DNA from: an uncultured Ectothiorhodospiraceae bacterium
Lineage (GTDB): Bacteria; Pseudomonadota; Gammaproteobacteria; Nevskiales; Oceanococcaceae
Reading direction: 5' to 3'
DNA length: 64,000 bases
Assembly (NCBI GenBank): GCA_937141935.1
Contig: CAKZQS010000040.1
Location: 62,001 to 126,000, forward strand
In this document: one piece after another, positions 1-64,000 of the stretch
How positions within the stretch are numbered: the stretch's first letter is position 1
Layout: each line of letters starts with the position of its first letter
Notes under the pieces: model-generated
What the model was told of the DNA's origin: nothing
The model's input: the letters and a program-made list of their open reading frames with translations, nothing else
The model's database searches: none
Position numbers and translations under genes: made by a program

Positions 1-319
1 CATCTGCGGGTGTTCCGCTTTGGGCCTGAGCCGCCGTCGAATGCGGCAGCGGCAAAGCTCCGCCATGCGCCCGGTGCCGACCTTCGGGCCAGGCTAAGCC
101 GCCGCCGCTGCGTGATCACCTCATGCAGGCGCCGACTCGGTTTCATTGACACCGACGCGGTGCTGCCGAGGCGACAGTGAGCACGGGGGTTCGGCATTCG
201 CGGACGCGGCTACGCCCGCCCCGGCGATGGGCGCCGGGGCGGGGTGGTTTGTGCCGGCCCGGGCTCCAGCCCCGGCCAATTTCCAGGCGCCGGCCGAGCT
301 CTTGGCCAGGGCCGAAGCC
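1..319. other. gene-free left edge with a GC hairpin
   Basis: I see no credible gene here. The open frames are artefacts of high GC content and overlap the protease tail. The one visible structure is the hairpin at 215-243, listed separately. The segment is the 3' flank of the leftward protease gene, and nothing can be said about the gene beyond the left edge. Confidence 0.5.
215..243 (-). terminator. GC-rich hairpin downstream of the S8 protease
   Basis: A perfect 12-bp inverted repeat (CCCGCCCCGGCG at 215-226, its complement at 232-243) with a 5-base loop lies about 80 bases past the stop codon of the leftward protease. There is no T-tract on either side, so it is at best an atypical terminator or an mRNA 3'-end stabiliser. 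A sequence-related hairpin occurs at 23128-23186, also just downstream of a leftward gene. Confidence 0.4.
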
Positions 320-3300
320 TCAGCCGCGCCGGCGAGCGGCGGCGAGCAGCAAGGCCACCAGCAGCAATAGCGGACCCAGCGGGCCGCCACGGCTGCCCAG
401 CTCGCTGGCTCGCGCGGGGGCGCCGGTGTCGCTGCCGCGGCTGCTGCCGGCGGCGAGCTGGACCGTTGCGGTAGCGCGGTTGTTGCGCCAGGCGCGGGCG
501 TAGATGGTGGCGGCGGTGGTGTCGCGCAGGGTGGCGGCGAACACGCCTTCGCGCGCGCCCACCTGGGCCCAGACGGCGTCGCTGAAGTCCGGCGTGGTCG
601 CCACCTGTACCGCGACGTGGAAGGGCGCGAAGCCGGCATTGCCGAGCACCTCGTCGGGGCCGCGGTCGGGCATGCCCACGCGGCCGGAGACGACGGTATC
701 GCCGCCCACCTGCGTGACGGTGTCGATCGCCGCACCCATCGCCAGCGCCGGCCCGTCGGCCGGGCGGATGGTGACGGTGGAGGCGTTGGCCTCGGCGAAG
801 CCATAGGCCCACTCGGTGGTGCCGGTCAGCGTGAAATGCACGCCCAGGCGCTCGCCCGGCAGGGCCACGCGGTCGGTGGTCAGCACGAAGTCGTAGCGGG
901 TGTAGGCCTGCGTGGCGGTGACGTTGGTGATCGGCAGCGAGCGGCCGATTTCGCGGTCATCGGCGGTGACAAAGGCCTCCATCTGCACCGGGCCGCCTTG
1001 CAGGCTTTGCAGGTACAGCGTGATCTCGACCTCGGAGCCGGCGTGGAGCACGCCCTCCAGCTCGTCATCGGCGGCAAAGATGCCCTTGGGCCGGAAGCCG
1101 CCCACGGTGCCGGTCACGCGCGAGTCGAAGCAGGGCTCCAGGCTGTCGCCCAGGTCGCTGCGCTGGCTCATGAACTGCTGGTGGTCTTCCTCGTTGGCCG
1201 TCTGCGGCAGGCCGCAGGCCGCCGGCTCGCGGTAGGGCTCGACGGCCAGCGTGCGATACAGGCGGTATTCCAGCGGCGCGTTGAGCCGCGGCGCGCGCGG
1301 CAGGTCGGCGTCGTCGCGGGCGAAGGGCACAAAGGGCGCGGCATTGCTGACCTCGGCGCTGCCGCTGAACTCGGCCGCACTGGCCACGTCGGCGGCGCAG
1401 CTGTCGGCATTGCCGTCGCCGTCGCGGTCATAGCTGCCGTACAGCCCATCGCGGATCTCGCAGTCCACGGCGAAGAAACTGTCCTCCTCGCTGCGGTTGG
1501 GCAGCTCGGCCTGGCCCAGCAGCACCGCCAGCGCGCGCTCGGCGGCATTCGGCGCGGCCACGCCATAGCCCTCGAAGACGGTGCGGCCGTCGGCATTGGT
1601 GTTTGCGGGGTAGGGGAAGACCGAGGTGCGCGCATCCAGCGGCGCCGCGGTTTTCAGCATCACCCCGCGCAGCTCGCGCCGGGTCAGCTGGCCATCGGCG
1701 AGGTAGGGGCTGGCCACGATGGGCTGGCCCTCGGCAATGACCTGGCCGGGGCGCACGCCGGTGCGGTAGTCGCCCAGGGCCTCGCGCACGCCGCGCAGCA
1801 CATGGCCGAAGGTGCCGGCCGTGTAGGGCGCTGCGGCCGAGGTGCCGCTGTGGGCGCAGGTGGCATCCACGCCGGTGCGGCAGGCGCTGGGCAGCCAGCC
1901 ATCGCCCCAGGAGGAGATGTAGGCGGGCGTGCCTTCGCCCACGATGGCGCCGGAGGTGTCGCGGCGCAGCGCGCCCACGATCACCGTCCAGGCCGGGCCG
2001 TTCTGATCCGAGCCATAGGTTTCGTTGGTCACCGTGAACGCGTTGCCCACGCCGTTGCCGGCCGAGAAGATCACGCTGACGCCGCGCTCGACCGCATCCT
2101 TCGACGGGGAGTCGATCAGCAGGTCCAGCGGGTCGTTCAGCGTGGTGACGCCCAGCGGCGCGTTGCCGACATAGCCGTGGCTGTGCGAGGTGATCTCGGC
2201 AAAGTCGAAGCCGTAGACGATGTCGTCGTCCAGGCCATCCACCATGTAGAACAGGCAGCTCGGGCAATAACCGTAGCGGTTGCCCAGCGCCACGCCGGCC
2301 GAGCCGGTGCCGTGGCCGTTGTTGTCCAGAATCAGGTCGGCCGGCGGGTCGTCATAGCCGCCGGTGGAATAGGCGCCAATGATCTTGGTGCCGGGGATCC
2401 AGTACAGCAGGCTGGGCAGCACGAAGGGCTCCACCCCCACGTCGATATGCCACAGCGCCTGGTCCTGCTCGGGGTAGTAGCCCTCGCCCTGGGTCATCGG
2501 GATCGCGATGGAGGTGCAGGGGTAGTTGCTGATGTATTCGCAGGGGTGGCGGGTGAAGTTGCGGGTCAGCTCCAGCACGCGGGGGTCGGGGTAGGTCTCG
2601 GCCGAGAATTCCGAGTGGTAGGGGTTGATGCCCGAATCGGAGATGCCAATGATCGTCAGCGGCACGGCCAGGTCGCGGATCTCGTCCGCGCGGCCGACGT
2701 AGACCGAGGTCATCTGCCGGGCCTCCAGGCCCTGCGCATCGCGCACCAGCAGGCGCAGCAGGTGGTGGCCGCTGGCGAAGTCGCCCTGCACGGCGGGCCC
2801 TTCGGCGTCGGCGCGCCCGTCGAGGTCAAAGTCCCACTGCACCGCATAGGGCGGCGTGCCGCCGTGGATGCGCGCCTGCAGCCGCTGCGGGCTGCCCTGC
2901 ACGAATTCATAGGTGCCGCCGGCGTCGGCCTGCAGCGGATTGCTGGCCTGTAGCGGCCCGGGCAGCACAAAGCGCACGCTGTCCTGACTGCGCTGGCCGC
3001 GGGCGTCGATCACCGTCAGCGCGGCCTCGTGGGGCCCCGCCGGCAGTGAGGCACTTTTGGCGGCCACGATCGGGCCCTGGCCCAGCAGCGTGGCGCCGGG
3101 CAGGCGCCATTCATAGCGATATGGGGCCACGCCGCCATAGGCACTGCCCTGCAGCACCAGGCGCCCGGCCTGAACCTGCGGGCTGGCGCCGGCGTCGGCA
3201 ACGAGTGGGGTGGTGGCGGCTGCGGCCGGGGTGCCGAGCACAAGCAGGGTGGCGCAGGCGCCCGCAAGGGCGACAAGACGTCTATGCACGATTGTTCTCC

Positions 3301-3322
3301 AGTCCATGGCGCCCGTCGTCAT
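320..3322 (-). CDS. secreted subtilisin-family (S8) serine protease with GlyGly-CTERM tail
   Basis: A 1,000-residue exported protease. A signal peptide (about 1-36, ending in AAAA) is followed by two Ig/PKD-like modules (about 40-210) and an S8 catalytic domain. The Asp is in GISDSG (about 228), the His in NNGHGTG (about 337) and the Ser in SGTSAAAP (about 493). A long C-terminal region follows. It ends in a Gly-Gly pair, a stretch of about 15 hydrophobic residues and RRRG, the layout of GlyGly-CTERM (rhombosortase) signals, which implies processing and surface release through type II secretion. A second Met at residue 6 is an equally possible start. The gene stands alone, with about 220 bases before the next gene. 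Substrate specificity cannot be read from the sequence. Confidence 0.9.
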   Translation of the reverse strand: MTTGAMDWRTIVHRRLVALAGACATLLVLGTPAAAATTPLVADAGASPQVQAGRLVLQGSAYGGVAPYRYEWRLPGATLLGQGPIVAAKSASLPAGPHEAALTVIDARGQRSQDSVRFVLPGPLQASNPLQADAGGTYEFVQGSPQRLQARIHGGTPPYAVQWDFDLDGRADAEGPAVQGDFASGHHLLRLLVRDAQGLEARQMTSVYVGRADEIRDLAVPLTIIGISDSGINPYHSEFSAETYPDPRVLELTRNFTRHPCEYISNYPCTSIAIPMTQGEGYYPEQDQALWHIDVGVEPFVLPSLLYWIPGTKIIGAYSTGGYDDPPADLILDNNGHGTGSAGVALGNRYGYCPSCLFYMVDGLDDDIVYGFDFAEITSHSHGYVGNAPLGVTTLNDPLDLLIDSPSKDAVERGVSVIFSAGNGVGNAFTVTNETYGSDQNGPAWTVIVGALRRDTSGAIVGEGTPAYISSWGDGWLPSACRTGVDATCAHSGTSAAAPYTAGTFGHVLRGVREALGDYRTGVRPGQVIAEGQPIVASPYLADGQLTRRELRGVMLKTAAPLDARTSVFPYPANTNADGRTVFEGYGVAAPNAAERALAVLLGQAELPNRSEEDSFFAVDCEIRDGLYGSYDRDGDGNADSCAADVASAAEFSGSAEVSNAAPFVPFARDDADLPRAPRLNAPLEYRLYRTLAVEPYREPAACGLPQTANEEDHQQFMSQRSDLGDSLEPCFDSRVTGTVGGFRPKGIFAADDELEGVLHAGSEVEITLYLQSLQGGPVQMEAFVTADDREIGRSLPITNVTATQAYTRYDFVLTTDRVALPGERLGVHFTLTGTTEWAYGFAEANASTVTIRPADGPALAMGAAIDTVTQVGGDTVVSGRVGMPDRGPDEVLGNAGFAPFHVAVQVATTPDFSDAVWAQVGAREGVFAATLRDTTAATIYARAWRNNRATATVQLAAGSSRGSDTGAPARASELGSRGGPLGPLLLLVALLLAAARRRG

Positions 3323-3354
3323 CGCAGCGGGCTTTTAGCTATGGCCGCCGTCGT

Positions 3355-3370
3355 AACGCCTACAGGCGTT
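3355..3370. promoter_or_regulatory. 16-bp palindrome upstream of the S8 protease
   Basis: AACGCCTACAGGCGTT is a near-perfect dyad (7-bp arms, 2-base centre) about 33 bases before the protease start codon. It could be an operator or a 5'-leader hairpin. No matching regulator is evident nearby. Confidence 0.3.
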
Positions 3371-3543
3371 GCGCAGGGCCAGTTATGTAAGGGACTGAAA
3401 ATAAACGCTGGGCAAGCCCCGCGCAAGCGCGGCGGGTCGACGTGGCGGCCGGCCCGCCCGTGGGGAAGGGCGCGCCGGCGTGGGGCCGATGGGCTTGATG
3501 GCCGCGCAGGCGCGCCTGCCTGCGCGCGCCTGCGCGTGGTCGG

Positions 3544-5055
3544 CTAGGCGGGCTCGCCGGCAGCGGCCAGCGCTGCGTCGCCCGGGACAGCCTCACGGCG
3601 CGCGGTGAACTCCATCACGCCGTCGTCCACCGCGCCCTTCAGCAGCGCCCGCTTGTCGCGGCCGTAATGCATCTCCACCGCCCAGGGGGCCTTGCGACCT
3701 TGACGCGGCAGGCGGTGCCGCGCGCGCTGCACGTAGCCGGCCTGCAGGCTGTCCAGGATGCCCTCGCTGGAGCCGGCGTTCTCGCGGTCGCGTGGCGTGG
3801 CCGCGGCCAGACCGCGGGCATCCATGTGCCGCAGCAGGCGGCAGACATAGCGGCCAGCAATGTCGGACTTCAGCGTCCAGGGCGCGTTGGTGTAACCAAA
3901 GATCCAGGCGAAGTTCGGCACGTCCTGCACCAGGATGCTGCGGTAGATCATCTGCTCGCGCAGCGGCGTCTTGCGCCCATCCACGGACAGCTCCAGCCCG
4001 CCCAGCATCTGCACATCCAGCCCGGTGGCCGTGACGATGATGTCGGCCGGCAGCGTGGCGCCGGAGCGCAGCCGGATGCCCTCGGCCGTGAAGCGCTCGA
4101 TCTCGTCCGTGCACATCTGCGCCCGGCCTTCGCGCAGCGCGTTGAACAGGTCGCCATCGGGCACGGCGCACAGGCGCTGATCCCAGGGCATGTACTTCGG
4201 CGTGAAGTGGCGCATGTCGGCATCCGGCCCCAGCGCCTTGCGGGTGCGCGAGAGCAGGAAGCGGCGCATCAGCTGCGGCCAGCGCCGGCAGGCCAGGTAC
4301 AGCCCGCGCTGGAAGGCGATGTTGCGGGCGCGGATGATGCGGTAGGCCCAGCTGGCGGGCAGCACGCGGCCCAGCGCAACGGCCATGGCGTCGCGGTTGG
4401 GCAGCGACAGCACATAGGTGGCTGAGCGTTGCAGCATCGTGACGCGCGCGGCCTTGTCGGCCATCGCCGGCACCAGCGTCATGGCCGTGGCGCCGCTGCC
4501 AATCACCACCACGCGCTTGCCGGCGTAGTCCAGGTCCTGGGGCCAGTGCTGCGGGTGCACGATGCGGCCGCCAAAGTCCGCCTCGCCGGCAAACTGTGGC
4601 CGGTAGCCGGCGTCGTAGTTGTAATAGCCGGTGCAGTTCAGCAGAAAGTTGCAGCGGTAGTGGCGCTGCGTGCCGCTGGCTTCCTCGGTGGCGGTCAGCT
4701 GCCATTGCTGCTCGGCGCTGCACCAGTTGGCGGCGGTGATCTGCAGCCCGTAATGGATGCGCTCATCCAGGCCGTATTCCTGCGCCGTTTCGGTGATGTA
4801 CTGGCGGATGGAGGGGCCGTCGGCCAGCACCTTGTCCGAGGTCCAGGGCTTGAAGCGAAAGCCGAAGCTGGCCATGTCCGAGTCGGAGCGGATGCCGGGG
4901 TAGCGGAACAGATCCCAGGTGCCGCCCAGGCGCGCGCGCCGTTCGATGATGGCCAGCGAGCGCTGCGGGTGCTCCTTGCGGATATGGCAGGCCGTGCCGA
5001 TGCCTGACAGGCCGGCGCCAATAATCAGAACGTCGTAGTGCGTGGTGTGCGCCAT
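3544..5055 (-). CDS. flavin-containing (Baeyer-Villiger type) monooxygenase
   Basis: A 503-residue FAD/NADPH enzyme of the class B monooxygenase family, expected to insert oxygen into ketones or hydroxylate substrates in the cytosol. It shows the N-terminal FAD Rossmann motif GAGLSG (13-18), a GGTW turn with RYPG, and the second dinucleotide motif GSGATA (about 185). Between them, FGGRIVHPQHWP (about 160-171) fits the Baeyer-Villiger fingerprint FxGxxxHxxxWP. Length is typical for the family. It is transcribed divergently from an AraC regulator 125 bases away, a common pairing for catabolic monooxygenases, so induction by its substrate through that regulator is likely. The true substrate (cyclic ketone, steroid, alkyl ketone) is unknown. 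Confidence 0.88.
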   Translation of the reverse strand: MAHTTHYDVLIIGAGLSGIGTACHIRKEHPQRSLAIIERRARLGGTWDLFRYPGIRSDSDMASFGFRFKPWTSDKVLADGPSIRQYITETAQEYGLDERIHYGLQITAANWCSAEQQWQLTATEEASGTQRHYRCNFLLNCTGYYNYDAGYRPQFAGEADFGGRIVHPQHWPQDLDYAGKRVVVIGSGATAMTLVPAMADKAARVTMLQRSATYVLSLPNRDAMAVALGRVLPASWAYRIIRARNIAFQRGLYLACRRWPQLMRRFLLSRTRKALGPDADMRHFTPKYMPWDQRLCAVPDGDLFNALREGRAQMCTDEIERFTAEGIRLRSGATLPADIIVTATGLDVQMLGGLELSVDGRKTPLREQMIYRSILVQDVPNFAWIFGYTNAPWTLKSDIAGRYVCRLLRHMDARGLAAATPRDRENAGSSEGILDSLQAGYVQRARHRLPRQGRKAPWAVEMHYGRDKRALLKGAVDDGVMEFTARREAVPGDAALAAAGEPA

Positions 5056-5116
5056 GGGTCACCTCCATCGTGGCTGAGCCGCAGCTTAAGCGCGCGCCGT
5101 CATTGAGGCGTTATCC

Positions 5117-5147
5117 TGACGCGACAAAGTCTTGGCTTCAGGCGACA
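5117..5147. promoter_or_regulatory. putative AraC-type direct half-sites
   Basis: TGACGCGACA (5117-5126) and TCAGGCGACA (5138-5147) are direct repeats exactly 21 bases apart in the space between the monooxygenase and the AraC gene. A looser copy (TGAGGCG) starts at 5104. Two-helix-turn-helix AraC regulators often bind direct repeats about two helical turns apart, so this is the natural candidate operator. Inference from spacing only. Confidence 0.35.
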
Positions 5148-5180
5148 GGCGTTGCCGGGTCCGGCGAGGAGTCTTTGCCC

Positions 5181-6203
5181 ATGGACAGCCTGCTACGCGC
5201 CACCAACCTGCGGGGTTTCGTGGAATTGGTGGCCGAACTGGGCGCGGATGGCCTGGCCTACCTGCGCCGCTATCACATCGACCCGGCGGTGCTGGCCGAC
5301 CCCGAGGCCTATGTGCGCCACCGCGACGTGCTGCAGATGGTCGAGGCCTGCGCCGTGGAACGGGATTGCCCGGACTTCGGCCTGCGGCTGTCGCAGTGGC
5401 AGGGGCTGGACATCCTGGGGCCCATCGCGGTGATTGCCCGCAACGCCGCCACCGTGCTCGACGGTTTTGCCGCGATCGCCCGCTATCTGCACATTCACGG
5501 CCCCGCGCTGCGGTTGACGAGCCAGGGCCGCAACGCCCGCGGCGACTATGTATTCGCCTACCGCATCGCCGGTTTCGAGGGCCGTGCGATCCCGCAATCC
5601 TACGAGCTGAGCCTGGCCAACGGCGTGCGCATCCTGCGCCTGCTGGGGGGCGCCGACGCCTGCATGCGCCGCGTGCGCCTGGCGCATGCGCGCATCGCCC
5701 CGGCGGCCACCTATGCGCGGCTGCTGGGCTGCCCCGTGGATTTCGCGGCGGCGAGCTACGGCTTTGAACTGGAGGCGGCGCTGGCACAGCGGCCCGTGCA
5801 GGCGGCCGACGCGCAGACCCGCGAGCTGGCCGCGCGCTACCTGGAGTCGCGCCACGCGCCCGGTGCCGCCACCTTGCCCGACCGCGTGTGCGAGCTAATC
5901 CGCCGCCTGCTGCCCACCGGCCAATGCAGCGAGGTGCTGGTCGCCCGCGAACTGGCCATGCACCCCCGCCGGCTGCAGCGGCACCTGGCCGCCGCTGGGC
6001 TGCGTTACGAAACCATGCTCGATGGCGAGCGCCGCGAACTGGCGCGGCAGTACCTGGCGCAGACCGGGCTGAGCCTGGGCCAGATCACCGGCCTGCTGGG
6101 CTATGCCGACCCGCCCAGCCTGAGCCGCGCCTGCCGGCGCTGGTTTGGTGCGCCGCCCGGCGCGCTGCGTGCCGCGCTGGCCCAAGGGCAGCGCGTCTTC
6201 TAA
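5181..6203 (+). CDS. AraC family transcriptional regulator (Arabinose_bd-like N-domain)
   Basis: A 340-residue regulator. The N-terminal about 200 residues resemble the Arabinose_bd-type ligand domain found in OruR/ArgR-like AraC proteins. The C-terminal about 100 carry the AraC double helix-turn-helix, ending in a typical LGYADPPSLSRACRRWFG segment. The ATG at 5181 was chosen because GAGGAG lies 8-13 bases upstream. The open frame extends further left but into the divergent promoter region. It faces away from the flavin monooxygenase gene and is its likely activator. Confidence 0.87.
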   Translation: MDSLLRATNLRGFVELVAELGADGLAYLRRYHIDPAVLADPEAYVRHRDVLQMVEACAVERDCPDFGLRLSQWQGLDILGPIAVIARNAATVLDGFAAIARYLHIHGPALRLTSQGRNARGDYVFAYRIAGFEGRAIPQSYELSLANGVRILRLLGGADACMRRVRLAHARIAPAATYARLLGCPVDFAAASYGFELEAALAQRPVQAADAQTRELAARYLESRHAPGAATLPDRVCELIRRLLPTGQCSEVLVARELAMHPRRLQRHLAAAGLRYETMLDGERRELARQYLAQTGLSLGQITGLLGYADPPSLSRACRRWFGAPPGALRAALAQGQRVF

Positions 6204-6242
6204 GTCTTCCTCGTCCGCGCCCGGTCGTGGCCGGCCGCCGCG

Positions 6243-6917
6243 TCAGGCGGGTGGCAGGCGGCGGCGCCAGAAGGTCAGCGTTTTGTGGCTGGGCGCGCCG
6301 TCGCCCAGGTCCGTCCATTCAAAGCGGCACACGCGGCCCGGGTCCTGCTGGTAGCCCCGGTGCGCCCAGAAGCGGGCGTTGCCGGCGTGGTCCGCGGGGC
6401 GCCGCGGGTCGTCGGCCGCCCGGTCCACGGCGCAAAACACGCACTCACCCAGGCCCAGCCTGCGTGCGTGGGCCTCGCGCGCGGCGAAGAAGGCGCGGCC
6501 CAGGCCGCGCCCGCGCCATTCCGGCAGCACCACCGACTCGCCGAAGTAGAGGATGGACTCCACCGGCTCGCCGGCGGCGTGGAAGGGCGCCTGAAATTCC
6601 GCGTGCGCATGGGCCAGGGGCAGGGCGGTCGAGGCGCCCACCACCGTGTCGCCGGCCCAGGCCAGCAAGGCCAGGCCGCCCGCCGAGCCGATGTAGGGCG
6701 CAAGGTACTCGCGCTCTTCGTCGACGCTGCCGTCGTAGAGGTAGGGCCACTCGCGAAACACGGCCAGGCGCAGCGTGGCCAGCGGGCCGAATTGCGTCGC
6801 GATATCGCCCGCCCGCAGGCTTTGTATCCGCCAGCCGGCCGAGTTGTTGGCCGAGTTGGTGGCCGGGTTGGTGGCGGCGGCAGGGCGGTTGGGGGGCGTG
6901 GTCGGCGGTGTGGACAT
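6243..6917 (-). CDS. GNAT family N-acetyltransferase
   Basis: A 224-residue cytosolic protein. After a low-complexity Pro/Asn-rich N-terminus (about 1-30), it has the GNAT core with the acetyl-CoA loop RGRGLG (about 135-140) preceded by VVLPEW, followed by helix alpha-3 and a C-terminal YxxxP-like segment. The Met at 6917 is used because upstream codons run into the divergent gene's promoter region. It converges on the AraC gene and diverges from the trypsin-like lipoprotein. The substrate amine is unknown. Confidence 0.8.
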   Translation of the reverse strand: MSTPPTTPPNRPAAATNPATNSANNSAGWRIQSLRAGDIATQFGPLATLRLAVFREWPYLYDGSVDEEREYLAPYIGSAGGLALLAWAGDTVVGASTALPLAHAHAEFQAPFHAAGEPVESILYFGESVVLPEWRGRGLGRAFFAAREAHARRLGLGECVFCAVDRAADDPRRPADHAGNARFWAHRGYQQDPGRVCRFEWTDLGDGAPSHKTLTFWRRRLPPA

Positions 6918-7108
6918 CGGATCAGGGCCTGCGGCGAAGGCGGTGGAGGCGACGGTGGTGCAAGGGGCGCGATCACGCGTGCACGGCGCGTGCCCGGGTG
7001 TGGCGGGCGCCAACGCTAGCACTGCGGGGCGGGTTACCAAAGCCACGGGCGCTGGCCAGGGGCGACCGGCCTCGCCAATCTGCAGGCAAGCTCGACCGGA
7101 GTGGCCCC

Positions 7109-8095
7109 ATGCGCCATCACCACGACGCCCGCAGCGAGGGTCCCGCCCGTCGCCGCGCCCTGACCCGCAGCGCCAAGCTGCCCGCGCTGCCGCGCCCTGC
7201 GCCCCGGGAGCCGGGGCTGCCCAGTTCGCTGCTGCTGGCCGCCCTGGTGGCCACACTGCTGCTCGGGGCCTGCCGCGACAGCGACAGCGAGGGCGCCGAT
7301 CCGGCAGCGCTGACGCGCGACGGCGCACCCGGCGGCGCCGAGCAGCCGCGCGATTTTGGCGAGCCCAACGACTTGCAGATCCGCCCTGGCGTGCTGGTGC
7401 AAAGCGACAACGGCTCCTGTACTTCGAATTTTTTGTATTACACCAGCGCGGAGCGCTTCTTTATCGGCGCCGCCGCGCATTGCTTCAGCCCGGATACCAA
7501 CTCGGGCATCGACCCCTGCGAAGGGGCGAACGCCCCCCTGGGCAGCAGCGTCGAAATCGAGAACGCGCGCCAGCCGGGCACGCTGGCTTATTCCAGCTGG
7601 ATCGCGATGCAGGAGCGCGGCGAAACGCCCGGCTCCAATGCCTGCACCTATAACGACTTCGCCCTGGTCGAAATCGACCCGCGCGATCTCGACAATGTGC
7701 ACCCGGCGGCCATCTTCTACGGCGGGCCGACCGGCCGACTCGGCGGCCTCGCCGAGGTCGGCGACGCGGTGTACACCTATGGCCAGTCGCCCTTCCACGT
7801 GGGCGTGCAAACGCTGCAAACCAAGGAAGGCGAGATCAGCGCCATCGTGGGCGAGGGCTGGAGCTATTCGGTGGTGACCGACAACCCGGGGCTGTCGGGC
7901 GACAGCGGCAGCTCGGTGTTGCACGAGTCCGGCCAGGCGCTGGGAATCCTGGCCACCGTGGGCCTCGGACTCGGCCCCATCGGCCAGTCGCCCGTGGTCA
8001 ACGGCGTGACCAACTTCGAGCGGGCCGTGGATTACGCCCAGCCCTATTTCGGCGGCCGGCTGCGCCTGGCCACCTGGCCCGTCACCTCCTTCTAG
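7109..8095 (+). CDS. trypsin-like (S1) serine protease, probable lipoprotein
   Basis: A 328-residue protein with an Arg/His-rich N-terminus, a hydrophobic segment ending in the lipobox LLGAC (about residues 48-52), and an S1 chymotrypsin-fold domain. The His is in AAAHC (about 124), the Asp in YNDFALVE (about 182) and the Ser in SGDSGSS (about 265). Four or more cysteines could form disulphides. The ATG at 7109 has GGAG 7 bases upstream. The long N-terminal extension before the lipobox is unusual, and an internal start is possible though none is better placed. Expected location: anchored in the periplasm or outer membrane. It lies just upstream of tRNA-Arg, which has its own promoter. Confidence 0.85.
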   Translation: MRHHHDARSEGPARRRALTRSAKLPALPRPAPREPGLPSSLLLAALVATLLLGACRDSDSEGADPAALTRDGAPGGAEQPRDFGEPNDLQIRPGVLVQSDNGSCTSNFLYYTSAERFFIGAAAHCFSPDTNSGIDPCEGANAPLGSSVEIENARQPGTLAYSSWIAMQERGETPGSNACTYNDFALVEIDPRDLDNVHPAAIFYGGPTGRLGGLAEVGDAVYTYGQSPFHVGVQTLQTKEGEISAIVGEGWSYSVVTDNPGLSGDSGSSVLHESGQALGILATVGLGLGPIGQSPVVNGVTNFERAVDYAQPYFGGRLRLATWPVTSF

Positions 8096-8147
8096 CCGCC
8101 GTTGCGGCGCTGCGCCCCGCCGCCACACACGGGGCGAAAAACCCGTA

Positions 8148-8153
8148 TATAAT
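8148..8153 (+). promoter_or_regulatory. -10 box of the tRNA-Arg promoter
   Basis: A perfect TATAAT in otherwise GC-rich DNA, 33 bases before the mature tRNA-Arg 5' end. No consensus -35 is visible at the expected distance (ACACAC at 8125-8130). The following GC-rich stretch before the tRNA is in keeping with a stringently controlled tRNA promoter, but that is inference. Confidence 0.6.
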
Positions 8154-8186
8154 GCGCCGCTCGCTGGCCAGCACGGCCAGTTGCGC

Positions 8187-8263
8187 GGGCCCGTAGCTCA
8201 GTTGGATAGAGTGTCTGGCTACGAACCAGAAGGTCGGGAGTTCGAATCTCTCCGGGCCCGCCA
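8187..8263 (+). tRNA. tRNA-Arg (anticodon ACG)
   Basis: A 77-nt tRNA. The acceptor stem GGGCCCG pairs with CGGGCCC, the anticodon stem TCTGG/CCAGA encloses loop CTACGAA with ACG at 8221-8223, and the T-loop is TTCGAAT. The CCA is encoded. ACG is normally edited to ICG and reads CGU/CGC/CGA. Its 3' end is the start of a tandem repeat downstream. Confidence 0.97.
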
Positions 8264-8645
8264 TTTACTACGCTGGATTCGGCTCCTGCCTCACCAGCGA
8301 CGCCATCGGCCAACAAGTGGCCCGATGGCTCCGCGAGCTGGGCTCGCGTTGGCCCGTCCGTGGGCCGAAACCCTCGATACGACCTTTCGGTGCTTCGGCG
8401 TCCTGCCTGCGGTCCTTCGGACTCGCTGCGCTCGCTCAGATCGGCGTCCTGCCGATCTGTCGAATCTCTCCGGGCCCGCCACCACTACGCTGGATTCGGC
8501 TCCTGCCTCACCAGCGACGCCTGAGGGCTACAAGTGGCCCGATGGCTCCGCGAGCTGGGCTCGCGTTGGCCCGTCCATGGGCCAAAACCCTCGATACGAT
8601 CTTGCGGTGCTTCGGCATCCTGCCTGCGGTCCTGCGGACTCGCTG
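8242..8645 (+). repeat. tandem repeat carrying the tRNA-Arg 3' end
   Basis: The last 22 bases of tRNA-Arg (8242-8263) recur exactly at 8460-8481. The DNA that follows each copy is also closely similar (8264-8428 versus 8482-8645), with scattered substitutions and one single-base indel. The period is 217-218 bases. Between the copies a perfect 8-bp hairpin (8438-8458, loop GTCCT) immediately precedes the second tRNA tail. The layout resembles the E. coli tyrT locus, where repeats bearing the tRNA-Tyr 3' end yield rtT RNA. Both copies keep a similar Arg-rich open frame from a GTG (8317 and 8534), which I do not call as a gene. Confidence 0.85.
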
Positions 8646-8908
8646 GGCGATCGCCATTCGGGGTCGCCTACGGCGGGAGTCGCTTGCTGGTGCCTTGGGG
8701 GTGGCAAATCGGGGTGCTGCGGTCGCGTCTGAGGGGCAAAACGCCGCTCTGGCGGGCGATTTCAGAAATCTTTCAGAAATTCTTCGCGAATCTCTCAAGT
8801 GTCCGCGGGGCCGTGGGGGCAATCTGGCCCCGCAGCAACGAGGGCTCGCCGGCCCAGTCTTCCCGGCGGAGCGAGATCCGGCAGGAGCGCCGGTTAAGGA
8901 GAGATGAG
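8646..8908. other. intergenic DNA after the tRNA-Arg repeat
   Basis: No gene is supported between the end of the second repeat copy and the ribosome-binding site at about 8895-8903. A short AT-richer patch with two GAAATC(T)TTCAGAAAT-like near-repeats (about 8757-8781) may hold the promoter of the small secreted protein. Otherwise I see nothing. Confidence 0.4.
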
Positions 8909-9223
8909 ATGCGTACGACCCTGAAAATCTTCGCCGCCGCCAGCGCGCTGGCCCTGTCCACGATCGGCCATGCCGGCGATGCGGTCGGTGGCCCGTCCAT
9001 CGTCAGCCAGCCCACGGATGCGGGCGTGGACCTGGACTACATCATTGCCCTGCAAGGCGATCTGGCCCTGCTCGACATCCGCGCCGCCATGCTGGCCGCG
9101 CTGCCGCAAAGCCTGCAGCAGGATCTGCAGCGTTCGCTGCCGGCCACGCTGCTTGAGCAGCCCGTCGGGCTGCGCGGCCCGGCCGGTGACGAGACGGGCG
9201 TGGCCCTGGCGACGCTCGACTGA
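8909..9223 (+). CDS. small exported protein, function unknown
   Basis: A 104-residue protein beginning with a clean signal peptide (basic MRTTLK, hydrophobic run, cleavage after GHA at about 22). The mature part is acidic and predicted helical (leucine/alanine-rich, two QxxLQ segments). It has no recognisable domain and no cysteines. AAGGAGAG sits 5-12 bases before the ATG, which decides this start over longer in-frame extensions into the tRNA repeat. It precedes the kinase-sensor gene by 168 bases in the same direction and could be co-transcribed with it. Confidence 0.65.
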   Translation: MRTTLKIFAAASALALSTIGHAGDAVGGPSIVSQPTDAGVDLDYIIALQGDLALLDIRAAMLAALPQSLQQDLQRSLPATLLEQPVGLRGPAGDETGVALATLD

Positions 9224-9390
9224 GACGGGTGGGTGGGCACCCCCCGCGGGCCCATGCGTCCGTCCACGCTTCGGGCCTTGCGCCTGCCCATGTGTCGGCC
9301 CCTGCGCCGGCCCGGGACGCGGTCGCAGTGAACGGCTCGGCTACACTGACGGTCTTAGCCAGTGACGAGGTGGCACAGGGCGAGACGGGC

Positions 9391-12300
9391 ATGGGACTCC
9401 ACGATGGCGAGGCGGCGCCGGTCCGCTGGCGTTTTGCGAACGCCGAATATCACGAGCGCAGCCACGAGCTGATGGTCGCCGGCGAGCCGGTGGCGCTGGA
9501 GCCCAAGCCGCTGGAGGTCCTGCTCTGCCTGCTGCGCGCGGAGGGCGAGCTGGTCACCAAGCAGGAGCTTTTTGACACGGTCTGGGCCGGGCGCGTGGTC
9601 ACCGATGGCGTGCTGTCGCAAGCCATTCGCCGCATCCGCGAGGTGCTGGGCGACAGCGAGCGCACGATGCTGCGCACGGTGCACGGCTATGGCTACCGCC
9701 TGGATGTGCCCATCGAGATCGAAGGGCGCGATGACCTGGGCACGCGGCTGGAGCTGCAGGCCGGGCAAACGCTGCCCGCGCTGCCCGACTGGGTCTTCGA
9801 GGAGCGGCTGCAGACGCGGCCGGCCAATGAGTTGTGGCGGATTCGCCACTCGGCGAGTGGCCAGCTTCGGGTGCTCAAGCTGGCGCTGGACGAGCGCGCG
9901 CGCCGCGCCCTCAAGCGCGAAGTGACGCTGAACAAGGTGCTGCGCAAGGAGCTGGGCGACAGCGCCGCGCTGGTGCCGCTGATCGCCTGGCAATTCGATG
10001 CCACGCCGGCCTGGATTCAGATGCCCTGGTACCCGCAGGGCAGCCTGGCCGACTGGCTGGAGGCGCAGGGCGGCCCGGCCCGGCTGCCGATGCGCCGGCG
10101 GCTGGCCATCGTGGCCGAAGCGGCCGAGGCCCTGGCGCAGGCCCACGCGTTGGGCGTGATGCACAAGGACCTCAAGCCCGGCAATCTGCTGGTGGAGGAG
10201 GGCGGCCGCGAGCCGCGCCTGCTGCTCTGCGATTTTGGCAGTGGCACGGTCAAGAGCCGCGAGCGCCTGGCCCAGACCGGCGTAACGGTGATGGGCTTTA
10301 CCAAGACGCTGCACCAGGATTCCTCGACCAGTGGCACGCCGGCCTACATGGCGCCGGAGGTGCTCAAGGGCGGCGTGTTCTCCGAGCAATCGGATGTGTA
10401 CGCGGTGGGCGTGCTGCTGTACCAGCTGGTGATCGGCGAGCTGAACGAGCCGCTGGCGCCGGGCTGGGAGGAGGACGTGGCCGACCCCGGCCTGCGCGCC
10501 ATCATTGCCGATGCCTGCGCCGGCAAGCCGGCGCGGCGGCTGGCCAGCATGCAGGCCCTGGCCACGCGCCTGCGGGCTTGGCAGCCGCAGCCCAAGGGCG
10601 ATCCGGCCAAGGTGGCGGGCGCGGCAAACCCCGCGGCTGCCGGCACCCCCGCGGCTGCCGGCACCCCCGCGGCGGCCGGCAGCCCGACGCCCGCTGCCGC
10701 GAAGTCCAGCCCCGCTCCGGCCGTGGCGCATGCGCCTTCGCCGCGCCGCCGCAGCCCCGGCCGCTGGGCCGTGGCTGCCGCCCTCATCCTGGCCGTCACC
10801 GCGGCCCTGCTGTGGTGGCCGACGGAGGAGGCCCCCGACGCGGGCGCGCTCGCGGTGGCCGATGGCGAGGGGCTGGGCCCGCGGGTGGCCATCCTGGCCT
10901 TCGAGCTGCTGGGGCTGGATGCGCAGACACAAACGGTCATGGGCGGGCTGCAGGATGCGCTGGTCTCGGATCTGGCCAGCCTGGCCGGCATCCGCCTGGT
11001 GCAGGGGCAAAACCTCGCGGCACTGGGGCTCGCGGACGCGCCGGCCCGCGACATCGGCCAGGCGCTGAATGCCGACCAGCTGATCCGCGGCTCGGTGCAG
11101 CAACATGGCGAGCAGTTGCGCGTGAACCTGCAGCTGGTCGATGCCGACGGCGGCGACACGCTGTGGGGGCAGGGCATTGAGGGCACCCGCGCCGACCTGT
11201 TCTCGATGCAAAGCGACATCGCGCGCACGCTGGCCTCGGCGCTGGGCACGCGCCTGGCGATGGCGGACAGCCCCACGGTGGATAACGCGGCCTATGAGGC
11301 TTACCTGGCCGCGTTGGCCATGTGGAAGCAGGGCCACGAGAAGGATGCCGAGATCACGGCCGAGCTGGAGCGCGCACTGGAGCTCTCGCCCAACTTCATC
11401 GACGCCCACCTGCTGGCGCTGCTGATTGCCGCGCGGGGTTATTGGTTCTCCACAACCACCCGCGATGAGTCACTGCAGCGCATCAGCACCCACCTGCAGG
11501 CGCTGGAGCGGCAGGACACGCCCCCGGTCAAGCTGGCCACGGCCCGCGCCGTGCGCCGCTATTACCTGGAACACGATCCGCGCGGGGGCGTGGAGATCCT
11601 GGCGCCCTTCCGCCGCCACCTGGTCCGCAACACCGAGTCGGCGCTGTTTTACGCCTACATGCTGCGGCGCATCGGGCGCACGGAGGAGTCCTTCGCCATC
11701 CTCGACGAGGTGATCGACCGCGACCCCTCGGCCGTGGTCCCGCTGCAAACCAAGGCCGAGCTGCTGGCCTTTCTGGGCCGCGGCGGCGAGGCCATGGCGA
11801 TCCTCCAGCAGATCCGCGAGCGTTTCGGTGGGGACTACTCGCCGGAGTGGAAGATGGCGGCCATCGGTTACCAGCTCACCGGCGATGTGCGCTTCGTGCA
11901 GGTTGGCCGCCAGGCGCTGCCCGAGGAGGAGCGCGAGAAGAAGGACTACTACGCCGGCATGGAACTGGCCCGACGCGACGGCGATTACGCCGCGATGCGG
12001 GAGCTGACCCGCACGCACAGTGGCGAGGACATGACCAACTCCGGTCATGGCCGCATACCTTTCGAGCTGGGTCAGGCGCTGGCCCTGCGCGCCGGCCAGG
12101 CGCCGCGGGTCCAGGTGCTGGAGCAGGCCGAGCTGGCCCTGGACAAGCTGGAGCAATGGCGCGAGGCCTCCGACAGCGACGCGCTGCGCGGCGTCATGGC
12201 CGTGACGCTGGCCATGCTGGGACGGGTCGAGGATGCGCAGTCGCTCAGCAGCGCGGTCGAGGAGTCCTTCCCCATGGAGCGCGACTGGCTGGAGGGGGCG

Positions 12301-12555
12301 AACCGGCTGCTGGAATCGGCCATGGTCTACGCCCTGCTCAGCGACGAGCCGGCCGTGCTGGAGCGGCTGCAGGCCCTCGCCAGCTCGCCCTTTTTCAGCA
12401 TGAGCCTGTGCACGATCCCCTTCGGCTACGAGAGTCAGGCCATCTGGGAGCTGCCCGCCGCGCAGGCCTATATCCAGGCGCAGTGCGAGGACTCCTGGGC
12501 TCGCAATCGCGCCGAGATGCTGCCGGCGCTGGACGCCATGGCCCTGGCGGTCTGA
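9391..12555 (+). CDS. winged-helix / Ser-Thr kinase / TolB-N / helical-repeat sensor protein
   Basis: A 1,054-residue multidomain membrane protein. Residues about 10-110 form an OmpR/CadC-type winged helix (LEPKPLEVLLCLL, recognition region VLSQAIRRIREVLGD, wing GYGYRL). Residues about 130-400 form a eukaryotic-like protein kinase domain: Lys in VLKLA, catalytic loop HKDLKPGN (about 257), CDFGS (about 281), MAPEV (about 319). The glycine-rich loop is degenerate. A Pro/Ala linker with an 18-bp DNA repeat, one membrane helix (about 457-478), a TolB-N/FlgO-like domain (VAILAF..., about 490-620) and C-terminal TPR-like helices follow. Winged helix and kinase are therefore cytosolic and the repeats periplasmic. 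Known families join either module to the TolB-N/TPR part; having both in one chain is rare. ATG 9391 is preferred because it leads directly into the winged helix; ribosome binding there is weak. Confidence 0.85.
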   Translation: MGLHDGEAAPVRWRFANAEYHERSHELMVAGEPVALEPKPLEVLLCLLRAEGELVTKQELFDTVWAGRVVTDGVLSQAIRRIREVLGDSERTMLRTVHGYGYRLDVPIEIEGRDDLGTRLELQAGQTLPALPDWVFEERLQTRPANELWRIRHSASGQLRVLKLALDERARRALKREVTLNKVLRKELGDSAALVPLIAWQFDATPAWIQMPWYPQGSLADWLEAQGGPARLPMRRRLAIVAEAAEALAQAHALGVMHKDLKPGNLLVEEGGREPRLLLCDFGSGTVKSRERLAQTGVTVMGFTKTLHQDSSTSGTPAYMAPEVLKGGVFSEQSDVYAVGVLLYQLVIGELNEPLAPGWEEDVADPGLRAIIADACAGKPARRLASMQALATRLRAWQPQPKGDPAKVAGAANPAAAGTPAAAGTPAAAGSPTPAAAKSSPAPAVAHAPSPRRRSPGRWAVAAALILAVTAALLWWPTEEAPDAGALAVADGEGLGPRVAILAFELLGLDAQTQTVMGGLQDALVSDLASLAGIRLVQGQNLAALGLADAPARDIGQALNADQLIRGSVQQHGEQLRVNLQLVDADGGDTLWGQGIEGTRADLFSMQSDIARTLASALGTRLAMADSPTVDNAAYEAYLAALAMWKQGHEKDAEITAELERALELSPNFIDAHLLALLIAARGYWFSTTTRDESLQRISTHLQALERQDTPPVKLATARAVRRYYLEHDPRGGVEILAPFRRHLVRNTESALFYAYMLRRIGRTEESFAILDEVIDRDPSAVVPLQTKAELLAFLGRGGEAMAILQQIRERFGGDYSPEWKMAAIGYQLTGDVRFVQVGRQALPEEEREKKDYYAGMELARRDGDYAAMRELTRTHSGEDMTNSGHGRIPFELGQALALRAGQAPRVQVLEQAELALDKLEQWREASDSDALRGVMAVTLAMLGRVEDAQSLSSAVEESFPMERDWLEGANRLLESAMVYALLSDEPAVLERLQALASSPFFSMSLCTIPFGYESQAIWELPAAQAYIQAQCEDSWARNRAEMLPALDAMALAV
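10631..10681 (+). repeat. 18-bp tandem repeat in the kinase linker
   Basis: Two identical 18-base units (10631-10648, 10649-10666) and a partial third encode a repeated Pro-Ala-Ala-Ala-Gly-Thr linker between the kinase domain and the membrane helix. The reading frame is kept, so copy-number change would alter linker length without breaking the protein. Confidence 0.8.
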
Positions 12556-12719
12556 GACCGGCGGCAGCCGCGGCCAGGTCGCAAGCCGGGCGCTAAGGCC
12601 CGGTCCGGCGGCCGCGGTCGGCAGGCCAGCACCGCCACTCCGTCGTATTTACGACCGACAGCGCGCGGGCGCTCTGCGAGAATTGCGCCCGATCGCACTG
12701 AGAACCTCGGAGACAACTC

Positions 12720-14219
12720 ATGAACCCATGGATGTGGGGCCGTGCCCTGGGCGCGGCGCTGATGGCGCTGGCGCTGGTGGCCTGTGATGCCACCATCGAC
12801 GACCCGCAGGCCGGCGCGCGCCAGGCTGCGGCCACCAACGACGACCCGCCCGACGAGGGCGTGATCCTGCTGGAAGAGACGGTGCATATCGTCGAGCGCA
12901 GCGGGATGTATTCGATTCCCACCGACCCGCTCGAGGCCATGGCGGCCATCGCCACGCTGCCGGACGGCCTGGGCGATGTGATCGCCATGCACCTGGGGCG
13001 CTATTACCCCACGCCGCACGAATTCGCGCCGGCCGTTGCGCCGCTGACGGACCTGCTCCAGGCCCGCGCCAACCTGCTGCTGGGGGGCGGCCAGCTCACC
13101 CGCATGGCCGAGGACACGATGGATGGCGAGTTCTCGGTGCTGCTGCTGCCGGTGGACGCCACCTCGGTCATCGTTATCCTGCCCACGCAGGTGGTGCAGG
13201 CCGACCCGGCCGCGCCCGACCTGCCGGCCACGCCCATCGACCTGAGCCAGCTCACCTATGAGGTCAACGGCCGCACCCGCACCATCGAGCAGTACATGCA
13301 AAGCGGGCAGACCAATGCCATTGCCTTCATGCACAACGGCCAGTTCATCTACGAGGCCTACCAAAACGGCTACAACCCCAAGACCCGGGCGCATATGTGG
13401 TCGGTCACCAAGTCGGTGACCACCGCGCTGGTGGGCATCGCCGTGGCCGAAGGGCTGGTCGATTCGATCTACGACCCCATCAAGAAGTACATCCCGGATG
13501 CCGCCGATACCGTCTGGGAGGGCGTCAGCGTCGAGGACCTGCTGCAGATGGAGTCGGGCACCTATTGGGTGGACGTGCCCGTGCACCAGCCCGAACAGCT
13601 GGTGCTGATGGGCGCGGATTTCCATTCCAACGGCCTCTACGGCATGACGCGCGATGAGTACCTGCTGCGCCTGACGCGGGTCTCGCCGACCGGCGAGTAC
13701 TACCGCTACAACAGCGGCGACGCGCAGATGCTGGCCTGGCTGCTGGAGAATGTGTACGAGCGCCCCTATGCCGAGATCCTGTCGGAGAAGATCTGGCAGC
13801 CCGCCGGCATGCAGGACGAGGCGATGGTGATGATCGACCGTCTGGGCAACACCTTCGCATCGATGGGCCTGTACGCCACGCCGCGCGACATGATTCGCTT
13901 TGGCGAGCTGTTCCGCAGCGGCGGCCGCAGCCGCGATGGCCGGCAGATCGTGCCCGAAGCCTGGGTCAAGGCCTCGCACAATTACGACAAGGAGAACGGG
14001 GGCGGCCCGCGCGGTTACATGTGGCCGCACTGGGGCGGTGAGGAGTCCGGCAACTACACCGCCGCGGGTTATGGCCACCAGCGTGTCAGCGTGGCCCCCT
14101 CGCTGAACATGGTCGGCGTGCGCTTTGGCAATGACCCGGTGGACTCGGTGGCGCCCAAGGAATGGGAGGCCGTGCTGACCGCCGTGGGCAACTACCTGGA
14201 AAGCGGCGCCACGCAGTAA
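12720..14219 (+). CDS. lipoprotein serine hydrolase (beta-lactamase / EstB-like family)
   Basis: A 499-residue protein. A signal peptide with lipobox LVAC (Cys at about 22) is followed by a family-specific N-terminal region and a class C beta-lactamase-like domain. The nucleophile motif SVTK (Ser about 228, Lys about 231) and the YxN-type motif YRYNSG (about 328-333) are present. Members of this family are esterases, D-Ala-D-Ala peptidases or amidases more often than true beta-lactamases, so resistance should not be assumed. GGAG lies about 7 bases before the ATG. The gene ends at a strong intrinsic terminator and is monocistronic. Confidence 0.82.
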   Translation: MNPWMWGRALGAALMALALVACDATIDDPQAGARQAAATNDDPPDEGVILLEETVHIVERSGMYSIPTDPLEAMAAIATLPDGLGDVIAMHLGRYYPTPHEFAPAVAPLTDLLQARANLLLGGGQLTRMAEDTMDGEFSVLLLPVDATSVIVILPTQVVQADPAAPDLPATPIDLSQLTYEVNGRTRTIEQYMQSGQTNAIAFMHNGQFIYEAYQNGYNPKTRAHMWSVTKSVTTALVGIAVAEGLVDSIYDPIKKYIPDAADTVWEGVSVEDLLQMESGTYWVDVPVHQPEQLVLMGADFHSNGLYGMTRDEYLLRLTRVSPTGEYYRYNSGDAQMLAWLLENVYERPYAEILSEKIWQPAGMQDEAMVMIDRLGNTFASMGLYATPRDMIRFGELFRSGGRSRDGRQIVPEAWVKASHNYDKENGGGPRGYMWPHWGGEESGNYTAAGYGHQRVSVAPSLNMVGVRFGNDPVDSVAPKEWEAVLTAVGNYLESGATQ

Positions 14220-14260
14220 CACGACCGGAAACCGGCCGCTCGCGGGCCGGCACTATCGGC

Positions 14261-14302
14261 AACCCCGGCGGGCCCGCTACGGCGGCGCCCCCGGGGTTTT
14301 TT
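14261..14302 (+). terminator. Rho-independent terminator after the serine hydrolase
   Basis: AACCCCGG (14261-14268) pairs with CCGGGGTT (14291-14298), and the right arm runs into TTTTTT. It lies 42 bases past the stop codon of the rightward hydrolase. The converging EEP-family gene ends at 14314. Confidence 0.85.
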
Positions 14303-14313
14303 GGTGGGCCGTG

Positions 14314-15441
14314 TTAGCCCGGCAGGGCGATGTCGGCGACCACCGGCAGGTGGTCGCTGGGGTACTGGCCCTGCGGCCGGTAGGTCTCGATATAGCTCTG
14401 CAGCACGCGCAGCTCGGGGCTGACCAGCACCCAGTCAATGATGCCTTCGCGCAGCTCGGCGAAGCCGTTGAAGGTGCCGATGGGCAGCGGGTATGCGCGC
14501 TCGGCGACCTCCAGGGCATCGACGAAGGGGCCGTCGAGCACCAGACGGGTGTAGGGCGACAGGTTGCCGGCCATTGGCACCAGGCCGGGGTCGTACTGTG
14601 TCAGCGCGGTGGGCAGCGGCGCGTACAGCGCCGGCATGCGGGTCGTCTTCAGGGGGTCGACGGTGGGCCCGCTGTACCCCGGCGGCGCCCAGTCCTCGCG
14701 CACGCTGCGGGCCACGTTGAAGTCGCCGATCAGCACCATCGGCAGTTGCGGGTCCAGCTCCACCCCGTCGTTGGCATAGGCCGGGTCGCCGCTGCGGTAG
14801 CCGGCGATCTGGTCCGCCGCGCGGTATCGCGCTTCGCGGCTGCGGTGATCGAAATGCGTATTCACCAGCGTGAAGCGGGCCTTGCTGCGCCGGTCGCGAA
14901 ATTCGACCCAGGTCGCCATGCGCGGGTTGCCCTGGTTGCCATAGCCGAAGGAGCCCGGCGTTGTCGGCGCCGGGCTGAGCCAGAAATAGCCTTCTCGCAG
15001 CGCCTCCAGTCGCGCGCTGCGGTAGTACACGCCGCTGTGCTCGTCGTTCGGGTCCGCGGAGCGCGAGCGGCCGATGTAGGCGAAGCCCGGCAGCATGGCC
15101 TGCACATCCTCAAGCTGCTGGTGCCCATCGCGCTCGGGCACCAGTTCCTGCACGCCCAGCACGTCGACCTGCGACAGGGCCAACAGCGCCGCCAGGTCTG
15201 GCCGGCGGGTCGGCCAGTCCTCATAGCCCTCGCGCGTGCTCGCAAAGCGCAGGTTCCAGGTCATCACCCGCAGCGTATCGACGCCGGCGGGCCGCGGCGG
15301 CGCCAAGAGCGCGTCTTCGCTGCGCGCCGAGCGCAAGTCCACCGCGAGCGTGCCGGTGTCGCCGCAGGCGCTCAGAAAGGTCAGGGCGGCCAGCAACACG
15401 CCGGCCGCGCGGACTGCGTCGGTCAACAGGAACAGGGGCAC
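14314..15441 (-). CDS. endonuclease/exonuclease/phosphatase (EEP) family lipoprotein
   Basis: A 375-residue exported protein. GTG at 15441 is chosen because GGGAGG lies 7 bases upstream and a lipobox (LSAC) follows about 20 residues later. The EEP fold motifs are in order: MTWNLR, GVQE, NTHFDH, GDFN, DWVL and SDHLPV, which hold the metal and catalytic residues. Relatives include DNase I-like nucleases, sphingomyelinases and phosphoinositide phosphatases, so the substrate (extracellular nucleic acid or a phosphodiester/phosphomonoester) is open. It diverges from marC and converges on the serine hydrolase. Confidence 0.84.
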   Translation of the reverse strand: MPLFLLTDAVRAAGVLLAALTFLSACGDTGTLAVDLRSARSEDALLAPPRPAGVDTLRVMTWNLRFASTREGYEDWPTRRPDLAALLALSQVDVLGVQELVPERDGHQQLEDVQAMLPGFAYIGRSRSADPNDEHSGVYYRSARLEALREGYFWLSPAPTTPGSFGYGNQGNPRMATWVEFRDRRSKARFTLVNTHFDHRSREARYRAADQIAGYRSGDPAYANDGVELDPQLPMVLIGDFNVARSVREDWAPPGYSGPTVDPLKTTRMPALYAPLPTALTQYDPGLVPMAGNLSPYTRLVLDGPFVDALEVAERAYPLPIGTFNGFAELREGIIDWVLVSPELRVLQSYIETYRPQGQYPSDHLPVVADIALPG

Positions 15442-15555
15442 GCAAGCCTCCCGGTTCGGAATCGACGGGCAGCTTAGAGCGGCATTGTTACGCTGCGATG
15501 AGTGCGGCGCGAGGCAGGCCGGAGCCGCCCGCCTATTGATTTGCCGCCGATTCCC

Positions 15556-15570
15556 CCCCACTTTGTGGGG
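15556..15570 (+). promoter_or_regulatory. leader hairpin before the MarC gene
   Basis: CCCCAC-TTT-GTGGGG forms a tight 6-bp stem that ends 6 bases before the AGGAGG ribosome-binding site (15577-15582). It could affect translation initiation or be a weak terminator; no riboswitch family is recognisable. Confidence 0.3.
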
Positions 15571-15590
15571 TCTTCCAGGAGGGTTTGCCG

Positions 15591-16193
15591 GTGCACGAGA
15601 AAGCGTTGCAGGACGCGCTGATCCTGTGGGCGACGATTGATCCCATCGGAACGCTCGCGATCTTTTCCGGACTCACCGCTGGCATGACTGCGGCGCGGCG
15701 CCGGCGGACGGCCCTGCGCGCGATCGCCTACGCGATGGCGGTGCTGCTCGGCGCCATTCTCGCCGGCCAGCTGCTGCTGGATGCGATGGGCATCCGGCTC
15801 AGCGCCTTCCAGCTCGCCGGCGGCATCATCCTGTTCCTTTTTGGTCTGCAGATGATCTTCGGCTCGCTGGAGGTCGACGCCGAGCGCGAGTCGGACCACG
15901 ACTTGGCCGTGTTCCCGCTCGCCATTCCGGCAACGGCATCGCCTGGGGCGATCCTGGCGGTGATTCTGCTGACCGACAATCAGATCTACCCGGTGCCGAC
16001 GCAGTTGACGACGGCGGCGATCACGGTCGTGATCCTGCTTGTGACCTTGCTGCTGTTATTGCTGTCCGCCCCCATCATGCGGCTGCTCGGCCGTGGGGGA
16101 GCCTCGATCCTGACGCGGATCATGGGCATGGTGCTGGCCGCCCTGTCGGTCGAGCTGATTCTCGAAGCCCTGGCAACCCGCCCCTGGGTCTGA
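15591..16193 (+). CDS. MarC family integral membrane protein
   Basis: A 200-residue inner-membrane protein with six predicted membrane helices, an N-terminal IDPIG segment and the second-half PLAIPATASPGA segment that mark the MarC (UPF0056) family. Despite the name, the family has no firmly established role in antibiotic resistance. The GTG at 15591 is 8 bases from AGGAGG, whereas the TTG at 15585 is only 2 bases away, which decides the start. Confidence 0.9.
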   Translation: MHEKALQDALILWATIDPIGTLAIFSGLTAGMTAARRRRTALRAIAYAMAVLLGAILAGQLLLDAMGIRLSAFQLAGGIILFLFGLQMIFGSLEVDAERESDHDLAVFPLAIPATASPGAILAVILLTDNQIYPVPTQLTTAAITVVILLVTLLLLLLSAPIMRLLGRGGASILTRIMGMVLAALSVELILEALATRPWV

Positions 16194-16350
16194 GCGCGGG
16201 TTGATGCCGGGTAAGGGTTGGGGCCCGGGGCCGGAGCCGGTGCGTCGCGGCGTCCATCATTGGCGTCGTTGCGCATCGCTTGACGCGATCTTCACGGGCG
16301 CCGGGCAAGGATCACGGCGTCGTTCATGACCCCGGGGACAGGCCCTGCCA

Positions 16351-18099
16351 ATGGAACTCGCGAACCTTCTCGATGCCACGGAGGATCTCGAGGAGTGCTT
16401 TCCGCTGGTCGTGCGTGCGGTCGGGCGGGGGGCGGACTTCAAGCGCCTGTTGCCTTATCTGATGCGGGCGATGCGCTCGGACCAGGATACGGCGCTGAAC
16501 TCGCTGCGCGCCTTGCCCTTTCCGCTGCGCAACTTTGCCAGCCGGGAGGAGGCGCGCAAGCACCAGTTGGCGCTGGGCAGCCTGGAGTGCGTGGCCACCA
16601 TTGAAAGCGGCTGGAAACTGGGCGATTGGGTCTTGCCCGAGACCGCCCCGCGGGCGGTCGCCCGGCTGATCGCGCGCGCGGTCGACAGCAATCGCAGCGT
16701 GGTTTACGCGCTGCTGCGGGCCAGCCATCCGGTTCCCGAATGGATTCTCGCGGCGGCCTGTCGCGCCGGCGATGGCATCGAGGCCACGGTGCTCAGCAAT
16801 ACCGATGTGCTGGTGGCCTGCCCACCGGCCAATGCCAAAGGCTCGCTGCCCTGGCTGCAGCGCGTCCGCCGTGCGCTGCGCGATCGGCTGCCCTCGGCGC
16901 CGGACCTGTACAGCGCCGTCGCCGTGTGCCCCGAGGACGGCGAGAGCCTGCCCGACCTGCTGACCGTGCTCGATGAGCGCGTCAGCCGCGTGGGCGCCGA
17001 GGTGGCCGAGCGGGCCGACCGCTTCGATGCCCCGCAGCCGCACTGGCCGCTGGGCGGCGCGGCTTGGCGTCAGGTGATCGAAACCGGGCTGCCCGAGGGC
17101 GAGCCCGACCGCGACCTGGTCGGCGCCAGCGCTTGGTGCGCGCAACACTGGCCCGGCCTGTATGAGGGCGAGGGCCAGGCCGAGGAGGAGCGCCGCGAGC
17201 GGCTGCGTAGCGCGGTGCTGAACTACACGCTCAAGCGCGAGCAGCGCGCCCGTGTGCGCGAGGACCTGCTGGCCGGCATCCGCACCCTCAAGCAACTGCC
17301 CTCGCTGCCCGCCAGTGCCATGCAGGCCCACCAGCTCGCCCAGTCGCCGGACAGCAATGCCAATGCCCTGGCCGACTTCATCAGCCGCGACCCGGGGTTG
17401 AGCACGCGCATCCTGTCGGTGGTCAACTCCCCCTATTTCGGCCTGCGCGCGCAGATCGATTCGATTCGCCACGCGCTGGTGCTGCTGGGCTGGCAGGAGA
17501 TTGCCCACCTGGCCATTCTGGTCAGCTCGGAGTCGGTCTTTCGCGAGCTGAACCCGCGCCAGGGCCAGGTGTTGTGGCAGCACTCGGCCCGCTGCGCCGA
17601 CATCGCCCGGCTGCTGGCCGAGCGCGTGCCCCAGGTTTCGGTGGCCCGCCTGTACACGGCGGCGCTGCTGCATGACGTGGGCAAGGTCTGCCTACTGGGG
17701 CTGGCGGCCGAGGACGTGGCGGACTGCGCCCGCTGGGCCGAGCAGCATGACCTGCCGGCGCACCAGGCCGAGCGCGAGCTGCTGGGCCTGGACCACGCCG
17801 AAATCGGCGGCATGCTGCTGCGCCACTGGGGCCTGCCAGAATCGGTGAGCCAGATCGTGGAGTTGCACCACGGCCCGCTGCCGGGCCAGAACACGCTGCC
17901 GCTGGAGGCGGCGCTGGTGGCGCTGGCCGATGAGCTCGCGCACCGCCTCGGTCCCCAGCCGGCCCCGGGGTCGAGCCTGCGCCTGAGCGCCTGCCAGCTG
18001 GCTGCGCTGGAGCCTGCCCTTGGCCCGATGTCGGTGGAGGCCGTGGAACTGATCGCCGCCGATCTCAAGCAGGCCCTGCGCAACGTACCCACGGGCTAG
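16351..18099 (+). CDS. HDOD domain protein
   Basis: A 582-residue cytosolic protein. The N-terminal about 300 residues are helical with no domain I can name. The HDOD domain (about 310-500) carries SLPAS, FISRDPGLSTRILSVVNS, a partial HD motif LLHDVGK (about 436-442) and a helix-rich end. HDOD proteins are generally non-enzymatic signalling scaffolds tied to c-di-GMP or chemosensory output. It precedes the thioesterase pair by 43 bases in the same direction, but a shared function is not evident. Confidence 0.85.
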   Translation: MELANLLDATEDLEECFPLVVRAVGRGADFKRLLPYLMRAMRSDQDTALNSLRALPFPLRNFASREEARKHQLALGSLECVATIESGWKLGDWVLPETAPRAVARLIARAVDSNRSVVYALLRASHPVPEWILAAACRAGDGIEATVLSNTDVLVACPPANAKGSLPWLQRVRRALRDRLPSAPDLYSAVAVCPEDGESLPDLLTVLDERVSRVGAEVAERADRFDAPQPHWPLGGAAWRQVIETGLPEGEPDRDLVGASAWCAQHWPGLYEGEGQAEEERRERLRSAVLNYTLKREQRARVREDLLAGIRTLKQLPSLPASAMQAHQLAQSPDSNANALADFISRDPGLSTRILSVVNSPYFGLRAQIDSIRHALVLLGWQEIAHLAILVSSESVFRELNPRQGQVLWQHSARCADIARLLAERVPQVSVARLYTAALLHDVGKVCLLGLAAEDVADCARWAEQHDLPAHQAERELLGLDHAEIGGMLLRHWGLPESVSQIVELHHGPLPGQNTLPLEAALVALADELAHRLGPQPAPGSSLRLSACQLAALEPALGPMSVEAVELIAADLKQALRNVPTG

Positions 18100-18142
18100 C
18101 GCGGCGGTAGCATAGGGCGCTTGCCCGCCGCCGAGTTCCCGC

Positions 18143-18604
18143 ATGCCGCACAGCGCCGACCGCGCCCTTGCCGAAGGTTTCGCCCGCGCCATTCCGCATA
18201 GCGCGGCCATCGGCCAGGAGGTGCTGTCGGTTTGCGATGGCGAGGCCCGCATGCGCCAGCCCTATCGGGTGGAGCTGCTCGGCGACGCCGAGCGGGGACT
18301 GATTCACACGGCGGTGCAGATCACGCTGGTGGATTCGGCCTTCGGTGTGGCCGTGTTCAGCGCGCTGGGCGCGCAGGAGTCCATCGCCACGCTGGATTTG
18401 CGCGTGGATTACCACCGCCCGGCCGTGGCCGGCGCCGACCTTTTTGCCCTGGCGCAGGTCGAGCGCGTGACCCGGCAGGTGGTCTTCGTCAGCGGCCGCG
18501 TCTGGCAGGGCGAGGACCCGGACAAGGCGACCGCCGTGGCCCGCGCCAGCTTCATGCGGGCGGCCAATGCCCAGCGCCCCGTGGCCCGCGAGGCGGGGGA
18601 ATGA
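18143..18604 (+). CDS. hotdog-fold (PaaI-like) thioesterase 1
   Basis: A 153-residue protein with the hotdog fold core: a helix with HTAVQITLVDSAFG in the place of the usual HGG helix, followed by beta strands including ATLDLRVDYHRPA. PaaI-type enzymes hydrolyse acyl-CoA or aryl-CoA thioesters in the cytosol. Its stop overlaps the start of a second hotdog protein in an ATGA junction, so the two are probably translationally coupled and may form a heteromer. Confidence 0.8.
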   Translation: MPHSADRALAEGFARAIPHSAAIGQEVLSVCDGEARMRQPYRVELLGDAERGLIHTAVQITLVDSAFGVAVFSALGAQESIATLDLRVDYHRPAVAGADLFALAQVERVTRQVVFVSGRVWQGEDPDKATAVARASFMRAANAQRPVAREAGE

Positions 18605-19059
18605 GCGCCGAGTTTCGCCAGGCGCTGGAGCAGGTGCCTTATGCGCGCTTTCTGGGCATCGACTACGACGCCACGCTGCGCCTGTTCCTGTTGCCCTTTG
18701 CCGAGCCGCTGGTGGGTAACGCCCGGCTGCCGGCGCTGCACGGCGGGGTGGTCGGCGGCTTCATGGAAACCGCGGCCATCATCTGGCTGCTGCTGCACGA
18801 AGACCAGCGGCGCGTGCCCAAGCCCATCGATTTCTCGATTGACTACCTGCGCTCCGCCCGGGCCCGCGACAGCTACGCCGCCTGCGAGGTGCTGCGCCAG
18901 GGCCGGCGCATCGCCCAGGTTTCGGTGCGCTGCTGGCAGGGCGACGCGGCCCGCCCGGTGGCCGTCGCCCGTGCGCACTTCATGCTGGACGCGCCGGCCG
19001 CTGCCGGCGCCGGCGATGGCGCCGGTGTTAGCGACGGGGCCGCGGGGGCGGGAGCCTGA
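18601..19059 (+). CDS. hotdog-fold (PaaI-like) thioesterase 2
   Basis: A 152-residue hotdog protein. LHGGVVGGFMETAA is the classical PaaI active-site helix (general base at the Met-Glu position), followed by PKPIDFSIDYLRSA. It begins inside the stop codon of the preceding paralogous gene. The Ala/Gly-rich last 20 residues are disordered. Unlike its partner it keeps the HGG signature, so it is probably the catalytic member of the pair (inference). Confidence 0.82.
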   Translation: MSAEFRQALEQVPYARFLGIDYDATLRLFLLPFAEPLVGNARLPALHGGVVGGFMETAAIIWLLLHEDQRRVPKPIDFSIDYLRSARARDSYAACEVLRQGRRIAQVSVRCWQGDAARPVAVARAHFMLDAPAAAGAGDGAGVSDGAAGAGA

Positions 19060-19093
19060 ACCGCCGCCGAGTCGGGATGAGTTCCTTGTTGTT

Positions 19094-19118
19094 GCAAATG
19101 GGAACGAGTCGCATTAGC
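19094..19118 (+). promoter_or_regulatory. Fur box upstream of hemP
   Basis: GCAAATGGGAACGAGTCGCATTAGC is an imperfect dyad: GCAAATG and GCATTAGC flank the centre in the manner of high-GC Fur boxes (GCAAATGAGAATNATTCTCATTTGC type). It starts 57 bases before hemP, in an AT-richer patch, so repression by Fur under iron-replete conditions is expected for the haem cassette. Confidence 0.7.
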
Positions 19119-19150
19119 ATGCGCCCCGAGGTCACAACAGGACAGCCACC

Positions 19151-19324
19151 ATGCCGCTAGCCCGCCGCCCGGCGCCGCCCGTACAGCCCGCCGTTGCCCC
19201 CAGCCCCCGTGCCCTGCGTGCCCGGGACCTGCTGGCCGGCGAGCGCGCCGTGTGTATCGAGCACGCCGGGGAGCGCTACGTGTTGCGGCTGACCCGCCAG
19301 AACAAGCTGCTGCTGACCAAATAG
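19151..19324 (+). CDS. haemin uptake protein HemP
   Basis: A 57-residue protein too short for most gene callers. After a Pro/Ala-rich N-terminus it has the HemP pattern: a SPRALRARDLL segment, IEHAGERYVLRLTRQNKLLLTK-like C-terminus ending in LLLTK. HemP/HmuP proteins are needed for full expression of haem receptors in several proteobacteria, apparently acting with Fur as an activator. It sits directly after a Fur box and 127 bases before a haem-type TonB receptor, which supports the call. Confidence 0.85.
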   Translation: MPLARRPAPPVQPAVAPSPRALRARDLLAGERAVCIEHAGERYVLRLTRQNKLLLTK

Positions 19325-19451
19325 GGCGGCCGCACCACGCCGGGGCCGCCAGGCCCTGACCATATGACGGGGGCGCCGAACGCGCCCCGGGGAACTCGCC
19401 AGCCAGCCTTGCGGCCAGCCAGCCATGCCCGCCTTGGAAGAAGGAGAGGGG

Positions 19452-21719
19452 ATGAGGACGCAGACCGGCCTGACCGGGCTCACGGGGGGCGCGCTGCTGC
19501 TGCTCGCCCTGCCAGCGATGGCGGCGACACCCACGCCAGCGCCCACGCCAACGACGACGCAGGCCACGCCCGCGGCCGAAGCCGAGCCCTACCCGCAGAC
19601 ACTGGCCTTGGCCGCGCAGCCGCCGCCCAGCGCGGTGGGCGCGCCGGCCGAACTCGAGCCGCTGACGGTGGTGGGCAGCCGCGTGGCCCGGCCGCAGAGC
19701 CAGACAGCGGCCTCCATCGACCTGGTGTCCGCGCGGGAGCTGGAATATCGACAGGCCTCGACCCTGGGCGAGGCGCTGGGCGCCTTGCCCGGCGTGTCCG
19801 TGGAGGGCGGGCCGCGGGCGAACGCCCAGTTTCTGAATGTGCGTGGCCTCTCCGGCCCGCGCGTGCTGCTGCTGGTCGACGGCGCCCGGCAGAACTTTCT
19901 GGGCGGCCACCGCTCCAGCCTGCTCGTCGACCCGGAACTGCTGCAGCAGGTTGAACTGCTGCGCGGCCCCGCCTCGGCGATCTGGGGCTCGGACGCCCTC
20001 GGCGGTGTGGTCGCCCTGCGTACCAAGGATGCCGCGGACTTCCTGCAGCCAGGCGAGCGCCTGGCCGGTCGCGTGCGCCTGGGCTACGAGAGCGTCAGTG
20101 GCGAGCGCCTGAGCAGCGGCATCGGCGCGCTGCGGCTTGGGCCTGTGGACGGCCTGCTGAGCCTGGTGCGGCGCAGTGCGCAGGACTATGAGCGCGCCGA
20201 TGGCAGCGCCCAGCCCAATAGCGGCTTGGGGGTCAACGGGCAGTTGGCCAAGTTGTCCTGGTTGCCGGAGGCCAGCGGCCACAGCCTGGGCCTGGTGCAC
20301 CACGGTTTTTTGCAGTCCAGCGTGTCGCCCAGCAACCCGGCCACCACCGTCAGCGACACCAACCCGCTGATCGATCGCGAGAACGACACGTTGTACAGCG
20401 TGGCCCGCTATGGCTTTGAGGGGGCCGAGGGCGGCTGGCTGCGCGCGGCCGATCTCAGCGTGTACCGCGACGATCTGCGCATCCGCGAGGACCGTGTCGA
20501 CGAGCCCCGGCACGACATCACCCGATTCCGGACCCACGGCGCGAGCGGCCACGTCAGCCTGCCGCTCCCAGGGCCGGCGTCCCCCTTCCGGCAGAGCCAG
20601 CCGCTGCTGACGCTGGGCGGGGATTTCTACGCCGACCGCGCCCGCGCCACCCGTGATGGCGAGCCGCGGCCGCAATACCCGGATGCCGAGCGCCGGGTGG
20701 AGGGCGTATTCGCCCAGGTGGAATGGCCGTGGGGGCCGTTGACGTTGCTGCCCGGGCTGCGCTACGACCGCTACCAGGCGCGCTCGCTGCAGGATGACTC
20801 GGCGGAGGTGCGCGAAGAGGCCCTGTCGCCCAAGCTGGGCCTGGTTTGGGACGTGTTCGGCAATGCGCGCCTGCAGGCGCGGGCCTCGGTCAACAGCGCC
20901 TTTCGCGCGCCGGGCCTGATCGAGATCTACGCCGCCGGCCAGCACTTTCTGGGCAACAACTTCGTGCCCAACCCGCAGCTGCGGCCCGAGCAGGCGCGCA
21001 ACGTGGAGGTCGGCCTGGAGGCGCGCTGGCCCGGCCTGCGCTTTGCCGATGCGCTGCGCGCCCGGGGCTCGCTGTACCGCAACGAGGTGGATGACTACAT
21101 CGAACTCTTCGTGACCGTCGAAGAGGAGGTGCCGGCCCCGCGCTGCCTGGCGCCCACGCCGCCGGTGGGCTGCGTCAACCGCAGCGACGACGGCAGCCTG
21201 AACCCGCTGGTGCCACCCATCTATGTGGGCGGCAGCACCAGCAGCCGCAACCTGCCGCAGGCCACCATCCACGGCGGCGAGCTGGAGCTGGGTTGGGAGC
21301 TGGGCATCTGGCAGTTGGGCACGAGCTACAGCCACACCCGCGGCAGTGACGACGACAGCGGCGCGCCGTTGCTCAGCATCCCCGCCGACCGGTTGCGTAC
21401 GACGCTGGACCTGCACCCCTGGGCCGGGCTGCGGGCCACGCTGGGCCACAGCCACCACTTTGCTCAGGACCGGGTGCCGACCTTCACCGACGAGAACGGC
21501 GACACCCAGAACCTCATTCCGACCACCCCCGGCTATGGCGTGTGGGACCTGGCCCTGTCCTGGGAGCCGCGCGGCCGCAAGGGCCGGCTGTGGGGTTTGC
21601 GCGCGCCGCGTCTGGTCGCCGGCATCGACAACCTCAGCAACACCGCTTACCGCAATCACTTGAACGTGCTCGAAAGCCCCGGCCGCAACCTGCGGCTCAG
21701 CCTGTCGGCTGGCTTTTGA
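19452..21719 (+). CDS. TonB-dependent haem/haemoglobin receptor
   Basis: A 755-residue outer-membrane receptor. It has a signal peptide (about 1-25), a TonB-box-like segment (EPLTVVGSR, about 65-75), a plug domain to about 190 (LGEALGALPGVSV, NVRGL, VELLRGPAS) and a 22-strand barrel ending in an aromatic residue. The FRAP (about 482) and NPQLRPEQ (about 506) motifs flanking a His-containing loop are typical of haem receptors. AAGGAGAGG lies 2-11 bases before the ATG. Placement after a Fur box and hemP points to haem or haemoprotein uptake. Confidence 0.9.
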   Translation: MRTQTGLTGLTGGALLLLALPAMAATPTPAPTPTTTQATPAAEAEPYPQTLALAAQPPPSAVGAPAELEPLTVVGSRVARPQSQTAASIDLVSARELEYRQASTLGEALGALPGVSVEGGPRANAQFLNVRGLSGPRVLLLVDGARQNFLGGHRSSLLVDPELLQQVELLRGPASAIWGSDALGGVVALRTKDAADFLQPGERLAGRVRLGYESVSGERLSSGIGALRLGPVDGLLSLVRRSAQDYERADGSAQPNSGLGVNGQLAKLSWLPEASGHSLGLVHHGFLQSSVSPSNPATTVSDTNPLIDRENDTLYSVARYGFEGAEGGWLRAADLSVYRDDLRIREDRVDEPRHDITRFRTHGASGHVSLPLPGPASPFRQSQPLLTLGGDFYADRARATRDGEPRPQYPDAERRVEGVFAQVEWPWGPLTLLPGLRYDRYQARSLQDDSAEVREEALSPKLGLVWDVFGNARLQARASVNSAFRAPGLIEIYAAGQHFLGNNFVPNPQLRPEQARNVEVGLEARWPGLRFADALRARGSLYRNEVDDYIELFVTVEEEVPAPRCLAPTPPVGCVNRSDDGSLNPLVPPIYVGGSTSSRNLPQATIHGGELELGWELGIWQLGTSYSHTRGSDDDSGAPLLSIPADRLRTTLDLHPWAGLRATLGHSHHFAQDRVPTFTDENGDTQNLIPTTPGYGVWDLALSWEPRGRKGRLWGLRAPRLVAGIDNLSNTAYRNHLNVLESPGRNLRLSLSAGF

Positions 21720-21745
21720 CCCCCAACTTCGCAACAGGACCCGCC

Positions 21746-22960
21746 ATGTCGACTTCACCTTTCGTTGTTTTGCTGCCCCTGAGCCTGCTGCTTGGCGGCT
21801 GCGCCAGTCTGGACCGGCAGTCTGCGCCCGAGCCCACAATGCCTGCCGCAACAAGCGCCCCGGCAGAGGCGCGGGCTGCGGCTGCAGACGGGGATCAAGC
21901 CCCGAGTTCGGCCCCGGAATCGGCCCCGGGTTCGGTACCGGGGCAGGCGGCCACCAATTCCGCGCCGGATCCGCGCAACATCGCCGCGCTGCAACCCCTA
22001 GACAGCGCCAGCCGCACCGCCGATATCGTCGCGCAGCCCAGCGCCTACGCGCGCGACCGGGCGGCGATTCTGGCGATGCTGGGCGAATACGCGGTGAGCT
22101 TTGACTTCCAGGAAACGGTGCCGCTGAGCAGTGGCTATGCGCGGCACAAGGACAAGACCACCGGCGCCTTCGAGGCGGTGGTGCTGGTCGAGGACAGCGG
22201 TCCGCGCATCTCGCTGCAGCACCTGCTGGTGGTGGGCGACCAGGTCATCAAGCACTGGCGCCAGGACTGGGAATACCAGGCGGCCACGCGCTGGGAGTTC
22301 AGTGCCGACCAGACCTGGCGGGTGCGATCGCTACCGGCGGAGCAGACCCGGGGCGCGTGGACGCAGTGCGTGTATGAGGTGTCCGATGCCCCGCGCTACT
22401 GCGGCACCGGGCGCTGGCGGCATGAATACGGCGCGCCGACCTGGACCTCCGACCGCAGCTGGCGCCCGCTGCCGCGACGCGAATACACCCAGCGCCAGGA
22501 CTACAACGCGCTGAATGTCGAAAACCGGCACACCATCACGCCGGGCGGCTGGACCCACGAGCAGGACAACACCAAGGTTCTGCGCGAAGGCGAGCGCACC
22601 GCGCACACGCTCGTGCGCGAGTTTGGCTTTAACGACTATCGCCGCATCGACGGCTTCGATTTCTCGCCGGCCTATGCCTACTGGCAGCGCACCGCCGACT
22701 ACTGGGCCGCCGTGCGGTCGGGCTGGCAGCGGCGCATCGCGCAGGGCGACGGCATCGCGCTGAATACCCCGGTGGATGGCATGCCCATCATCGCCGCCTT
22801 TTTTGCTCAGGCGGCGAGCTTCCAGGGCGATCAAGCGCCGCCCCAGGCCGACATCGACGCCATATTCGCGCGCTACACGCAGGCCCCGGGCACGCCCGCC
22901 GCGGCGGCGCCGGCGCCTCCCAACGGCTCCACCCCGGTCGCGCAAGCGCATGAGGGCTGA
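21746..22960 (+). CDS. DUF6607-like lipoprotein of the haem cassette
   Basis: A 404-residue lipoprotein (lipobox LLGGC, Cys19). A disordered Ala/Pro/Ser-rich tether (about 20-90) precedes a conserved domain rich in Trp, Tyr and Arg (HWRQDWEYQ, RYCGTGRW, YNALNVENRHTITPGGWTHEQDN). I recognise this as the DUF6607 family, found next to hemP and haem receptors; its biochemical role is not known to me. It starts 26 bases after the receptor gene. A haem-degrading, haem-binding or receptor-accessory role is inference from position. Confidence 0.75.
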   Translation: MSTSPFVVLLPLSLLLGGCASLDRQSAPEPTMPAATSAPAEARAAAADGDQAPSSAPESAPGSVPGQAATNSAPDPRNIAALQPLDSASRTADIVAQPSAYARDRAAILAMLGEYAVSFDFQETVPLSSGYARHKDKTTGAFEAVVLVEDSGPRISLQHLLVVGDQVIKHWRQDWEYQAATRWEFSADQTWRVRSLPAEQTRGAWTQCVYEVSDAPRYCGTGRWRHEYGAPTWTSDRSWRPLPRREYTQRQDYNALNVENRHTITPGGWTHEQDNTKVLREGERTAHTLVREFGFNDYRRIDGFDFSPAYAYWQRTADYWAAVRSGWQRRIAQGDGIALNTPVDGMPIIAAFFAQAASFQGDQAPPQADIDAIFARYTQAPGTPAAAAPAPPNGSTPVAQAHEG

Positions 22961-23078
22961 CCCCCGATCATCGCGCGGCCGTTTGGCCCGGCGTGCCGCC
23001 TGGCTCGCCGTGGCCCTTTTTACGCTCAAAGGTTTGGCCTGGCTGCTCGTGGCCGCCGGCTTCTACATCTACGCCTGA
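22950..23078 (+). CDS. small single-pass membrane protein of the haem cassette
   Basis: A 42-residue protein with an Arg-rich N-terminus (RSSRGRLARRAA) and one hydrophobic helix (WLAVALFTLKGLAWLLVAAGFYIYA). It starts inside the last codons of the DUF6607-like gene, so it would be translated by coupling; there is no separate ribosome-binding site. The amphipathic-positive then hydrophobic design and Lys-Gly in the helix look selected, but a fortuitous frame cannot be excluded. Confidence 0.55.
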   Translation: MRADPRSSRGRLARRAAWLAVALFTLKGLAWLLVAAGFYIYA

Positions 23079-23127
23079 CTTCTATATCGGTCCCGGCTGA
23101 TGCCAACGGCTCCCCGGTCCAGTTGCG

Positions 23128-23186
23128 GCGCCCGCCCCGCCCCCGGCAATAGCGCCGGGGCCGCGTGCCGGTGCCGGGGCGGGCGC
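23128..23186 (-). terminator. nested GC-rich hairpins after the YIP1 gene
   Basis: GCGCCCGCCCCG (23128-23139) pairs with its complement (23175-23186). A second stem, CCCCGGC/GCCGGGG (23141-23147/23154-23160), lies inside. The structure begins 6 bases past the leftward gene's stop and could also end the rightward haem cassette. There is no T-tract. Its outer arms share CCCGCCCCG with the hairpin at 215-243. Confidence 0.45.
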
Positions 23187-23191
23187 AGGCG

Positions 23192-23716
23192 CTAGATCGA
23201 GATGCCGAGCAGCGCGTAGACCACCGCGAAGGCCAGCGCATAGGCAAAGAAGCCCAGCACGACCACCACCACGGCGCGCAGCGTGGAGTCGTAGTCCAGC
23301 GCCTGGCGCACGGCGACCACCATGGCGCACAGCAGCCAGATGCGCACCACCAGCCCCACCAGCGGGCCCAGCAGGGGCAGGGCGCCCAGAATCAGCAGTA
23401 GGCCGGGCGCCTGGGCGAAACCCAGCGTGCGTAGCAGCTGGCCCATGTCCGTCTTGGTATGCCGGGAGGCGAGCATCTTGTAGCCCACCAGGTAAATCAC
23501 CGCCGCCCACATCAGCCAGCCCAGCAGGCCGGCCAGGGCCAGCCCGATCAGCCCGCCGACGCCGCCGGCGGAGCTGCCGCCAATGCCGGCGCAGATCGCC
23601 GACAGCAACACCACGCCCATGGCCTGGCCATTGGCACTGCTGTCGTGCTCCACCTCTTCGTAGATGCGGCTGTTGAGTTTGGCGGCGCCGGTCAGGCGCT
23701 GGGTAAAGCTGCTCAT
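23192..23716 (-). CDS. YIP1 family membrane protein
   Basis: A 174-residue inner-membrane protein with about five hydrophobic helices after a 30-residue soluble N-terminus (SFTQRLTGAAKLNSRIYEEVEHD). The layout and the Gly-rich second helix fit the bacterial YIP1 family. Function is unknown. It is monocistronic, converging on the haem cassette. Confidence 0.75.
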   Translation of the reverse strand: MSSFTQRLTGAAKLNSRIYEEVEHDSSANGQAMGVVLLSAICAGIGGSSAGGVGGLIGLALAGLLGWLMWAAVIYLVGYKMLASRHTKTDMGQLLRTLGFAQAPGLLLILGALPLLGPLVGLVVRIWLLCAMVVAVRQALDYDSTLRAVVVVVLGFFAYALAFAVVYALLGISI

Positions 23717-23933
23717 CGTTGTCGCCCGTGTGTCCCTGATGCGCGCAGACTAGCGCGCCGGCGTCACGAGGCAAGCCCCCGTGACTGTTCGCAGGGCTGG
23801 CATCGCCATCGGTGCCGCAGCTTCACAGCGTGTTCACCCCAGCAGCACGTCGAAGGTAGACTGCGTCACGACTGGAGAAACAAAAGCAATAAGGGCTTGG
23901 AGCTGTCGGCCACGTCCGACACGGGGGGTATCG

Positions 23934-25331
23934 ATGTCATTGCATGAAAGCCGCGTATTTCTGGTGGTTGCCGTCCTCGCGCTCAGCGCATGTGGTAGCA
24001 GTGGGGGTCGTGCGGATACACCAGCGGAATTCGGTCCCGCGGCTGCGGACACGGACGGGGAGGTGAGGCTGCGAATCCTGGCCAATCGGCCGTGGAAGGC
24101 CCCTAGGTCGGACTTCGAGGTGTTGCTGCACGGTCCGGACGACCGCTCAATCGTTGCGCGCCTGCGTACGGATCGGAACGGGGAACTGACGGTGCCGGTC
24201 CATGCGGGTGGCACGGTCACCTTGAGCTACATCCGCGTAACGACGGTACTCAGCAGCAATCATGGCTACGACGGCCAGAACTGGCGGGAAGAAACGCAGG
24301 TCGTCGTTCTCAGTCGTCTGCGTCCCGGGTTGGTCGAAGTCATGCATGGCCCCTATTACGAAGAGGGCTGTCAGGCCACACCGGCGGTAGACTTGCTAGT
24401 GCGAAATCTCCCGCCGCGATCATTTGAGCAGCGTGAAGCGGGGATCCGGCCGGACTGGATGGCCTCCGCTTTCGAGACGATTGAGGATTCTCAGAACTCG
24501 ATTATCTTTGGATACCGAGATGAGTGCGGCGGTCACTTGGACCGCAATGGCCAATTGACGCTCTTGGTGCGCGAGCGATTGGAGTACCACGAGTCCCAGT
24601 CGCGTGATGACGCCGCGGGTGATTGGAACTACGCCCTGTTTGCCGGCGAAGCGGTCACTGCCAGGCAAACGATCTCGCGCAGCGTGGAGCGCTCGGTGCA
24701 GGTGCCGGCCTCAAGCATCGGGACCCGCCGTGCAAACGCTGCTTGGTCCTATATGTACGCCAATGGCGAAGCGATGGCATTGGGCAGTCGCCGAGGGTCG
24801 CACCTTGAAACCCCGGCAACTTGGCCTCGCGGTTTTTCGCTGGTTTTTGCTGCAGGCGATTACGCGCAGGACTTCAACGACAATATCAACGCCGATACCC
24901 GGCGCGAGTTCCTTGAGCGGCCGCAGAGCTGGTCTTACGCCCTCCCCGAATTCTTCCTCGGCCGGCTGGCGCTTGAGCCGACATCTCCGGGAGTGCTGTG
25001 GCAGACGCAGGGCGGTTTCCCTGACCTCGTCAAGTTTGACGTTTACTACTTTGACCACCGACAGGACATCTATGCCGGCGAGGAGGAGGCTGTGTCGTGG
25101 ACGATCCACGCGCAGGCATCAGAAACCAGTGTGCCAATTCCTGACCTGCCAGAAGAACACGCTCACAAGTACGATGTCGACCGCTATCCCCAAGACACCT
25201 CGGTCGTCGGCACGCTGTACGATTTTCCGGACGTTAGCAGCTACCCCACAGCGCTTACGCACCTGCTTGGTCCGGAAGAGCGTGCGCGGCGCAGTGTTGA
25301 CACCGTGTATCGCCAGTTCGAAACGGAATAG
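23934..25331 (+). CDS. orphan lipoprotein of lower GC content
   Basis: A 465-residue predicted lipoprotein (lipobox LSAC, Cys20) preceded by a GGGGGG ribosome-binding stretch. The first mature part looks like a carboxypeptidase-regulatory or Ig-like beta domain (RTDRNGELTVPVHAGGTVTLSYIRVTT, about 75-110). The remainder (about 150-465) is a mixed, Trp/Tyr-rich region I do not recognise. Codon use and base composition are clearly less GC-rich than neighbours, with AT-richer third positions, suggesting recent acquisition. It is a single gene with about 80 bases on the right and 217 on the left. Confidence 0.75.
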   Translation: MSLHESRVFLVVAVLALSACGSSGGRADTPAEFGPAAADTDGEVRLRILANRPWKAPRSDFEVLLHGPDDRSIVARLRTDRNGELTVPVHAGGTVTLSYIRVTTVLSSNHGYDGQNWREETQVVVLSRLRPGLVEVMHGPYYEEGCQATPAVDLLVRNLPPRSFEQREAGIRPDWMASAFETIEDSQNSIIFGYRDECGGHLDRNGQLTLLVRERLEYHESQSRDDAAGDWNYALFAGEAVTARQTISRSVERSVQVPASSIGTRRANAAWSYMYANGEAMALGSRRGSHLETPATWPRGFSLVFAAGDYAQDFNDNINADTRREFLERPQSWSYALPEFFLGRLALEPTSPGVLWQTQGGFPDLVKFDVYYFDHRQDIYAGEEEAVSWTIHAQASETSVPIPDLPEEHAHKYDVDRYPQDTSVVGTLYDFPDVSSYPTALTHLLGPEERARRSVDTVYRQFETE

Positions 25332-25410
25332 CGGTCGCGCTGGTTGCGCCGTATAGAACACACGGTTCGCTAGGCCGGTGGGTAACTGGTAGAGCGGCAC
25401 GCTCTGCGTC

Positions 25411-26826
25411 CTAGCACTCCGCCAGGCCGACGGGGATGTTGACCGCCAGCCCGCCCTGGCTGGTCTCCTTGTATTTGGCGCTCATGTCGCGCGCGGTCTG
25501 GTCCATGGTGCGGATCACGTCGTCCAGGCTGACGCGCGCGGTCGCGGGGTCTCCGACGAGGGCGAGTTGCGCGGCGTTGACGGCCTTCACCGCGCCCATG
25601 GTGTTGCGCTCGATGCAGGGGATCTGCACCAGCCCGCCCACGGGGTCGCAAGTCATGCCCAGGTGGTGCTCCATCGCGATTTCGGCGGCCTGCAGGCACT
25701 GCCGCGGGCTGCCGCCGAGCACGCTGGCCAGCGCGCCGGCCGCCATGGCGCTGGACACGCCAATTTCGGCCTGACAGCCGCCCAGCGCGGCCGAAATCGT
25801 GGCGCCCTTCTTGAAATGCGTGCCGATTTCGCCGGCCACGAGCAGGAAGTTGGGGATGTCGGCCCCGGTGGCGCCGGCGTTGAAGCAGTGATGCCACAGC
25901 AGCACCGCGGGGATCACGCCTGCCGCCCCGTTGGTGGGCGCGGTGACGATACGCCCCAGGCTCGCGTTTTCCTCATTCACCGCCAGCGCAAAGCAGGACA
26001 GCCAGCGCAGCATCTGGCTGAAATCGGGCTTGAGCTCGCGCAGCTGTGCCAACCACGCTGCGGCATCCGCGGCCCCGCCGTAGTCGGCGCCGAGCAGGCC
26101 GCGGCACAGTTTTGGCGCGCGGCGCTGCACCCGCAAACCGCCGGGCAGCGTGCCCTCGCGGTGGCAGCCGCGGTAGGCCGCCTCGACCATCACCGTCCAG
26201 ATCGCCTGCAGGCCCACATCAATTTGCGCCTCGTTGCGCCAGGCCCGCTCGTTCTCACGCACCAGGGCGGCGATGGGCAAGCCGGTGGCATCGCAGTGGG
26301 CCAGCAGCTCGCTAGGTTTTTGCGCGGGGTAGGGCAGTTGCACCGCGGGGCCGCTGCCGCCGCTCTCGCCACGGCGCAGCACAAAGCCGCCGCCTACCGA
26401 GAAAAAGGCCGCCTCACGCCGCTGCTCGCCGGGGCCGATGGCCCGGCAGATCAGGCCGTTGGGGTGCTCCTCAAGCGCCTCATCGCCGTGGAAATGGATG
26501 TCCTGCGCGGGGTCGAAGGCCACGGCCTGGTCGTGCAGCCGAATCTGGCGCGCCTCGCGCAGGGCCTGGACGCGCGGCGCGATGCTGTCGACGTCCACGG
26601 TGACCGGGTCCTCGCCGAGCAGGGCCAGGCACAGGGCCACATCGGTGGCATGCCCGCGCCCGGTCAGCGCCAGCGAGCCATACAGATGCAGCTCTATGCG
26701 CTGCGGCGCCACCTCGCCCAGGTCCTCGGCCAACCAGCGCTGCACGGCACGCCAGGGCCCCAGCGTGTGCGAGCTGGAGGGCCCGACGCCGATCTTGAGC
26801 ATGTCGAAGACGCTGATGGCTTCCAT
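25411..26826 (-). CDS. L-serine dehydratase, single-chain iron-sulphur type
   Basis: A 471-residue cytosolic enzyme converting L-serine to pyruvate and ammonia. It contains the N-terminal beta domain start [19 protein letters not shown], then the alpha domain with [15 protein letters not shown] and the cysteines in [18 protein letters not shown] (about 385-402) and CFNAG that bind the 4Fe-4S cluster. Length and one-chain arrangement match SdaA/TdcG. It is 83 bases from the next leftward gene, so it may be co-transcribed behind the GH31 operon, with no functional link evident. Confidence 0.93.
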
Positions 26827-26909
26827 GGCGGGTGGGACGAAGACCTGCTTGCCATGGTGCCACCGCGCGCCGCGCGAGGGCAGGGGCCGCGCCGCCTGGC
26901 CGCTGCGGA

Positions 26910-29285
26910 TCAGCCGGCGCCTAATTCGGCGGGCACGACGAAGGGTTGCGTGCCACAGCGAAAGTAGTAGGGCAGAAAGCCCACGGGGGCATCGACATCC
27001 GCATAACCCGGGCCCTGGTGCTCGGCACCGGTTTCGGGATGGCGCCAGCAGCCGGCGGGAAAATACACGCTGTGCGTGCGGACCCCGGGCTCATGCACCG
27101 GCGCGGCCAGCACGTCGGGCCCGAGCATCCATTGCTGCTCCTGTACGACGGCCTGCGCGTCATCCGGATACATCAGCCACAGGGGCCGGGCGATTGGCAT
27201 GCCGGTGGCCAGGGCCTCGCGCCACAAGTCCATGATCAGCGGCTGCGCGGCGATATGGCGCAGCGCACTGCGGCGCCATTCCGCGACCGTTTCTTCGTCA
27301 TAGCGCCAGGGCATGTGGGTGCGGTTGACCGGCCCGCCGTGCAGGCGGTGCACCGGCATCAGCGAGGCATGGTGCGACCAGCGGATCAGCAGCTCCTTCT
27401 CCGGCCGGCCGAAGGTATCCAGATAGCCGCCAATCTCGGAGACGAAGCCATAGGCACCGCCGATGCCCCGATTGAGCATATCCGGGACGACCGACCCGAG
27501 CCCGGAGCTGCGGCTCCAGTCCGCCGTGTTGTCGCCGGGCCAGCTGGCCGACTCATAGGCCGCCGAGCCGGGCCGGCCGGTCTCGCCACTGGTGTAGCCA
27601 CTGCGCACGAAGAACCAGGGTTCGAGGTCGCTGCCGGGGTTTTCCGCCAGATATTCGTCGAAGGCTTCGCGCGTGGCGCGGTGGAACAGCACGGCATAGC
27701 GGTTGTGCATGTCGATGCCGGTGCTGCCGTCGTGGAACACCATATCGACAAAGGTCTGCTCGCCGAAGTCCTGCATGAATCCCTGGCTGCCCTCATCCAG
27801 GCCGCGCTTGATGCGGCCCTTCCACCAGGCCACGGCCTCGGGGTTGGTGAAATCCACCAGCGCCGCGACGCCCCGGGCCAGTGGCGAGCCGAAGAGGTAA
27901 GGCAGGCCCAGCGCATTGGTCGCGACGTAGCCATTCGCAATCGCTTCGTCGAAGGCCTCGGGCCGCTCCAGCGGGTCGTCGGTCTCGCCCAGAAACGCGC
28001 GGTAGTAAGTGAGCGGGCGGATGCCCAGATCGGCCAGATCCTCGAGCACGCCGGCGTAGCTGCCCAGGCGCTGCAGGCCGGCCCAGCCTTCGAAGATGAA
28101 GGCGCTGACCGGCAGGTCCAGCTCACGCATCTTGCGCACCGACTCGAGTACCTTGGCCTCGTAGTCGGCGTCGAGCTCGGTCGATTGCACGGCCTCGCTG
28201 AGCATCGGCCCCAGCGCCCAGCGCGGCGGCATCCGGTGCCGGCCGGTGATCTGCGTCAGCGTGTCGATAGCCTGCGGGGCGGTGCCGGGCGCCAATACGA
28301 AGTCCAGCGCGGCGCCGGCCACCTCCACCATCCAGGCATCGTCGCGGTCACTGCCCATGCGCCAGTTCGACAGCGCGTCGCGCTCAAGCAAAAACCCGTA
28401 GTCCGCCGACGAGATGAAGGAGGACTGCACGTAATACGCGCCCTGTGGCCCCGTCGGGAACTGGTAGGCGGGCTGAAACAGCGGGTTGGGGTCCGCCTCC
28501 GTCTGCGTTGGGCGTTGCTGGAATTCCTCGGTCCAGTTGACGAAGTCCTGGCCGCGCTGGTCGATCGCGTTACGGCGGCCGCCAAAACCGTGGAATCGCT
28601 CGTTGGCGGAACTCGCAAAGGCCGCGCCGATCCAGGCCATCTCTTCATTCACCGGGGCGAGACGGACGCGCACCTGGAAGCTGCCAGCGACATCCCGGCG
28701 CAGTTGTACCCGCGCCGTCCGGCCGCTGGGGTCTGAGGTGGCCACGTCCAGCTCCACGCCGCCGTCGATGCTGCGGGCATCGGTCACCTCGGTCAGCCGG
28801 AACTCCAGCCCGGTGCTGGCGGAGGTCAGCAGGTTGCCGACCCAGAATGTGGCCGGGTACTGCAGCTGTGCGCTGCCGCCGACGACAAAGGAAATCGGCG
28901 CGTACAGGGGCGGCAGATCGGGTGTATCCACGCCCACCGGCGCACGTTGCAGGTCCAGTGCACGCAGCGTCTGCTCCGCGGCGGCGGCCGTGCTGCGCAA
29001 CACGCTGCGACCCGCGGCATCCTGCAGATCGAAGGCGAGAGGGGCGCGCTGGACGACCAGCCGGCCGGCCGTGGAGCCCAGCACGATCTCGTCCTCGCCG
29101 ATCTGCAGCCCCTCCGCCGACGGCGGCGTGGTGGCTGCCGGCGCAGCGGGCTCGACGCGGCTTTCGACATCGCGGCCGCCCTGGCAGCCGCCGAGCAGGG
29201 CCGTCAGCGCGAGAACCAGTATCCAGCGCGGCCGAAAGCCGGGGCCGTGGGGAGCGAGGCGACACTTCATCGGGATCGATCTCAT
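26910..29285 (-). CDS. GH31 family glycoside hydrolase lipoprotein
   Basis: A 791-residue exported enzyme (lipobox LGGC at about 33-36). The family 31 (beta/alpha)8 domain includes GFMQDFGEQ (about 505; the Asp is the expected nucleophile) and SWPGDNTADW (about 580; the Asp is the expected acid/base). The DFGE context is closer to the sulfoquinovosidase/YihQ-like branch than to the WxDMNE of classical alpha-glucosidases, so an unusual alpha-glycoside substrate is likely. Its ATG overlaps the stop of the GMC gene (ATGA), so it is the last gene of a TetR-GMC-GH31 operon. Confidence 0.85.
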   Translation of the reverse strand: MRSIPMKCRLAPHGPGFRPRWILVLALTALLGGCQGGRDVESRVEPAAPAATTPPSAEGLQIGEDEIVLGSTAGRLVVQRAPLAFDLQDAAGRSVLRSTAAAAEQTLRALDLQRAPVGVDTPDLPPLYAPISFVVGGSAQLQYPATFWVGNLLTSASTGLEFRLTEVTDARSIDGGVELDVATSDPSGRTARVQLRRDVAGSFQVRVRLAPVNEEMAWIGAAFASSANERFHGFGGRRNAIDQRGQDFVNWTEEFQQRPTQTEADPNPLFQPAYQFPTGPQGAYYVQSSFISSADYGFLLERDALSNWRMGSDRDDAWMVEVAGAALDFVLAPGTAPQAIDTLTQITGRHRMPPRWALGPMLSEAVQSTELDADYEAKVLESVRKMRELDLPVSAFIFEGWAGLQRLGSYAGVLEDLADLGIRPLTYYRAFLGETDDPLERPEAFDEAIANGYVATNALGLPYLFGSPLARGVAALVDFTNPEAVAWWKGRIKRGLDEGSQGFMQDFGEQTFVDMVFHDGSTGIDMHNRYAVLFHRATREAFDEYLAENPGSDLEPWFFVRSGYTSGETGRPGSAAYESASWPGDNTADWSRSSGLGSVVPDMLNRGIGGAYGFVSEIGGYLDTFGRPEKELLIRWSHHASLMPVHRLHGGPVNRTHMPWRYDEETVAEWRRSALRHIAAQPLIMDLWREALATGMPIARPLWLMYPDDAQAVVQEQQWMLGPDVLAAPVHEPGVRTHSVYFPAGCWRHPETGAEHQGPGYADVDAPVGFLPYYFRCGTQPFVVPAELGAG

Positions 29286-30919
29286 GCGGAAGATGGTTCG
29301 GAGGCCCGCGACAGCGATTCGGACACCGTTCCGGGACCGCGGGGTTGGCGCGCCGCGAAACGCTCGGCGAGCGCGGCGATGGTGAGACTGGGGTTGACGC
29401 CAAGGTTGGCGGGAACGGCCGCTGCGTCGACCACGAACAGGCCCGGGTGGCCATGCACCTCATGGTCGGCGTTGATCACGCCTGTGGCGGCACTGCCGCC
29501 CATCGGGCAGCCGCCCAGGATGTGGGCCGTGACGGCTTTGCCCCCGAGTGCCTCCTGCAAACTGCTCAGCGCAATGCCATCCGCGGCCTGCGCGTAGGCG
29601 CGCGTCGCCGCATTGGCGACGGGCAGGTAGCTCGGGGCAAGCGCCCCATCGGCGGGCGGCGTGGAGACGAGCACCCGCCGCCATGGCCGCAGCCGGGAGC
29701 GTGCCAAGCGCAGGCCGATACCGGAGTCGTCATCCTGCATCACGGTCAGCGTGGTGATGCGCTTCGTCCAGCGGCGTGCGAACAGGGCCTGCCAGTGAGC
29801 CGGCCGCAGCAGCATGCCCAGCGTCGCCAGCACCCGCCGCCAGCGCACCGCGCCATCGGTCATCGGCGCATACATCAGCCGCAACACGCCCAGCGCATCG
29901 GCGATGCGGTTCTGGGTGATGTGGGTATGGCCATCGACATAGAAGTCGCTGGAGATCGCGGCGCCGTCGCTTTGCAGGTCCACGTGGGGATCGCGGGTCA
30001 GCACCGCGGTGAGCGCCTCGCTGTTGGTGCGCACCATCGCGCCGCACTGGGTCGAGATATGCGGCAGCGTGCGGTCGACATCGCGCGCACGCAGCAGCAG
30101 CTCCAGCGTGCCTAGCACCCCGGCGGCCACGATCAGCCGGGTCGCGCTGACACGGCCCCTGCCGCCGGCACCGACAGTATCGGTCTCGACGGCATAGCCG
30201 CCGTCGGACAGGGGCGTGATTCGACAGGCCCGGGTCTGCGTGTGAATCCGCACCCCGCGGCGCTCGGCCAGCCACAGGTAGTTGTAGTCCAGCGAATTCT
30301 TGGAGCCGTATTCACAGCCGGCCAGACAGCCGCCGCAATAGCGGCAGCTGGTGCGTGCCGGGCCCTCGCCCTCGAAGTAGGGGTCAGCGACCGGTGTGGC
30401 CGGCGTCGCACCGAAATGGATGGCCTGCGGCACCTTGCCCCAGCTCGCGCCGGCGCCCATGGCAGCGGCGGTTTCGCGCAGCCAGTCGTCCTGGCGCCCG
30501 TGGCCCGGGTTTTCGCGCACGCCGAGCATGCGCCGCGCGGTGTCGAGGTGTGGCGCCAGCTCGGCCTGCATGTCGATGCCCAGCTCCTGCCACACCGGCG
30601 CCGCATAAAAACGCGGCTTGGGCGGCAACATCACCGCACCCCAGACCAGCGAGCCACCACCAACGCCAACGCCGCCAATGACGCCGACGTGGCCAAACAT
30701 GCGTTGCCAGAAATAGCCCTGGGCACCCAGGGCCGGCTGCCAGTGAAAGTTTCGCAGCGGCGCCTGTTTGGCCTTGCGGATCTCGGCCGGGCCGATGCGG
30801 CGACCTTGCTCCAGGACCCCAACGCGCCAGCCCTTCTCGGCCAGGCGCAGCGCGCTGACGGCACCCCCGAAGCCGGAGCCTATGATCAGGTAGTCGTAAT
30901 CGTGGGCGGTGGACGTCAT
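29282..30919 (-). CDS. GMC-type FAD oxidoreductase, cholesterol-oxidase-like
   Basis: A 545-residue flavoprotein. The FAD motif is GSGFGGAV (13-20), with GVGVGGGSLVWG (about 82-93), a C-terminal GGCPMG and the closing NPSLTIAALAERFA. A cysteine cluster CRYCGGCLAGCEYGSKNSLD (about 188-207) matches the CxxCGxCxxGCxxGAKNTLD pattern of the sterol/long-chain alcohol GMC group. No signal peptide is visible, so it is probably cytosolic. It sits between a TetR regulator and the GH31 gene, with 4-base overlaps on both sides. The likely reaction is oxidation of a hydrophobic alcohol; the substrate is unknown. Confidence 0.87.
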   Translation of the reverse strand: MTSTAHDYDYLIIGSGFGGAVSALRLAEKGWRVGVLEQGRRIGPAEIRKAKQAPLRNFHWQPALGAQGYFWQRMFGHVGVIGGVGVGGGSLVWGAVMLPPKPRFYAAPVWQELGIDMQAELAPHLDTARRMLGVRENPGHGRQDDWLRETAAAMGAGASWGKVPQAIHFGATPATPVADPYFEGEGPARTSCRYCGGCLAGCEYGSKNSLDYNYLWLAERRGVRIHTQTRACRITPLSDGGYAVETDTVGAGGRGRVSATRLIVAAGVLGTLELLLRARDVDRTLPHISTQCGAMVRTNSEALTAVLTRDPHVDLQSDGAAISSDFYVDGHTHITQNRIADALGVLRLMYAPMTDGAVRWRRVLATLGMLLRPAHWQALFARRWTKRITTLTVMQDDDSGIGLRLARSRLRPWRRVLVSTPPADGALAPSYLPVANAATRAYAQAADGIALSSLQEALGGKAVTAHILGGCPMGGSAATGVINADHEVHGHPGLFVVDAAAVPANLGVNPSLTIAALAERFAARQPRGPGTVSESLSRASEPSSA

Positions 30920-31557
30920 GCGGCGCTTTGGGCGGGTGCCCGTGGACGCAGCGCGAGCAGCCCGGCGAAGTGGCTTTGCACGAAACGCTCGGTACTCTGG
31001 CGAATGCGGCGACGGTCGGCGGCATCGGCCTCCACATAGTCCAGCATGCGGATATTGACGTGCTCCACGACATCAAGCGCCGCGGCCTCAAGCTCCGCCA
31101 GCGGCAGGGGGGCCAGGGCCGGGGTATGCGCCAGAACGCGCGCCAGATCACGAGCCAGGCCCTGCTGCAGATTGCGCATTGCGGCACGCAAGGAGCGGGA
31201 CGCCCCATAGCGCTCGCGCGCGCACACGATGAACGCATCCTGGTGCGTTTGAACGAGCTGAAAATAGGCGCGCAGCGACAGCCGGCTGAGCTGCTCGGCG
31301 TCCTGGAGCCCCGCCCACACCTCGGCCAGTGCCTCGTGCAAGGCCGCGTCCACGGCGCGGATGACCTCCTGCCCCAAGGCCTCCAGGTCCGCGAAATGGC
31401 GGTAAAAAGCGCCCGGGCTCAACTCGGCCGCACGGGTCAGCTCGCGCACGCCGATGTCGGCGAAGCTGCGCTTGGCGGCCGCCAGCTGCAGCGCCGCGGC
31501 AATCAGTCGATCGCGGCCCGGCCGGTCTTCGGTCGCAGGGGGGTTGAGGGTGCCCAT
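30916..31557 (-). CDS. TetR family transcriptional regulator
   Basis: A 213-residue repressor. The N-terminal helix-turn-helix (about 18-65) ends in the typical LSPGAFYRHFADLEAL. The C-terminal ligand domain resembles the FabR/FadR-like group. ATG 31557 directly follows the operator region; longer in-frame starts would place coding sequence through the dyads. Its stop overlaps the GMC start (ATGA). Autoregulation of the three-gene operon, and perhaps of the divergent gene at 31759, is likely. Confidence 0.86.
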   Translation of the reverse strand: MGTLNPPATEDRPGRDRLIAAALQLAAAKRSFADIGVRELTRAAELSPGAFYRHFADLEALGQEVIRAVDAALHEALAEVWAGLQDAEQLSRLSLRAYFQLVQTHQDAFIVCARERYGASRSLRAAMRNLQQGLARDLARVLAHTPALAPLPLAELEAAALDVVEHVNIRMLDYVEADAADRRRIRQSTERFVQSHFAGLLALRPRAPAQSAA

Positions 31558-31566
31558 GCCCGCAGT

Positions 31567-31582
31567 GTAAACAGACGTATAC
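31567..31582. promoter_or_regulatory. TetR operator 1
   Basis: GTAAACAGACGTATAC is an imperfect dyad (arms GTAAACA and CGTATAC) 9 bases upstream of the TetR start codon. It is a direct repeat of operator 2, 22 bases away centre to centre (two helical turns). Confidence 0.6.
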
Positions 31583-31588
31583 ACGAAA

Positions 31589-31604
31589 GTAAACGAACGT
31601 ATAC
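31589..31604. promoter_or_regulatory. TetR operator 2
   Basis: GTAAACGAACGTATAC has arms GTAAACG and CGTATAC around AA, the better of the two dyads. The local AT-rich stretch probably also contains the leftward promoter, so bound TetR would block it. Confidence 0.62.
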
Positions 31605-31758
31605 CGGCGCTCGGTAACGAAGGCCACGACGCGTCGCGTTCCCACCGCGGGGCTGCATCGCGGCCCGAGCGCGGACCTGGGCCCCGGCTGTGGGGCACCG
31701 CAGGCACAGGCCGCCCGCGCTAATCTTCGCTTTCGATTCCACTGCGCAAGGCCCGACG

Positions 31759-32331
31759 ATGACCGACCCCCTTGTCCGCGATCTCGAGCAGAAGTCCTGC
31801 GCGGAACTGCTCGCCCTGTTCCAGACGCTCAAGGCACCGCAGCTCAGCGAGTTGCACGGGGAATACCGTGCGCGCCTGCTGACCCAGGTGAACCCGCTGA
31901 TGCAGCGTGTGGGGCTGGGCACGCTGAACAACCCCATTCTCGGCCGCTGGCAGTGCAAGGCCTTTCGCCCGGTCGATGCCGAGAGTGGCCGCGGCTACAA
32001 CGGCTTTAGCCGCGGCGGGCGTTTTGTACAGCGCTACCCGATGGCGACGCTGGTCGCCCCCTCGCGCTACGACGGCCAACCGGCCTACATGCTGGTGTAC
32101 CGCGCTTTCCACTCGGCCTGCGGCAGCATCCACATGGTCGACGAGATTCGACGCCTCGACGACACGCACTACCTCGGCATCGGCACCTGCGGCTTCACCG
32201 AGCGCCAGCGACGCCGGCCTTTGCCCTTCATGCTGAGCGGGCCGGTGGGCGAATACCGGGGCGATATCGGCCGCGAGCGCTCGCACTTCGCCCCCCAGCA
32301 AGAGATTCCGGCGCTGGCGGGCACGAGCTGA
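31759..32331 (+). CDS. conserved-looking protein of unknown function
   Basis: A 190-residue soluble protein. Residues 1-55 are helical; the rest is beta-rich with aromatic and Gly residues (GRWQCKAFRP, GYNGFSRGGRFVQRYP, YMLVYRAFHSACGSIHMVDEIRRLD). This suggests a small ligand-binding barrel, but I do not recognise the family. It diverges from the TetR operon across the operator region, so it may belong to the same regulon. Confidence 0.65.
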   Translation: MTDPLVRDLEQKSCAELLALFQTLKAPQLSELHGEYRARLLTQVNPLMQRVGLGTLNNPILGRWQCKAFRPVDAESGRGYNGFSRGGRFVQRYPMATLVAPSRYDGQPAYMLVYRAFHSACGSIHMVDEIRRLDDTHYLGIGTCGFTERQRRRPLPFMLSGPVGEYRGDIGRERSHFAPQQEIPALAGTS

Positions 32332-32421
32332 ACGCAGCGCTTTCCGCGCGCAGCGGCGCGCGGCGGGTCAGCGACAGAGGCGCGGCGACCGAGGGCGGCG
32401 GCTGCCGGTTGGCATCGGCGT

Positions 32422-34104
32422 TCAGGGCGCCAGCGGCGGCGGATTGGGCTTGGCGCTGGTGGGCCCCGCGGCCTCGCGCATCTGGTGGGCGCCGTCGCCG
32501 GTGTACCAGCTCGCACCCCATTGCAGGCTGTCCGGGTCGGGTTGCTCGAGCGTCGTGGTGAAGTACCAGTCGCCCTGCAGCCGGTCGGGGCTCAGGTCCA
32601 GCAGCAGAAAGCCGCGCTCTTCGCCGCCCTGGGCATAGCGGATGTGCGGGCTGAGCTCGCGCGCGACGGGAATCAAATCGCCCAGCGTGCTGCCGGCGCC
32701 GCTGCCCACGCCGGGGGTCACGAACTCCACGGCGACCGGGCGCAGCAGCTCCGGCGCCGGCGTGTCGCCCAGCGCGGGCAGGTAGGCGGCGGGGTTGTGC
32801 GGGTCGGGGCTGAGGTCGATGGCCCAAGCGCTGTGGATGTCGCCGGTCAGCACGGTGACGCCCTCGATGCCGGCATCGGCAATGAAGTCGAGCACGCCGT
32901 TCTGCTCGGCCCGGTAGCCATCCCACTGGTCGGTGTTGAGCACCGTGCCGCCGCCCAGGGCGCGCAGCCCCGGCGCCAGGTGGAGCTGACCAAACATCAC
33001 CGCATTGCCCACCAGCTTCCAGCGGGCCTCCGAGCTGGCCAGCTGCTCCTCGAACCAGGCCCGCTGCGTGCCGCCCAGGATGCTGCGGCCGGCGTCGTTC
33101 ACGGCCAGTGGGTCGGCGGGCTGGGGGTTGTCGGAAGCCGGGCCGGGGGTCGGCGCGTCGCGGCCGATCAGCCGTGGGTCGATCATGGTCAGGTCGCACA
33201 GCGTGCCGTAGGGCAGCTGCCGGTAGATGCGCTCAAAGGGCAGGCGGCCCTCCGGCGTGGGCTGGGTGCGGATCGGCATCCATTCGTCGAAGGCCTGCAC
33301 GGCGGCCGCGCGGCGCGCGGGGAAGGGGCCGTGCTGGTCCTCGAAGTGCCGGTGGGCGCCCTCGTAATAGCAGTTGTCGGCGATCTCGTGGTCGTCCCAG
33401 ATCGCAATCAGCGGGTGCTGGCGCTGCATCTCCTGCAGGTCGGGGTCGGTCTGGTAGTAGGCATGCCGCTCGCGATACTCGGACAGCGTGTAGATCTCGA
33501 TATCCGGCTCCAGCGCGCGGCCTTCGATGGCCGAGCCCTTGGAGGTCTCCTCGTAGATGTAATCGCCGAGGTGGATCACGGCGTCCAGGTCGGCCATGCG
33601 GGCAATGGCGGCGTAGCTGTTCCAGTGCGCCTGGTGGTATTTAGCGCAGGAGGCCACGGCGAAGCGCAGGTGCTGCGCGTCGCTGGCGGCGGTGCGGGTG
33701 CGCCCCAGCGGGCTGCGCATGCCGGCGGCGACGAATCGGTAGTAATAGCTGCTTTGCGGCGCCAGGCCGGTGAAGTCCACCTTCACCGTCCAGTCGCGGC
33801 TGCCATCGGTCTGAAAGTCGGCCCGGCCCACCTCCTGACTTTCGCCCGGGTCGGCATAAACGATGACTTCGCCGCCCACCGGGCCGCTTTGCCCGCTCAG
33901 GCGCGTCCACAGGATCACGCGGTCGGCCATCGGGTCGCCGCTGGCGACGCCGTGCTGGAAGACGCGGCCATCGTCCGCGCGCGCACTGCGCGGGCTGCCC
34001 CCTTCGTCGCTGCAGGCGGCCAGCGCGCCCGCCGTGGCGGTGCCGGCCAGCGCCTTCAACGCGCTGCGGCGGCTCAGTTTCTGCGGGTCAGCGGGCCATT
34101 CCAT
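32422..34104 (-). CDS. PhoD-family alkaline phosphatase / phosphodiesterase
   Basis: A 560-residue exported enzyme. The N-terminus has a Tat motif (SRRSALKA) and lipobox-like AAC. An N-terminal beta domain (about 45-140) is followed by the metallophosphatase domain: HLGDYIYEE (about 178-186), WDDHEIADN (about 235-243) and LTGDIHSAW (about 413-421) supply Fe/Ca ligands. It would release phosphate from phosphomono- or diesters outside the inner membrane. It is single, with no Pho box that I can identify. Confidence 0.9.
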   Translation of the reverse strand: MEWPADPQKLSRRSALKALAGTATAGALAACSDEGGSPRSARADDGRVFQHGVASGDPMADRVILWTRLSGQSGPVGGEVIVYADPGESQEVGRADFQTDGSRDWTVKVDFTGLAPQSSYYYRFVAAGMRSPLGRTRTAASDAQHLRFAVASCAKYHQAHWNSYAAIARMADLDAVIHLGDYIYEETSKGSAIEGRALEPDIEIYTLSEYRERHAYYQTDPDLQEMQRQHPLIAIWDDHEIADNCYYEGAHRHFEDQHGPFPARRAAAVQAFDEWMPIRTQPTPEGRLPFERIYRQLPYGTLCDLTMIDPRLIGRDAPTPGPASDNPQPADPLAVNDAGRSILGGTQRAWFEEQLASSEARWKLVGNAVMFGQLHLAPGLRALGGGTVLNTDQWDGYRAEQNGVLDFIADAGIEGVTVLTGDIHSAWAIDLSPDPHNPAAYLPALGDTPAPELLRPVAVEFVTPGVGSGAGSTLGDLIPVARELSPHIRYAQGGEERGFLLLDLSPDRLQGDWYFTTTLEQPDPDSLQWGASWYTGDGAHQMREAAGPTSAKPNPPPLAP

Positions 34105-34336
34105 GGGCAGGGGTCTCGGCGGGTCGTGCGCAGATCATGCCGGCTGGCGTTGACGGCTGCGTGAACACGGGCCGCCCGGCCGCGCGCGGGGCGCCTGTCG
34201 GCGGCCACCAGAATGGCCCACGGCTGCGCCGATGGCTCCTCTGCGCGGCGTCTGCCGGCGCCGCCGCGGTCGTTGCGCCGCTGGCGTGCCGGGCCGCGAG
34301 GCGCTACCGTCAGCGGCGCCTTCCGCAGCGGGTCTC

Positions 34337-35434
34337 GTGGTGCAGCCCTATCGACTGATTCAGCAAGAGTTTTCCCTGTACTCGGGCAAGGCCCGCGCCT
34401 ATCTGCGCTACAAGGGCCTGGACTTCGAGCAGCAGCCGGCGACGCTAAATACCTATCGCCGCACCATCCTGCCGCGCACCGGCGTGGCGATGATCCCCGT
34501 GCTGCTGACGCCCCAGGGCGAGGCCCTGCAGGACACCACCGTCATCATCGAAACGCTGGAGCAGCGCCACCCCGAGCGCGGCATCACGCCGCCGGGCCCG
34601 CGCCAGCGCCTGGCCTCCCTGCTGCTGGAGCTGTACGGCGACGAGTGGCTGCTGCTGCCGGCCATGCACTACCGCTGGAACTTCCCGGCGCAGAACCAAA
34701 AGTTCATCTACGGCGAATTCGGCCGCGTGGCCTGGCCCAAGGGGCCGGCGTGGCTGCGGCGGCTGATCGGGCGGCAGCTCGGCGCGCGCTTCTCCGGTTT
34801 TGTGCCGCGGCTGGGTATCACCGCCGAGACCATGCCCGCCATCGAGCAGTGGTGGGAGGAGACGCTGGAGGCCCTCAACACCCACTTCGCGCAGCAAGCC
34901 TACCTGCTGGGCGAGCGCCCCTGCCTGGGCGATTTTGGTTTCATGGGACCGTTGTATGCCCACCTGGGTAGGGACCCGGCGCCACTGGCGCTGATGCGCG
35001 AGCGGGCCCCCGCTGTGATGGCCTGGGTGGAGCGCATGAACAGCGTTGCGCCGGACATCGGCGACTGGGCGGCCGACGATGCGGTGCCCGCCACGCTGGA
35101 CCCGGTCTTCCGCCGCCTGTTTGGCGAGCAGTTCCCGGTGCTGCGCGACGTGGCCGAAAAGCTGCCGGCCTGGCAGGCCGCGCACCCGGGCAAGACCTTG
35201 CCGCGCAGCATTGGCCGCCACCGCTTTTCCATCGGCGGCGCCAGCGCCGAGCGGGAGATGATCGTGTACTCGCTGTGGATGTGGCAGCGCGGCCTGGATG
35301 CCTATGCCGAGTTCGATGCGGGCGAGCGCGCGGCGGTGGATGCCTGGCTGCGGCGCTTTGACGCGCAGGAGGCGATGGCCTTCCGCCCGCCGCTGCGCAT
35401 CAGCCGGGAGCGCAACCGCTGCGTGATTGACTAG
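34337..35434 (+). CDS. glutathione S-transferase-like protein
   Basis: A 365-residue protein. Residues 1-80 look like a GST thioredoxin domain (YSGKARAYLRYKGLDFE, then IPVLLTPQGEALQDTTVIIETLE for glutathione contacts). Residues 95-230 form the helical domain with a Trp/Phe-rich face. About 120 extra C-terminal residues exceed ordinary GSTs and are seen in a subgroup of uncharacterised long GST-like proteins. The start is uncertain: no ATG fits, and one of the tandem GTG codons at 34337/34340 is the best placed. Confidence 0.75.
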   Translation: MVQPYRLIQQEFSLYSGKARAYLRYKGLDFEQQPATLNTYRRTILPRTGVAMIPVLLTPQGEALQDTTVIIETLEQRHPERGITPPGPRQRLASLLLELYGDEWLLLPAMHYRWNFPAQNQKFIYGEFGRVAWPKGPAWLRRLIGRQLGARFSGFVPRLGITAETMPAIEQWWEETLEALNTHFAQQAYLLGERPCLGDFGFMGPLYAHLGRDPAPLALMRERAPAVMAWVERMNSVAPDIGDWAADDAVPATLDPVFRRLFGEQFPVLRDVAEKLPAWQAAHPGKTLPRSIGRHRFSIGGASAEREMIVYSLWMWQRGLDAYAEFDAGERAAVDAWLRRFDAQEAMAFRPPLRISRERNRCVID

Positions 35435-35499
35435 CTGCGGCCGCCGCAAGCCCACGCCCCAGCGCCTACACTGCGCCCTTTGCCACGTGCCGGATACCG

Positions 35500-37086
<1,587 letters not shown>

Positions 37087-37365
37087 AGGCCTGCCCCGGC
37101 CGGCAGCGCCGGTAGGGCGACCGCTCTAGCGGGCTGCGCAAAACGCCCGCCGCCGGCTGCCCCGCAGCACCGCGCCGGTCCGCCATCGCGCCGCGGCGCG
37201 GCGCCGAAGTCGTGAGGTCCTGACTTGGGTCATGCCGGCTCGTCCGCCGCGGTGGCGGCGGTGATGCTGGCCGCGGTTCCCCAGCGCAGGAGGACGGGTG
37301 CAACACATCGCCAGCCCTACATGCTGCGATGACCGCGGCCACCGCAGCGGCGGGAGCGGGCCGTG
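37087..37365. other. intergenic DNA between AbgT and PAP2 genes
   Basis: About 280 bases without a supportable gene. There is a short GC stem (GCCGGCAGCGCCGGT, about 37099-37113) soon after the AbgT stop that may end transcription. No clear promoter for the PAP2 gene is visible. Confidence 0.35.
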
Positions 37366-38103
37366 ATGGCGGATCGCGGCCGGCGCTCCTGGCTGCTGGC
37401 GCGCGGCGGTCGCGCCTGGTGGGGGCGGCTGCGTGCGGAGGTCGCAGGCACGCCCCCTGCGGCCTTCCGCCGCTATCTGCTGGTGCTGCTCGTCGGCGCC
37501 GTCATTACGGGCCTGAGCACCTACCTCGTGGTCCAGGCCGGCGCCTGGGCCGCACCCCGCGGCCTGCAGCAATGGGATGCGCAGCTGCTGCGCACCCTGG
37601 TGGCGCATGGCCCCGTCAGTTTTCTGGATGCGATTTCCTTCGAGTCGCCGGGCAACCTGACCTATCTCTTTCCACTGACCACCGCGGTGGCGGTGTTCGC
37701 GGTCTGGCAGCGACATCTGTTCGTGGCCATCAGCATCCTGGCCGCCTATCACCTGCAGCGAATCTTCGTGTTTGCCGGCTGGTCCGTCTGGGACCGACCG
37801 CGGCCGACCCTGGTGGCCGACGGCATCGCCGCGCCGGCGCTGCACTCCTACCCCTCGGGTCATGCGGCACTGAGCTTTGCCGTCTATGGCTATCTGGCCT
37901 GGCTCTGGCTGCGCCGCAGCCGCAGCCTCTCCGAACGCGTCTTCGTGCTGCTGGTCACCGGCGCCGGCCTGGCCCTGATTGGCCTCGCGCGAATTGCGCT
38001 TGGCGCGCACTGGCCCAGCGACATCCTCGCCGGCTGGCTGATTGCGCTGGCGTGGGTGGCCTGCGTGGCCGCGGCGCAGCGCGCCGCCGAGCGGCAGCTC
38101 TAG
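37366..38103 (+). CDS. PAP2-family phosphatase
   Basis: A 245-residue membrane phosphatase with six predicted helices. The three catalytic motifs are present: RPRPTL with preceding basic residues (about 144), YPSGHAA (about 161-167) and RIALGAHWPSD (about 207-217). It likely dephosphorylates phosphatidate, undecaprenyl pyrophosphate or a related lipid on the periplasmic side. ATG at 37366 (a GTG lies one codon earlier). Its last 4 bases overlap the end of the converging YfcC-type gene. Confidence 0.86.
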   Translation: MADRGRRSWLLARGGRAWWGRLRAEVAGTPPAAFRRYLLVLLVGAVITGLSTYLVVQAGAWAAPRGLQQWDAQLLRTLVAHGPVSFLDAISFESPGNLTYLFPLTTAVAVFAVWQRHLFVAISILAAYHLQRIFVFAGWSVWDRPRPTLVADGIAAPALHSYPSGHAALSFAVYGYLAWLWLRRSRSLSERVFVLLVTGAGLALIGLARIALGAHWPSDILAGWLIALAWVACVAAAQRAAERQL

Positions 38104-39479
38104 CGGTAGCCCAGCAGCACGGCCAGCACCAGCGTCAGGCTGGCGGCGGCCATCAGTTGCAGCATCAGCGGGCCGATGAAGCGCAGCCAGCGGTCATAGG
38201 GCACGCCGCAGACGCCCAGAATGCCCATCAGCACGGCGTTGGTGGGCACCAGGATGTTCATGAAGCCATCGCCCATCTGGTAGGCCAGCACGGCCACCTG
38301 GCGGGACACACCGACCAGGTCGCCGATGGGCGCCATCAGCGGCATCGTCACATAGGCTTGGCCGGAGCCGGAGGGCACGAAGAAGTTCAGCAGGCTCTGG
38401 ATGCCCAGCATGCCGATGGCGGCGCCGGCACTGCCGATCTGGGCCAGCGGCGTGGCCAGCCCGTTGACGATGGTGTGCAGCACCTGGCCGTCGGACAGGA
38501 TGAGCTCGATGCTGCGGGCGAAGCCGATCAGCAGCGCCGTGCCGGTGAGCTCGGCCGCGCCGGCCGTGAAGTGGCGGGCGATGTCGCTGAGCGACAGCCG
38601 CGCCAGCAGGCCGCTGAGCAGTGCCAGGGCCAGGAACACCGCACCCAGCTCCACCAGGTACCAGCCGTGCTGGGTGATGCCCCAGATCAGCAAGACCAGC
38701 GTGGCGCCGAGCAGCGCGAGGATGGCGCGGTGGTGGCCGCGCACCTCCGGGTGTTCCGGCGGGGCGCTGGCCTGGGCCTCGGGCACATCGGCCACCAGCG
38801 AGGCGGCCGGGTCCTCGCGCACCATCTTCGCGTAGCGCCACACATGCCAGGTGCCCAGCGCGACGAAGGGCGCGAAGAGCGCGATCCGCAACGGCCAGCC
38901 GGACAGCGGCTGCAGGCCGGCCACCTCCTGCGCGACCAGCACGGTGAAGGGGTTGATGGCCGCGGTGCCATAGCCGATGCCATAGCCCACCAGGATGATG
39001 CCCACCGCGGTCATCGTGTCCATGCGCAGGCCCACGCACAGGCTGACCAAAATCGCCGTCAGCGGGATGTATTCGGCCGCCATGCCGATGGTCGACGAGC
39101 CCAGCGCGAAGGCGGTCACGCCGCCCGCCACCAGCAGTAGCGGGCGGTGGGAAAAGCGCAGCAGCGCGCGGCCCAGCGCGGCGTCCAGCGCCCCGGTGGC
39201 GCGCACCACGGCCAGCGCGCCGCCGATCAGAAAGACGAAGAAAATGATGCCCTGCGCGGCTTCCAGCCCGCGCGGGATCACCGTCAGCAGCGCGTGCAGC
39301 GGCGGCGGCTCGGCCTCGGCCAGCACCGCATAGGTGCCGGGTACCACCACCTCGCGGCCCTGTTCATTGGGCGCCGTCGCAAACTCGCCGGCCGGCAGCA
39401 GCCAGGTCAGCGCGTAGGCGAAGACGATCATCGCGTAGAGCAGGACGAGCGTATGCGGGACGCGCAGGCGGCTGGTCAT
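38100..39479 (-). CDS. YfcC family (ion transporter superfamily) membrane protein
   Basis: A 459-residue inner-membrane carrier with about 12 helices. It has PHTLVLLYAMIVFAYALTWLLPAGEF at the N-terminus, a GSSTIGMAAEYIPL segment, YGIGYGTAAINPFTVLVAQ and the closing SGSGQAYVTMPLMAPIGDL, all characteristic of the YfcC/ArcD-like group of basic amino acid or dicarboxylate carriers. GGGGGA precedes ATG 39479. It lies upstream of, but on the same strand as, nothing else, so it is monocistronic. Confidence 0.86.
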   Translation of the reverse strand: MTSRLRVPHTLVLLYAMIVFAYALTWLLPAGEFATAPNEQGREVVVPGTYAVLAEAEPPPLHALLTVIPRGLEAAQGIIFFVFLIGGALAVVRATGALDAALGRALLRFSHRPLLLVAGGVTAFALGSSTIGMAAEYIPLTAILVSLCVGLRMDTMTAVGIILVGYGIGYGTAAINPFTVLVAQEVAGLQPLSGWPLRIALFAPFVALGTWHVWRYAKMVREDPAASLVADVPEAQASAPPEHPEVRGHHRAILALLGATLVLLIWGITQHGWYLVELGAVFLALALLSGLLARLSLSDIARHFTAGAAELTGTALLIGFARSIELILSDGQVLHTIVNGLATPLAQIGSAGAAIGMLGIQSLLNFFVPSGSGQAYVTMPLMAPIGDLVGVSRQVAVLAYQMGDGFMNILVPTNAVLMGILGVCGVPYDRWLRFIGPLMLQLMAAASLTLVLAVLLGYR

Positions 39480-39614
39480 TGGTGTTCCCCCAGTGGCCGG
39501 GCCGGCGGGCCCGAATGCGGCGCGCCCCGACCCCCGGGGCACGCGCGGTGATGGTTGTTGTTTCGTGGCGGCGATGGCCGCGCGACGCCCCCGATTATCG
39601 CCGCGGGCGTGGCC

Positions 39615-40796
39615 TCAAAGCACGTCGCGGGCCTGGGCAAAGGCCTCCAGCGCCTGATCGATATCGTCGTGGCTCAGCACGGCGGACATCTGCGTGCGGA
39701 TACGGGCCTGCTCGCGCGGCACCACCGGGAAGGAGAAGGCGATGACATACACGCCCAGCTCCAGCAGGCGCTCGGCCAGCTTGCCCGCCTTGCGGGCGTC
39801 GCCCAGCATCACCGGGATGATGGGGTGCTCGCCGGGCTTGAGCGTGTAGTCCAGCGCTTCCAGCCCCGCGCGGAAGCGCTGCGAGACCTCGCGGAGTTGC
39901 TCTTGGAGCCCGCCCTCGCGTACCAGCTGCAGCGCCTTGCGTGAGCCGGCCACCGCGGCGGGCGAGACCGTGTTGGAAAAGAGATAGGGCCGCGAGCGCT
40001 GGCGCAGCAGGGCGACGACGTCGGCGCTGGCCGCGGTAAAGCCACCGCTGGCGCCGCCCAGCGCCTTGCCCAGCGTGCCGGTGATGATGTCCACGCGGTC
40101 CATGCAGCCGCGGTGCTCGTGGGTGCCGCGACCGGTTTCGCCCACGAAGCCGGTGGCGTGGCTGTCGTCCACATGCACCAGCGCCCCGTAGCGCTGGGCC
40201 AGCGCGCAGATCTGGTCCAGCGGCGCGATGGTGCCGTCCATCGAAAAGACGCCATCGGTGGTGATCAGCTTGAAGCGGGCGCCGTCGCGGTCGGCCTGCT
40301 TGAGCTTTTGCTCCAGCTCGGCCATGTCGCAGTTGGCATAGCGGTAGCGCTCGGCTTTGCACAGGCGCACGCCGTCGATGATGCTGGCGTGGTTCAGCGC
40401 GTCCGAAATCACCGCGTCCTCCGGGCCCAGCAGCGTTTCGAAGAGGCCGCCATTGGCATCGAAGCAGCTGGGGTAGAGGATGCAATCCTCCAGGCCCAGA
40501 AAATCGGCCAGCTCGGCCTCGAAGTCCTTGTGCAGCGTCTGCGTGCCGCAGATAAAGCGCACCGAAGCCAGGCCAAAACCCCAGCTCTGCAGCGCCTCGG
40601 CGGCGGCCTCGCGCACCGCCGGGTGCTGGGCCAGGCCGAGGTAGTTGTTGGCGCAGAGGTTCAGCACCGGCTGGCCCTGGCGGACGCGCACATGCGTGCC
40701 CTGCGGGCCGGAGAGCTCGCGCTCGGTCTTGTACAGCCCGGCCTCGCGGATCTCGTCGAGCTGCGCCGCCACGTGGCGGGCAAAGGCCTCGTTCAT
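39615..40796 (-). CDS. glycine C-acetyltransferase (2-amino-3-ketobutyrate CoA ligase)
   Basis: A 393-residue PLP enzyme that cleaves 2-amino-3-ketobutyrate with CoA to glycine and acetyl-CoA, the second step of threonine degradation. Diagnostic features: [10 protein letters not shown] (about 49), [12 protein letters not shown] (about 80), DDSHATGF (about 210) and the PLP lysine in [10 protein letters not shown] (about 243). It follows tdh with a 1-base overlap, forming the classical tdh-kbl unit at the 3' end of a longer operon. Confidence 0.95.
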
Positions 40797-41827
40797 CAGA
40801 TGTCTTCCCAGTTCAGAATGACCTTGCCGGCGTTGCCGCTGCGCATGGCCTCGAAGCCCTCGCGGAATTCGTCATAGCGCAGCCGGTGCGAGATGACCGG
40901 CGCCACGTCCAGGCCGGACTCGACCATCACGCTCATCTTGTACCAGGTCTCGTACATCTCCCGGCCGTAGATGCCCTTGATCGTCAGCATGTTGAAGATC
41001 ACGGTGTTCCAGTCGATGGCCACGTCCTCGCTGGGGATGCCCAGCAGGGCCACCTTGCCGCCATGGCACATATTGCCCAGCAGGTCGCGCAGGGCCTGGG
41101 CGTTGCCGCTCATTTCCAGGCCGACGTCAAAGCCCTCGTGCATGCCCAGGGCCTTTTGTGCGTCGGCGATTTTCTGGCTGCGCACGTCCACTACATGGTT
41201 GGCGCCCAGGCGCTGCGCCAGCTCCAGCCGCTGCGGGTTGATGTCGGTCACCACCACATGCCGGGCGCCGGCGTGGCGGCATACGGCGGCGGCCATCACC
41301 CCGATGGGGCCGGCACCGGTGATCAGCACGTCCTCGCCGAGCAAATCGAAGGACAACGCCGTGTGCACCGCATTGCCCAGCGGGTCGAACATCGCGGCCA
41401 CGTCCAGGTCGATGCCCGGGCGGTGCTCCCAGACGTTGCTCATCGGCAGGGCCACCAGCTCGGCGAAGGCGCCGGGGCGGTTGACGCCGATGCCGGAGGT
41501 CTTGGCGCAGAGGTGGCGCCGCCCGGCCATGCAGTTGCGGCAGCGGCCGCAGACGACGTGGCCCTCGCCGGAAACGATCTGCCCGGGCGCGAAGTCGTTG
41601 ACGTTGCTGCCGACCTTGACGATCTCGCCCACGAATTCGTGGCCGACGACCATCGGCACGGGGATGGTCTTTTGCGCCCAGGCGTCCCAGTTGTAGATGT
41701 GCAGATCGGTACCGCAGATCGCGGTGCGGGCCACGCGGATCAGCACATCGTTGATGCCGATCTGCGGCTCGGGCACATCCTCCAGCCACAGCCCGGGCTC
41801 GGCATGGCGCTTGACCAGTGCCTTCAT
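40796..41827 (-). CDS. L-threonine 3-dehydrogenase
   Basis: A 343-residue zinc/NAD enzyme oxidising threonine to 2-amino-3-ketobutyrate. It shows catalytic zinc ligands around CGTDLHIY and GHEF, structural zinc cysteines in [15 protein letters not shown], and the NAD motif [12 protein letters not shown] (about 171). Substrate goes to the adjacent glycine C-acetyltransferase. Its start overlaps the stop of the upstream lytic transglycosylase gene by 4 bases. Confidence 0.95.
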
Positions 41828-43092
41828 CGGCTGGCCCCGTCGGCGTGCTCCGGCGTCGGCGTGGGCGGCGGCACGACGGCGGCCGGGTCGATCTCCAGCG
41901 CCTCCAGCACTTCGCCGTCCAGGTGGCCATCGGCCACCAGGTCACGGTCGGCCTGGAAGGCGCGCAGCGCGGCGCGCGTGCCGCCACCCAGGATGCCGTC
42001 GACCTCGCCGGCCTCGTAGCCCAGCGCGTTCAGCCGCTCCTGCACGGCCTTCACGGTGGCCAGGCGCATGCGCTCGGGCGGCTCGGCGGCAATGCGTTCC
42101 AGCGCGCCGCCGCCCACGATGCGGTCGGCCAGGTGGCCGACGGCCAGCGCGTAGAAGTCGGAGTTGTTCCAGCGCTTGATCACGCGAAAGTTGGGGTAGA
42201 CCAGGAAGGCCGGGCCATCGGCGCCCGCCGGCACCAGCAGCGCGGCCTCGAAGTCCGCCACCGGCAGCGGCGCGCCGCTGGCGTGGCGCAGGCCCAGCCG
42301 CGCCCATTCGCGCAAGGGGCGCATCGTGCGGCCGTCGCCCAGCGCGTAGTCAAAGCCCGGCGGCAGCGTGATTTCGCGGCCCCAGCGCTGGTCGGTGTTC
42401 CAGCCCAGCTCGGCCAGGAAGTGCGCGGCCGACTCCAGCGCATCGGGCACGCTGTTGAACAGGTCCACCCGGCCGTCGCCGTCGCCATCGCGGCCATAGC
42501 GGCGGTAGTTCGAGGGCATGAACTGCACCAGGCCCAGCGCGCCGGCCCAGGAACCGCGCAGCGCCTGCTGGCCCAGGCCCTGCTCATCCAGCAGTTGCAA
42601 CGCGGCCAGCAGCTCGCCGCGGAAGTAGCCGCTGCGGCGGGTGTCGCAGGCCAGCGTGGCCAGCGCATCCAGGCTGGGCGTGTCGCCGAGGTAGCTGCCG
42701 AAGTTGGTCTCCAGGCCCCAGAAGGCGACGATGTAGCGGCCGGGCACGCCGTAGCGCTGTTGCAGCTCCCACAGCCGGTCGCGGTGTTCGGCAAACAGCT
42801 CGCGGCCGCGCTCGATGCGCCGCTCGCTGACCGCGCGGTTGAAATAGCGGGCGAAGCTGGAGGTGAACTCCGGCTGGCGCCGGTCCAGCGCAATGACATC
42901 GGGCCGCCAGGCCAGCTTGGGCATGACCTGTTCGCGCGTGGCCTCGCTGACGCCGGCCGCGGCGGCGCGCTGCTCGATCTCCTCCAGGCAGGCGGCGAAG
43001 TTTTCGGGCTCGGCGTTCGGGTCCTGCGCCCAGGCCGGCAGGGCTAGGCTGCAGAGCAGGGCGGCCGTCGCCGCGGTGCGGGTCTGTGTCAT
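41824..43092 (-). CDS. lytic murein transglycosylase (MltB/SltB-like) with peptidoglycan-binding domain
   Basis: A 422-residue periplasmic enzyme with a signal peptide (about 1-22, LALPAWAQ). The SLT-type domain contains the catalytic Glu in FWGLETNFG (about 126), [11 protein letters not shown] (about 188) and [15 protein letters not shown]-terminal PG_binding_1 module (about 345-405) has [29 protein letters not shown]. It cleaves the glycan strand to anhydro-muropeptides. It overlaps genes on both sides by 4 bases. No Cys lipobox is seen, so it is probably soluble. Confidence 0.9.
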
Positions 43093-44408
43093 TCCATCTC
43101 CACCAGGCTAAGCGCCAGCTCGACCGCCTGCTCGGCATTCAGCCGCGGGTCGACCCGGCTGGTATAGGCGCGCTCCAGATCCGCAGACTGCAGATCGCGC
43201 GCGCCACCCAGGCATTCGGTCACGTTATCGCCCGTGAGTTCCAGGTGCACCCCGCCCAGGCGGCTGCCCAGCGCGCGGTGGATCTCGAAACTGGCGGCGA
43301 TCTCCGCCTGAATTTTGGCAAAGGGGCGCGTCTTGTAGCCATTGGCGGTGGTTTCGGTGTTGCCGTGCATGGGGTCGCACAGCCACAGGACCCGGCGTTG
43401 CTCGGCGGCCAGGCGTTCGATGATCGGCGGCAGGCCATCGCGCACGGCGTCGGCGCCAAAGCGCGCTATCAGCACCAGCTTGCCGGCCTCGTTGCGCGGG
43501 TTCAGGCGCCGGCACAGCTCCAGCACCCACTCCGGGTCCATCTGCGGGCCCACCTTCACGCCGATGGGGTTGGCCACGCCGGCGAAGAAGGCCATATGCG
43601 CGCCATCCAGCGCCGCCGTGCGCACGCCAATCCAGGGGAAGTGGGTGGACAGCGCATAGTGTTCGGCGCCGTGGGCCTGAAGCTGCGCCTGCTCGTAGTC
43701 GAGCAGCAGCGCCTCATGCGAGCTGTACAGCGCGATGCGCTCCAGCGCGCTGCTGGAGGCCCGGGTCAGCCGCTCCATGAAACGCACGGCGTCGCGCACC
43801 CCCTGCACCCGGCGCCGGTATTCGACGGCCTGCGGGCTGTCCGCCATCCAGGGGAACTCCCAGAACTGCGGGTGGTGCAGGTCAGCAAAGCCGCCCTCGA
43901 TCAAGCCGCGCAGGTGGTTCATCGTCATGCCGGCCAGCAGGTGGCCCTGCAGCAGGCGCTGCGGGTCCGGGTTGCGGGCCTGCGCGGTGAATTCGGGCGC
44001 ATTGACGTTGTCGCCGCGGTAGCTGGGCAGCGTGAGCCCATCGCGGGTTTCGGTGGGCGCCGAGCGCGGCTTGGCGTACTGCCCGCCGATGCGGCCGATC
44101 CGCAGCACGCCCTGTTCGCGGCCGTGCACCAGGATCAGGCTCATTTGCAGCAGCACCTGCAGCTGGCTCTTAACCCGGGCACTGCTGCATTCGGCGAAGG
44201 ACTCGGCGCAATCGCCGCCCTGCAGCACGAACTGCTCGCCGCGCTCGGCCGCGGCCAGCTCGGCGCGCAGCCGGCGCACCTCGGCCACGGTGACCAGCGA
44301 GGGCAGGGCGCGGATGCGCTCCAGCGTGAGCCCCAGCGCCTGTGGGTCCGGCCATTCGGGCTGCTGCGCGGCGGCGTAGTCGCGCCAGGTGTCGGGCTGC
44401 CAGCTCAT
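43089..44408 (-). CDS. class II (plant-type) DAHP synthase
   Basis: A 439-residue enzyme condensing erythrose 4-phosphate and phosphoenolpyruvate, the first shikimate step. Family II landmarks: QGGDCAESF (about 62), RIGGQYAKPRS (about 105), NHLRGLIEGGFADLHHP, DPMHGNT (about 350) and THFPWIG. ATG 44408 is inside the stop of the upstream hydrolase gene (ATGA); longer in-frame extensions lack support. Class II enzymes occur in chorismate synthesis and in secondary metabolism; nothing else nearby suggests a phenazine-type cluster. Confidence 0.93.
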   Translation of the reverse strand: MSWQPDTWRDYAAAQQPEWPDPQALGLTLERIRALPSLVTVAEVRRLRAELAAAERGEQFVLQGGDCAESFAECSSARVKSQLQVLLQMSLILVHGREQGVLRIGRIGGQYAKPRSAPTETRDGLTLPSYRGDNVNAPEFTAQARNPDPQRLLQGHLLAGMTMNHLRGLIEGGFADLHHPQFWEFPWMADSPQAVEYRRRVQGVRDAVRFMERLTRASSSALERIALYSSHEALLLDYEQAQLQAHGAEHYALSTHFPWIGVRTAALDGAHMAFFAGVANPIGVKVGPQMDPEWVLELCRRLNPRNEAGKLVLIARFGADAVRDGLPPIIERLAAEQRRVLWLCDPMHGNTETTANGYKTRPFAKIQAEIAASFEIHRALGSRLGGVHLELTGDNVTECLGGARDLQSADLERAYTSRVDPRLNAEQAVELALSLVEME

Positions 44409-45274
44409 CGCGTGGCCCCCGCATGGAAGCGCAGCAACGCATCGCGGACCTGCTTGGGCTGCTCCCACAGCAGGAAGTGCCCGGCCTCGGGCAGGCGCAG
44501 CACTTCGCGGCGCGTGTCGGCCGGCAGGCGCTGCAGCAGGGCCTGCGGGCTGCGGGGGTCGACCAGGCTGTCCTGCTCGCCCTGGATCAGCAGCACCGGC
44601 GCGCGGATCTTGCCCATCGCCGGCAGCAGCGCCTCGAGCTGCTCGGCCAGCGCCAGGACCTCCGCGTTGGCGTGTTCCCATTCGCGCGGCAGCAGCCAGC
44701 GGCCCAGGGCGTTGTCGGCCAGGCGGTTGTACCAGCGCGGCTGCTCATACGCCGGGTCCAGCGAGCCGGCCACCAATGTCAGGCCCTGGACCCGTTCGGG
44801 CAGCAGGAAAGCCAGCCACAGGGCCAGGGGCGCGCCGAGGGAATGGCCCAGCAGCTGCAGCGGCTGATCCGGTGGCAGCAGGCTGATGAGCTGGTGCGCC
44901 TGCAGTTCCAGATCCGGCATCACCGGCACATCGCTGCGGCCAAAGCCGGGCCGGTCCATTGCCAGCATGTCGTAGTGCTGCGCCAGCGCCGCGTCCGCCA
45001 GGTACCAGCGGAAGTTGTCGGCCGAACCGGGGGTGCCGTGGATCAGCACCAGCAGGGGCCGCGCGGCGTCCGCCGGGCTCGCGCTGCCGCCTTGGTTCGC
45101 CGGCGCGGTGCGGTAGGCCAGCGGCCCCTCGCTATGCAGCGGCGCCTCGAAACCGGGGTCCACCGGGGGCATCTCCGGCCCCATGCTGCAGGCGGCGAGC
45201 AGCAACGCCGCCAGCGCCGGCGCCACACGGCGGCGCCGGGCCGCGGCGGCGGCCCCTAGCGCGGACAGGCTCAT
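44405..45274 (-). CDS. alpha/beta hydrolase lipoprotein
   Basis: A 289-residue lipoprotein (lipobox LLLAAC at about 24-29) with the alpha/beta hydrolase fold: oxyanion loop IHGTPGS (about 79), nucleophile GHSLGA (about 143), acid in GEQDSLVDP and His in EAGHFLLWE (about 264). Substrate unknown. The gene lies between two overlapping partners in the long leftward operon. Confidence 0.85.
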   Translation of the reverse strand: MSLSALGAAAAARRRRVAPALAALLLAACSMGPEMPPVDPGFEAPLHSEGPLAYRTAPANQGGSASPADAARPLLVLIHGTPGSADNFRWYLADAALAQHYDMLAMDRPGFGRSDVPVMPDLELQAHQLISLLPPDQPLQLLGHSLGAPLALWLAFLLPERVQGLTLVAGSLDPAYEQPRWYNRLADNALGRWLLPREWEHANAEVLALAEQLEALLPAMGKIRAPVLLIQGEQDSLVDPRSPQALLQRLPADTRREVLRLPEAGHFLLWEQPKQVRDALLRFHAGATR

Positions 45275-46122
45275 CGGGGCGCCTCAAGCGCGCGCGCCAT
45301 GAAGTCGCGGATCTCGCCCCAGTCGTCCTCGTCGAGCAGGAAGTTGGTGAAGTGGCCGCGGGCGAAGCGCTCGTGCAATTCGACCGGTACCTCGACGGCG
45401 CGCAGCGCGCTGGCCAGGCGGCGCGACTGCTCCAGCGGCACCAGCGTGTCCCAGGTGCCGTGCCACAGCGCGGTGGGCGGCACTTGCGCGTTGACCTTGA
45501 AGAGCGGCGAGGCGTCCCGATACACCTGCGTGCCCACGGCCGAGGGCACACCGCCCAGGAACTTGCGCACGATCGGCGACTCGGGGAACTGGGTCAGGTC
45601 GAAGGGCCCGGCGCCGGCGGCCACGACGACCGGTGGCGGCGTGCGCGGGTTGGGCTCATACGCCGCCAGCGCGGCCATGTGGGCGCCGGCCGAATAGCCC
45701 AGCACGCCAATGCGTTCCGGGTCCACGCCCCAGCGGGCGGCGTTCTCGACGATGGCCTGCTGCGCGGCGTGCAGATCCTCGCGCTGGGCCGGCCAGGTGT
45801 GCTCGGGCGCCAGGCGGTAGCCCAGGTTGATGGCCACCCAGCCCGCGGCCAGCACGCGCTCCACGTAGGCCTCCATGTCGGCCGGCTCGCCATCGTCCCA
45901 GCCGCCGCCGTGAATGATCAGCACGCCGGGCCGGGTGCGCTGGTCGGCCGGGCGGCTCACCGCCAGCGTGCGTGCCCCCTGGGCGTCGCCACCGCCGTAG
46001 CCCACGGGGTCGAAGCGCGTCGTCGGGCCGGGCTCCGGGGTGCTGGCGCAGGCCCCGAGCAGCAGCGTGGCGAGCAGGGCAACACAGGCAGGCAGCGGCG
46101 GGCGCCGGCGGCAGTCAGACAT
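45271..46122 (-). CDS. carboxylesterase-like alpha/beta hydrolase lipoprotein
   Basis: A 283-residue lipoprotein (lipobox LLGAC). The HSL/BD-FAE-like pattern HGGGWDDGE (oxyanion, about 80) and nucleophile GYSAGAHMA (about 152-160) are followed by the C-terminal Asp/His region ERFARGHF. It is the promoter-proximal gene of the operon and diverges from rmuC across about 110 bases. ATG 46122 is chosen over an upstream start because the signal peptide begins there. Confidence 0.84.
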   Translation of the reverse strand: MSDCRRRPPLPACVALLATLLLGACASTPEPGPTTRFDPVGYGGGDAQGARTLAVSRPADQRTRPGVLIIHGGGWDDGEPADMEAYVERVLAAGWVAINLGYRLAPEHTWPAQREDLHAAQQAIVENAARWGVDPERIGVLGYSAGAHMAALAAYEPNPRTPPPVVVAAGAGPFDLTQFPESPIVRKFLGGVPSAVGTQVYRDASPLFKVNAQVPPTALWHGTWDTLVPLEQSRRLASALRAVEVPVELHERFARGHFTNFLLDEDDWGEIRDFMARALEAPR

Positions 46123-46232
46123 CGGGGCACTCCAGATGGGGCAGGCTCGGATTTTGAGCCAGCGGCAGGACACAATGGTGACAACATGCACAGCAAACTG
46201 CCGGGGGGATCGTGCCGCTGGGACATCTTGCC

Positions 46233-47663
46233 ATGACGCCTGAAGGCGTTGGACTGATCGCCATTGCCGTCATCGCCGCGGCGCTGGCGTTGCTGGGGCT
46301 GCTGCTGTGGCGCCGCGAACGCGCGGCAACGCAGCGGCTGCAGGCGCAGCTCGAGGAGGCGCGGGCGGAGCAGGGCCAGCAGGCCGTGGCCCTGGCGCAG
46401 GCGCGCGAACGCGCCGAACGCCTGCCCGGCCTGGAGCAGTCCACCGAGGCGTTGCGCGGCGAGCTCTCGGCCCTGCGCGGCGACTATGCGCGGCTGGAAA
46501 CCCGAGCCCAGGCCGAGCGCGAGGCCGCCGCCGAGAAGCTCAAGCTGCTGGAGCAGGCCAAGGCCGAGCTGAGCCAGCAGTTCAAGGTGCTGGCGAACGA
46601 GATTTTTGACGACAAGAGCGCCCGCTTCGTCAAACAGAACCAGGAGCAGCTCGGTGGGCTGCTGGACCCCTTGCGCCAGCGCCTGGGCGAGTTCCAGCAC
46701 AAGGTCGAGCAGTATTACGACAACGAGGGCAAGCAGCGCAGCGCCTTAGCCGAGAAGCTGGAGGGGCTGTCGCGGCTCAACCGCACGCTGTCCGAGGATG
46801 CGCAGGCGCTGACCCGGGCGCTGAAGGGCGAATCCAAGACCCAGGGCAACTGGGGCGAGATGGTGCTGGAGCGCATCCTGGAGAGCCTGGGCCTGGCCCG
46901 CGGGCGCGAATACGAGGTGCAGGTCAGCCACACCGTCGACGGCCGCCGCTTGCAGCCCGATGTGGTGATCCACCTGCCCGACGAGCGCCACATCGTGGTC
47001 GACGCCAAGGTCTCGCTGACCGACTGGGAGGCTGCCTGCCGCGCCGAAACCGAGGCCGAGCGCGCCGAGGCGCTGCGCCGCCACCGGCAAAGCCTGCGCC
47101 AGCACATCCAGGGGCTGGCGGCGAAGAACTACCAGGACCTCTACGCGCTGGATTCGCTGGACTGCGTGGTGATGTTCGTGCCGGTGGAGCCGGCGCTGCT
47201 CAGCGTGGTCTCCGAGGACAGCCAGCTCTTTCAGCAGGCCTGGGAGCAGCAGGTGCTGCTGGTCAGCGCCAGCACGTTGTTCTTCGCGCTGCGCATGGTC
47301 GCCTTCCTGTGGCGCCAGGACGCGCAGAACCGCAACGCCCAGGAGATCGCCCGCCGCGGCGCGGAGCTGTACGACAAGCTGCGCGGCTTTGTCGAAGAGA
47401 TCGACAAGGTCGGCGACTCGCTGGAGCGGGCCCAGCGCAGCTATGCCACGGCCGTGGGCCGCCTGCACCAGGGCAAGGGCAATGTGATCCGCCAGGCCGA
47501 GATGCTGCGCGAACTGGGCATCAAGCCGAAGAAGACCTTGCCGCCCAACTGGCAGGAGCGGGCCGCCGACGCCGACGCCGATGCTGGCGAGGGCGCGCAG
47601 GCGCTGACCGCGCCCGCGGATGAAGCGGGCGCCGACGACGAGCCCGGCGCCAGCGGGCCCTAG
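46233..47663 (+). CDS. DNA recombination protein RmuC
   Basis: A 476-residue protein: N-terminal membrane anchor (about 4-24), a long coiled coil (about 28-150), then the RmuC domain with LQPDVVIHLPDERHIVVDAKVSLTDW (about 247-272), whose Asp and Asp-x-Lys residues form a PD-(D/E)xK-like nuclease core. RmuC limits inversions at short inverted repeats in E. coli. The last about 40 residues are Ala/Asp-rich and disordered. Confidence 0.92.
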   Translation: MTPEGVGLIAIAVIAAALALLGLLLWRRERAATQRLQAQLEEARAEQGQQAVALAQARERAERLPGLEQSTEALRGELSALRGDYARLETRAQAEREAAAEKLKLLEQAKAELSQQFKVLANEIFDDKSARFVKQNQEQLGGLLDPLRQRLGEFQHKVEQYYDNEGKQRSALAEKLEGLSRLNRTLSEDAQALTRALKGESKTQGNWGEMVLERILESLGLARGREYEVQVSHTVDGRRLQPDVVIHLPDERHIVVDAKVSLTDWEAACRAETEAERAEALRRHRQSLRQHIQGLAAKNYQDLYALDSLDCVVMFVPVEPALLSVVSEDSQLFQQAWEQQVLLVSASTLFFALRMVAFLWRQDAQNRNAQEIARRGAELYDKLRGFVEEIDKVGDSLERAQRSYATAVGRLHQGKGNVIRQAEMLRELGIKPKKTLPPNWQERAADADADAGEGAQALTAPADEAGADDEPGASGP

Positions 47664-47781
47664 GCCCGCACAAGTACAGTCTTGGCACAGGCCTGGCACA
47701 GGCATCCGTGGCAGGCCGCTGTTGCGCCCGCCTTCCCGCTAAGCCGACAATCGCCGGTCTACGAGGGAGTCGGGATCAAAC

Positions 47782-48282
47782 ATGGAGTGGTTGGACGCCA
47801 GTGTGGTCTGGTGGCATTGGGTCACGCTGGGCCTGTTGCTGGCCCTGGGCGAGATGCTGCTGCCCAGCTTTTTCTTGCTGCTGGTGGGCGTCTCGGCGAT
47901 CTGCGTGGGCCTGCTGTTGCTGGCCGTCGACATGAGTTTCACCACCCAGCTGCTGCTCTGGGGCGGCTTGTCGGTGCTGGATGTGGTGGCCTGGTTCGTG
48001 TTCGTGATGCCGCGCATCCCCGACCGCACCCGCTCCGGCATGGCGCTGGAGGCGTTGCTGGGGCAGATCGGCACGCTGAACGAGGCCAACCCGACTACGG
48101 GCCGCGGGCGCCTGCGCTTCCCGGCGCCAATCGTCGGCAGCGACGAATGGAACTGCATCCTGGCGCAGCCCATGAAGGTGGGCGAGCGCGTGCGGGTGCT
48201 GCGCATCAGCGGCAACGACCTCGTGGTGGCGCCGCTGGATGGGCCCCTGGAGGCGCCCGGCGCGCCCTCAGCCGCCGACTAG
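47782..48282 (+). CDS. NfeD family membrane protein
   Basis: A 166-residue protein with two to three N-terminal helices (about 8-75) and a C-terminal OB-fold NfeD domain (LLGQIGTLNEANPTTGRGRLRF...VLRISGNDLVVAPL). NfeD proteins pair with stomatin-like SPFH proteins in membrane microdomains; the SPFH gene follows 116 bases downstream, which supports the call. Confidence 0.87.
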   Translation: MEWLDASVVWWHWVTLGLLLALGEMLLPSFFLLLVGVSAICVGLLLLAVDMSFTTQLLLWGGLSVLDVVAWFVFVMPRIPDRTRSGMALEALLGQIGTLNEANPTTGRGRLRFPAPIVGSDEWNCILAQPMKVGERVRVLRISGNDLVVAPLDGPLEAPGAPSAAD

Positions 48283-48398
48283 GCACCGGGCTGCCACGCC
48301 AGGGCACCGTATTGTCATGCCGCGCGGCCAGACTGGTCGCACCGGAATCTTTGCCGGCCGGCCTCGCGCCGGCCCGTCCAGCACCAAGGGGGTGAGTC

Positions 48399-49250
48399 AT
48401 GGACACCTTGATCGTCATTGGCATTTTTGTCGCCGTCGTCATCGTCACGCTGGCCAAGGGCGTGCGCCTGGTGCCGCAGGGCTCCAAGTGGGTGGTGCAG
48501 CGCCTGGGCAAGTACCACGGCACGCTGAACCCGGGGCTGAACATCATCATTCCCTATGTCGACACTATTCCCTACAAGGTGACGACCAAGGACATCGTGC
48601 TCGACATTCCCTCGCAGGAGGTGATTACCGAGGACAACGCGGTGATCGTGGCCAACGCGGTGGCCTACATCAACGTCGCCAGCCCGGAGAAGGCGGTGTA
48701 CGGCGTGGAGGACTACACGCTGGCCATCCAGAACCTGATCCAGACGGCGCTGCGTTCGATCATTGGCGAGATGAGCCTGGACGCGGCGCTGTCCTCGCGC
48801 GACCAGATCAAGGCCAAGCTCAAGGCCGCGATCTCGGATGACATTGCCGACTGGGGCATCATCCTGAAGACGGTCGAGATCCAGGACATCAACCCCTCGC
48901 CGACGATGCAGGCCGCGATGGAGGAACAGGCCGCCGCCGAGCGCCAGCGCCGCGCCGCCGTGACCCGCGCCGAGGGCGAGAAGCAGGCCGCGATCCTGGA
49001 GGCCGACGGCCGCCTGGAGGCCTCCAAGCGCGACGCGCAGGCGCAGATCGTGCTGGCCGACGGCTCGGCCAAGTCGATCCAGCTGGTCAGCGAGGCCATC
49101 GGCCGCGAGAACGAGCTGCCGGTGATGTACCTGCTGGGCGAGAAATATGTCGAGGCGATCAGCGAGGTCTCGGCCTCGGACAACGCCAAGATGGTGCTGT
49201 ACCCGGCCGACCTGATGAAGACGGTGCAGGGCCTGCTCAACCGCGGCTAG
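48399..49250 (+). CDS. SPFH/stomatin domain protein (QmcA-like)
   Basis: A 283-residue membrane-anchored protein with one N-terminal helix, the SPFH domain (RLVPQGSKWVVQRLGKYHGTLNPGLNIIIPY, VITEDNAVIVANAVAYIN) and a C-terminal coiled coil with repeated EGEKQAAILEADGRLEAS. It would oligomerise at the inner membrane with the NfeD partner. GGGGGTGAG precedes the ATG. Confidence 0.92.
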   Translation: MDTLIVIGIFVAVVIVTLAKGVRLVPQGSKWVVQRLGKYHGTLNPGLNIIIPYVDTIPYKVTTKDIVLDIPSQEVITEDNAVIVANAVAYINVASPEKAVYGVEDYTLAIQNLIQTALRSIIGEMSLDAALSSRDQIKAKLKAAISDDIADWGIILKTVEIQDINPSPTMQAAMEEQAAAERQRRAAVTRAEGEKQAAILEADGRLEASKRDAQAQIVLADGSAKSIQLVSEAIGRENELPVMYLLGEKYVEAISEVSASDNAKMVLYPADLMKTVQGLLNRG

Positions 49251-49257
49251 CCACGTC

Positions 49258-50634
49258 ATGTGGGCCTGGCCGGACCCGGCCGCCGGGGTCGTTGCCCTGC
49301 TGATGCTGGGCGTCGGCCTGATTTTCTGGTGGTACGACCGCGACAACCCCGCCACGCGGGCGCTGTCGCTGTGCGTGCTGGCCATCGGCCTGCGCCTGCT
49401 GGCGGGTGGGCCGGAGATGCAGCCGGGCGGCGGCGGGCGCTGGTTCGAAACCCTGTATGTGCTGCTCGACGGCACGGCGATCATCGCCGGCATCGAATGG
49501 GGCCGGCGCATCGCGCAGACCGGCACCCATGCCGCGCCGCGCTGGATATTGGTGCTGTTCCGCGTGGCGCAGGGGCTGGCGCTGCTGTTCCTGCTGATGC
49601 GCGGCGTCTACGAGCTGGCCTGGCCGGAAGTGTCGGCGCAGGATGTGCAATCGGACCTGAGCCGCGTCAGCGGCCTGGAATGGGCCGTATTCGCGCCGAT
49701 TCTGGGCAGCGCCATCCTCTGCGTGGGCATCGCGCTGATTGCCTTGCGCGTGGTGCGCATCGACGCGGCCGAGCAGGTGCGTCTGCAATCGCTGGGCCTG
49801 GCCGGGCCGTTTTTGCTGTCGGCGCTGTTTCTGGCCGACCACCTCGTGCCGCCGGTACTGGCGCTGGGGCTGCTGGTCTTTTTGTGGGGCTCGGTGCGCT
49901 ACCTGCTGTTGCTGGGCCGGCGCGGCGACTTCATGCGCCAGTTCCTGTCGCCGGAGGTCGCGCAGATGGTGCAGGCCGAGGGCATGGAACGGGCGCTGCA
50001 GCAGCAACGCCGCGTACTGAGCGTGGTCAGCGCCGATTTGCGCGGCTTCACCAGCTATGCCCGGACCAGTCCGCCCGAGGAGGTCACCGCGCTGCTCGAG
50101 GCCTATTACGAGCTGGTGGGCGATGTGGCCGCCGAGCACGGCGGCACGGTCAAGGACCATGCCGGCGATGGCGTGTTGATCCTGGTGGGGGCGCCCTATC
50201 ACTTTGCCGACCATGCCGAGCGGGCCGTGTGCCTGGCGCTGGCCTTGCGTGAGCAGGGCGCGGCGCTGCTGGCCGAACGGGCCCCGGACCTGGGGTTGGG
50301 GGTGGGTGTCGCCACCGGGCATGTGACCGTCGGCGCCATCCGCGGTGCGGGCCGGCTGGAGTATGTGGCGGTGGGCAACCCCGTTAACCTGGCGGCGCGG
50401 CTGTGTGATCGGGCCGACGAGGGCGAGGTGCTGTCGGACGGGCGCACCGTCGAGTCGCTGGGGGATCTGGATCAGCTCGGGCTGGGCGTGATCGAGCGCA
50501 AGGCCGAGCCGCTGAAGGGTTTTCCCGAGCCGATACCGGTGTGCGCCTTGCTGCCTTCGGCGGAGGCCGGGGGGACGGGCCTGCTTAAGCGGCGGCGGCG
50601 CGGGCGGCGGAAGCGGCGGTTGTCGCTGGGCTGA
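49258..50634 (+). CDS. membrane class III adenylate/guanylate cyclase
   Basis: A 458-residue protein with about six N-terminal helices (1-220) and a class III cyclase domain (about 255-400). It has the metal Asp in SADLRGFTSY, a second in KDHAGDGVLI, and the transition-state Asn/Arg in VNLAARL. The substrate-specifying pair appears as Lys (VKDHAGD) and Asn (GNPVN) where adenylate cyclases usually carry Asp, so ATP versus GTP use cannot be called. It follows the SPFH gene by 7 bases and may be co-transcribed; its 3' end overlaps the converging gene by 50 bases. Confidence 0.85.
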   Translation: MWAWPDPAAGVVALLMLGVGLIFWWYDRDNPATRALSLCVLAIGLRLLAGGPEMQPGGGGRWFETLYVLLDGTAIIAGIEWGRRIAQTGTHAAPRWILVLFRVAQGLALLFLLMRGVYELAWPEVSAQDVQSDLSRVSGLEWAVFAPILGSAILCVGIALIALRVVRIDAAEQVRLQSLGLAGPFLLSALFLADHLVPPVLALGLLVFLWGSVRYLLLLGRRGDFMRQFLSPEVAQMVQAEGMERALQQQRRVLSVVSADLRGFTSYARTSPPEEVTALLEAYYELVGDVAAEHGGTVKDHAGDGVLILVGAPYHFADHAERAVCLALALREQGAALLAERAPDLGLGVGVATGHVTVGAIRGAGRLEYVAVGNPVNLAARLCDRADEGEVLSDGRTVESLGDLDQLGLGVIERKAEPLKGFPEPIPVCALLPSAEAGGTGLLKRRRRGRRKRRLSLG

Positions 50635-50986
50635 GGGTCGAGCCCACCGCGTAGAGCATGCGCGGCCCACCAACGGCGCCGCCAGGGCCCGCGGTGGTCG
50701 GGCCGGCCAGGTTCTCGAGCATCCAGGCCGGGGGCGTGTCCTGTTGCAGCAGCGCCTGGCTCTGGGCCACCACGCGCTGCGCCTCCAGCTGCACGTTCAG
50801 GGCGTCCATCGCCTCGCGCATCGCATCCAGCTCGGCCTGCAACGAACGCCCCTGGGCTTCCGGCGGCCAGGTGGCGGCACGGGATTGCGCCTGGGCCCGG
50901 CTCCAGATGAAGCAATACACGCCACCGATCAGGTAGACCGCGATCGCAGCGGCGGAGAGCAGGATTCCTTCGATGGCGATTTCCAT
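50585..50986 (-). CDS. small membrane-anchored coiled-coil protein
   Basis: A 133-residue protein: an N-terminal membrane helix (about 4-26), a coiled-coil segment (AELDAMREAMDALNVQLEAQRVVAQSQALLQ) and an Ala-rich disordered tail. Not assigned to a family. Its last 50 bases overlap the 3' end of the cyclase gene on the other strand. Confidence 0.6.
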   Translation of the reverse strand: MEIAIEGILLSAAAIAVYLIGGVYCFIWSRAQAQSRAATWPPEAQGRSLQAELDAMREAMDALNVQLEAQRVVAQSQALLQQDTPPAWMLENLAGPTTAGPGGAVGGPRMLYAVGSTLSPATTAASAARAAAA

Positions 50987-51403
50987 GGCACGTCCCTCAA
51001 CGTTGGGCCAGCGAATCGACACAGGCAAGTGGCGTGCCGCGGGCGAAAAGTTCGGGGCCGGCGCAAGGCGGTGCCGGCTTTACGGCGGGCCTGTGCGGCG
51101 GCTTGTGAAGGCTATCGGCCACAGCGCGGCAGACTTGAGGCCGGTGTGCCGAAAGGCGTTAGCTCGGGCCGGCCGGGCAGGGGCGCTGTTGGGGCCGACC
51201 CGGGTGTCAATGCACCGGCGTCGCGCCGGCTGCGACCCACGCAGAGCGTGTCTTAAGCGCGAGGGGCTCGAGGACGTTGCCGGAGGCGAGAATCGACGAT
51301 TCGGCAGGACCGCCGATTCGGACGGGCCGCAGGCCCGCCCCCGAATCTCGGGGGACGCCGGCAGGAAGCCGGCGGTCAACTGCCCTTCAGTAAGGGAAAC
51401 CCG
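50987..51403. other. hairpin-rich intergenic DNA downstream of tRNA-Leu
   Basis: No gene is supported. The 51298-51400 part holds a series of hairpins: GGGCCGCAGGCCC, CCCCCGA...TCGGGGG, GCCGGC...GCCGGC and the stem at 51297-51320. The latter precedes a copy of the tRNA-Leu tail (51278-51296, see repeat entry). The 51000-51275 part shows nothing I can interpret beyond the small coiled-coil gene's upstream region. Confidence 0.45.
51278..51296 (-). repeat. duplicate of the tRNA-Leu 3' end
   Basis: TGCCGGAGGCGAGAATCGA is identical to 51407-51425, the T-arm/acceptor 3' end of tRNA-Leu, 129 bases downstream in the tRNA's own direction. It is preceded (minus strand) by a hairpin with loop GGTCCT closely resembling the hairpin ahead of the duplicated tRNA-Arg tail. 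Confidence 0.8.
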
Positions 51404-51490
51404 TGGTGCCGGAGGCGAGAATCGAACTCGCACTCCCGTGAAGGAACCGGATTTTGAATCCGGCGCGTCTACCAGTTCCGCCACTCCGGC
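51404..51490 (-). tRNA. tRNA-Leu (anticodon CAA)
   Basis: An 87-nt class II tRNA: acceptor GCCGGAG/CTCCGGC, D-arm region, anticodon stem CCGGA/TCCGG with loop TTCAAAA (CAA), long variable arm and encoded CCA. It reads UUG. It is the last host feature before the prophage integrase, whose 3' end points toward the 5' side of this tRNA. Confidence 0.97.
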
Positions 51491-51529
51491 ACTAGGGAAA
51501 ACAGTAACTTACGGTATGCCCGCGAATAC

Positions 51530-51562
51530 GCTTGGGTAAAAAATGCGGGCTTGGGTAAAAAA
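51530..51562. repeat. 14-bp direct repeat at the prophage edge
   Basis: GCTTGGGTAAAAAA occurs at 51530-51543 and 51549-51562, between the integrase stop codon and tRNA-Leu. Both are T-rich on the integrase's strand. They could be integrase arm-type sites, part of an attachment core, or paired terminators of the integrase transcript. Confidence 0.5.
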
Positions 51563-51573
51563 CCGCGCGTATA

Positions 51574-52578
51574 TTAGCGCACTGGCCGGGTCGTGCGGGC
51601 CCTGCGGTTCAGGTAATTTCGCACCGTCACCGAGCCGTCTGCATGCGACAGTAACTCGAAAGGGTTGTCCGCCTCATTCGCCGACATCGCGCGAATGTCG
51701 CGGAAATGGAAGCCTGCTGATAGGTCGCCGTCGGCTATCGCTTTATCCACCGCGGCGCGAAAGCGCTTGCTGAATGTTCCCGGCTTCACGGGGTCGCCGT
51801 TGCGCTCGGCCAGGAAGTAGAGCGTCGGCCGGCGCTGGATCTCTTTCGACCGCGCGTAGGCCCAACGCAGCGTCGGCGACCAGGCCCAATGGCGCTTCTT
51901 GCCGCCGCGGCGATCGGCCGTTCGCTGGGACTTCGATTCGACGTAGCGCAGCCCGTCGTCACCGAAGTTCGACCGCATCAGCGCGAGCAGGTCGCCGCGC
52001 CGGATCCCGGTGACGCGGGTCATCACCATTCCAATCTGAACGTCGGGGGTGGCGCGGTTGAACACGGCGATGAAGTCCTGCTCGACCACGTCGGTTTCCC
52101 GCGGGTATTCGGTCAGCCGGGGCACGTCGCGGCAGGGGTTGCGGTCGATCAGGCCCTCGAGCACGGCGATTTTGCAGATCCCCGACAGCACGGCGACTTC
52201 GCGATTGGCCTGGTGCACGGACTGCCGGCCGCGCAGCTGCAGGTACTTGTGCACATGGGTTGGCCGCAGGGCGCGCACGTCCATGTCGCCGAATACGGGC
52301 CGCAGCTTGGCGAGGTGGCCCCGGTAGTCGACCTGGGTGCGCTCCCGCTTCTTGGGCAGCACCTCGGCCATGTAGCGGTCCATGAGCGCACCAAGGCGCA
52401 GGGAGCCGCCGGCCGCCTCGTCGCCGCCGTAGTGGATGACCCACTCCGGCATGAGCTCGGCCAGCGTCGCGAAGTTCTTGGAGCCGCCCTGCGGCAGCAC
52501 CAGCTTATAGGGCATCTTCCTCTTGACGAGGTAGACGTAGGAGGGCAGGTGTTTGTTGCTACGCCGCTTGCGTCCCAT
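51574..52578 (-). CDS. prophage tyrosine integrase
   Basis: A 334-residue tyrosine recombinase. The core-binding SAM-like domain lies at about 65-155 and the catalytic domain at about 165-325. The first Arg is in GIRRGDLLAL, the box II segment reads FHFRDIRAMSA (the usual HxxR position has Arg-Asp-Ile-Arg, as in some phage integrases), then LLSHADGS and the nucleophile Tyr in VRNYLNRR near the C-terminus. ATG 52578 overlaps the DUF4224-like gene by 20 bases. Confidence 0.9.
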   Translation of the reverse strand: MGRKRRSNKHLPSYVYLVKRKMPYKLVLPQGGSKNFATLAELMPEWVIHYGGDEAAGGSLRLGALMDRYMAEVLPKKRERTQVDYRGHLAKLRPVFGDMDVRALRPTHVHKYLQLRGRQSVHQANREVAVLSGICKIAVLEGLIDRNPCRDVPRLTEYPRETDVVEQDFIAVFNRATPDVQIGMVMTRVTGIRRGDLLALMRSNFGDDGLRYVESKSQRTADRRGGKKRHWAWSPTLRWAYARSKEIQRRPTLYFLAERNGDPVKPGTFSKRFRAAVDKAIADGDLSAGFHFRDIRAMSANEADNPFELLSHADGSVTVRNYLNRRARTTRPVR

Positions 52579-52792
52579 CGCCAAGGGCTTCCCAATCCGG
52601 CTCACCGTTTGTACTGGACGCCGGCGCCGCACTGCCGCCACCCAGCCTTTGCTCCACATGCGACCGCAGGACGACAGGGTGCCCGTGGCGGTCGAGCTCG
52701 AAAGCATACTGCCGGTCGGCCAGCCACTCCAGCTGCTTGCTCTTGTGGCTGGTGCCTGTGAGCTCCCGTAGCTGTTGTCGCGTCAGGAACAC
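52559..52792 (-). CDS. DUF4224-like prophage protein
   Basis: A 77-residue protein. MFLTRQQLRELTGTSHKSKQLEWL and the later GHPVVLRSHVEQRL fit DUF4224, a small winged-helix-like family that sits next to phage integrases and may act as an excisionase or integrase partner. Position before the integrase with a 20-base overlap agrees. Confidence 0.8.
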   Translation of the reverse strand: MFLTRQQLRELTGTSHKSKQLEWLADRQYAFELDRHGHPVVLRSHVEQRLGGGSAAPASSTNGEPDWEALGDGTQAA

Positions 52793-52794
52793 GG

Positions 52795-53070
52795 TCAGCC
52801 CTTGCCCTCGCCGCGCACGCGCAGCTGGTCCTCGCTCAGGCCCCGCTTGGACAGCATGCCCGGCTGCCAGGCGCGGGGCCGCGGCCGCTGAATGCGCCCC
52901 GGGGCCAGCGACTCTTTGACCGAGTAGCCCTTCGATCGGCGCAGGTGGTAGGTCGACGCCAGCAGGCCCGCCGGCAGCTGCACCGACTCACCCGTTTCCC
53001 GGTCGATGACGGTCTCGCCCTGTGGCCGGGTCCGCAGATCCAGGGCGCGGGCGCGCTGGATGCGGTTCAT
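52795..53070 (-). CDS. prophage protein of unknown function
   Basis: A 91-residue, strongly basic protein (Arg-rich, RIQRPRPRAWQPGMLSKRGL). No domain is recognised. It lies 2 bases from the DUF4224-like gene and overlaps the next gene upstream by 4 bases, so it is part of the same transcript. Confidence 0.6.
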   Translation of the reverse strand: MNRIQRARALDLRTRPQGETVIDRETGESVQLPAGLLASTYHLRRSKGYSVKESLAPGRIQRPRPRAWQPGMLSKRGLSEDQLRVRGEGKG

Positions 53071-53525
53071 TGGCGCGTCACCGGCCGGCCCTCGTCCATG
53101 GCCCGCAGGCCCTCGCGCAGCATGTCCTTGACCAGCTCCGGGTCAGAAACATCAGGGGCGCGGACCTGGGTCACGCCGTTGGGGAGCCGGTAGACGTAGA
53201 CCACCACGGTGCGGTCATCACCGGCACTGAGGTCGATGCCGACCATGCCGTGATCGCCGTTGCTATCGCTGGATGAGGGAGCTGTCGCTGAGCGAGGTAG
53301 TCGATAGTCGCCCTTGCGGCGCGGCCCCAAGTGAACGTCGCCCGGTCGCCTTTGGTACGCCGGCGAATCGGATACCACAACATCAGGGCTGCGGATGTCC
53401 AGCCCATACAGCTGCGCGAGCCTTGAGCCCCCGATGAAGTGCCTATCGCCGTCTATGGCACTCCGAACGAATCCGGGGTGTAGCACATAGCGCGTGCCTT
53501 TGAGCCCGACGTTGGGCGGCGTCAC
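53067..53525 (-). CDS. prophage protein of unknown function
   Basis: A 152-residue protein starting at a GTG that overlaps the preceding gene's stop (GTGA), which decides the start against a longer frame. The N-terminal half has YVLHPGFVRSAIDGDRHFIGGSRLAQLYGLD, a pattern I have seen in phage early regions without a named function. The C-terminal half is a compact beta segment (RTVVVYVYRLPNGVTQVRAPDVSD). Confidence 0.6.
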   Translation of the reverse strand: MTPPNVGLKGTRYVLHPGFVRSAIDGDRHFIGGSRLAQLYGLDIRSPDVVVSDSPAYQRRPGDVHLGPRRKGDYRLPRSATAPSSSDSNGDHGMVGIDLSAGDDRTVVVYVYRLPNGVTQVRAPDVSDPELVKDMLREGLRAMDEGRPVTRQ

Positions 53526-53743
53526 GGCGCAGCCCTCGAAAACTGTTGGGCGACTCGCTCCGGCGGGCAGCAACACATCAAGCAGCCGTTTCCATCGACC
53601 CCCCAGCGATTGCACGCCAGGCAGGCGTTTCGCATCTTGCTGGTCGAGCAATCCCAGCACAGACGACCCGGCTCGCTGGCGCGATCTTCGCTGGTTTCTT
53701 CGTAGGCCACGCCGCAGTGCGTGCAGTTGGTTCTATGGCTCAT
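53522..53743 (-). CDS. cysteine-rich small prophage protein
   Basis: A 73-residue protein with repeated CxxC pairs (CTHC, CWDC, CLAC) and a CLMCCCPP end: enough for two zinc sites. ATG 53743 follows GAGG at about 7 bases. Probably a zinc ribbon involved in nucleic-acid or protein binding (inference). Confidence 0.6.
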   Translation of the reverse strand: MSHRTNCTHCGVAYEETSEDRASEPGRLCWDCSTSKMRNACLACNRWGVDGNGCLMCCCPPERVAQQFSRAAP

Positions 53744-53798
53744 GTTTTCCTCGCGGGCTCGGGTGGGGTCGGGGGTCATGGAATGCTCCGGCCGCGAC

Positions 53799-54029
53799 CT
53801 AAGCGACGCAAAGGTGTTCGTCGTCGTTGACCTCGTACACACGCAGGCCATTCACCTCGGGCCGGTGCGCGCCCTCTCGCAATTCCTCGCTCTCGACATA
53901 GCCGGTTTCCCGCGCCCATCGCATTAGCCGTTTCATCGGCTCGCGCCCCAGGTAAACCCAAGTGGCGGCATGGCCGCTGTCCCTTGAGTGAGCGACAGCC
54001 GCCCTGGTTATCTCGACAATCAATTCCAT
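53799..54029 (-). CDS. hypothetical prophage protein
   Basis: A 76-residue acidic-to-neutral protein, mostly helical (MELIVEITRAAVAHS, EPMKRLMRWARETGYVES), ending in a short beta hairpin. No family recognised. Base composition is lower in GC than the flanking prophage genes. Confidence 0.5.
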   Translation of the reverse strand: MELIVEITRAAVAHSRDSGHAATWVYLGREPMKRLMRWARETGYVESEELREGAHRPEVNGLRVYEVNDDEHLCVA

Positions 54030-54033
54030 CGCT

Positions 54034-54441
54034 CTACCCTCCTACCGGGATTCGGGCGGGGCGACCGCTGGCCGCCAGCGCCGACATGGCCAGGTCGTGA
54101 AACCGCTCAAAGAACTTGGGGATCAGGTCGTCGTAGTCAGGCGTGCCGGCGATAGGAAACCCGATCTGCTCGTCCAAAAAGTCCGTGAGTTCCTGGGTTT
54201 TCTCATGAACCTTTCGATAATCGGGAAAGTGCATCCTCATCACGTCGTGCGGGAGGCACCCCTTATGGACGGCCACATAAAAAGCGCACAACTCGCTGTG
54301 CCTCTCGGCCTTTTCCGCGCCATCCAGTCGGCCCTCTGAATTGACGATCAAATACCGCGCAATCAGGGAGTCCGTGTGGATTTGGCAGGCGCGCCGAAAG
54401 TAAGTGGCCAGCAAGTTGTTGCTATCTTGGGATTCGTCCAT
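54034..54441 (-). CDS. hypothetical prophage protein
   Basis: A 135-residue, helical protein (DLIPKFFERFHDLAMSALAASG near the C-terminus). No motif recognised. It is 4 bases from the next gene on both sides, consistent with one operon. GC content is lower than in the host region. Confidence 0.5.
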   Translation of the reverse strand: MDESQDSNNLLATYFRRACQIHTDSLIARYLIVNSEGRLDGAEKAERHSELCAFYVAVHKGCLPHDVMRMHFPDYRKVHEKTQELTDFLDEQIGFPIAGTPDYDDLIPKFFERFHDLAMSALAASGRPARIPVGG

Positions 54442-54445
54442 CGCT

Positions 54446-54859
54446 CTACTCCTTCGCTGCAATGCAAGCCGCCGCGCCGTTATGCGTCCTGAGTAAGCCG
54501 CGACCAACCGCACACAGAGAACGTCTGATTTGCCCAAGCTCTAAGCGGAGCGCCTTCTTCCGATCAAAAAGCTCTGCCAGCCGCATCTGCTCGGGCGTGT
54601 ATTCGGTTTCTGCATTCTCAAGGGCGGCTACCCAGCCTTGCCACGGCCCGCAATTCTCGGCCCCCGGGTAATCGCCACCCATCCATTCCGCTCGAAACTG
54701 GTCGAGATTCGGCGGCTCCTCAGTCAGCGGATATGCACCATAGAAGTCCTGAATCTGCCTTTGCACTTCGCGGTGTTGGGCGCGGTTCTCGGCCATGCGC
54801 ATAACCAATCGCTTTAGCCGACGCTCCGCGCGCCGCGTGATTTCTTGAGGGTTATTCAT
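54446..54859 (-). CDS. hypothetical prophage protein, helical
   Basis: A 137-residue protein with a charged helical N-terminus (RRAERRLKRLVMRMAENRAQHREVQRQI) and a coiled-coil-like C-terminal half. Not recognised. It overlaps the upstream gene by 8 bases. Confidence 0.5.
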   Translation of the reverse strand: MNNPQEITRRAERRLKRLVMRMAENRAQHREVQRQIQDFYGAYPLTEEPPNLDQFRAEWMGGDYPGAENCGPWQGWVAALENAETEYTPEQMRLAELFDRKKALRLELGQIRRSLCAVGRGLLRTHNGAAACIAAKE

Positions 54860-55199
54860 GGCGCGGTTTAGTTGCAGCGTTAGCGGGCTCAAATCCGAGC
54901 ATCCCTTTGCTTATGGCCTCGGCGACCTTCACGGCAAGCTCAGCCTGACCGCTGCCGGTGTTGATTTCATAGGCACCCTGGGGCGTGCCAACGCTGTTCT
55001 CTCCCGGCAGAACCTTGAGCTTGTAGAAGCGCGCCGGGGTGGCTGTGCAAAAAACCTGGACAGTCTGGCCGTCCCCGCCAGCGCGTGTGTCGAAAGTCGC
55101 AACAAGCGTTTCTTCCCACGGCTCGAAAGCGGACGGCCCAGCCCATTTATCTCCGAAAGGTGTGCGGTCTCTATCCTGCGCTTCAAACAGAAAATCCAT
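54852..55199 (-). CDS. hypothetical prophage protein
   Basis: A 115-residue protein with a beta-rich middle (QTVQVFCTATPARFYKLKVL) and a helical end. Not recognised. Lower GC than the rest of the prophage. Confidence 0.45.
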   Translation of the reverse strand: MDFLFEAQDRDRTPFGDKWAGPSAFEPWEETLVATFDTRAGGDGQTVQVFCTATPARFYKLKVLPGENSVGTPQGAYEINTGSGQAELAVKVAEAISKGMLGFEPANAATKPRHE

Positions 55200-55201
55200 G
55201 T

Positions 55202-55567
55202 TTATTTCTCCCTGGCGTCGGCTGACGCGGATTGGGGGCTAGGTTTCACCATGCTTCTTGCCAATCGCAAAATCACATCGTCAGGCACATCCACAAATTC
55301 CGGCGTCAGCGGCGGAACTCCGTGATCGTCCGAGTAGTTGTCCACCTTTTTCCCGTCCACGGCGTCTGCGCGGATTGGATTGTGGATCGAGCCAATCTCA
55401 AAAACGTCAACATGCTGGTCGATCTGCGGCAGAACGAAACTGCGAACCACCCGAATTAGCAATTCGTGTTCGTCCAGCTCAATGCCGGCATCAAAAATCA
55501 GGTCATCCAGCATGCTGCCGTCGCCGAAGCCCCATTTACTGAGCAGGCAGCGTGTATAAAATCTCAT
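55202..55567 (-). CDS. hypothetical prophage protein
   Basis: A 121-residue acidic protein (ELDEHELLIRVVRSFVLPQIDQHVDVFEIG). Not recognised. It is separated from the Thg1-like gene by 18 bases and marks the right end of a lower-GC block (about 53.5-55.6 kb). Confidence 0.45.
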   Translation of the reverse strand: MRFYTRCLLSKWGFGDGSMLDDLIFDAGIELDEHELLIRVVRSFVLPQIDQHVDVFEIGSIHNPIRADAVDGKKVDNYSDDHGVPPLTPEFVDVPDDVILRLARSMVKPSPQSASADAREK

Positions 55568-55585
55568 GCGTCCGAACCCCGCTGC

Positions 55586-56425
55586 CTATTCACCCGGCGC
55601 ACGCGAGAAGGGCGTGCGGCCACTTCCCTCGCAGTCCGGGCATTCGTCCATGTAGCCGCCCGGCCCGGGCATAATGTCGCCAAAGCCGTTGCAGCGCTGG
55701 CAGCGGTCGCTTTGCGCGGCGCGGTTTTGGAGTAAATCGGCATCGACTCCGAAAAGTCTTCCAATCGCTGCGTGGATGTCCGAATTGGTCGGCCGAATAT
55801 CGTGCCGCTCTGTAATTCCATCCTCGCCCTGAATAAGGAACGTCCCGTTTTTCTGCTGCGGGGACAGTTCAGTCGTCCAGTTCCTGCCAATGCCGTGCAG
55901 CATGTCGTGCACCGCCTGGCGCTTTTTCCCGTGCAGCTGCTGGTGGCTGAAATGGGCGCGGGCGTACATCTGCAGGCTGTTCCGCTCCCAATCCTTCGCC
56001 CGCCACAGAAAGGCGTTGACGACGTCGCTCGCCGGCACCGAGAAGGCCCGGGCGTCGAACACGGGCGTCTTGCCGTCACCCATGTGCTGGTTGAAGCGCG
56101 CCGTCATCAGCGCGGCCGAGATTGAGACCACCTTCATGAGGTCGTAGTCGAACCAGCCCTGGCTCTCGACCCGGTCGTAGTCGGTCACGCAGAAGGTCGC
56201 CTCGTCGGACTGGATGTAGGCCGCCTTGAAGCCCTGCATTTCGCTGGCGACGTAGCGCGCGGCCTCCACCATGGCTTCGGTCAGCCGGGGGTCGAAGGGC
56301 CGCTCCATGCCGCGCGTGTAGGTGTGGAAGGCCCGGCCGTCGACGCGGATCATCAGCGGGGTCCGGGCGGTCGCCGTGAAGTGGCTGACGGCCTCGTATC
56401 GCTTGATTCGGTCGCCCAGCGTCAT
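55586..56425 (-). CDS. Thg1-like 3'-5' polymerase with DnaJ-type zinc finger
   Basis: A 279-residue protein. Residues about 1-235 are Thg1-like: IRVDGRAFHTYTRG (about 22-35) carries the first metal Asp and the GRxFH signature, and QSDEATFCV (about 70-78) the second acidic pair. tRNA-His guanylyltransferase and its relatives add nucleotides to tRNA 5' ends in the 3'-5' direction or repair truncated tRNAs. The C-terminus (about 240-275) adds two CxxCxGxG motifs, CQRCNGFG and CPDCEGSG, as in the DnaJ zinc finger. Its ATG overlaps the MazG-like gene's stop. The zinc finger is unusual for Thg1 and may bind RNA or a chaperone. Confidence 0.85.
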   Translation of the reverse strand: MTLGDRIKRYEAVSHFTATARTPLMIRVDGRAFHTYTRGMERPFDPRLTEAMVEAARYVASEMQGFKAAYIQSDEATFCVTDYDRVESQGWFDYDLMKVVSISAALMTARFNQHMGDGKTPVFDARAFSVPASDVVNAFLWRAKDWERNSLQMYARAHFSHQQLHGKKRQAVHDMLHGIGRNWTTELSPQQKNGTFLIQGEDGITERHDIRPTNSDIHAAIGRLFGVDADLLQNRAAQSDRCQRCNGFGDIMPGPGGYMDECPDCEGSGRTPFSRAPGE

Positions 56426-56760
56426 TGCGGCACCCGCGCCAGTTCGGCTGCGTTCTTGGCCTCGATGCGGTCTTCCACGGCGCGCTGCAGGTCGATGGTC
56501 CGGCCGGGGCAGGTGTTCGCCAGGCGCAGGGCGCACACGACCAGGTCCGCCACATAGCGGTCCACGCTTTCGGGCGGGAAGTCGCTGCCGCCGTGCTCGG
56601 CATCGTTGACCACGGCCGCCAGCTTCCCGGCGGCCTTCTGCACATGCAGCAGCGCGTGGCCGAAGTCTTTGTGGCTCATGGGCGAGGCCCGGAAGTCACG
56701 GTGGTAGTGCACGGTCCAGGGCAGCTGCGTTTGCAGTTCCCGGAGCGTCAGGTCTTTCAT
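56422..56760 (-). CDS. MazG-like nucleotide pyrophosphohydrolase
   Basis: A 112-residue all-helical protein. The pattern HALLHVQKAAGKLAAVVNDAEH followed by VADLVVCALRLANTC and DLQRAVEDRIEAKN resembles the four-helix MazG-like NTP pyrophosphatase fold, whose acidic residues bind Mg and cleave (d)NTPs to monophosphates. Some of the usual ExxE acidic positions are unclear, so this is a fold-level call. It overlaps neighbours on both sides by 4 bases. Confidence 0.6.
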   Translation of the reverse strand: MKDLTLRELQTQLPWTVHYHRDFRASPMSHKDFGHALLHVQKAAGKLAAVVNDAEHGGSDFPPESVDRYVADLVVCALRLANTCPGRTIDLQRAVEDRIEAKNAAELARVPQ

Positions 56761-57269
56761 GCGGGCTCCTGTTGATCGTGGGGAGGGGCGTGCACCGGGT
56801 CCGGCGGTGGCAGTGAGGCGTGCCAGTTCGCGCAGGCAGCGGCCGTGGTCACGATGTGGTGCCGGTACTTCTCGTCATCCCCGTAGCGCTTCGCCTGGGT
56901 CGCCTTCGTCGCCAGATAAGCGACCAGCCACAGCCATTCCTCGGGGGTTTTGTCGCGGTCATGGCCTTCGGGCCAGCGCTCACGCTGGTGGGCGGCTTCG
57001 CGCACGACGGCGTCGCGGAACTCAACGAGCTCGGGGCTGTTGAGCAGGGCGGTCAGCCGGTCAACCTCGGCGCGCAGGGCCTCGGGGTCGTCGCGAGGCG
57101 CCGGCTGGTCGCGCGCGCCCGCCGCGGCGCGCTCCGCACCGACCTCTTTGCCATAGGCGTAGGCGTGGTACTCGTCGCTGCCTGTGCTGTAGGGGTTGGG
57201 AAGGTCACGGTCGTGATGGCCGTAGCCAGACTCGTAGGCATTGCAGATGCCGGCGACGCGGAAGCTCAT
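56757..57269 (-). CDS. prophage early protein of unknown function
   Basis: A 170-residue protein: a variable N-terminus with GYGHHDRDLPNPY-like aromatic/His residues, then a widely seen phage segment (EFRDAVVREAAHQRERWPEGHDRDKTPEEWLWLVAYLATKATQA) and a helical TTAAACANWH. It looks helical with a possible metal-binding acidic cluster similar to MazG-like proteins, but I cannot assign activity. ATG 57269 is one of two close starts. Confidence 0.55.
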   Translation of the reverse strand: MSFRVAGICNAYESGYGHHDRDLPNPYSTGSDEYHAYAYGKEVGAERAAAGARDQPAPRDDPEALRAEVDRLTALLNSPELVEFRDAVVREAAHQRERWPEGHDRDKTPEEWLWLVAYLATKATQAKRYGDDEKYRHHIVTTAAACANWHASLPPPDPVHAPPHDQQEPA

Positions 57270-57283
57270 TGCAGGCTCCATGG

Positions 57284-57838
57284 TTAGGTTCGATCGTCGG
57301 GCGCCGGGCCGTTACACGTCGTCTGCCGGCGGCCGGCGCCTGGTTTGGATGGCTCGGGCGGCAGACCAAGGCGACGCCGAAACTCGACCTCAGTCAGATC
57401 CGGCGGGAACAAGCGGACGGGCTCAAAGCATGAAAGGCAGGCGTCGATGCCGAGGGCCTCGCTCTTGAGGTAGCAGCGGCCCACGTGCCCGTTCGGGCAG
57501 CACCACAGTCGGTCGTCAAACCAGTGGTCAGGGGTGCCCATGAACATGCGCGCGCCGCGCGCCTTTTCCTGGTCAACGTATTCCTGCCGCAGGGCGATCC
57601 AGCGCTTTTCGCGGATCCACGCCGCCTGGCGGGCCTTGCGCGCGCGCTTCTTCTCGGCCTTGTTCATGCGCCGGCGCTGTTCTTCGGGGCTGCGCTCACG
57701 GCGCTTGCGGCCGCGGTCTGAAGGCTCGGGCAGGGCGAGCGGCGCCTCGCGCTCGCTCGCTGCGAGGGCAGCGAAGGCCACCATTCCCAAGACCCGGCTG
57801 CTGCCCACCATGCGGCCCACGCGGCGACTCTCGCTCAT
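57284..57838 (-). CDS. basic prophage protein with Cys/His cluster
   Basis: A 184-residue protein. The middle (about 45-95) is very basic (RGRKRRERSPEEQRRRMNKAEKKRARKARQ), followed by WFDDRLWCCPNGHVGRC and CLSC, four to five cysteines plus a His that could bind zinc. Nucleic-acid binding is plausible. The start at 57838 overlaps the next gene upstream by 4 bases. Confidence 0.55.
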   Translation of the reverse strand: MSESRRVGRMVGSSRVLGMVAFAALAASEREAPLALPEPSDRGRKRRERSPEEQRRRMNKAEKKRARKARQAAWIREKRWIALRQEYVDQEKARGARMFMGTPDHWFDDRLWCCPNGHVGRCYLKSEALGIDACLSCFEPVRLFPPDLTEVEFRRRLGLPPEPSKPGAGRRQTTCNGPAPDDRT

Positions 57839-58173
57839 GCTGCTGGCCCCCGGCGCGCGGCCTCGACCCGGCAGGTGTAAGCGGTCCAGCCCAGCGCGTA
57901 CCACAGCGCCGTCGCAAACCAGCCCATTGAAGCGGCCAGCATGATGTTCGCGGCGTGAAACACCCAGGCGAAGCGGGTGCCGCCGGGCTTCTCCACCCAC
58001 TTCTGCGTGTCCGAAACGACGAGCAGCATCGTCAGCGTCGCGACCACGAACATGAGGAAGCAGGCCACGTTCTCGACCCACTCAGCAGAGAAGATCGCCG
58101 CGCTGAGCAGGAGCCCGGTCATGGTCGTATTCATGAGGTAGCCCAGGTACTGCTTTGGCTTGTGCTGCGTCAT
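57835..58173 (-). CDS. small prophage membrane protein
   Basis: A 112-residue protein with three predicted helices (GLLLSAAIFSAEWVENVACFLMFVVATLTMLLVV; IMLAASMGWFATALWYALGW). No family recognised. Linked by ATGA overlaps at both ends. Confidence 0.6.
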   Translation of the reverse strand: MTQHKPKQYLGYLMNTTMTGLLLSAAIFSAEWVENVACFLMFVVATLTMLLVVSDTQKWVEKPGGTRFAWVFHAANIMLAASMGWFATALWYALGWTAYTCRVEAARRGPAA

Positions 58174-58589
58174 CCGTTGGCCCTCCGATAGATTGCGTTC
58201 ACGCGCCGGCTGGCGGCCTTGTTGAGCCCGCGCTGGTAGCCAAGGCCGTATTGACGCGGGTGGGGGTGGCCGGCGCCGCGGTAGGTCGCAATGGCCTCGC
58301 CGTCACGCTCGCCCTCCCGGTAGGCCGCCTGCATGCTGGCCAGCGGCTCGGGGCCGACCAGCTGCCGCAGTTGCTCGAGCGATGCTGCAGAGGCCACGAC
58401 GGCGTCGCGCTGGCGCCGCCGGCCTGCCGCATAGGCAACTGCGGCCGGCAGCCCGGTGGTGAGCAGCACGGCCAGCGGCAGCCACCACGGCAGCCGCCCG
58501 TCGCTGTGCACCACATCGACCAGCGCGGCGGCGGGCCAGGCCAGCGCCAGCGTCACCGCCAGCATTTCGGAATACCGCGGCGCCTTCAT
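58170..58589 (-). CDS. prophage membrane protein
   Basis: A 139-residue protein: two helices near the N-terminus (SEMLAVTLALAWPAAALVDVV; WLPLAVLLTTGLPAAVAYAAG) and a soluble, Arg-rich C-terminal half. Unassigned. ATG 58589 overlaps the upstream J-domain gene's stop by 4 bases. Confidence 0.55.
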   Translation of the reverse strand: MKAPRYSEMLAVTLALAWPAAALVDVVHSDGRLPWWLPLAVLLTTGLPAAVAYAAGRRRQRDAVVASAASLEQLRQLVGPEPLASMQAAYREGERDGEAIATYRGAGHPHPRQYGLGYQRGLNKAASRRVNAIYRRANG

Positions 58590-59182
58590 CGCTGCAGCTC
58601 CCCGCGCGCCTGCTCCAGCGCCTCGTTGATGTCCCGGAAGGCAACGCCGGACCCGCCCGCCTTGTCGGGGTGGTGCTTCTGGCGCAGCCGGCGCGCCGCC
58701 TGCTCGGCGTCTGCGAGCGTCGCGCACGCGGCCAGCCCCAGGACGGCCCGCCAGCCCTCCGAGGGCGGCAGGGCCTCGAAGCCGGCGTAAGCCTTCTCGA
58801 TCAGCCCGCTCGCGCCGGTGCGCTGGATCTGCCGCATTGCGCCGATCGCCAGCGCCAGCGCCCGCAGGTTCTCGTAGGGGCGGCGGAAGGCGTCGCAGGC
58901 CAGCGCCATGCGGCGCTCCGATTCGCTCTCCACGAAGTAGACGGCCACGCCGGGGTCTTCGATGGGGTCTTCCAGCGAGCCGGCGTAGGGCCGGCCGCGC
59001 GTCGAGACCGGGCAGTTCGTCGTGACCACGGTCAGGCAGTCAGTGCTGGCCAGCTTGCGCAGTTCCTGCTCCAGGTCTTCCGTCGCCGCGCTGGGCGAGA
59101 TCCGGTAGCGGGATTCGACGCGCTTATCCGCCGCCGTGCGCGGCCAGCCGGTCGGCCATTCCAGGGGCGATCGGAAGTTCAT
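58586..59182 (-). CDS. phage J-domain protein
   Basis: A 198-residue protein. Residues 1-140 are unassigned. The C-terminal 60 form a J domain: AEQAARRLRQKHHPDKAGG with the HPD motif, and DINEALEQARGEL. J domains stimulate DnaK/Hsp70, so it could recruit host chaperone to phage replication proteins, as lambda replication does by other means. It lies about 2.2 kb upstream of the Thg1-like gene bearing a DnaJ-type zinc finger, in the same transcript. Confidence 0.78.
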   Translation of the reverse strand: MNFRSPLEWPTGWPRTAADKRVESRYRISPSAATEDLEQELRKLASTDCLTVVTTNCPVSTRGRPYAGSLEDPIEDPGVAVYFVESESERRMALACDAFRRPYENLRALALAIGAMRQIQRTGASGLIEKAYAGFEALPPSEGWRAVLGLAACATLADAEQAARRLRQKHHPDKAGGSGVAFRDINEALEQARGELQR

Positions 59183-59547
59183 GGCTGCCCCCCTTGGTTC
59201 CAGCCGAGCGTCACCCCGTCCTCTTGCAGGAGCCCGCCGGCGAGCGCGCGGATGTCGGAAAGGTGCGAGCGCACGGCCGCGAGTTCGGCCGCCTGGTCTC
59301 CGCTCGAAACCGATGGCCGCAGGCCGATTCGGTACAGCTCATCCAGCAGCTGCTGCGCCTCGTCCAGTTGCAGCGTCATGGTCGGTTCAACGATGGGCAC
59401 ATCGTCGCTGTGCTCCCGCATCGTCAGCGGGTCGGCCATGTGGGCTCTGTACCTGCTGAACACGACGAGGCCGATGCGGTTGCTGAAGTCAAGATGCTGC
59501 GCGGCGAACAGGTGGCCGGCGGCCGGCGGACCGATTTCGGCGCTCAT
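59179..59547 (-). CDS. hypothetical prophage protein
   Basis: A 122-residue protein with a helical C-terminal half (LQLDEAQQLLDELYRIGLRPS...LAAVRSHLSDIRALAGGLL). Start at 59547 is supported by the ATGA overlap with the ATPase gene. No family recognised. Confidence 0.5.
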   Translation of the reverse strand: MSAEIGPPAAGHLFAAQHLDFSNRIGLVVFSRYRAHMADPLTMREHSDDVPIVEPTMTLQLDEAQQLLDELYRIGLRPSVSSGDQAAELAAVRSHLSDIRALAGGLLQEDGVTLGWNQGGQP

Positions 59548-61373
59548 GACACATCCGCCTTGCCGCCTTCAAGCCAGGCCGTCGTGTAGCTCGGGGGGAG
59601 GCCGGTGGGCCGCTGCTTGAACGTGCCCATCAGCAGCGCGCCGTCCAGCAGGTCTGCGCCGTTGGCGCACTTGTCGAGCCAGGTGAGCAGCTTCACGCGG
59701 TGCTTCACGCTGTTGACGTCGACGCGGTCCAGCATGATGAAGCGGCTACCGCTGATTGCCGCGATCATCACCGCGAGCATGGCGTTCGCCCGCCACTGGC
59801 CCGATTCGGCCAGCAAATCGAAGCGGCGCCCGCCGGCGCGGACGGTCATTTCCGCGTCGATCGTCACGACCGGCCAGCCGGCGAGGGCAGCAATATCCGC
59901 CAGCTTCTGATTGACCGGGTCCAGGCTCTCGGCCACCAGTTCCGCGTGGATGCCCCCGGGGCCCAGCGCCTCGGCCGCCGCGGCATAGCCGGCGATCAGG
60001 TCATTCAGCTCGCCGGCGCGCTTGGTCCGCTGCGCCGCGGCCTCGGCGGTGGCGGCGTCCTTGTCCAGCATTTCCTTGTCGCACAGGGCGGCATCAAGGG
60101 CGTCGTCCAGCTGCTGGAACTTGGCTTGGGCCTGCTGCAGGTCTTCCGGCGTTGACTCGGCCTCGATCAGGCCCTCGTTCTCGATCGTGTTGATCTTGCG
60201 CTCGTGGGTCGCGCGCTCGTCCTTGCGCGCCTGCAGCGCGATGTCGGCCGCGGAGACCGCGTCCTCGAGCGACCGGCGCTCGTCGTCGTCATCGTTCTCG
60301 ATGTCCGGCGCCGCCTCGTCGGGGTAGGCGGCCTCGAGTTGTTCGATCGCGTTGCCGACCTCCAGGGCCGCCGGCACCCGGTCCCAGGCCTTGACGCTGT
60401 TGCCGCTGGCCACGCCCTGCGTTTTCTCGACCAGATCCGCGAACTCGCGCAGCACCCAGGCGGCCGTGGCAACGGCGCCGCCTGCGGTGGCCGGCCGGCC
60501 AGCGGCCACGATCGCATCCGTCAGCGCGGCCTGTGCCTCGTCGTAGGCGGCCTGCGCCTTGTCCACGGCCTCGTCCAGCTTGTTCAGTTCCGCCTTGAGC
60601 CCGGGCAGCTGGTTGCGGCGCTCGCGCTGTGCCTTGCAGTGCTCGAGTTCACCCTCAATCCGCCCGATGGCCTGTTGCGCTTCATCGCGTTCGGCGCGGA
60701 GGCTGGTGACGCGCGCGCGGACCTTCTGGTGAGACTCGGCGCAGTAGTGGACCTCGCCCACGCTCCAGGCCTTCGCCTTAACGGCGCCCCACTTCTCGCC
60801 GGTGATTTCCGCCCAGGCGCCTTTGCACTCCCGGGCCTTGGTCTTGGCCTCGTCGCAAGCCTTCTCCATGCCGGCGCCGCGGGTGCGCAGCGTCGGCGCC
60901 AGCGCCTCGATGACGCCCTTCGGGATGCCGCGCTGCTCCATGCGCCGCAGCACCGCCTCGACGTCGGCCGACACGCCGGTGAGCCGCACCAGGAACCGGC
61001 GGCGATCGGCTGTGTCGAGCGCGGTGAAAGCCCCCGGCTGCAGGCAGTAGCGCACCGCGGGCTGGGTGAGCATGGGGGACTCCGCCCATTTGCCCTTGGG
61101 CACCTCGTAGGAGGCCTTGCGCGGCTCGCCGTCGGAGCCCTGCATGCGCAGGAAGATGGCGCCGTCCTTCGCGCCATCGCTGACCACATCGCCAAAATCG
61201 CGCTTGAGCTTGACCCGGGCCATTTCGCCAGTGGCGGCCAGGTTGACCGCCTCAAACACGCTGCTCTTGCCGGCCTCGTTATCGCCGGCCAGCAGCACCA
61301 GGGGGGTGCGGGGCGCAAGCGAGATTTCGCGCGCGCCAATGAAGTTGCGCACCGTCAGTTCTGTCAGTTTCAT
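59544..61373 (-). CDS. SbcC/RecF-like AAA ATPase of the phage recombination module
   Basis: A 609-residue protein. N-terminal RecF/SbcC-type start MKLTELTVRNFIGAREISL with Walker A GDNEAGKSS (about 31-39), a long coiled coil (about 200-480) and a C-terminal ABC half with FIMLDRVDVNSVKHR (Walker B). Not a full-length SbcC. It is adjacent to RecT and the YqaJ-type exonuclease, so it probably works on DNA ends during phage recombination. Confidence 0.84.
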   Translation of the reverse strand: MKLTELTVRNFIGAREISLAPRTPLVLLAGDNEAGKSSVFEAVNLAATGEMARVKLKRDFGDVVSDGAKDGAIFLRMQGSDGEPRKASYEVPKGKWAESPMLTQPAVRYCLQPGAFTALDTADRRRFLVRLTGVSADVEAVLRRMEQRGIPKGVIEALAPTLRTRGAGMEKACDEAKTKARECKGAWAEITGEKWGAVKAKAWSVGEVHYCAESHQKVRARVTSLRAERDEAQQAIGRIEGELEHCKAQRERRNQLPGLKAELNKLDEAVDKAQAAYDEAQAALTDAIVAAGRPATAGGAVATAAWVLREFADLVEKTQGVASGNSVKAWDRVPAALEVGNAIEQLEAAYPDEAAPDIENDDDDERRSLEDAVSAADIALQARKDERATHERKINTIENEGLIEAESTPEDLQQAQAKFQQLDDALDAALCDKEMLDKDAATAEAAAQRTKRAGELNDLIAGYAAAAEALGPGGIHAELVAESLDPVNQKLADIAALAGWPVVTIDAEMTVRAGGRRFDLLAESGQWRANAMLAVMIAAISGSRFIMLDRVDVNSVKHRVKLLTWLDKCANGADLLDGALLMGTFKQRPTGLPPSYTTAWLEGGKADVS

Positions 61374-61377
61374 GGGG

Positions 61378-62403
61378 TCACTCCACGCTCATGGATTGCT
61401 GCGAGGCCGAAGCGCTGCCGTTCTTGGCAGCGGTGGCCGGCGGTTCGGCGGTGCCGTCGTCCCCTTCCGGGCTGTCGCCGCTGGGCTCGGCCGGGGCGGC
61501 ATCGCTCGCCGGCGGCTCGTCGTCGGCCGGCTCGTCGCCCTCGGGCTGCTCCGCCTCGGGCAGCGGCTGGTATTCCCCCTCAATGATCGAGTCGAGCGCG
61601 TGGTTCTGGCGCCGGCCGCGCTGCGCGTCGTCGTCCAGACTCAGTGCCGACTGCAGCTCGGGCGACCGCGGCAGGCTCTTGCACAGCTTGCGGATCGCGG
61701 TCTTGCAGCCCATCGGCACGAAGTCAGTCGCCCACGGCGACGTGTTTTCCTTGCTGTAGCGCTTCGCGGCCGCAACCGCGGCCTTCCAGCCGTTGCTGCG
61801 GTCGCGGATGCGCAACACGCTTTCGAGATTCATGGCCTCGAAGGTGAAGGTGCCGTCCTTGAACACCGCCACGGCGTAGAAGCCGGTGATTTCCCCGCGT
61901 TCGTCGTCGGGCGCCGGGAAGCCGTGCCGCATCAGCGGCCGGTGGCGCAGCCGGCGCTCGCTGCCGAGCTCCAGCTCAAACTCATCGTTCTCCCGGACCT
62001 CGTGGGCGTAGATGTCCTTGATCTGCCCGCTGTTGCGGGCCAGCTTCATCAGGCCCTGGTAGCCGGGGATCAGCTGGCACTCGTAGGTCTCGACCCACTG
62101 CCCGCCGTCCTTCCTGCGCGTCTTGAACGGCACCAGATAGGCCTCGCCCAGCAACCCGACCTCCAAGCCCAGCTGGGCGGACTGGATGACGGCGCCGAAC
62201 ACACTGGCCGGGTCACAGCGCGTGAGCAGCGGCGTCTGCCGGTAGGCAGTGACGCCAATCCGCACCATGCGCTCGGGATCCATGTGCCGCGGCAGAGCGG
62301 CGGCGACCTGGTCTTTGTAGGCCGTCAGCATCGCGGGGAAGGATTTGGGGGGTGGCGACGCCTGGCCGCGCTGGGCGGCGTCTCGAAGTTGTTGACTGCT
62401 CAT
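61378..62403 (-). CDS. RecT family single-strand annealing protein
   Basis: A 341-residue protein. The RecT core (about 20-240) includes SVFGAVIQSAQLGLEVG, YECQLIPGYQGLMKLARNSGQI and WATDFVPMGCKTAIRKLCKSLP. The last about 90 residues are acidic and disordered (Glu/Asp/Ala/Pro), common in RecT proteins. Binds ssDNA and anneals complementary strands with a partner exonuclease (here the YqaJ gene just upstream). Confidence 0.93.
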   Translation of the reverse strand: MSSQQLRDAAQRGQASPPPKSFPAMLTAYKDQVAAALPRHMDPERMVRIGVTAYRQTPLLTRCDPASVFGAVIQSAQLGLEVGLLGEAYLVPFKTRRKDGGQWVETYECQLIPGYQGLMKLARNSGQIKDIYAHEVRENDEFELELGSERRLRHRPLMRHGFPAPDDERGEITGFYAVAVFKDGTFTFEAMNLESVLRIRDRSNGWKAAVAAAKRYSKENTSPWATDFVPMGCKTAIRKLCKSLPRSPELQSALSLDDDAQRGRRQNHALDSIIEGEYQPLPEAEQPEGDEPADDEPPASDAAPAEPSGDSPEGDDGTAEPPATAAKNGSASASQQSMSVE

Positions 62404-62433
62404 AGATCGTGGTCCTCGGTGGATGAGTGCGCG

Positions 62434-63408
62434 CTACAGAGAAAAGCCGCGCTTGATGCAGAAGGGGCGGGCGCCGGACTGAACCTTCGAGAACTGCTCC
62501 AGTTCGTCCGTCGTGTAGCCGGTGTGCTCGGCCAGGCCCTTCCAGTCGGTGCGCTTGCTGTCGCGATTGGGCTTCCACGTCAGGGCCGGCCGGCCCTCGA
62601 CGGTCAAGGTCGTGGCGTCGCGCATGACGAGCTTGATCTTGGCGCGCACGGCCTCGACCTCGTCCTCGGCGTGCTTCAACGCTTCCTTGCCGGCGATGTA
62701 GGAGCGCACCGCGGCGAACAGGTCAGGATCGTCGGTGGCCTCAATCACCTTGTTGGGGTCCGGCTCGACCCAGCGCAGAATGTCGCCGACGCTCGTGGGT
62801 TCCGGGGGCACGCGGGGCAACACATGCTGCTCCCAAAACTCGCGCGCCCGAGCCCGCATGTCGCCGATCAGTTCGGCCTCGGCCAGCTGGGGATAGACAC
62901 GGCTCTCGTCGAAGCCTATGGCGGCCATGGCGAACCCTCGATCCCGGCCGGTGACTCCCAGGCCCCACAGGCACTGCGCCTGCACATGGACAGGTGCGCC
63001 GTCGGGATCGCCGTCCTCGCCCCATTCGGCCGCGGCCATCGGGTGCACGCTCTTAAACTCGCCATTCGCGGGACCATGCTCGCCCGGGGGCAGGGCCTCG
63101 GCGTCGATTTCCGCCTTGAAGAAGGGAAACTCGGCATCGGTGTAGCGCCGGTTCTGCACCTGAACGGTGAACCCACGCTGGCGCAGGACTTCGGCGGCGA
63201 AGGGCTCCAGGCTTTTCCGGCGGGCGAAGAATCGGCGGGTTTCCTCGTTGATTTCGGGGGTGTCCCCGACGATCCGGTGGTATTCCTCCAACGGCGTGGA
63301 GTAGGGCGACACGCCGAGAATGCCGGCGATGTTGGCCCCGCCGATGTAGTAGCGACCGTGGCCAGGATCGGGTGGGGCAAAAACGGTGGATGAGGCTGTT
63401 GCGGTCAT
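62434..63408 (-). CDS. YqaJ-type phage exonuclease
   Basis: A 324-residue PD-(D/E)xK nuclease. GGANIAGILGVSPYSTPLEEYHRI, ARRKSLEPFAAEVL, AEIDAEAL (Asp) and GEFKSV (Glu-x-Lys) are in the expected order, followed by VQAQCLWGLGVTG. 5'-3' dsDNA exonuclease, supplying ssDNA to RecT. The C-terminal about 100 residues include a helical region (KHAEDEVEAVRAKIKLVM). Confidence 0.9.
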   Translation of the reverse strand: MTATASSTVFAPPDPGHGRYYIGGANIAGILGVSPYSTPLEEYHRIVGDTPEINEETRRFFARRKSLEPFAAEVLRQRGFTVQVQNRRYTDAEFPFFKAEIDAEALPPGEHGPANGEFKSVHPMAAAEWGEDGDPDGAPVHVQAQCLWGLGVTGRDRGFAMAAIGFDESRVYPQLAEAELIGDMRARAREFWEQHVLPRVPPEPTSVGDILRWVEPDPNKVIEATDDPDLFAAVRSYIAGKEALKHAEDEVEAVRAKIKLVMRDATTLTVEGRPALTWKPNRDSKRTDWKGLAEHTGYTTDELEQFSKVQSGARPFCIKRGFSL

Positions 63409-63587
63409 TCGGGTGCTCTCCGCGTGGTGGTCTTCGGCGCGCGGCGTGCGCGCTCAACGTGGGAATCGACGCCCAGGCGCTGGCCGCGAAAGCCGTCCTC
63501 CCGGGTGATAAGGGGGTCGACATAGACGCCGCGCTTGAGCGCGCGCCGCATGCGCCTTTCTCGGCTTTTACTGGAGCGCTGGCTCAT
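63405..63587 (-). CDS. small basic prophage protein
   Basis: A 60-residue, Arg-rich protein (MSQRSSKSRERRMRRALKRG) overlapping the exonuclease gene and the next gene by 4 bases each. Unassigned; the overlap pattern supports it being real. Confidence 0.55.
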   Translation of the reverse strand: MSQRSSKSRERRMRRALKRGVYVDPLITREDGFRGQRLGVDSHVERARRAPKTTTRRAPE

Positions 63588-63982
63588 CCGGCGACCTCCA
63601 GCGGCGTCTGGCGAAGGTGCACCACCAGTTCGTCGGCAACGCGGCGCAGCATGTTGCGTAGGTAGGCCGCTTCTTCATGCGCCTTGTCGAACGTCACGCC
63701 AGTCATCGCAGCGCGCAAGCGCACGCCCTGCAGCGCGCGGAATGCACATTGGCTCAGGCCGTCGGCGACGGCGTCCAGCTGCTGCGCCAGTTCCTGCTGG
63801 GTCTTCGGAATATCTTCCGGGATGTAGATGCTCAGGATGCGCGCCGCGGCCATGGCGGGCAGATCCTGCGCCGGCATGTCGGGCTGCGAGGCTTTTTCGA
63901 GCGTAAACAGGGTGTCGATGGTCTCGACCATCGCTTCGTGGATGAGCGTGTCGCGGTCCTTGGGCGGATCGTCGGCCGGCAC
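63584..63982 (-). CDS. hypothetical prophage protein, possibly 5'-truncated
   Basis: A 132-residue protein from the GTG at 63982, helical (AEELLARQLDAVADGL-like spacing, LRNMLRRVADELVVHLRQTP). The frame stays open to the window edge, so the true start may lie outside. Ends in an ATGA overlap with the small basic gene. Confidence 0.5.
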   Translation of the reverse strand: MPADDPPKDRDTLIHEAMVETIDTLFTLEKASQPDMPAQDLPAMAAARILSIYIPEDIPKTQQELAQQLDAVADGLSQCAFRALQGVRLRAAMTGVTFDKAHEEAAYLRNMLRRVADELVVHLRQTPLEVAG

Positions 63983-64000
63983 GCTGTTGGCGGCGGTCGG

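What the first reader, a model, noticed from the sequence alone, without database searches (positions are those of the whole stretch)
55586..56425. Prophage Thg1-like polymerase carrying a DnaJ-type zinc finger
Thg1/TLP enzymes are the only known 3'-5' nucleotide polymerases. Here one sits in a phage early operon and has two CxxCxGxG motifs added at the C-terminus, as in DnaJ. Known Thg1 proteins to my knowledge lack this domain. Possible roles are repair or marking of host or phage tRNA 5' ends (for example during anti-codon-nuclease defence) or a nucleotide-adding activity on other RNAs. The catalytic Asp/Asp-Glu positions appear intact.
Basis: partly seen in the sequence, partly recalled or inferred. 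Interest (0 to 1): 0.72.

Follow-up and report, generated by a model that had tools for sequence, protein, structure and literature searches.

The report
Prophage tRNA-repair polymerase with zinc-finger tail
A dormant virus in a bacterium carries a gene for a backwards-working RNA polymerase of the tRNA-repair kind, a kind seen in many phages, but this copy has an extra tail with a zinc-finger motif that none of the relatives examined has.

Summary
Window 56425..55586 (minus strand) is one uninterrupted 279-aa frame. Residues 2-228 form a Thg1-like protein (TLP; Pfam Thg1 E=1.9e-25, phrog_4717 E=2.2e-79). The catalytic carboxylates are present, and the predicted fold matches the Bacillus thuringiensis TLP (Z 29.2, rmsd 1.4). 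Residues 242-269 hold two CxxCxGxG motifs. The gene lies in a 63.8-kb prophage bounded by a 45-bp repeat at a tRNA-Leu gene. Phage Thg1s are not new: 127 of 50,697 phage records encode a relative, and an anti-defence role was suggested in 2010. The tail is the new part: 0 of 85 distinct other relatives from fetched loci has a CxxCxGxG motif, nor do four annotated phage or plasmid relatives, so a recent fusion is the simplest reading. A phage DNA polymerase with the same two-motif finger is published (HMO-2011 group). The host encodes G-1 in its tRNA-His gene, so histidine-tRNA maturation is an unlikely job. Most likely it is a tRNA 5'-end repair enzyme with a tethering finger; activity, zinc binding and role are inferred, and a single example shows no selection. 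New variant of a known kind, modest interest.

The parts
55586..56425 (-). thg1-like gene, 279 aa
   Evidence: Single open frame; Pfam Thg1 and phrog_4717
55742..56422 (-). Thg1-like catalytic module, aa 2-228
   Evidence: AlphaFold2 model, pLDDT 90-99 per ten-residue block over aa 1-220; VIA-align Z 29.2 to 4kgm_B over model residues 2-227
55589..55741 (-). C-terminal extension aa 229-279: short helix, then the finger motifs
   Evidence: No CxxCxGxG tail in the other relatives read; low model confidence from about aa 231 on
55619..55702 (-). Two CxxCxGxG motifs (aa 242-249 and 262-269), one putative zinc site
56422..56760 (-). Gene upstream, overlapping the thg1 start by 4 bases (phrog_27761, unknown function)
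   Evidence: six viral contigs with 86-88% identical copies show no thg1 match, though in one (L124) only 105 bases downstream are held
55202..55567 (-). Open frame downstream, 121 aa, no family match
59544..63408 (-). Recombination genes on the same strand: SbcC/RecF-like ATPase, RecT, RecE-like exonuclease
51448..51492 (.). Left attachment repeat (45 bp, over the 5' half of tRNA-Leu 51404-51490); identical right copy outside the window at C40:177245-177289
51574..52707 (-). Phage integrase
   Evidence: phrog_1 E=1e-24; Pfam Phage_int_M above cut-off

Best explanation
A phage-borne Thg1-like protein. By homology it activates a 5'-phosphorylated RNA end with ATP or GTP and adds nucleotides in the 3'-5' direction opposite a template strand, restoring 5'-truncated tRNA acceptor stems during infection or lysogeny. 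In this lineage a small single-site DnaJ-type finger has been fused to the C-terminus behind a short helix, where it most likely acts as a tether for RNA or a partner protein rather than changing the chemistry. Shown: family, active-site residues, predicted fold, in-frame finger motif, absence of the motif in the relatives read. Inferred: enzyme activity, substrate, zinc binding, role of the finger.
For: Family matches. Best solved relative is the B. thuringiensis TLP (phmmer E=1.1e-45; Foldseek E=5.3e-24; VIA Z 29.2, rmsd 1.4, 223 residues). BtTLP R28, D30, S74, D75, E76, K99 and R131 map to R27, D29, S73, D74, E75, K98 and R126 here (from the alignment). The HINNLY stretch of human Thg1 aligns with ERNSLQ here. 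The bacterial and archaeal TLPs investigated are reported to prefer 5'-truncated tRNAs (PMC6471195, passages; PMC3701042, passages). The host tRNA-His gene encodes G-1 opposite C73, so a G-1 role would be redundant. Two other phages have, three genes downstream of thg1, a gene annotated polynucleotide kinase or 2'-5' RNA ligase. The prophage carries other anti-defence matches: Tad2-like and DarB-like.
Against: No RNA ligase or kinase among the 48 prophage frames scanned, nor among 77 of 86 listed neighbours of nine sister-clade loci, where one neighbour did match a Pol-beta-type nucleotidyltransferase. The residue matching BtTLP K43, which contacts the activating ATP, is arginine here (of 72 rows, 41 have K and 25 R). 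The finger is modelled with pLDDT near 50. A single occurrence gives no evidence of selection for the finger.
Confidence: 0.6

Rival explanations
1. The catalytic part works as an ordinary phage TLP, and the finger is a neutral or nearly neutral recent fusion that does little.
For: Only this one of 86 distinct proteins read has it, and it sits on a terminal branch. The last 51 codons have a weaker codon-usage score (0.02 per codon against 0.18 and 0.32).
Against: Both motifs are complete and third codon positions stay G+C-rich (0.765). A decaying tail would not be expected to keep all four cysteines and glycines (inference).
Confidence: 0.25
2. The finger re-aims the reverse polymerase at another substrate, such as an RNA other than tRNA, or docks it on a partner such as host chaperones or the J-domain-like protein of the same strand.
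For: Profile similarity to Anti-TRAP, a protein that binds TRAP and blocks its RNA contact (PMC2896485, start of abstract). A protein with a J-like C-terminus and an HPD motif is encoded about 2.2 kb upstream on the same strand. HMO-2011-type phage DNA polymerases carry a two-motif finger (PMC9038755, passages).
Against: No direct evidence of a partner or RNA. The J-like match is below Pfam's cut-off (22.3 against 27.8 bits), as are the Anti-TRAP and DnaJ matches.
Confidence: 0.12
3. A true G-1-adding tRNA-His guanylyltransferase, as its family name says.
For: phrog_4717 is annotated tRNA-His guanylyltransferase.
Against: The host tRNA-His gene encodes G-1 with C73. The HINNLY stretch of human Thg1 is absent. 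ARAGORN found no tRNA gene inside the prophage apart from tRNA-Leu at its edge.
Confidence: 0.03

Closest known systems
Bacillus thuringiensis Thg1-like protein BtTLP (PDB 4kgk, 4kgm; PMC3701042)
   Same: Same fold over aa 2-227, same carboxylates and most named active-site residues
   Different: BtTLP has 245 aa and its aligned region ends before the finger; its K43 is arginine here
Phage Thg1-like proteins, phrog_4717 (Mycobacterium phage Kalah2 gp116, Rhodococcus phage Weasels2, Bacillus phage G and others)
   Same: Same family on phage genomes; up to 58.9% identity among phage records
   Different: No CxxCxGxG tail in Kalah2 or Weasels2 nor in the 85 distinct relatives from fetched loci
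DnaJ central cysteine-rich domain (PF00684) and Anti-TRAP (PF15777)
   Same: Paired CxxCxGxG motifs
   Different: Two motifs rather than DnaJ's four (four is recalled); below both Pfam cut-offs; fused to a polymerase-type enzyme
HMO-2011-type phage DNA polymerase with partial DnaJ domain (PMC9038755)
   Same: A phage polymerase carrying two CXXCXGXG motifs
   Different: DNA polymerase, finger between exonuclease and polymerase domains, kept across the group (passages)

Membership tests
Thg1/TLP superfamily | Thg1 profile above the curated cut-off | tested here: met
   PF04446 89.7 bits against 29.2
Thg1/TLP superfamily | Three metal-binding carboxylates (human D29, D76, E77; PMC6471195 passage) | tested here: met
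   D29, D74, E75 here, identical in 72 of 72 rows
Thg1/TLP superfamily | Thg1 palm and fingers fold | tested here: met
   Predicted model: Z 29.2, rmsd 1.4, 223 residues to 4kgm_B
Thg1/TLP superfamily | 3'-5' nucleotide addition | not testable with these tools
   Needs an enzyme assay
Eukaryotic-type Thg1 (tRNA-His G-1 addition) | HINNLYN motif (PMC6471195 passage) | tested here: not met
   Stretch aligned with human HINNLY reads ERNSLQ
DnaJ central zinc-finger domain PF00684 | Profile score above the curated cut-off | tested here: not met
   18.9 bits against 32.7, matching only profile positions 39-65
DnaJ central zinc-finger domain PF00684 | CxxCxGxG motifs that bind zinc in pairs | tested here: inconclusive
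   Two motifs at aa 242-249 and 262-269; zinc not tested
Anti-TRAP PF15777 | Profile score above the curated cut-off | tested here: not met
   21.3 bits against 32

The most novel reading that the evidence does not exclude
The zinc finger gives a 3'-5' RNA polymerase a new aim: it captures a specific RNA (phage mRNA, small RNA or defence RNA) or a defence protein, turning a general tRNA repair enzyme into a targeted 5'-end extension enzyme used by the phage against its host.
Probability: 0.1. Interest if true: 0.75.

Novelty: new variant of a known kind. Interest (0 to 1): 0.32.

Why it matters
Thg1/TLP enzymes are the only family known to me that extends RNA at the 5' end (recalled), and the natural role of bacterial and phage TLPs is still open. 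A natural finger fusion offers a ready pair of proteins, with and without the tail, for testing what directs such an enzyme to its substrate, and possibly a module for engineering 5'-end addition. Taken alone it is one domain fusion in one prophage.

Tried and rejected
Frameshift or separate gene for the finger: rejected, one frame. Chance motif: rejected. A separate finger gene beside thg1 in close relatives as the source of the fusion: no paired CxxCxGxG in any frame of L001-L025 and L027-L033; the cysteine stretch in L007 that BLAST joined lies behind stops and is no finger. Source of the finger: its sequence alone gave 3 weak matches (E 0.2-0.5) among 50,697 phage records, none annotated as Thg1, and one weak hit in viral contigs, L134. 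Conserved operon: none of 20 neighbour frames of the prophage matched at E 1e-4 in the 117 thg1 loci then held. Copies of the upstream gene, 86-88% identical, stand in six viral contigs without a thg1 match, though L124 holds only 105 bases downstream. So thg1 looks like a gene that moves on its own. Efflux-pump and transposase rows in the fold list (Z 6-7) are background. CxxCxGxG-bearing genes just upstream of thg1 in the contigs L095, L097 and L098 were considered as a sign that finger and Thg1 work together; three related contigs are too few. Structure of the tail alone: mean pLDDT 54.5, no use. Limits of the tail survey: of 127 phage records only 60 rows were listed; I read the tails of two, and the rest were tested only by where the alignments end and by the tail search, which would miss a divergent finger. 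Of 20 plasmid records I read the tails of two. The second viral scan kept 80 of 175 confirmed loci. The nearest relative, L010, is interrupted (two pieces in different frames), so only its N-terminal part entered the tree; its last Thg1 piece ends in a stop without a finger. The Tsukamurella plasmid row was a long branch with odd composition and carries no claim.

Full report
What is there. The gene runs from 56425 down to 55586 on the minus strand and encodes 279 residues without interruption. Residues 2-201 match phrog_4717, named tRNA-His guanylyltransferase, at E=2.2e-79; Pfam Thg1 matches at 89.7 bits against a cut-off of 29.2. The nearest solved protein by sequence is the B. thuringiensis Thg1-like protein. 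A model made from 72 aligned sequences has pLDDT 90-99 per ten-residue block over residues 1-220 and superposes on that protein with Z 29.2 and rmsd 1.4 over 223 residues, well above the unrelated rows at Z 6-7 (Foldseek agrees). The nucleotide-contact residues that the BtTLP paper names (PMC3701042, passages) and the carboxylates named in PMC6471195 (passage) are kept, except that K43 is arginine here. Of 72 rows 41 have K and 25 have R there, so this is common in the family.

The finger. Residues 242-249 and 262-269 read CQRCNGFG and CPDCEGSG. They score under the curated cut-offs of both DnaJ_CXXCXGXG and Anti-TRAP, as expected if only part of a DnaJ cysteine-rich domain is present. In 144 DNA records (1,355,122 bases, some overlapping) read in six frames, the paired motif occurs at this gene (seen three times because two fetched loci overlap it) and at four other places, all in frames of 212-733 aa. 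The tail's codon-usage score is weak, but its third positions are G+C-rich. A codon-usage gene picker passed over the whole thg1 frame in favour of an opposite-strand frame, and I forced it in later; its coding status rests on homology, and that of the tail on the unbroken frame and the motif. Structure prediction says nothing useful about the tail.

Is the fusion seen elsewhere? I read the C-terminal ends of Thg1-like frames in 113 other loci, which give 85 distinct proteins, 83 of them at least 200 aa: 0 of 85 has a CxxCxGxG motif and 0 has two CxxC motifs. These come from two viral-contig scans, one genome-contig scan and one genome sample; the second viral scan kept 80 of 175 confirmed loci. 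In phage records 127 of 50,697 encode a relative; in the 60 rows shown no alignment passes residue 239, a search with the tail alone met nothing annotated as Thg1, and the two I read, Kalah2 and Weasels2, end without a finger. Among plasmids 20 of 72,556 records match; the two I read, from Thiodictyon (aligned to residue 278 at 26% identity) and Tsukamurella, have no CxxC motif. In whole genomes the gene is rare: 1 of 61 (relatives, the own genome), 3 of 369 (class, including the own genome) and 1 of 398 (phylum sample, Pfam model, the own genome). On a tree of 76 rows the protein pairs with L010 (support 99/90) inside a clade of ten rows (100/98); the other nine, all viral contigs, have no finger (tails). 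Gain on the last branch is the simplest account.

Setting. A 45-bp perfect repeat at window 51448-51492, over the 5' half of a tRNA-Leu gene, recurs at C40:177245-177289 and bounds 63.8 kb. Inside lie integrase, RecT, RecE-like exonuclease, terminase, portal and endolysin genes. The thg1 start overlaps the last four bases of the gene before it. That upstream gene has 86-88% identical copies in six viral contigs, none with a thg1 match, though one holds only 105 bases downstream; none of 20 neighbour frames of the prophage matched in the 117 thg1 loci then held. So thg1 seems to travel on its own. The prophage also carries a Tad2-like gene and a 3831-aa protein with a DarB-like match. I saw no RNA ligase or polynucleotide kinase among 48 prophage frames scanned against Pfam or PHROGs (43 of the 59 predicted, plus five others), nor among 77 of 86 listed neighbours of nine sister-clade loci, where one neighbour matched a Pol-beta-type nucleotidyltransferase. 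Elsewhere Kalah2 has an annotated polynucleotide kinase and Weasels2 an annotated 2'-5' RNA ligase, each the third gene downstream of thg1.

How it probably works. The bacterial and archaeal TLPs investigated repair 5'-truncated tRNAs by 3'-5' addition in vitro (PMC6471195, passages). The host already encodes G-1 in tRNA-His, so histidine identity is unlikely to be the need. I therefore read this as a tRNA 5'-end repair enzyme, plausibly useful when host defences damage tRNA. That idea was raised as a possibility for a phage Thg1 in 2010 (PMC2904730, passage), and Thg1 is placed among RNA-repair functions of jumbo phages (PMC7824862, passage). The finger is most likely a tether for RNA or a protein partner (inference).

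Known or new. The enzyme family, its presence in phages (also passages of PMC3601020, and PMC8504454) and the counter-defence idea are known. A polymerase with a two-motif DnaJ finger is known in HMO-2011-type phages, though in a DNA polymerase (PMC9038755, passages), and a phage protein with two C-terminal CXXCXGXG motifs is noted in phage Riggi (PMC3853051, passages). I saw no mention of a Thg1-finger fusion in the listings of six paper searches; four of these showed only part of their hits, the library holds open-licence papers only, and I read passages, not whole papers. The finding is a new variant of a known kind, resting on one example.

Noticed in passing
window 58586-59182 (minus strand): 198-aa protein of phrog_9210 whose C-terminus resembles a J domain with an HPD motif (22.3 bits, below cut-off). 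With the DnaJ-type finger on the Thg1 protein, two DnaJ-like pieces sit on separate proteins of the same strand.
   Followed up: partly
L116:11081-11503 (C40, right of the window): Tad2-like gene (Pfam: Thoeris anti-defense 2-like domain) in the same prophage.
   Followed up: no
L144:2126-13621 (C40, right of the window): 3831-aa phage protein with DarB-like, methyltransferase-like, endolysin-like and LPD38 matches, a giant polyvalent protein.
   Followed up: no
window 51448-51492: The attachment repeat covers the 5' half of the tRNA-Leu gene rather than the more usual 3' end (recalled), so the prophage lies upstream of the tRNA.
   Followed up: no
L095:2977-3615, L097:3105-3929, L098 near 472: A separate CxxCxGxG protein is encoded a short way upstream of thg1 in three related viral contigs.
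   Followed up: partly
L116:1790-2533 (C40, right of the window): DUF5131 protein matching PADLOC candidate-defence models PDC-M41B and PDC-M30B.
   Followed up: no
window 54000-56000: A dip in G+C to 57-59%, against 64-71% in most windows around it, reaching from downstream of thg1 into its 3' part; possibly a recently inserted stretch.
   Followed up: no
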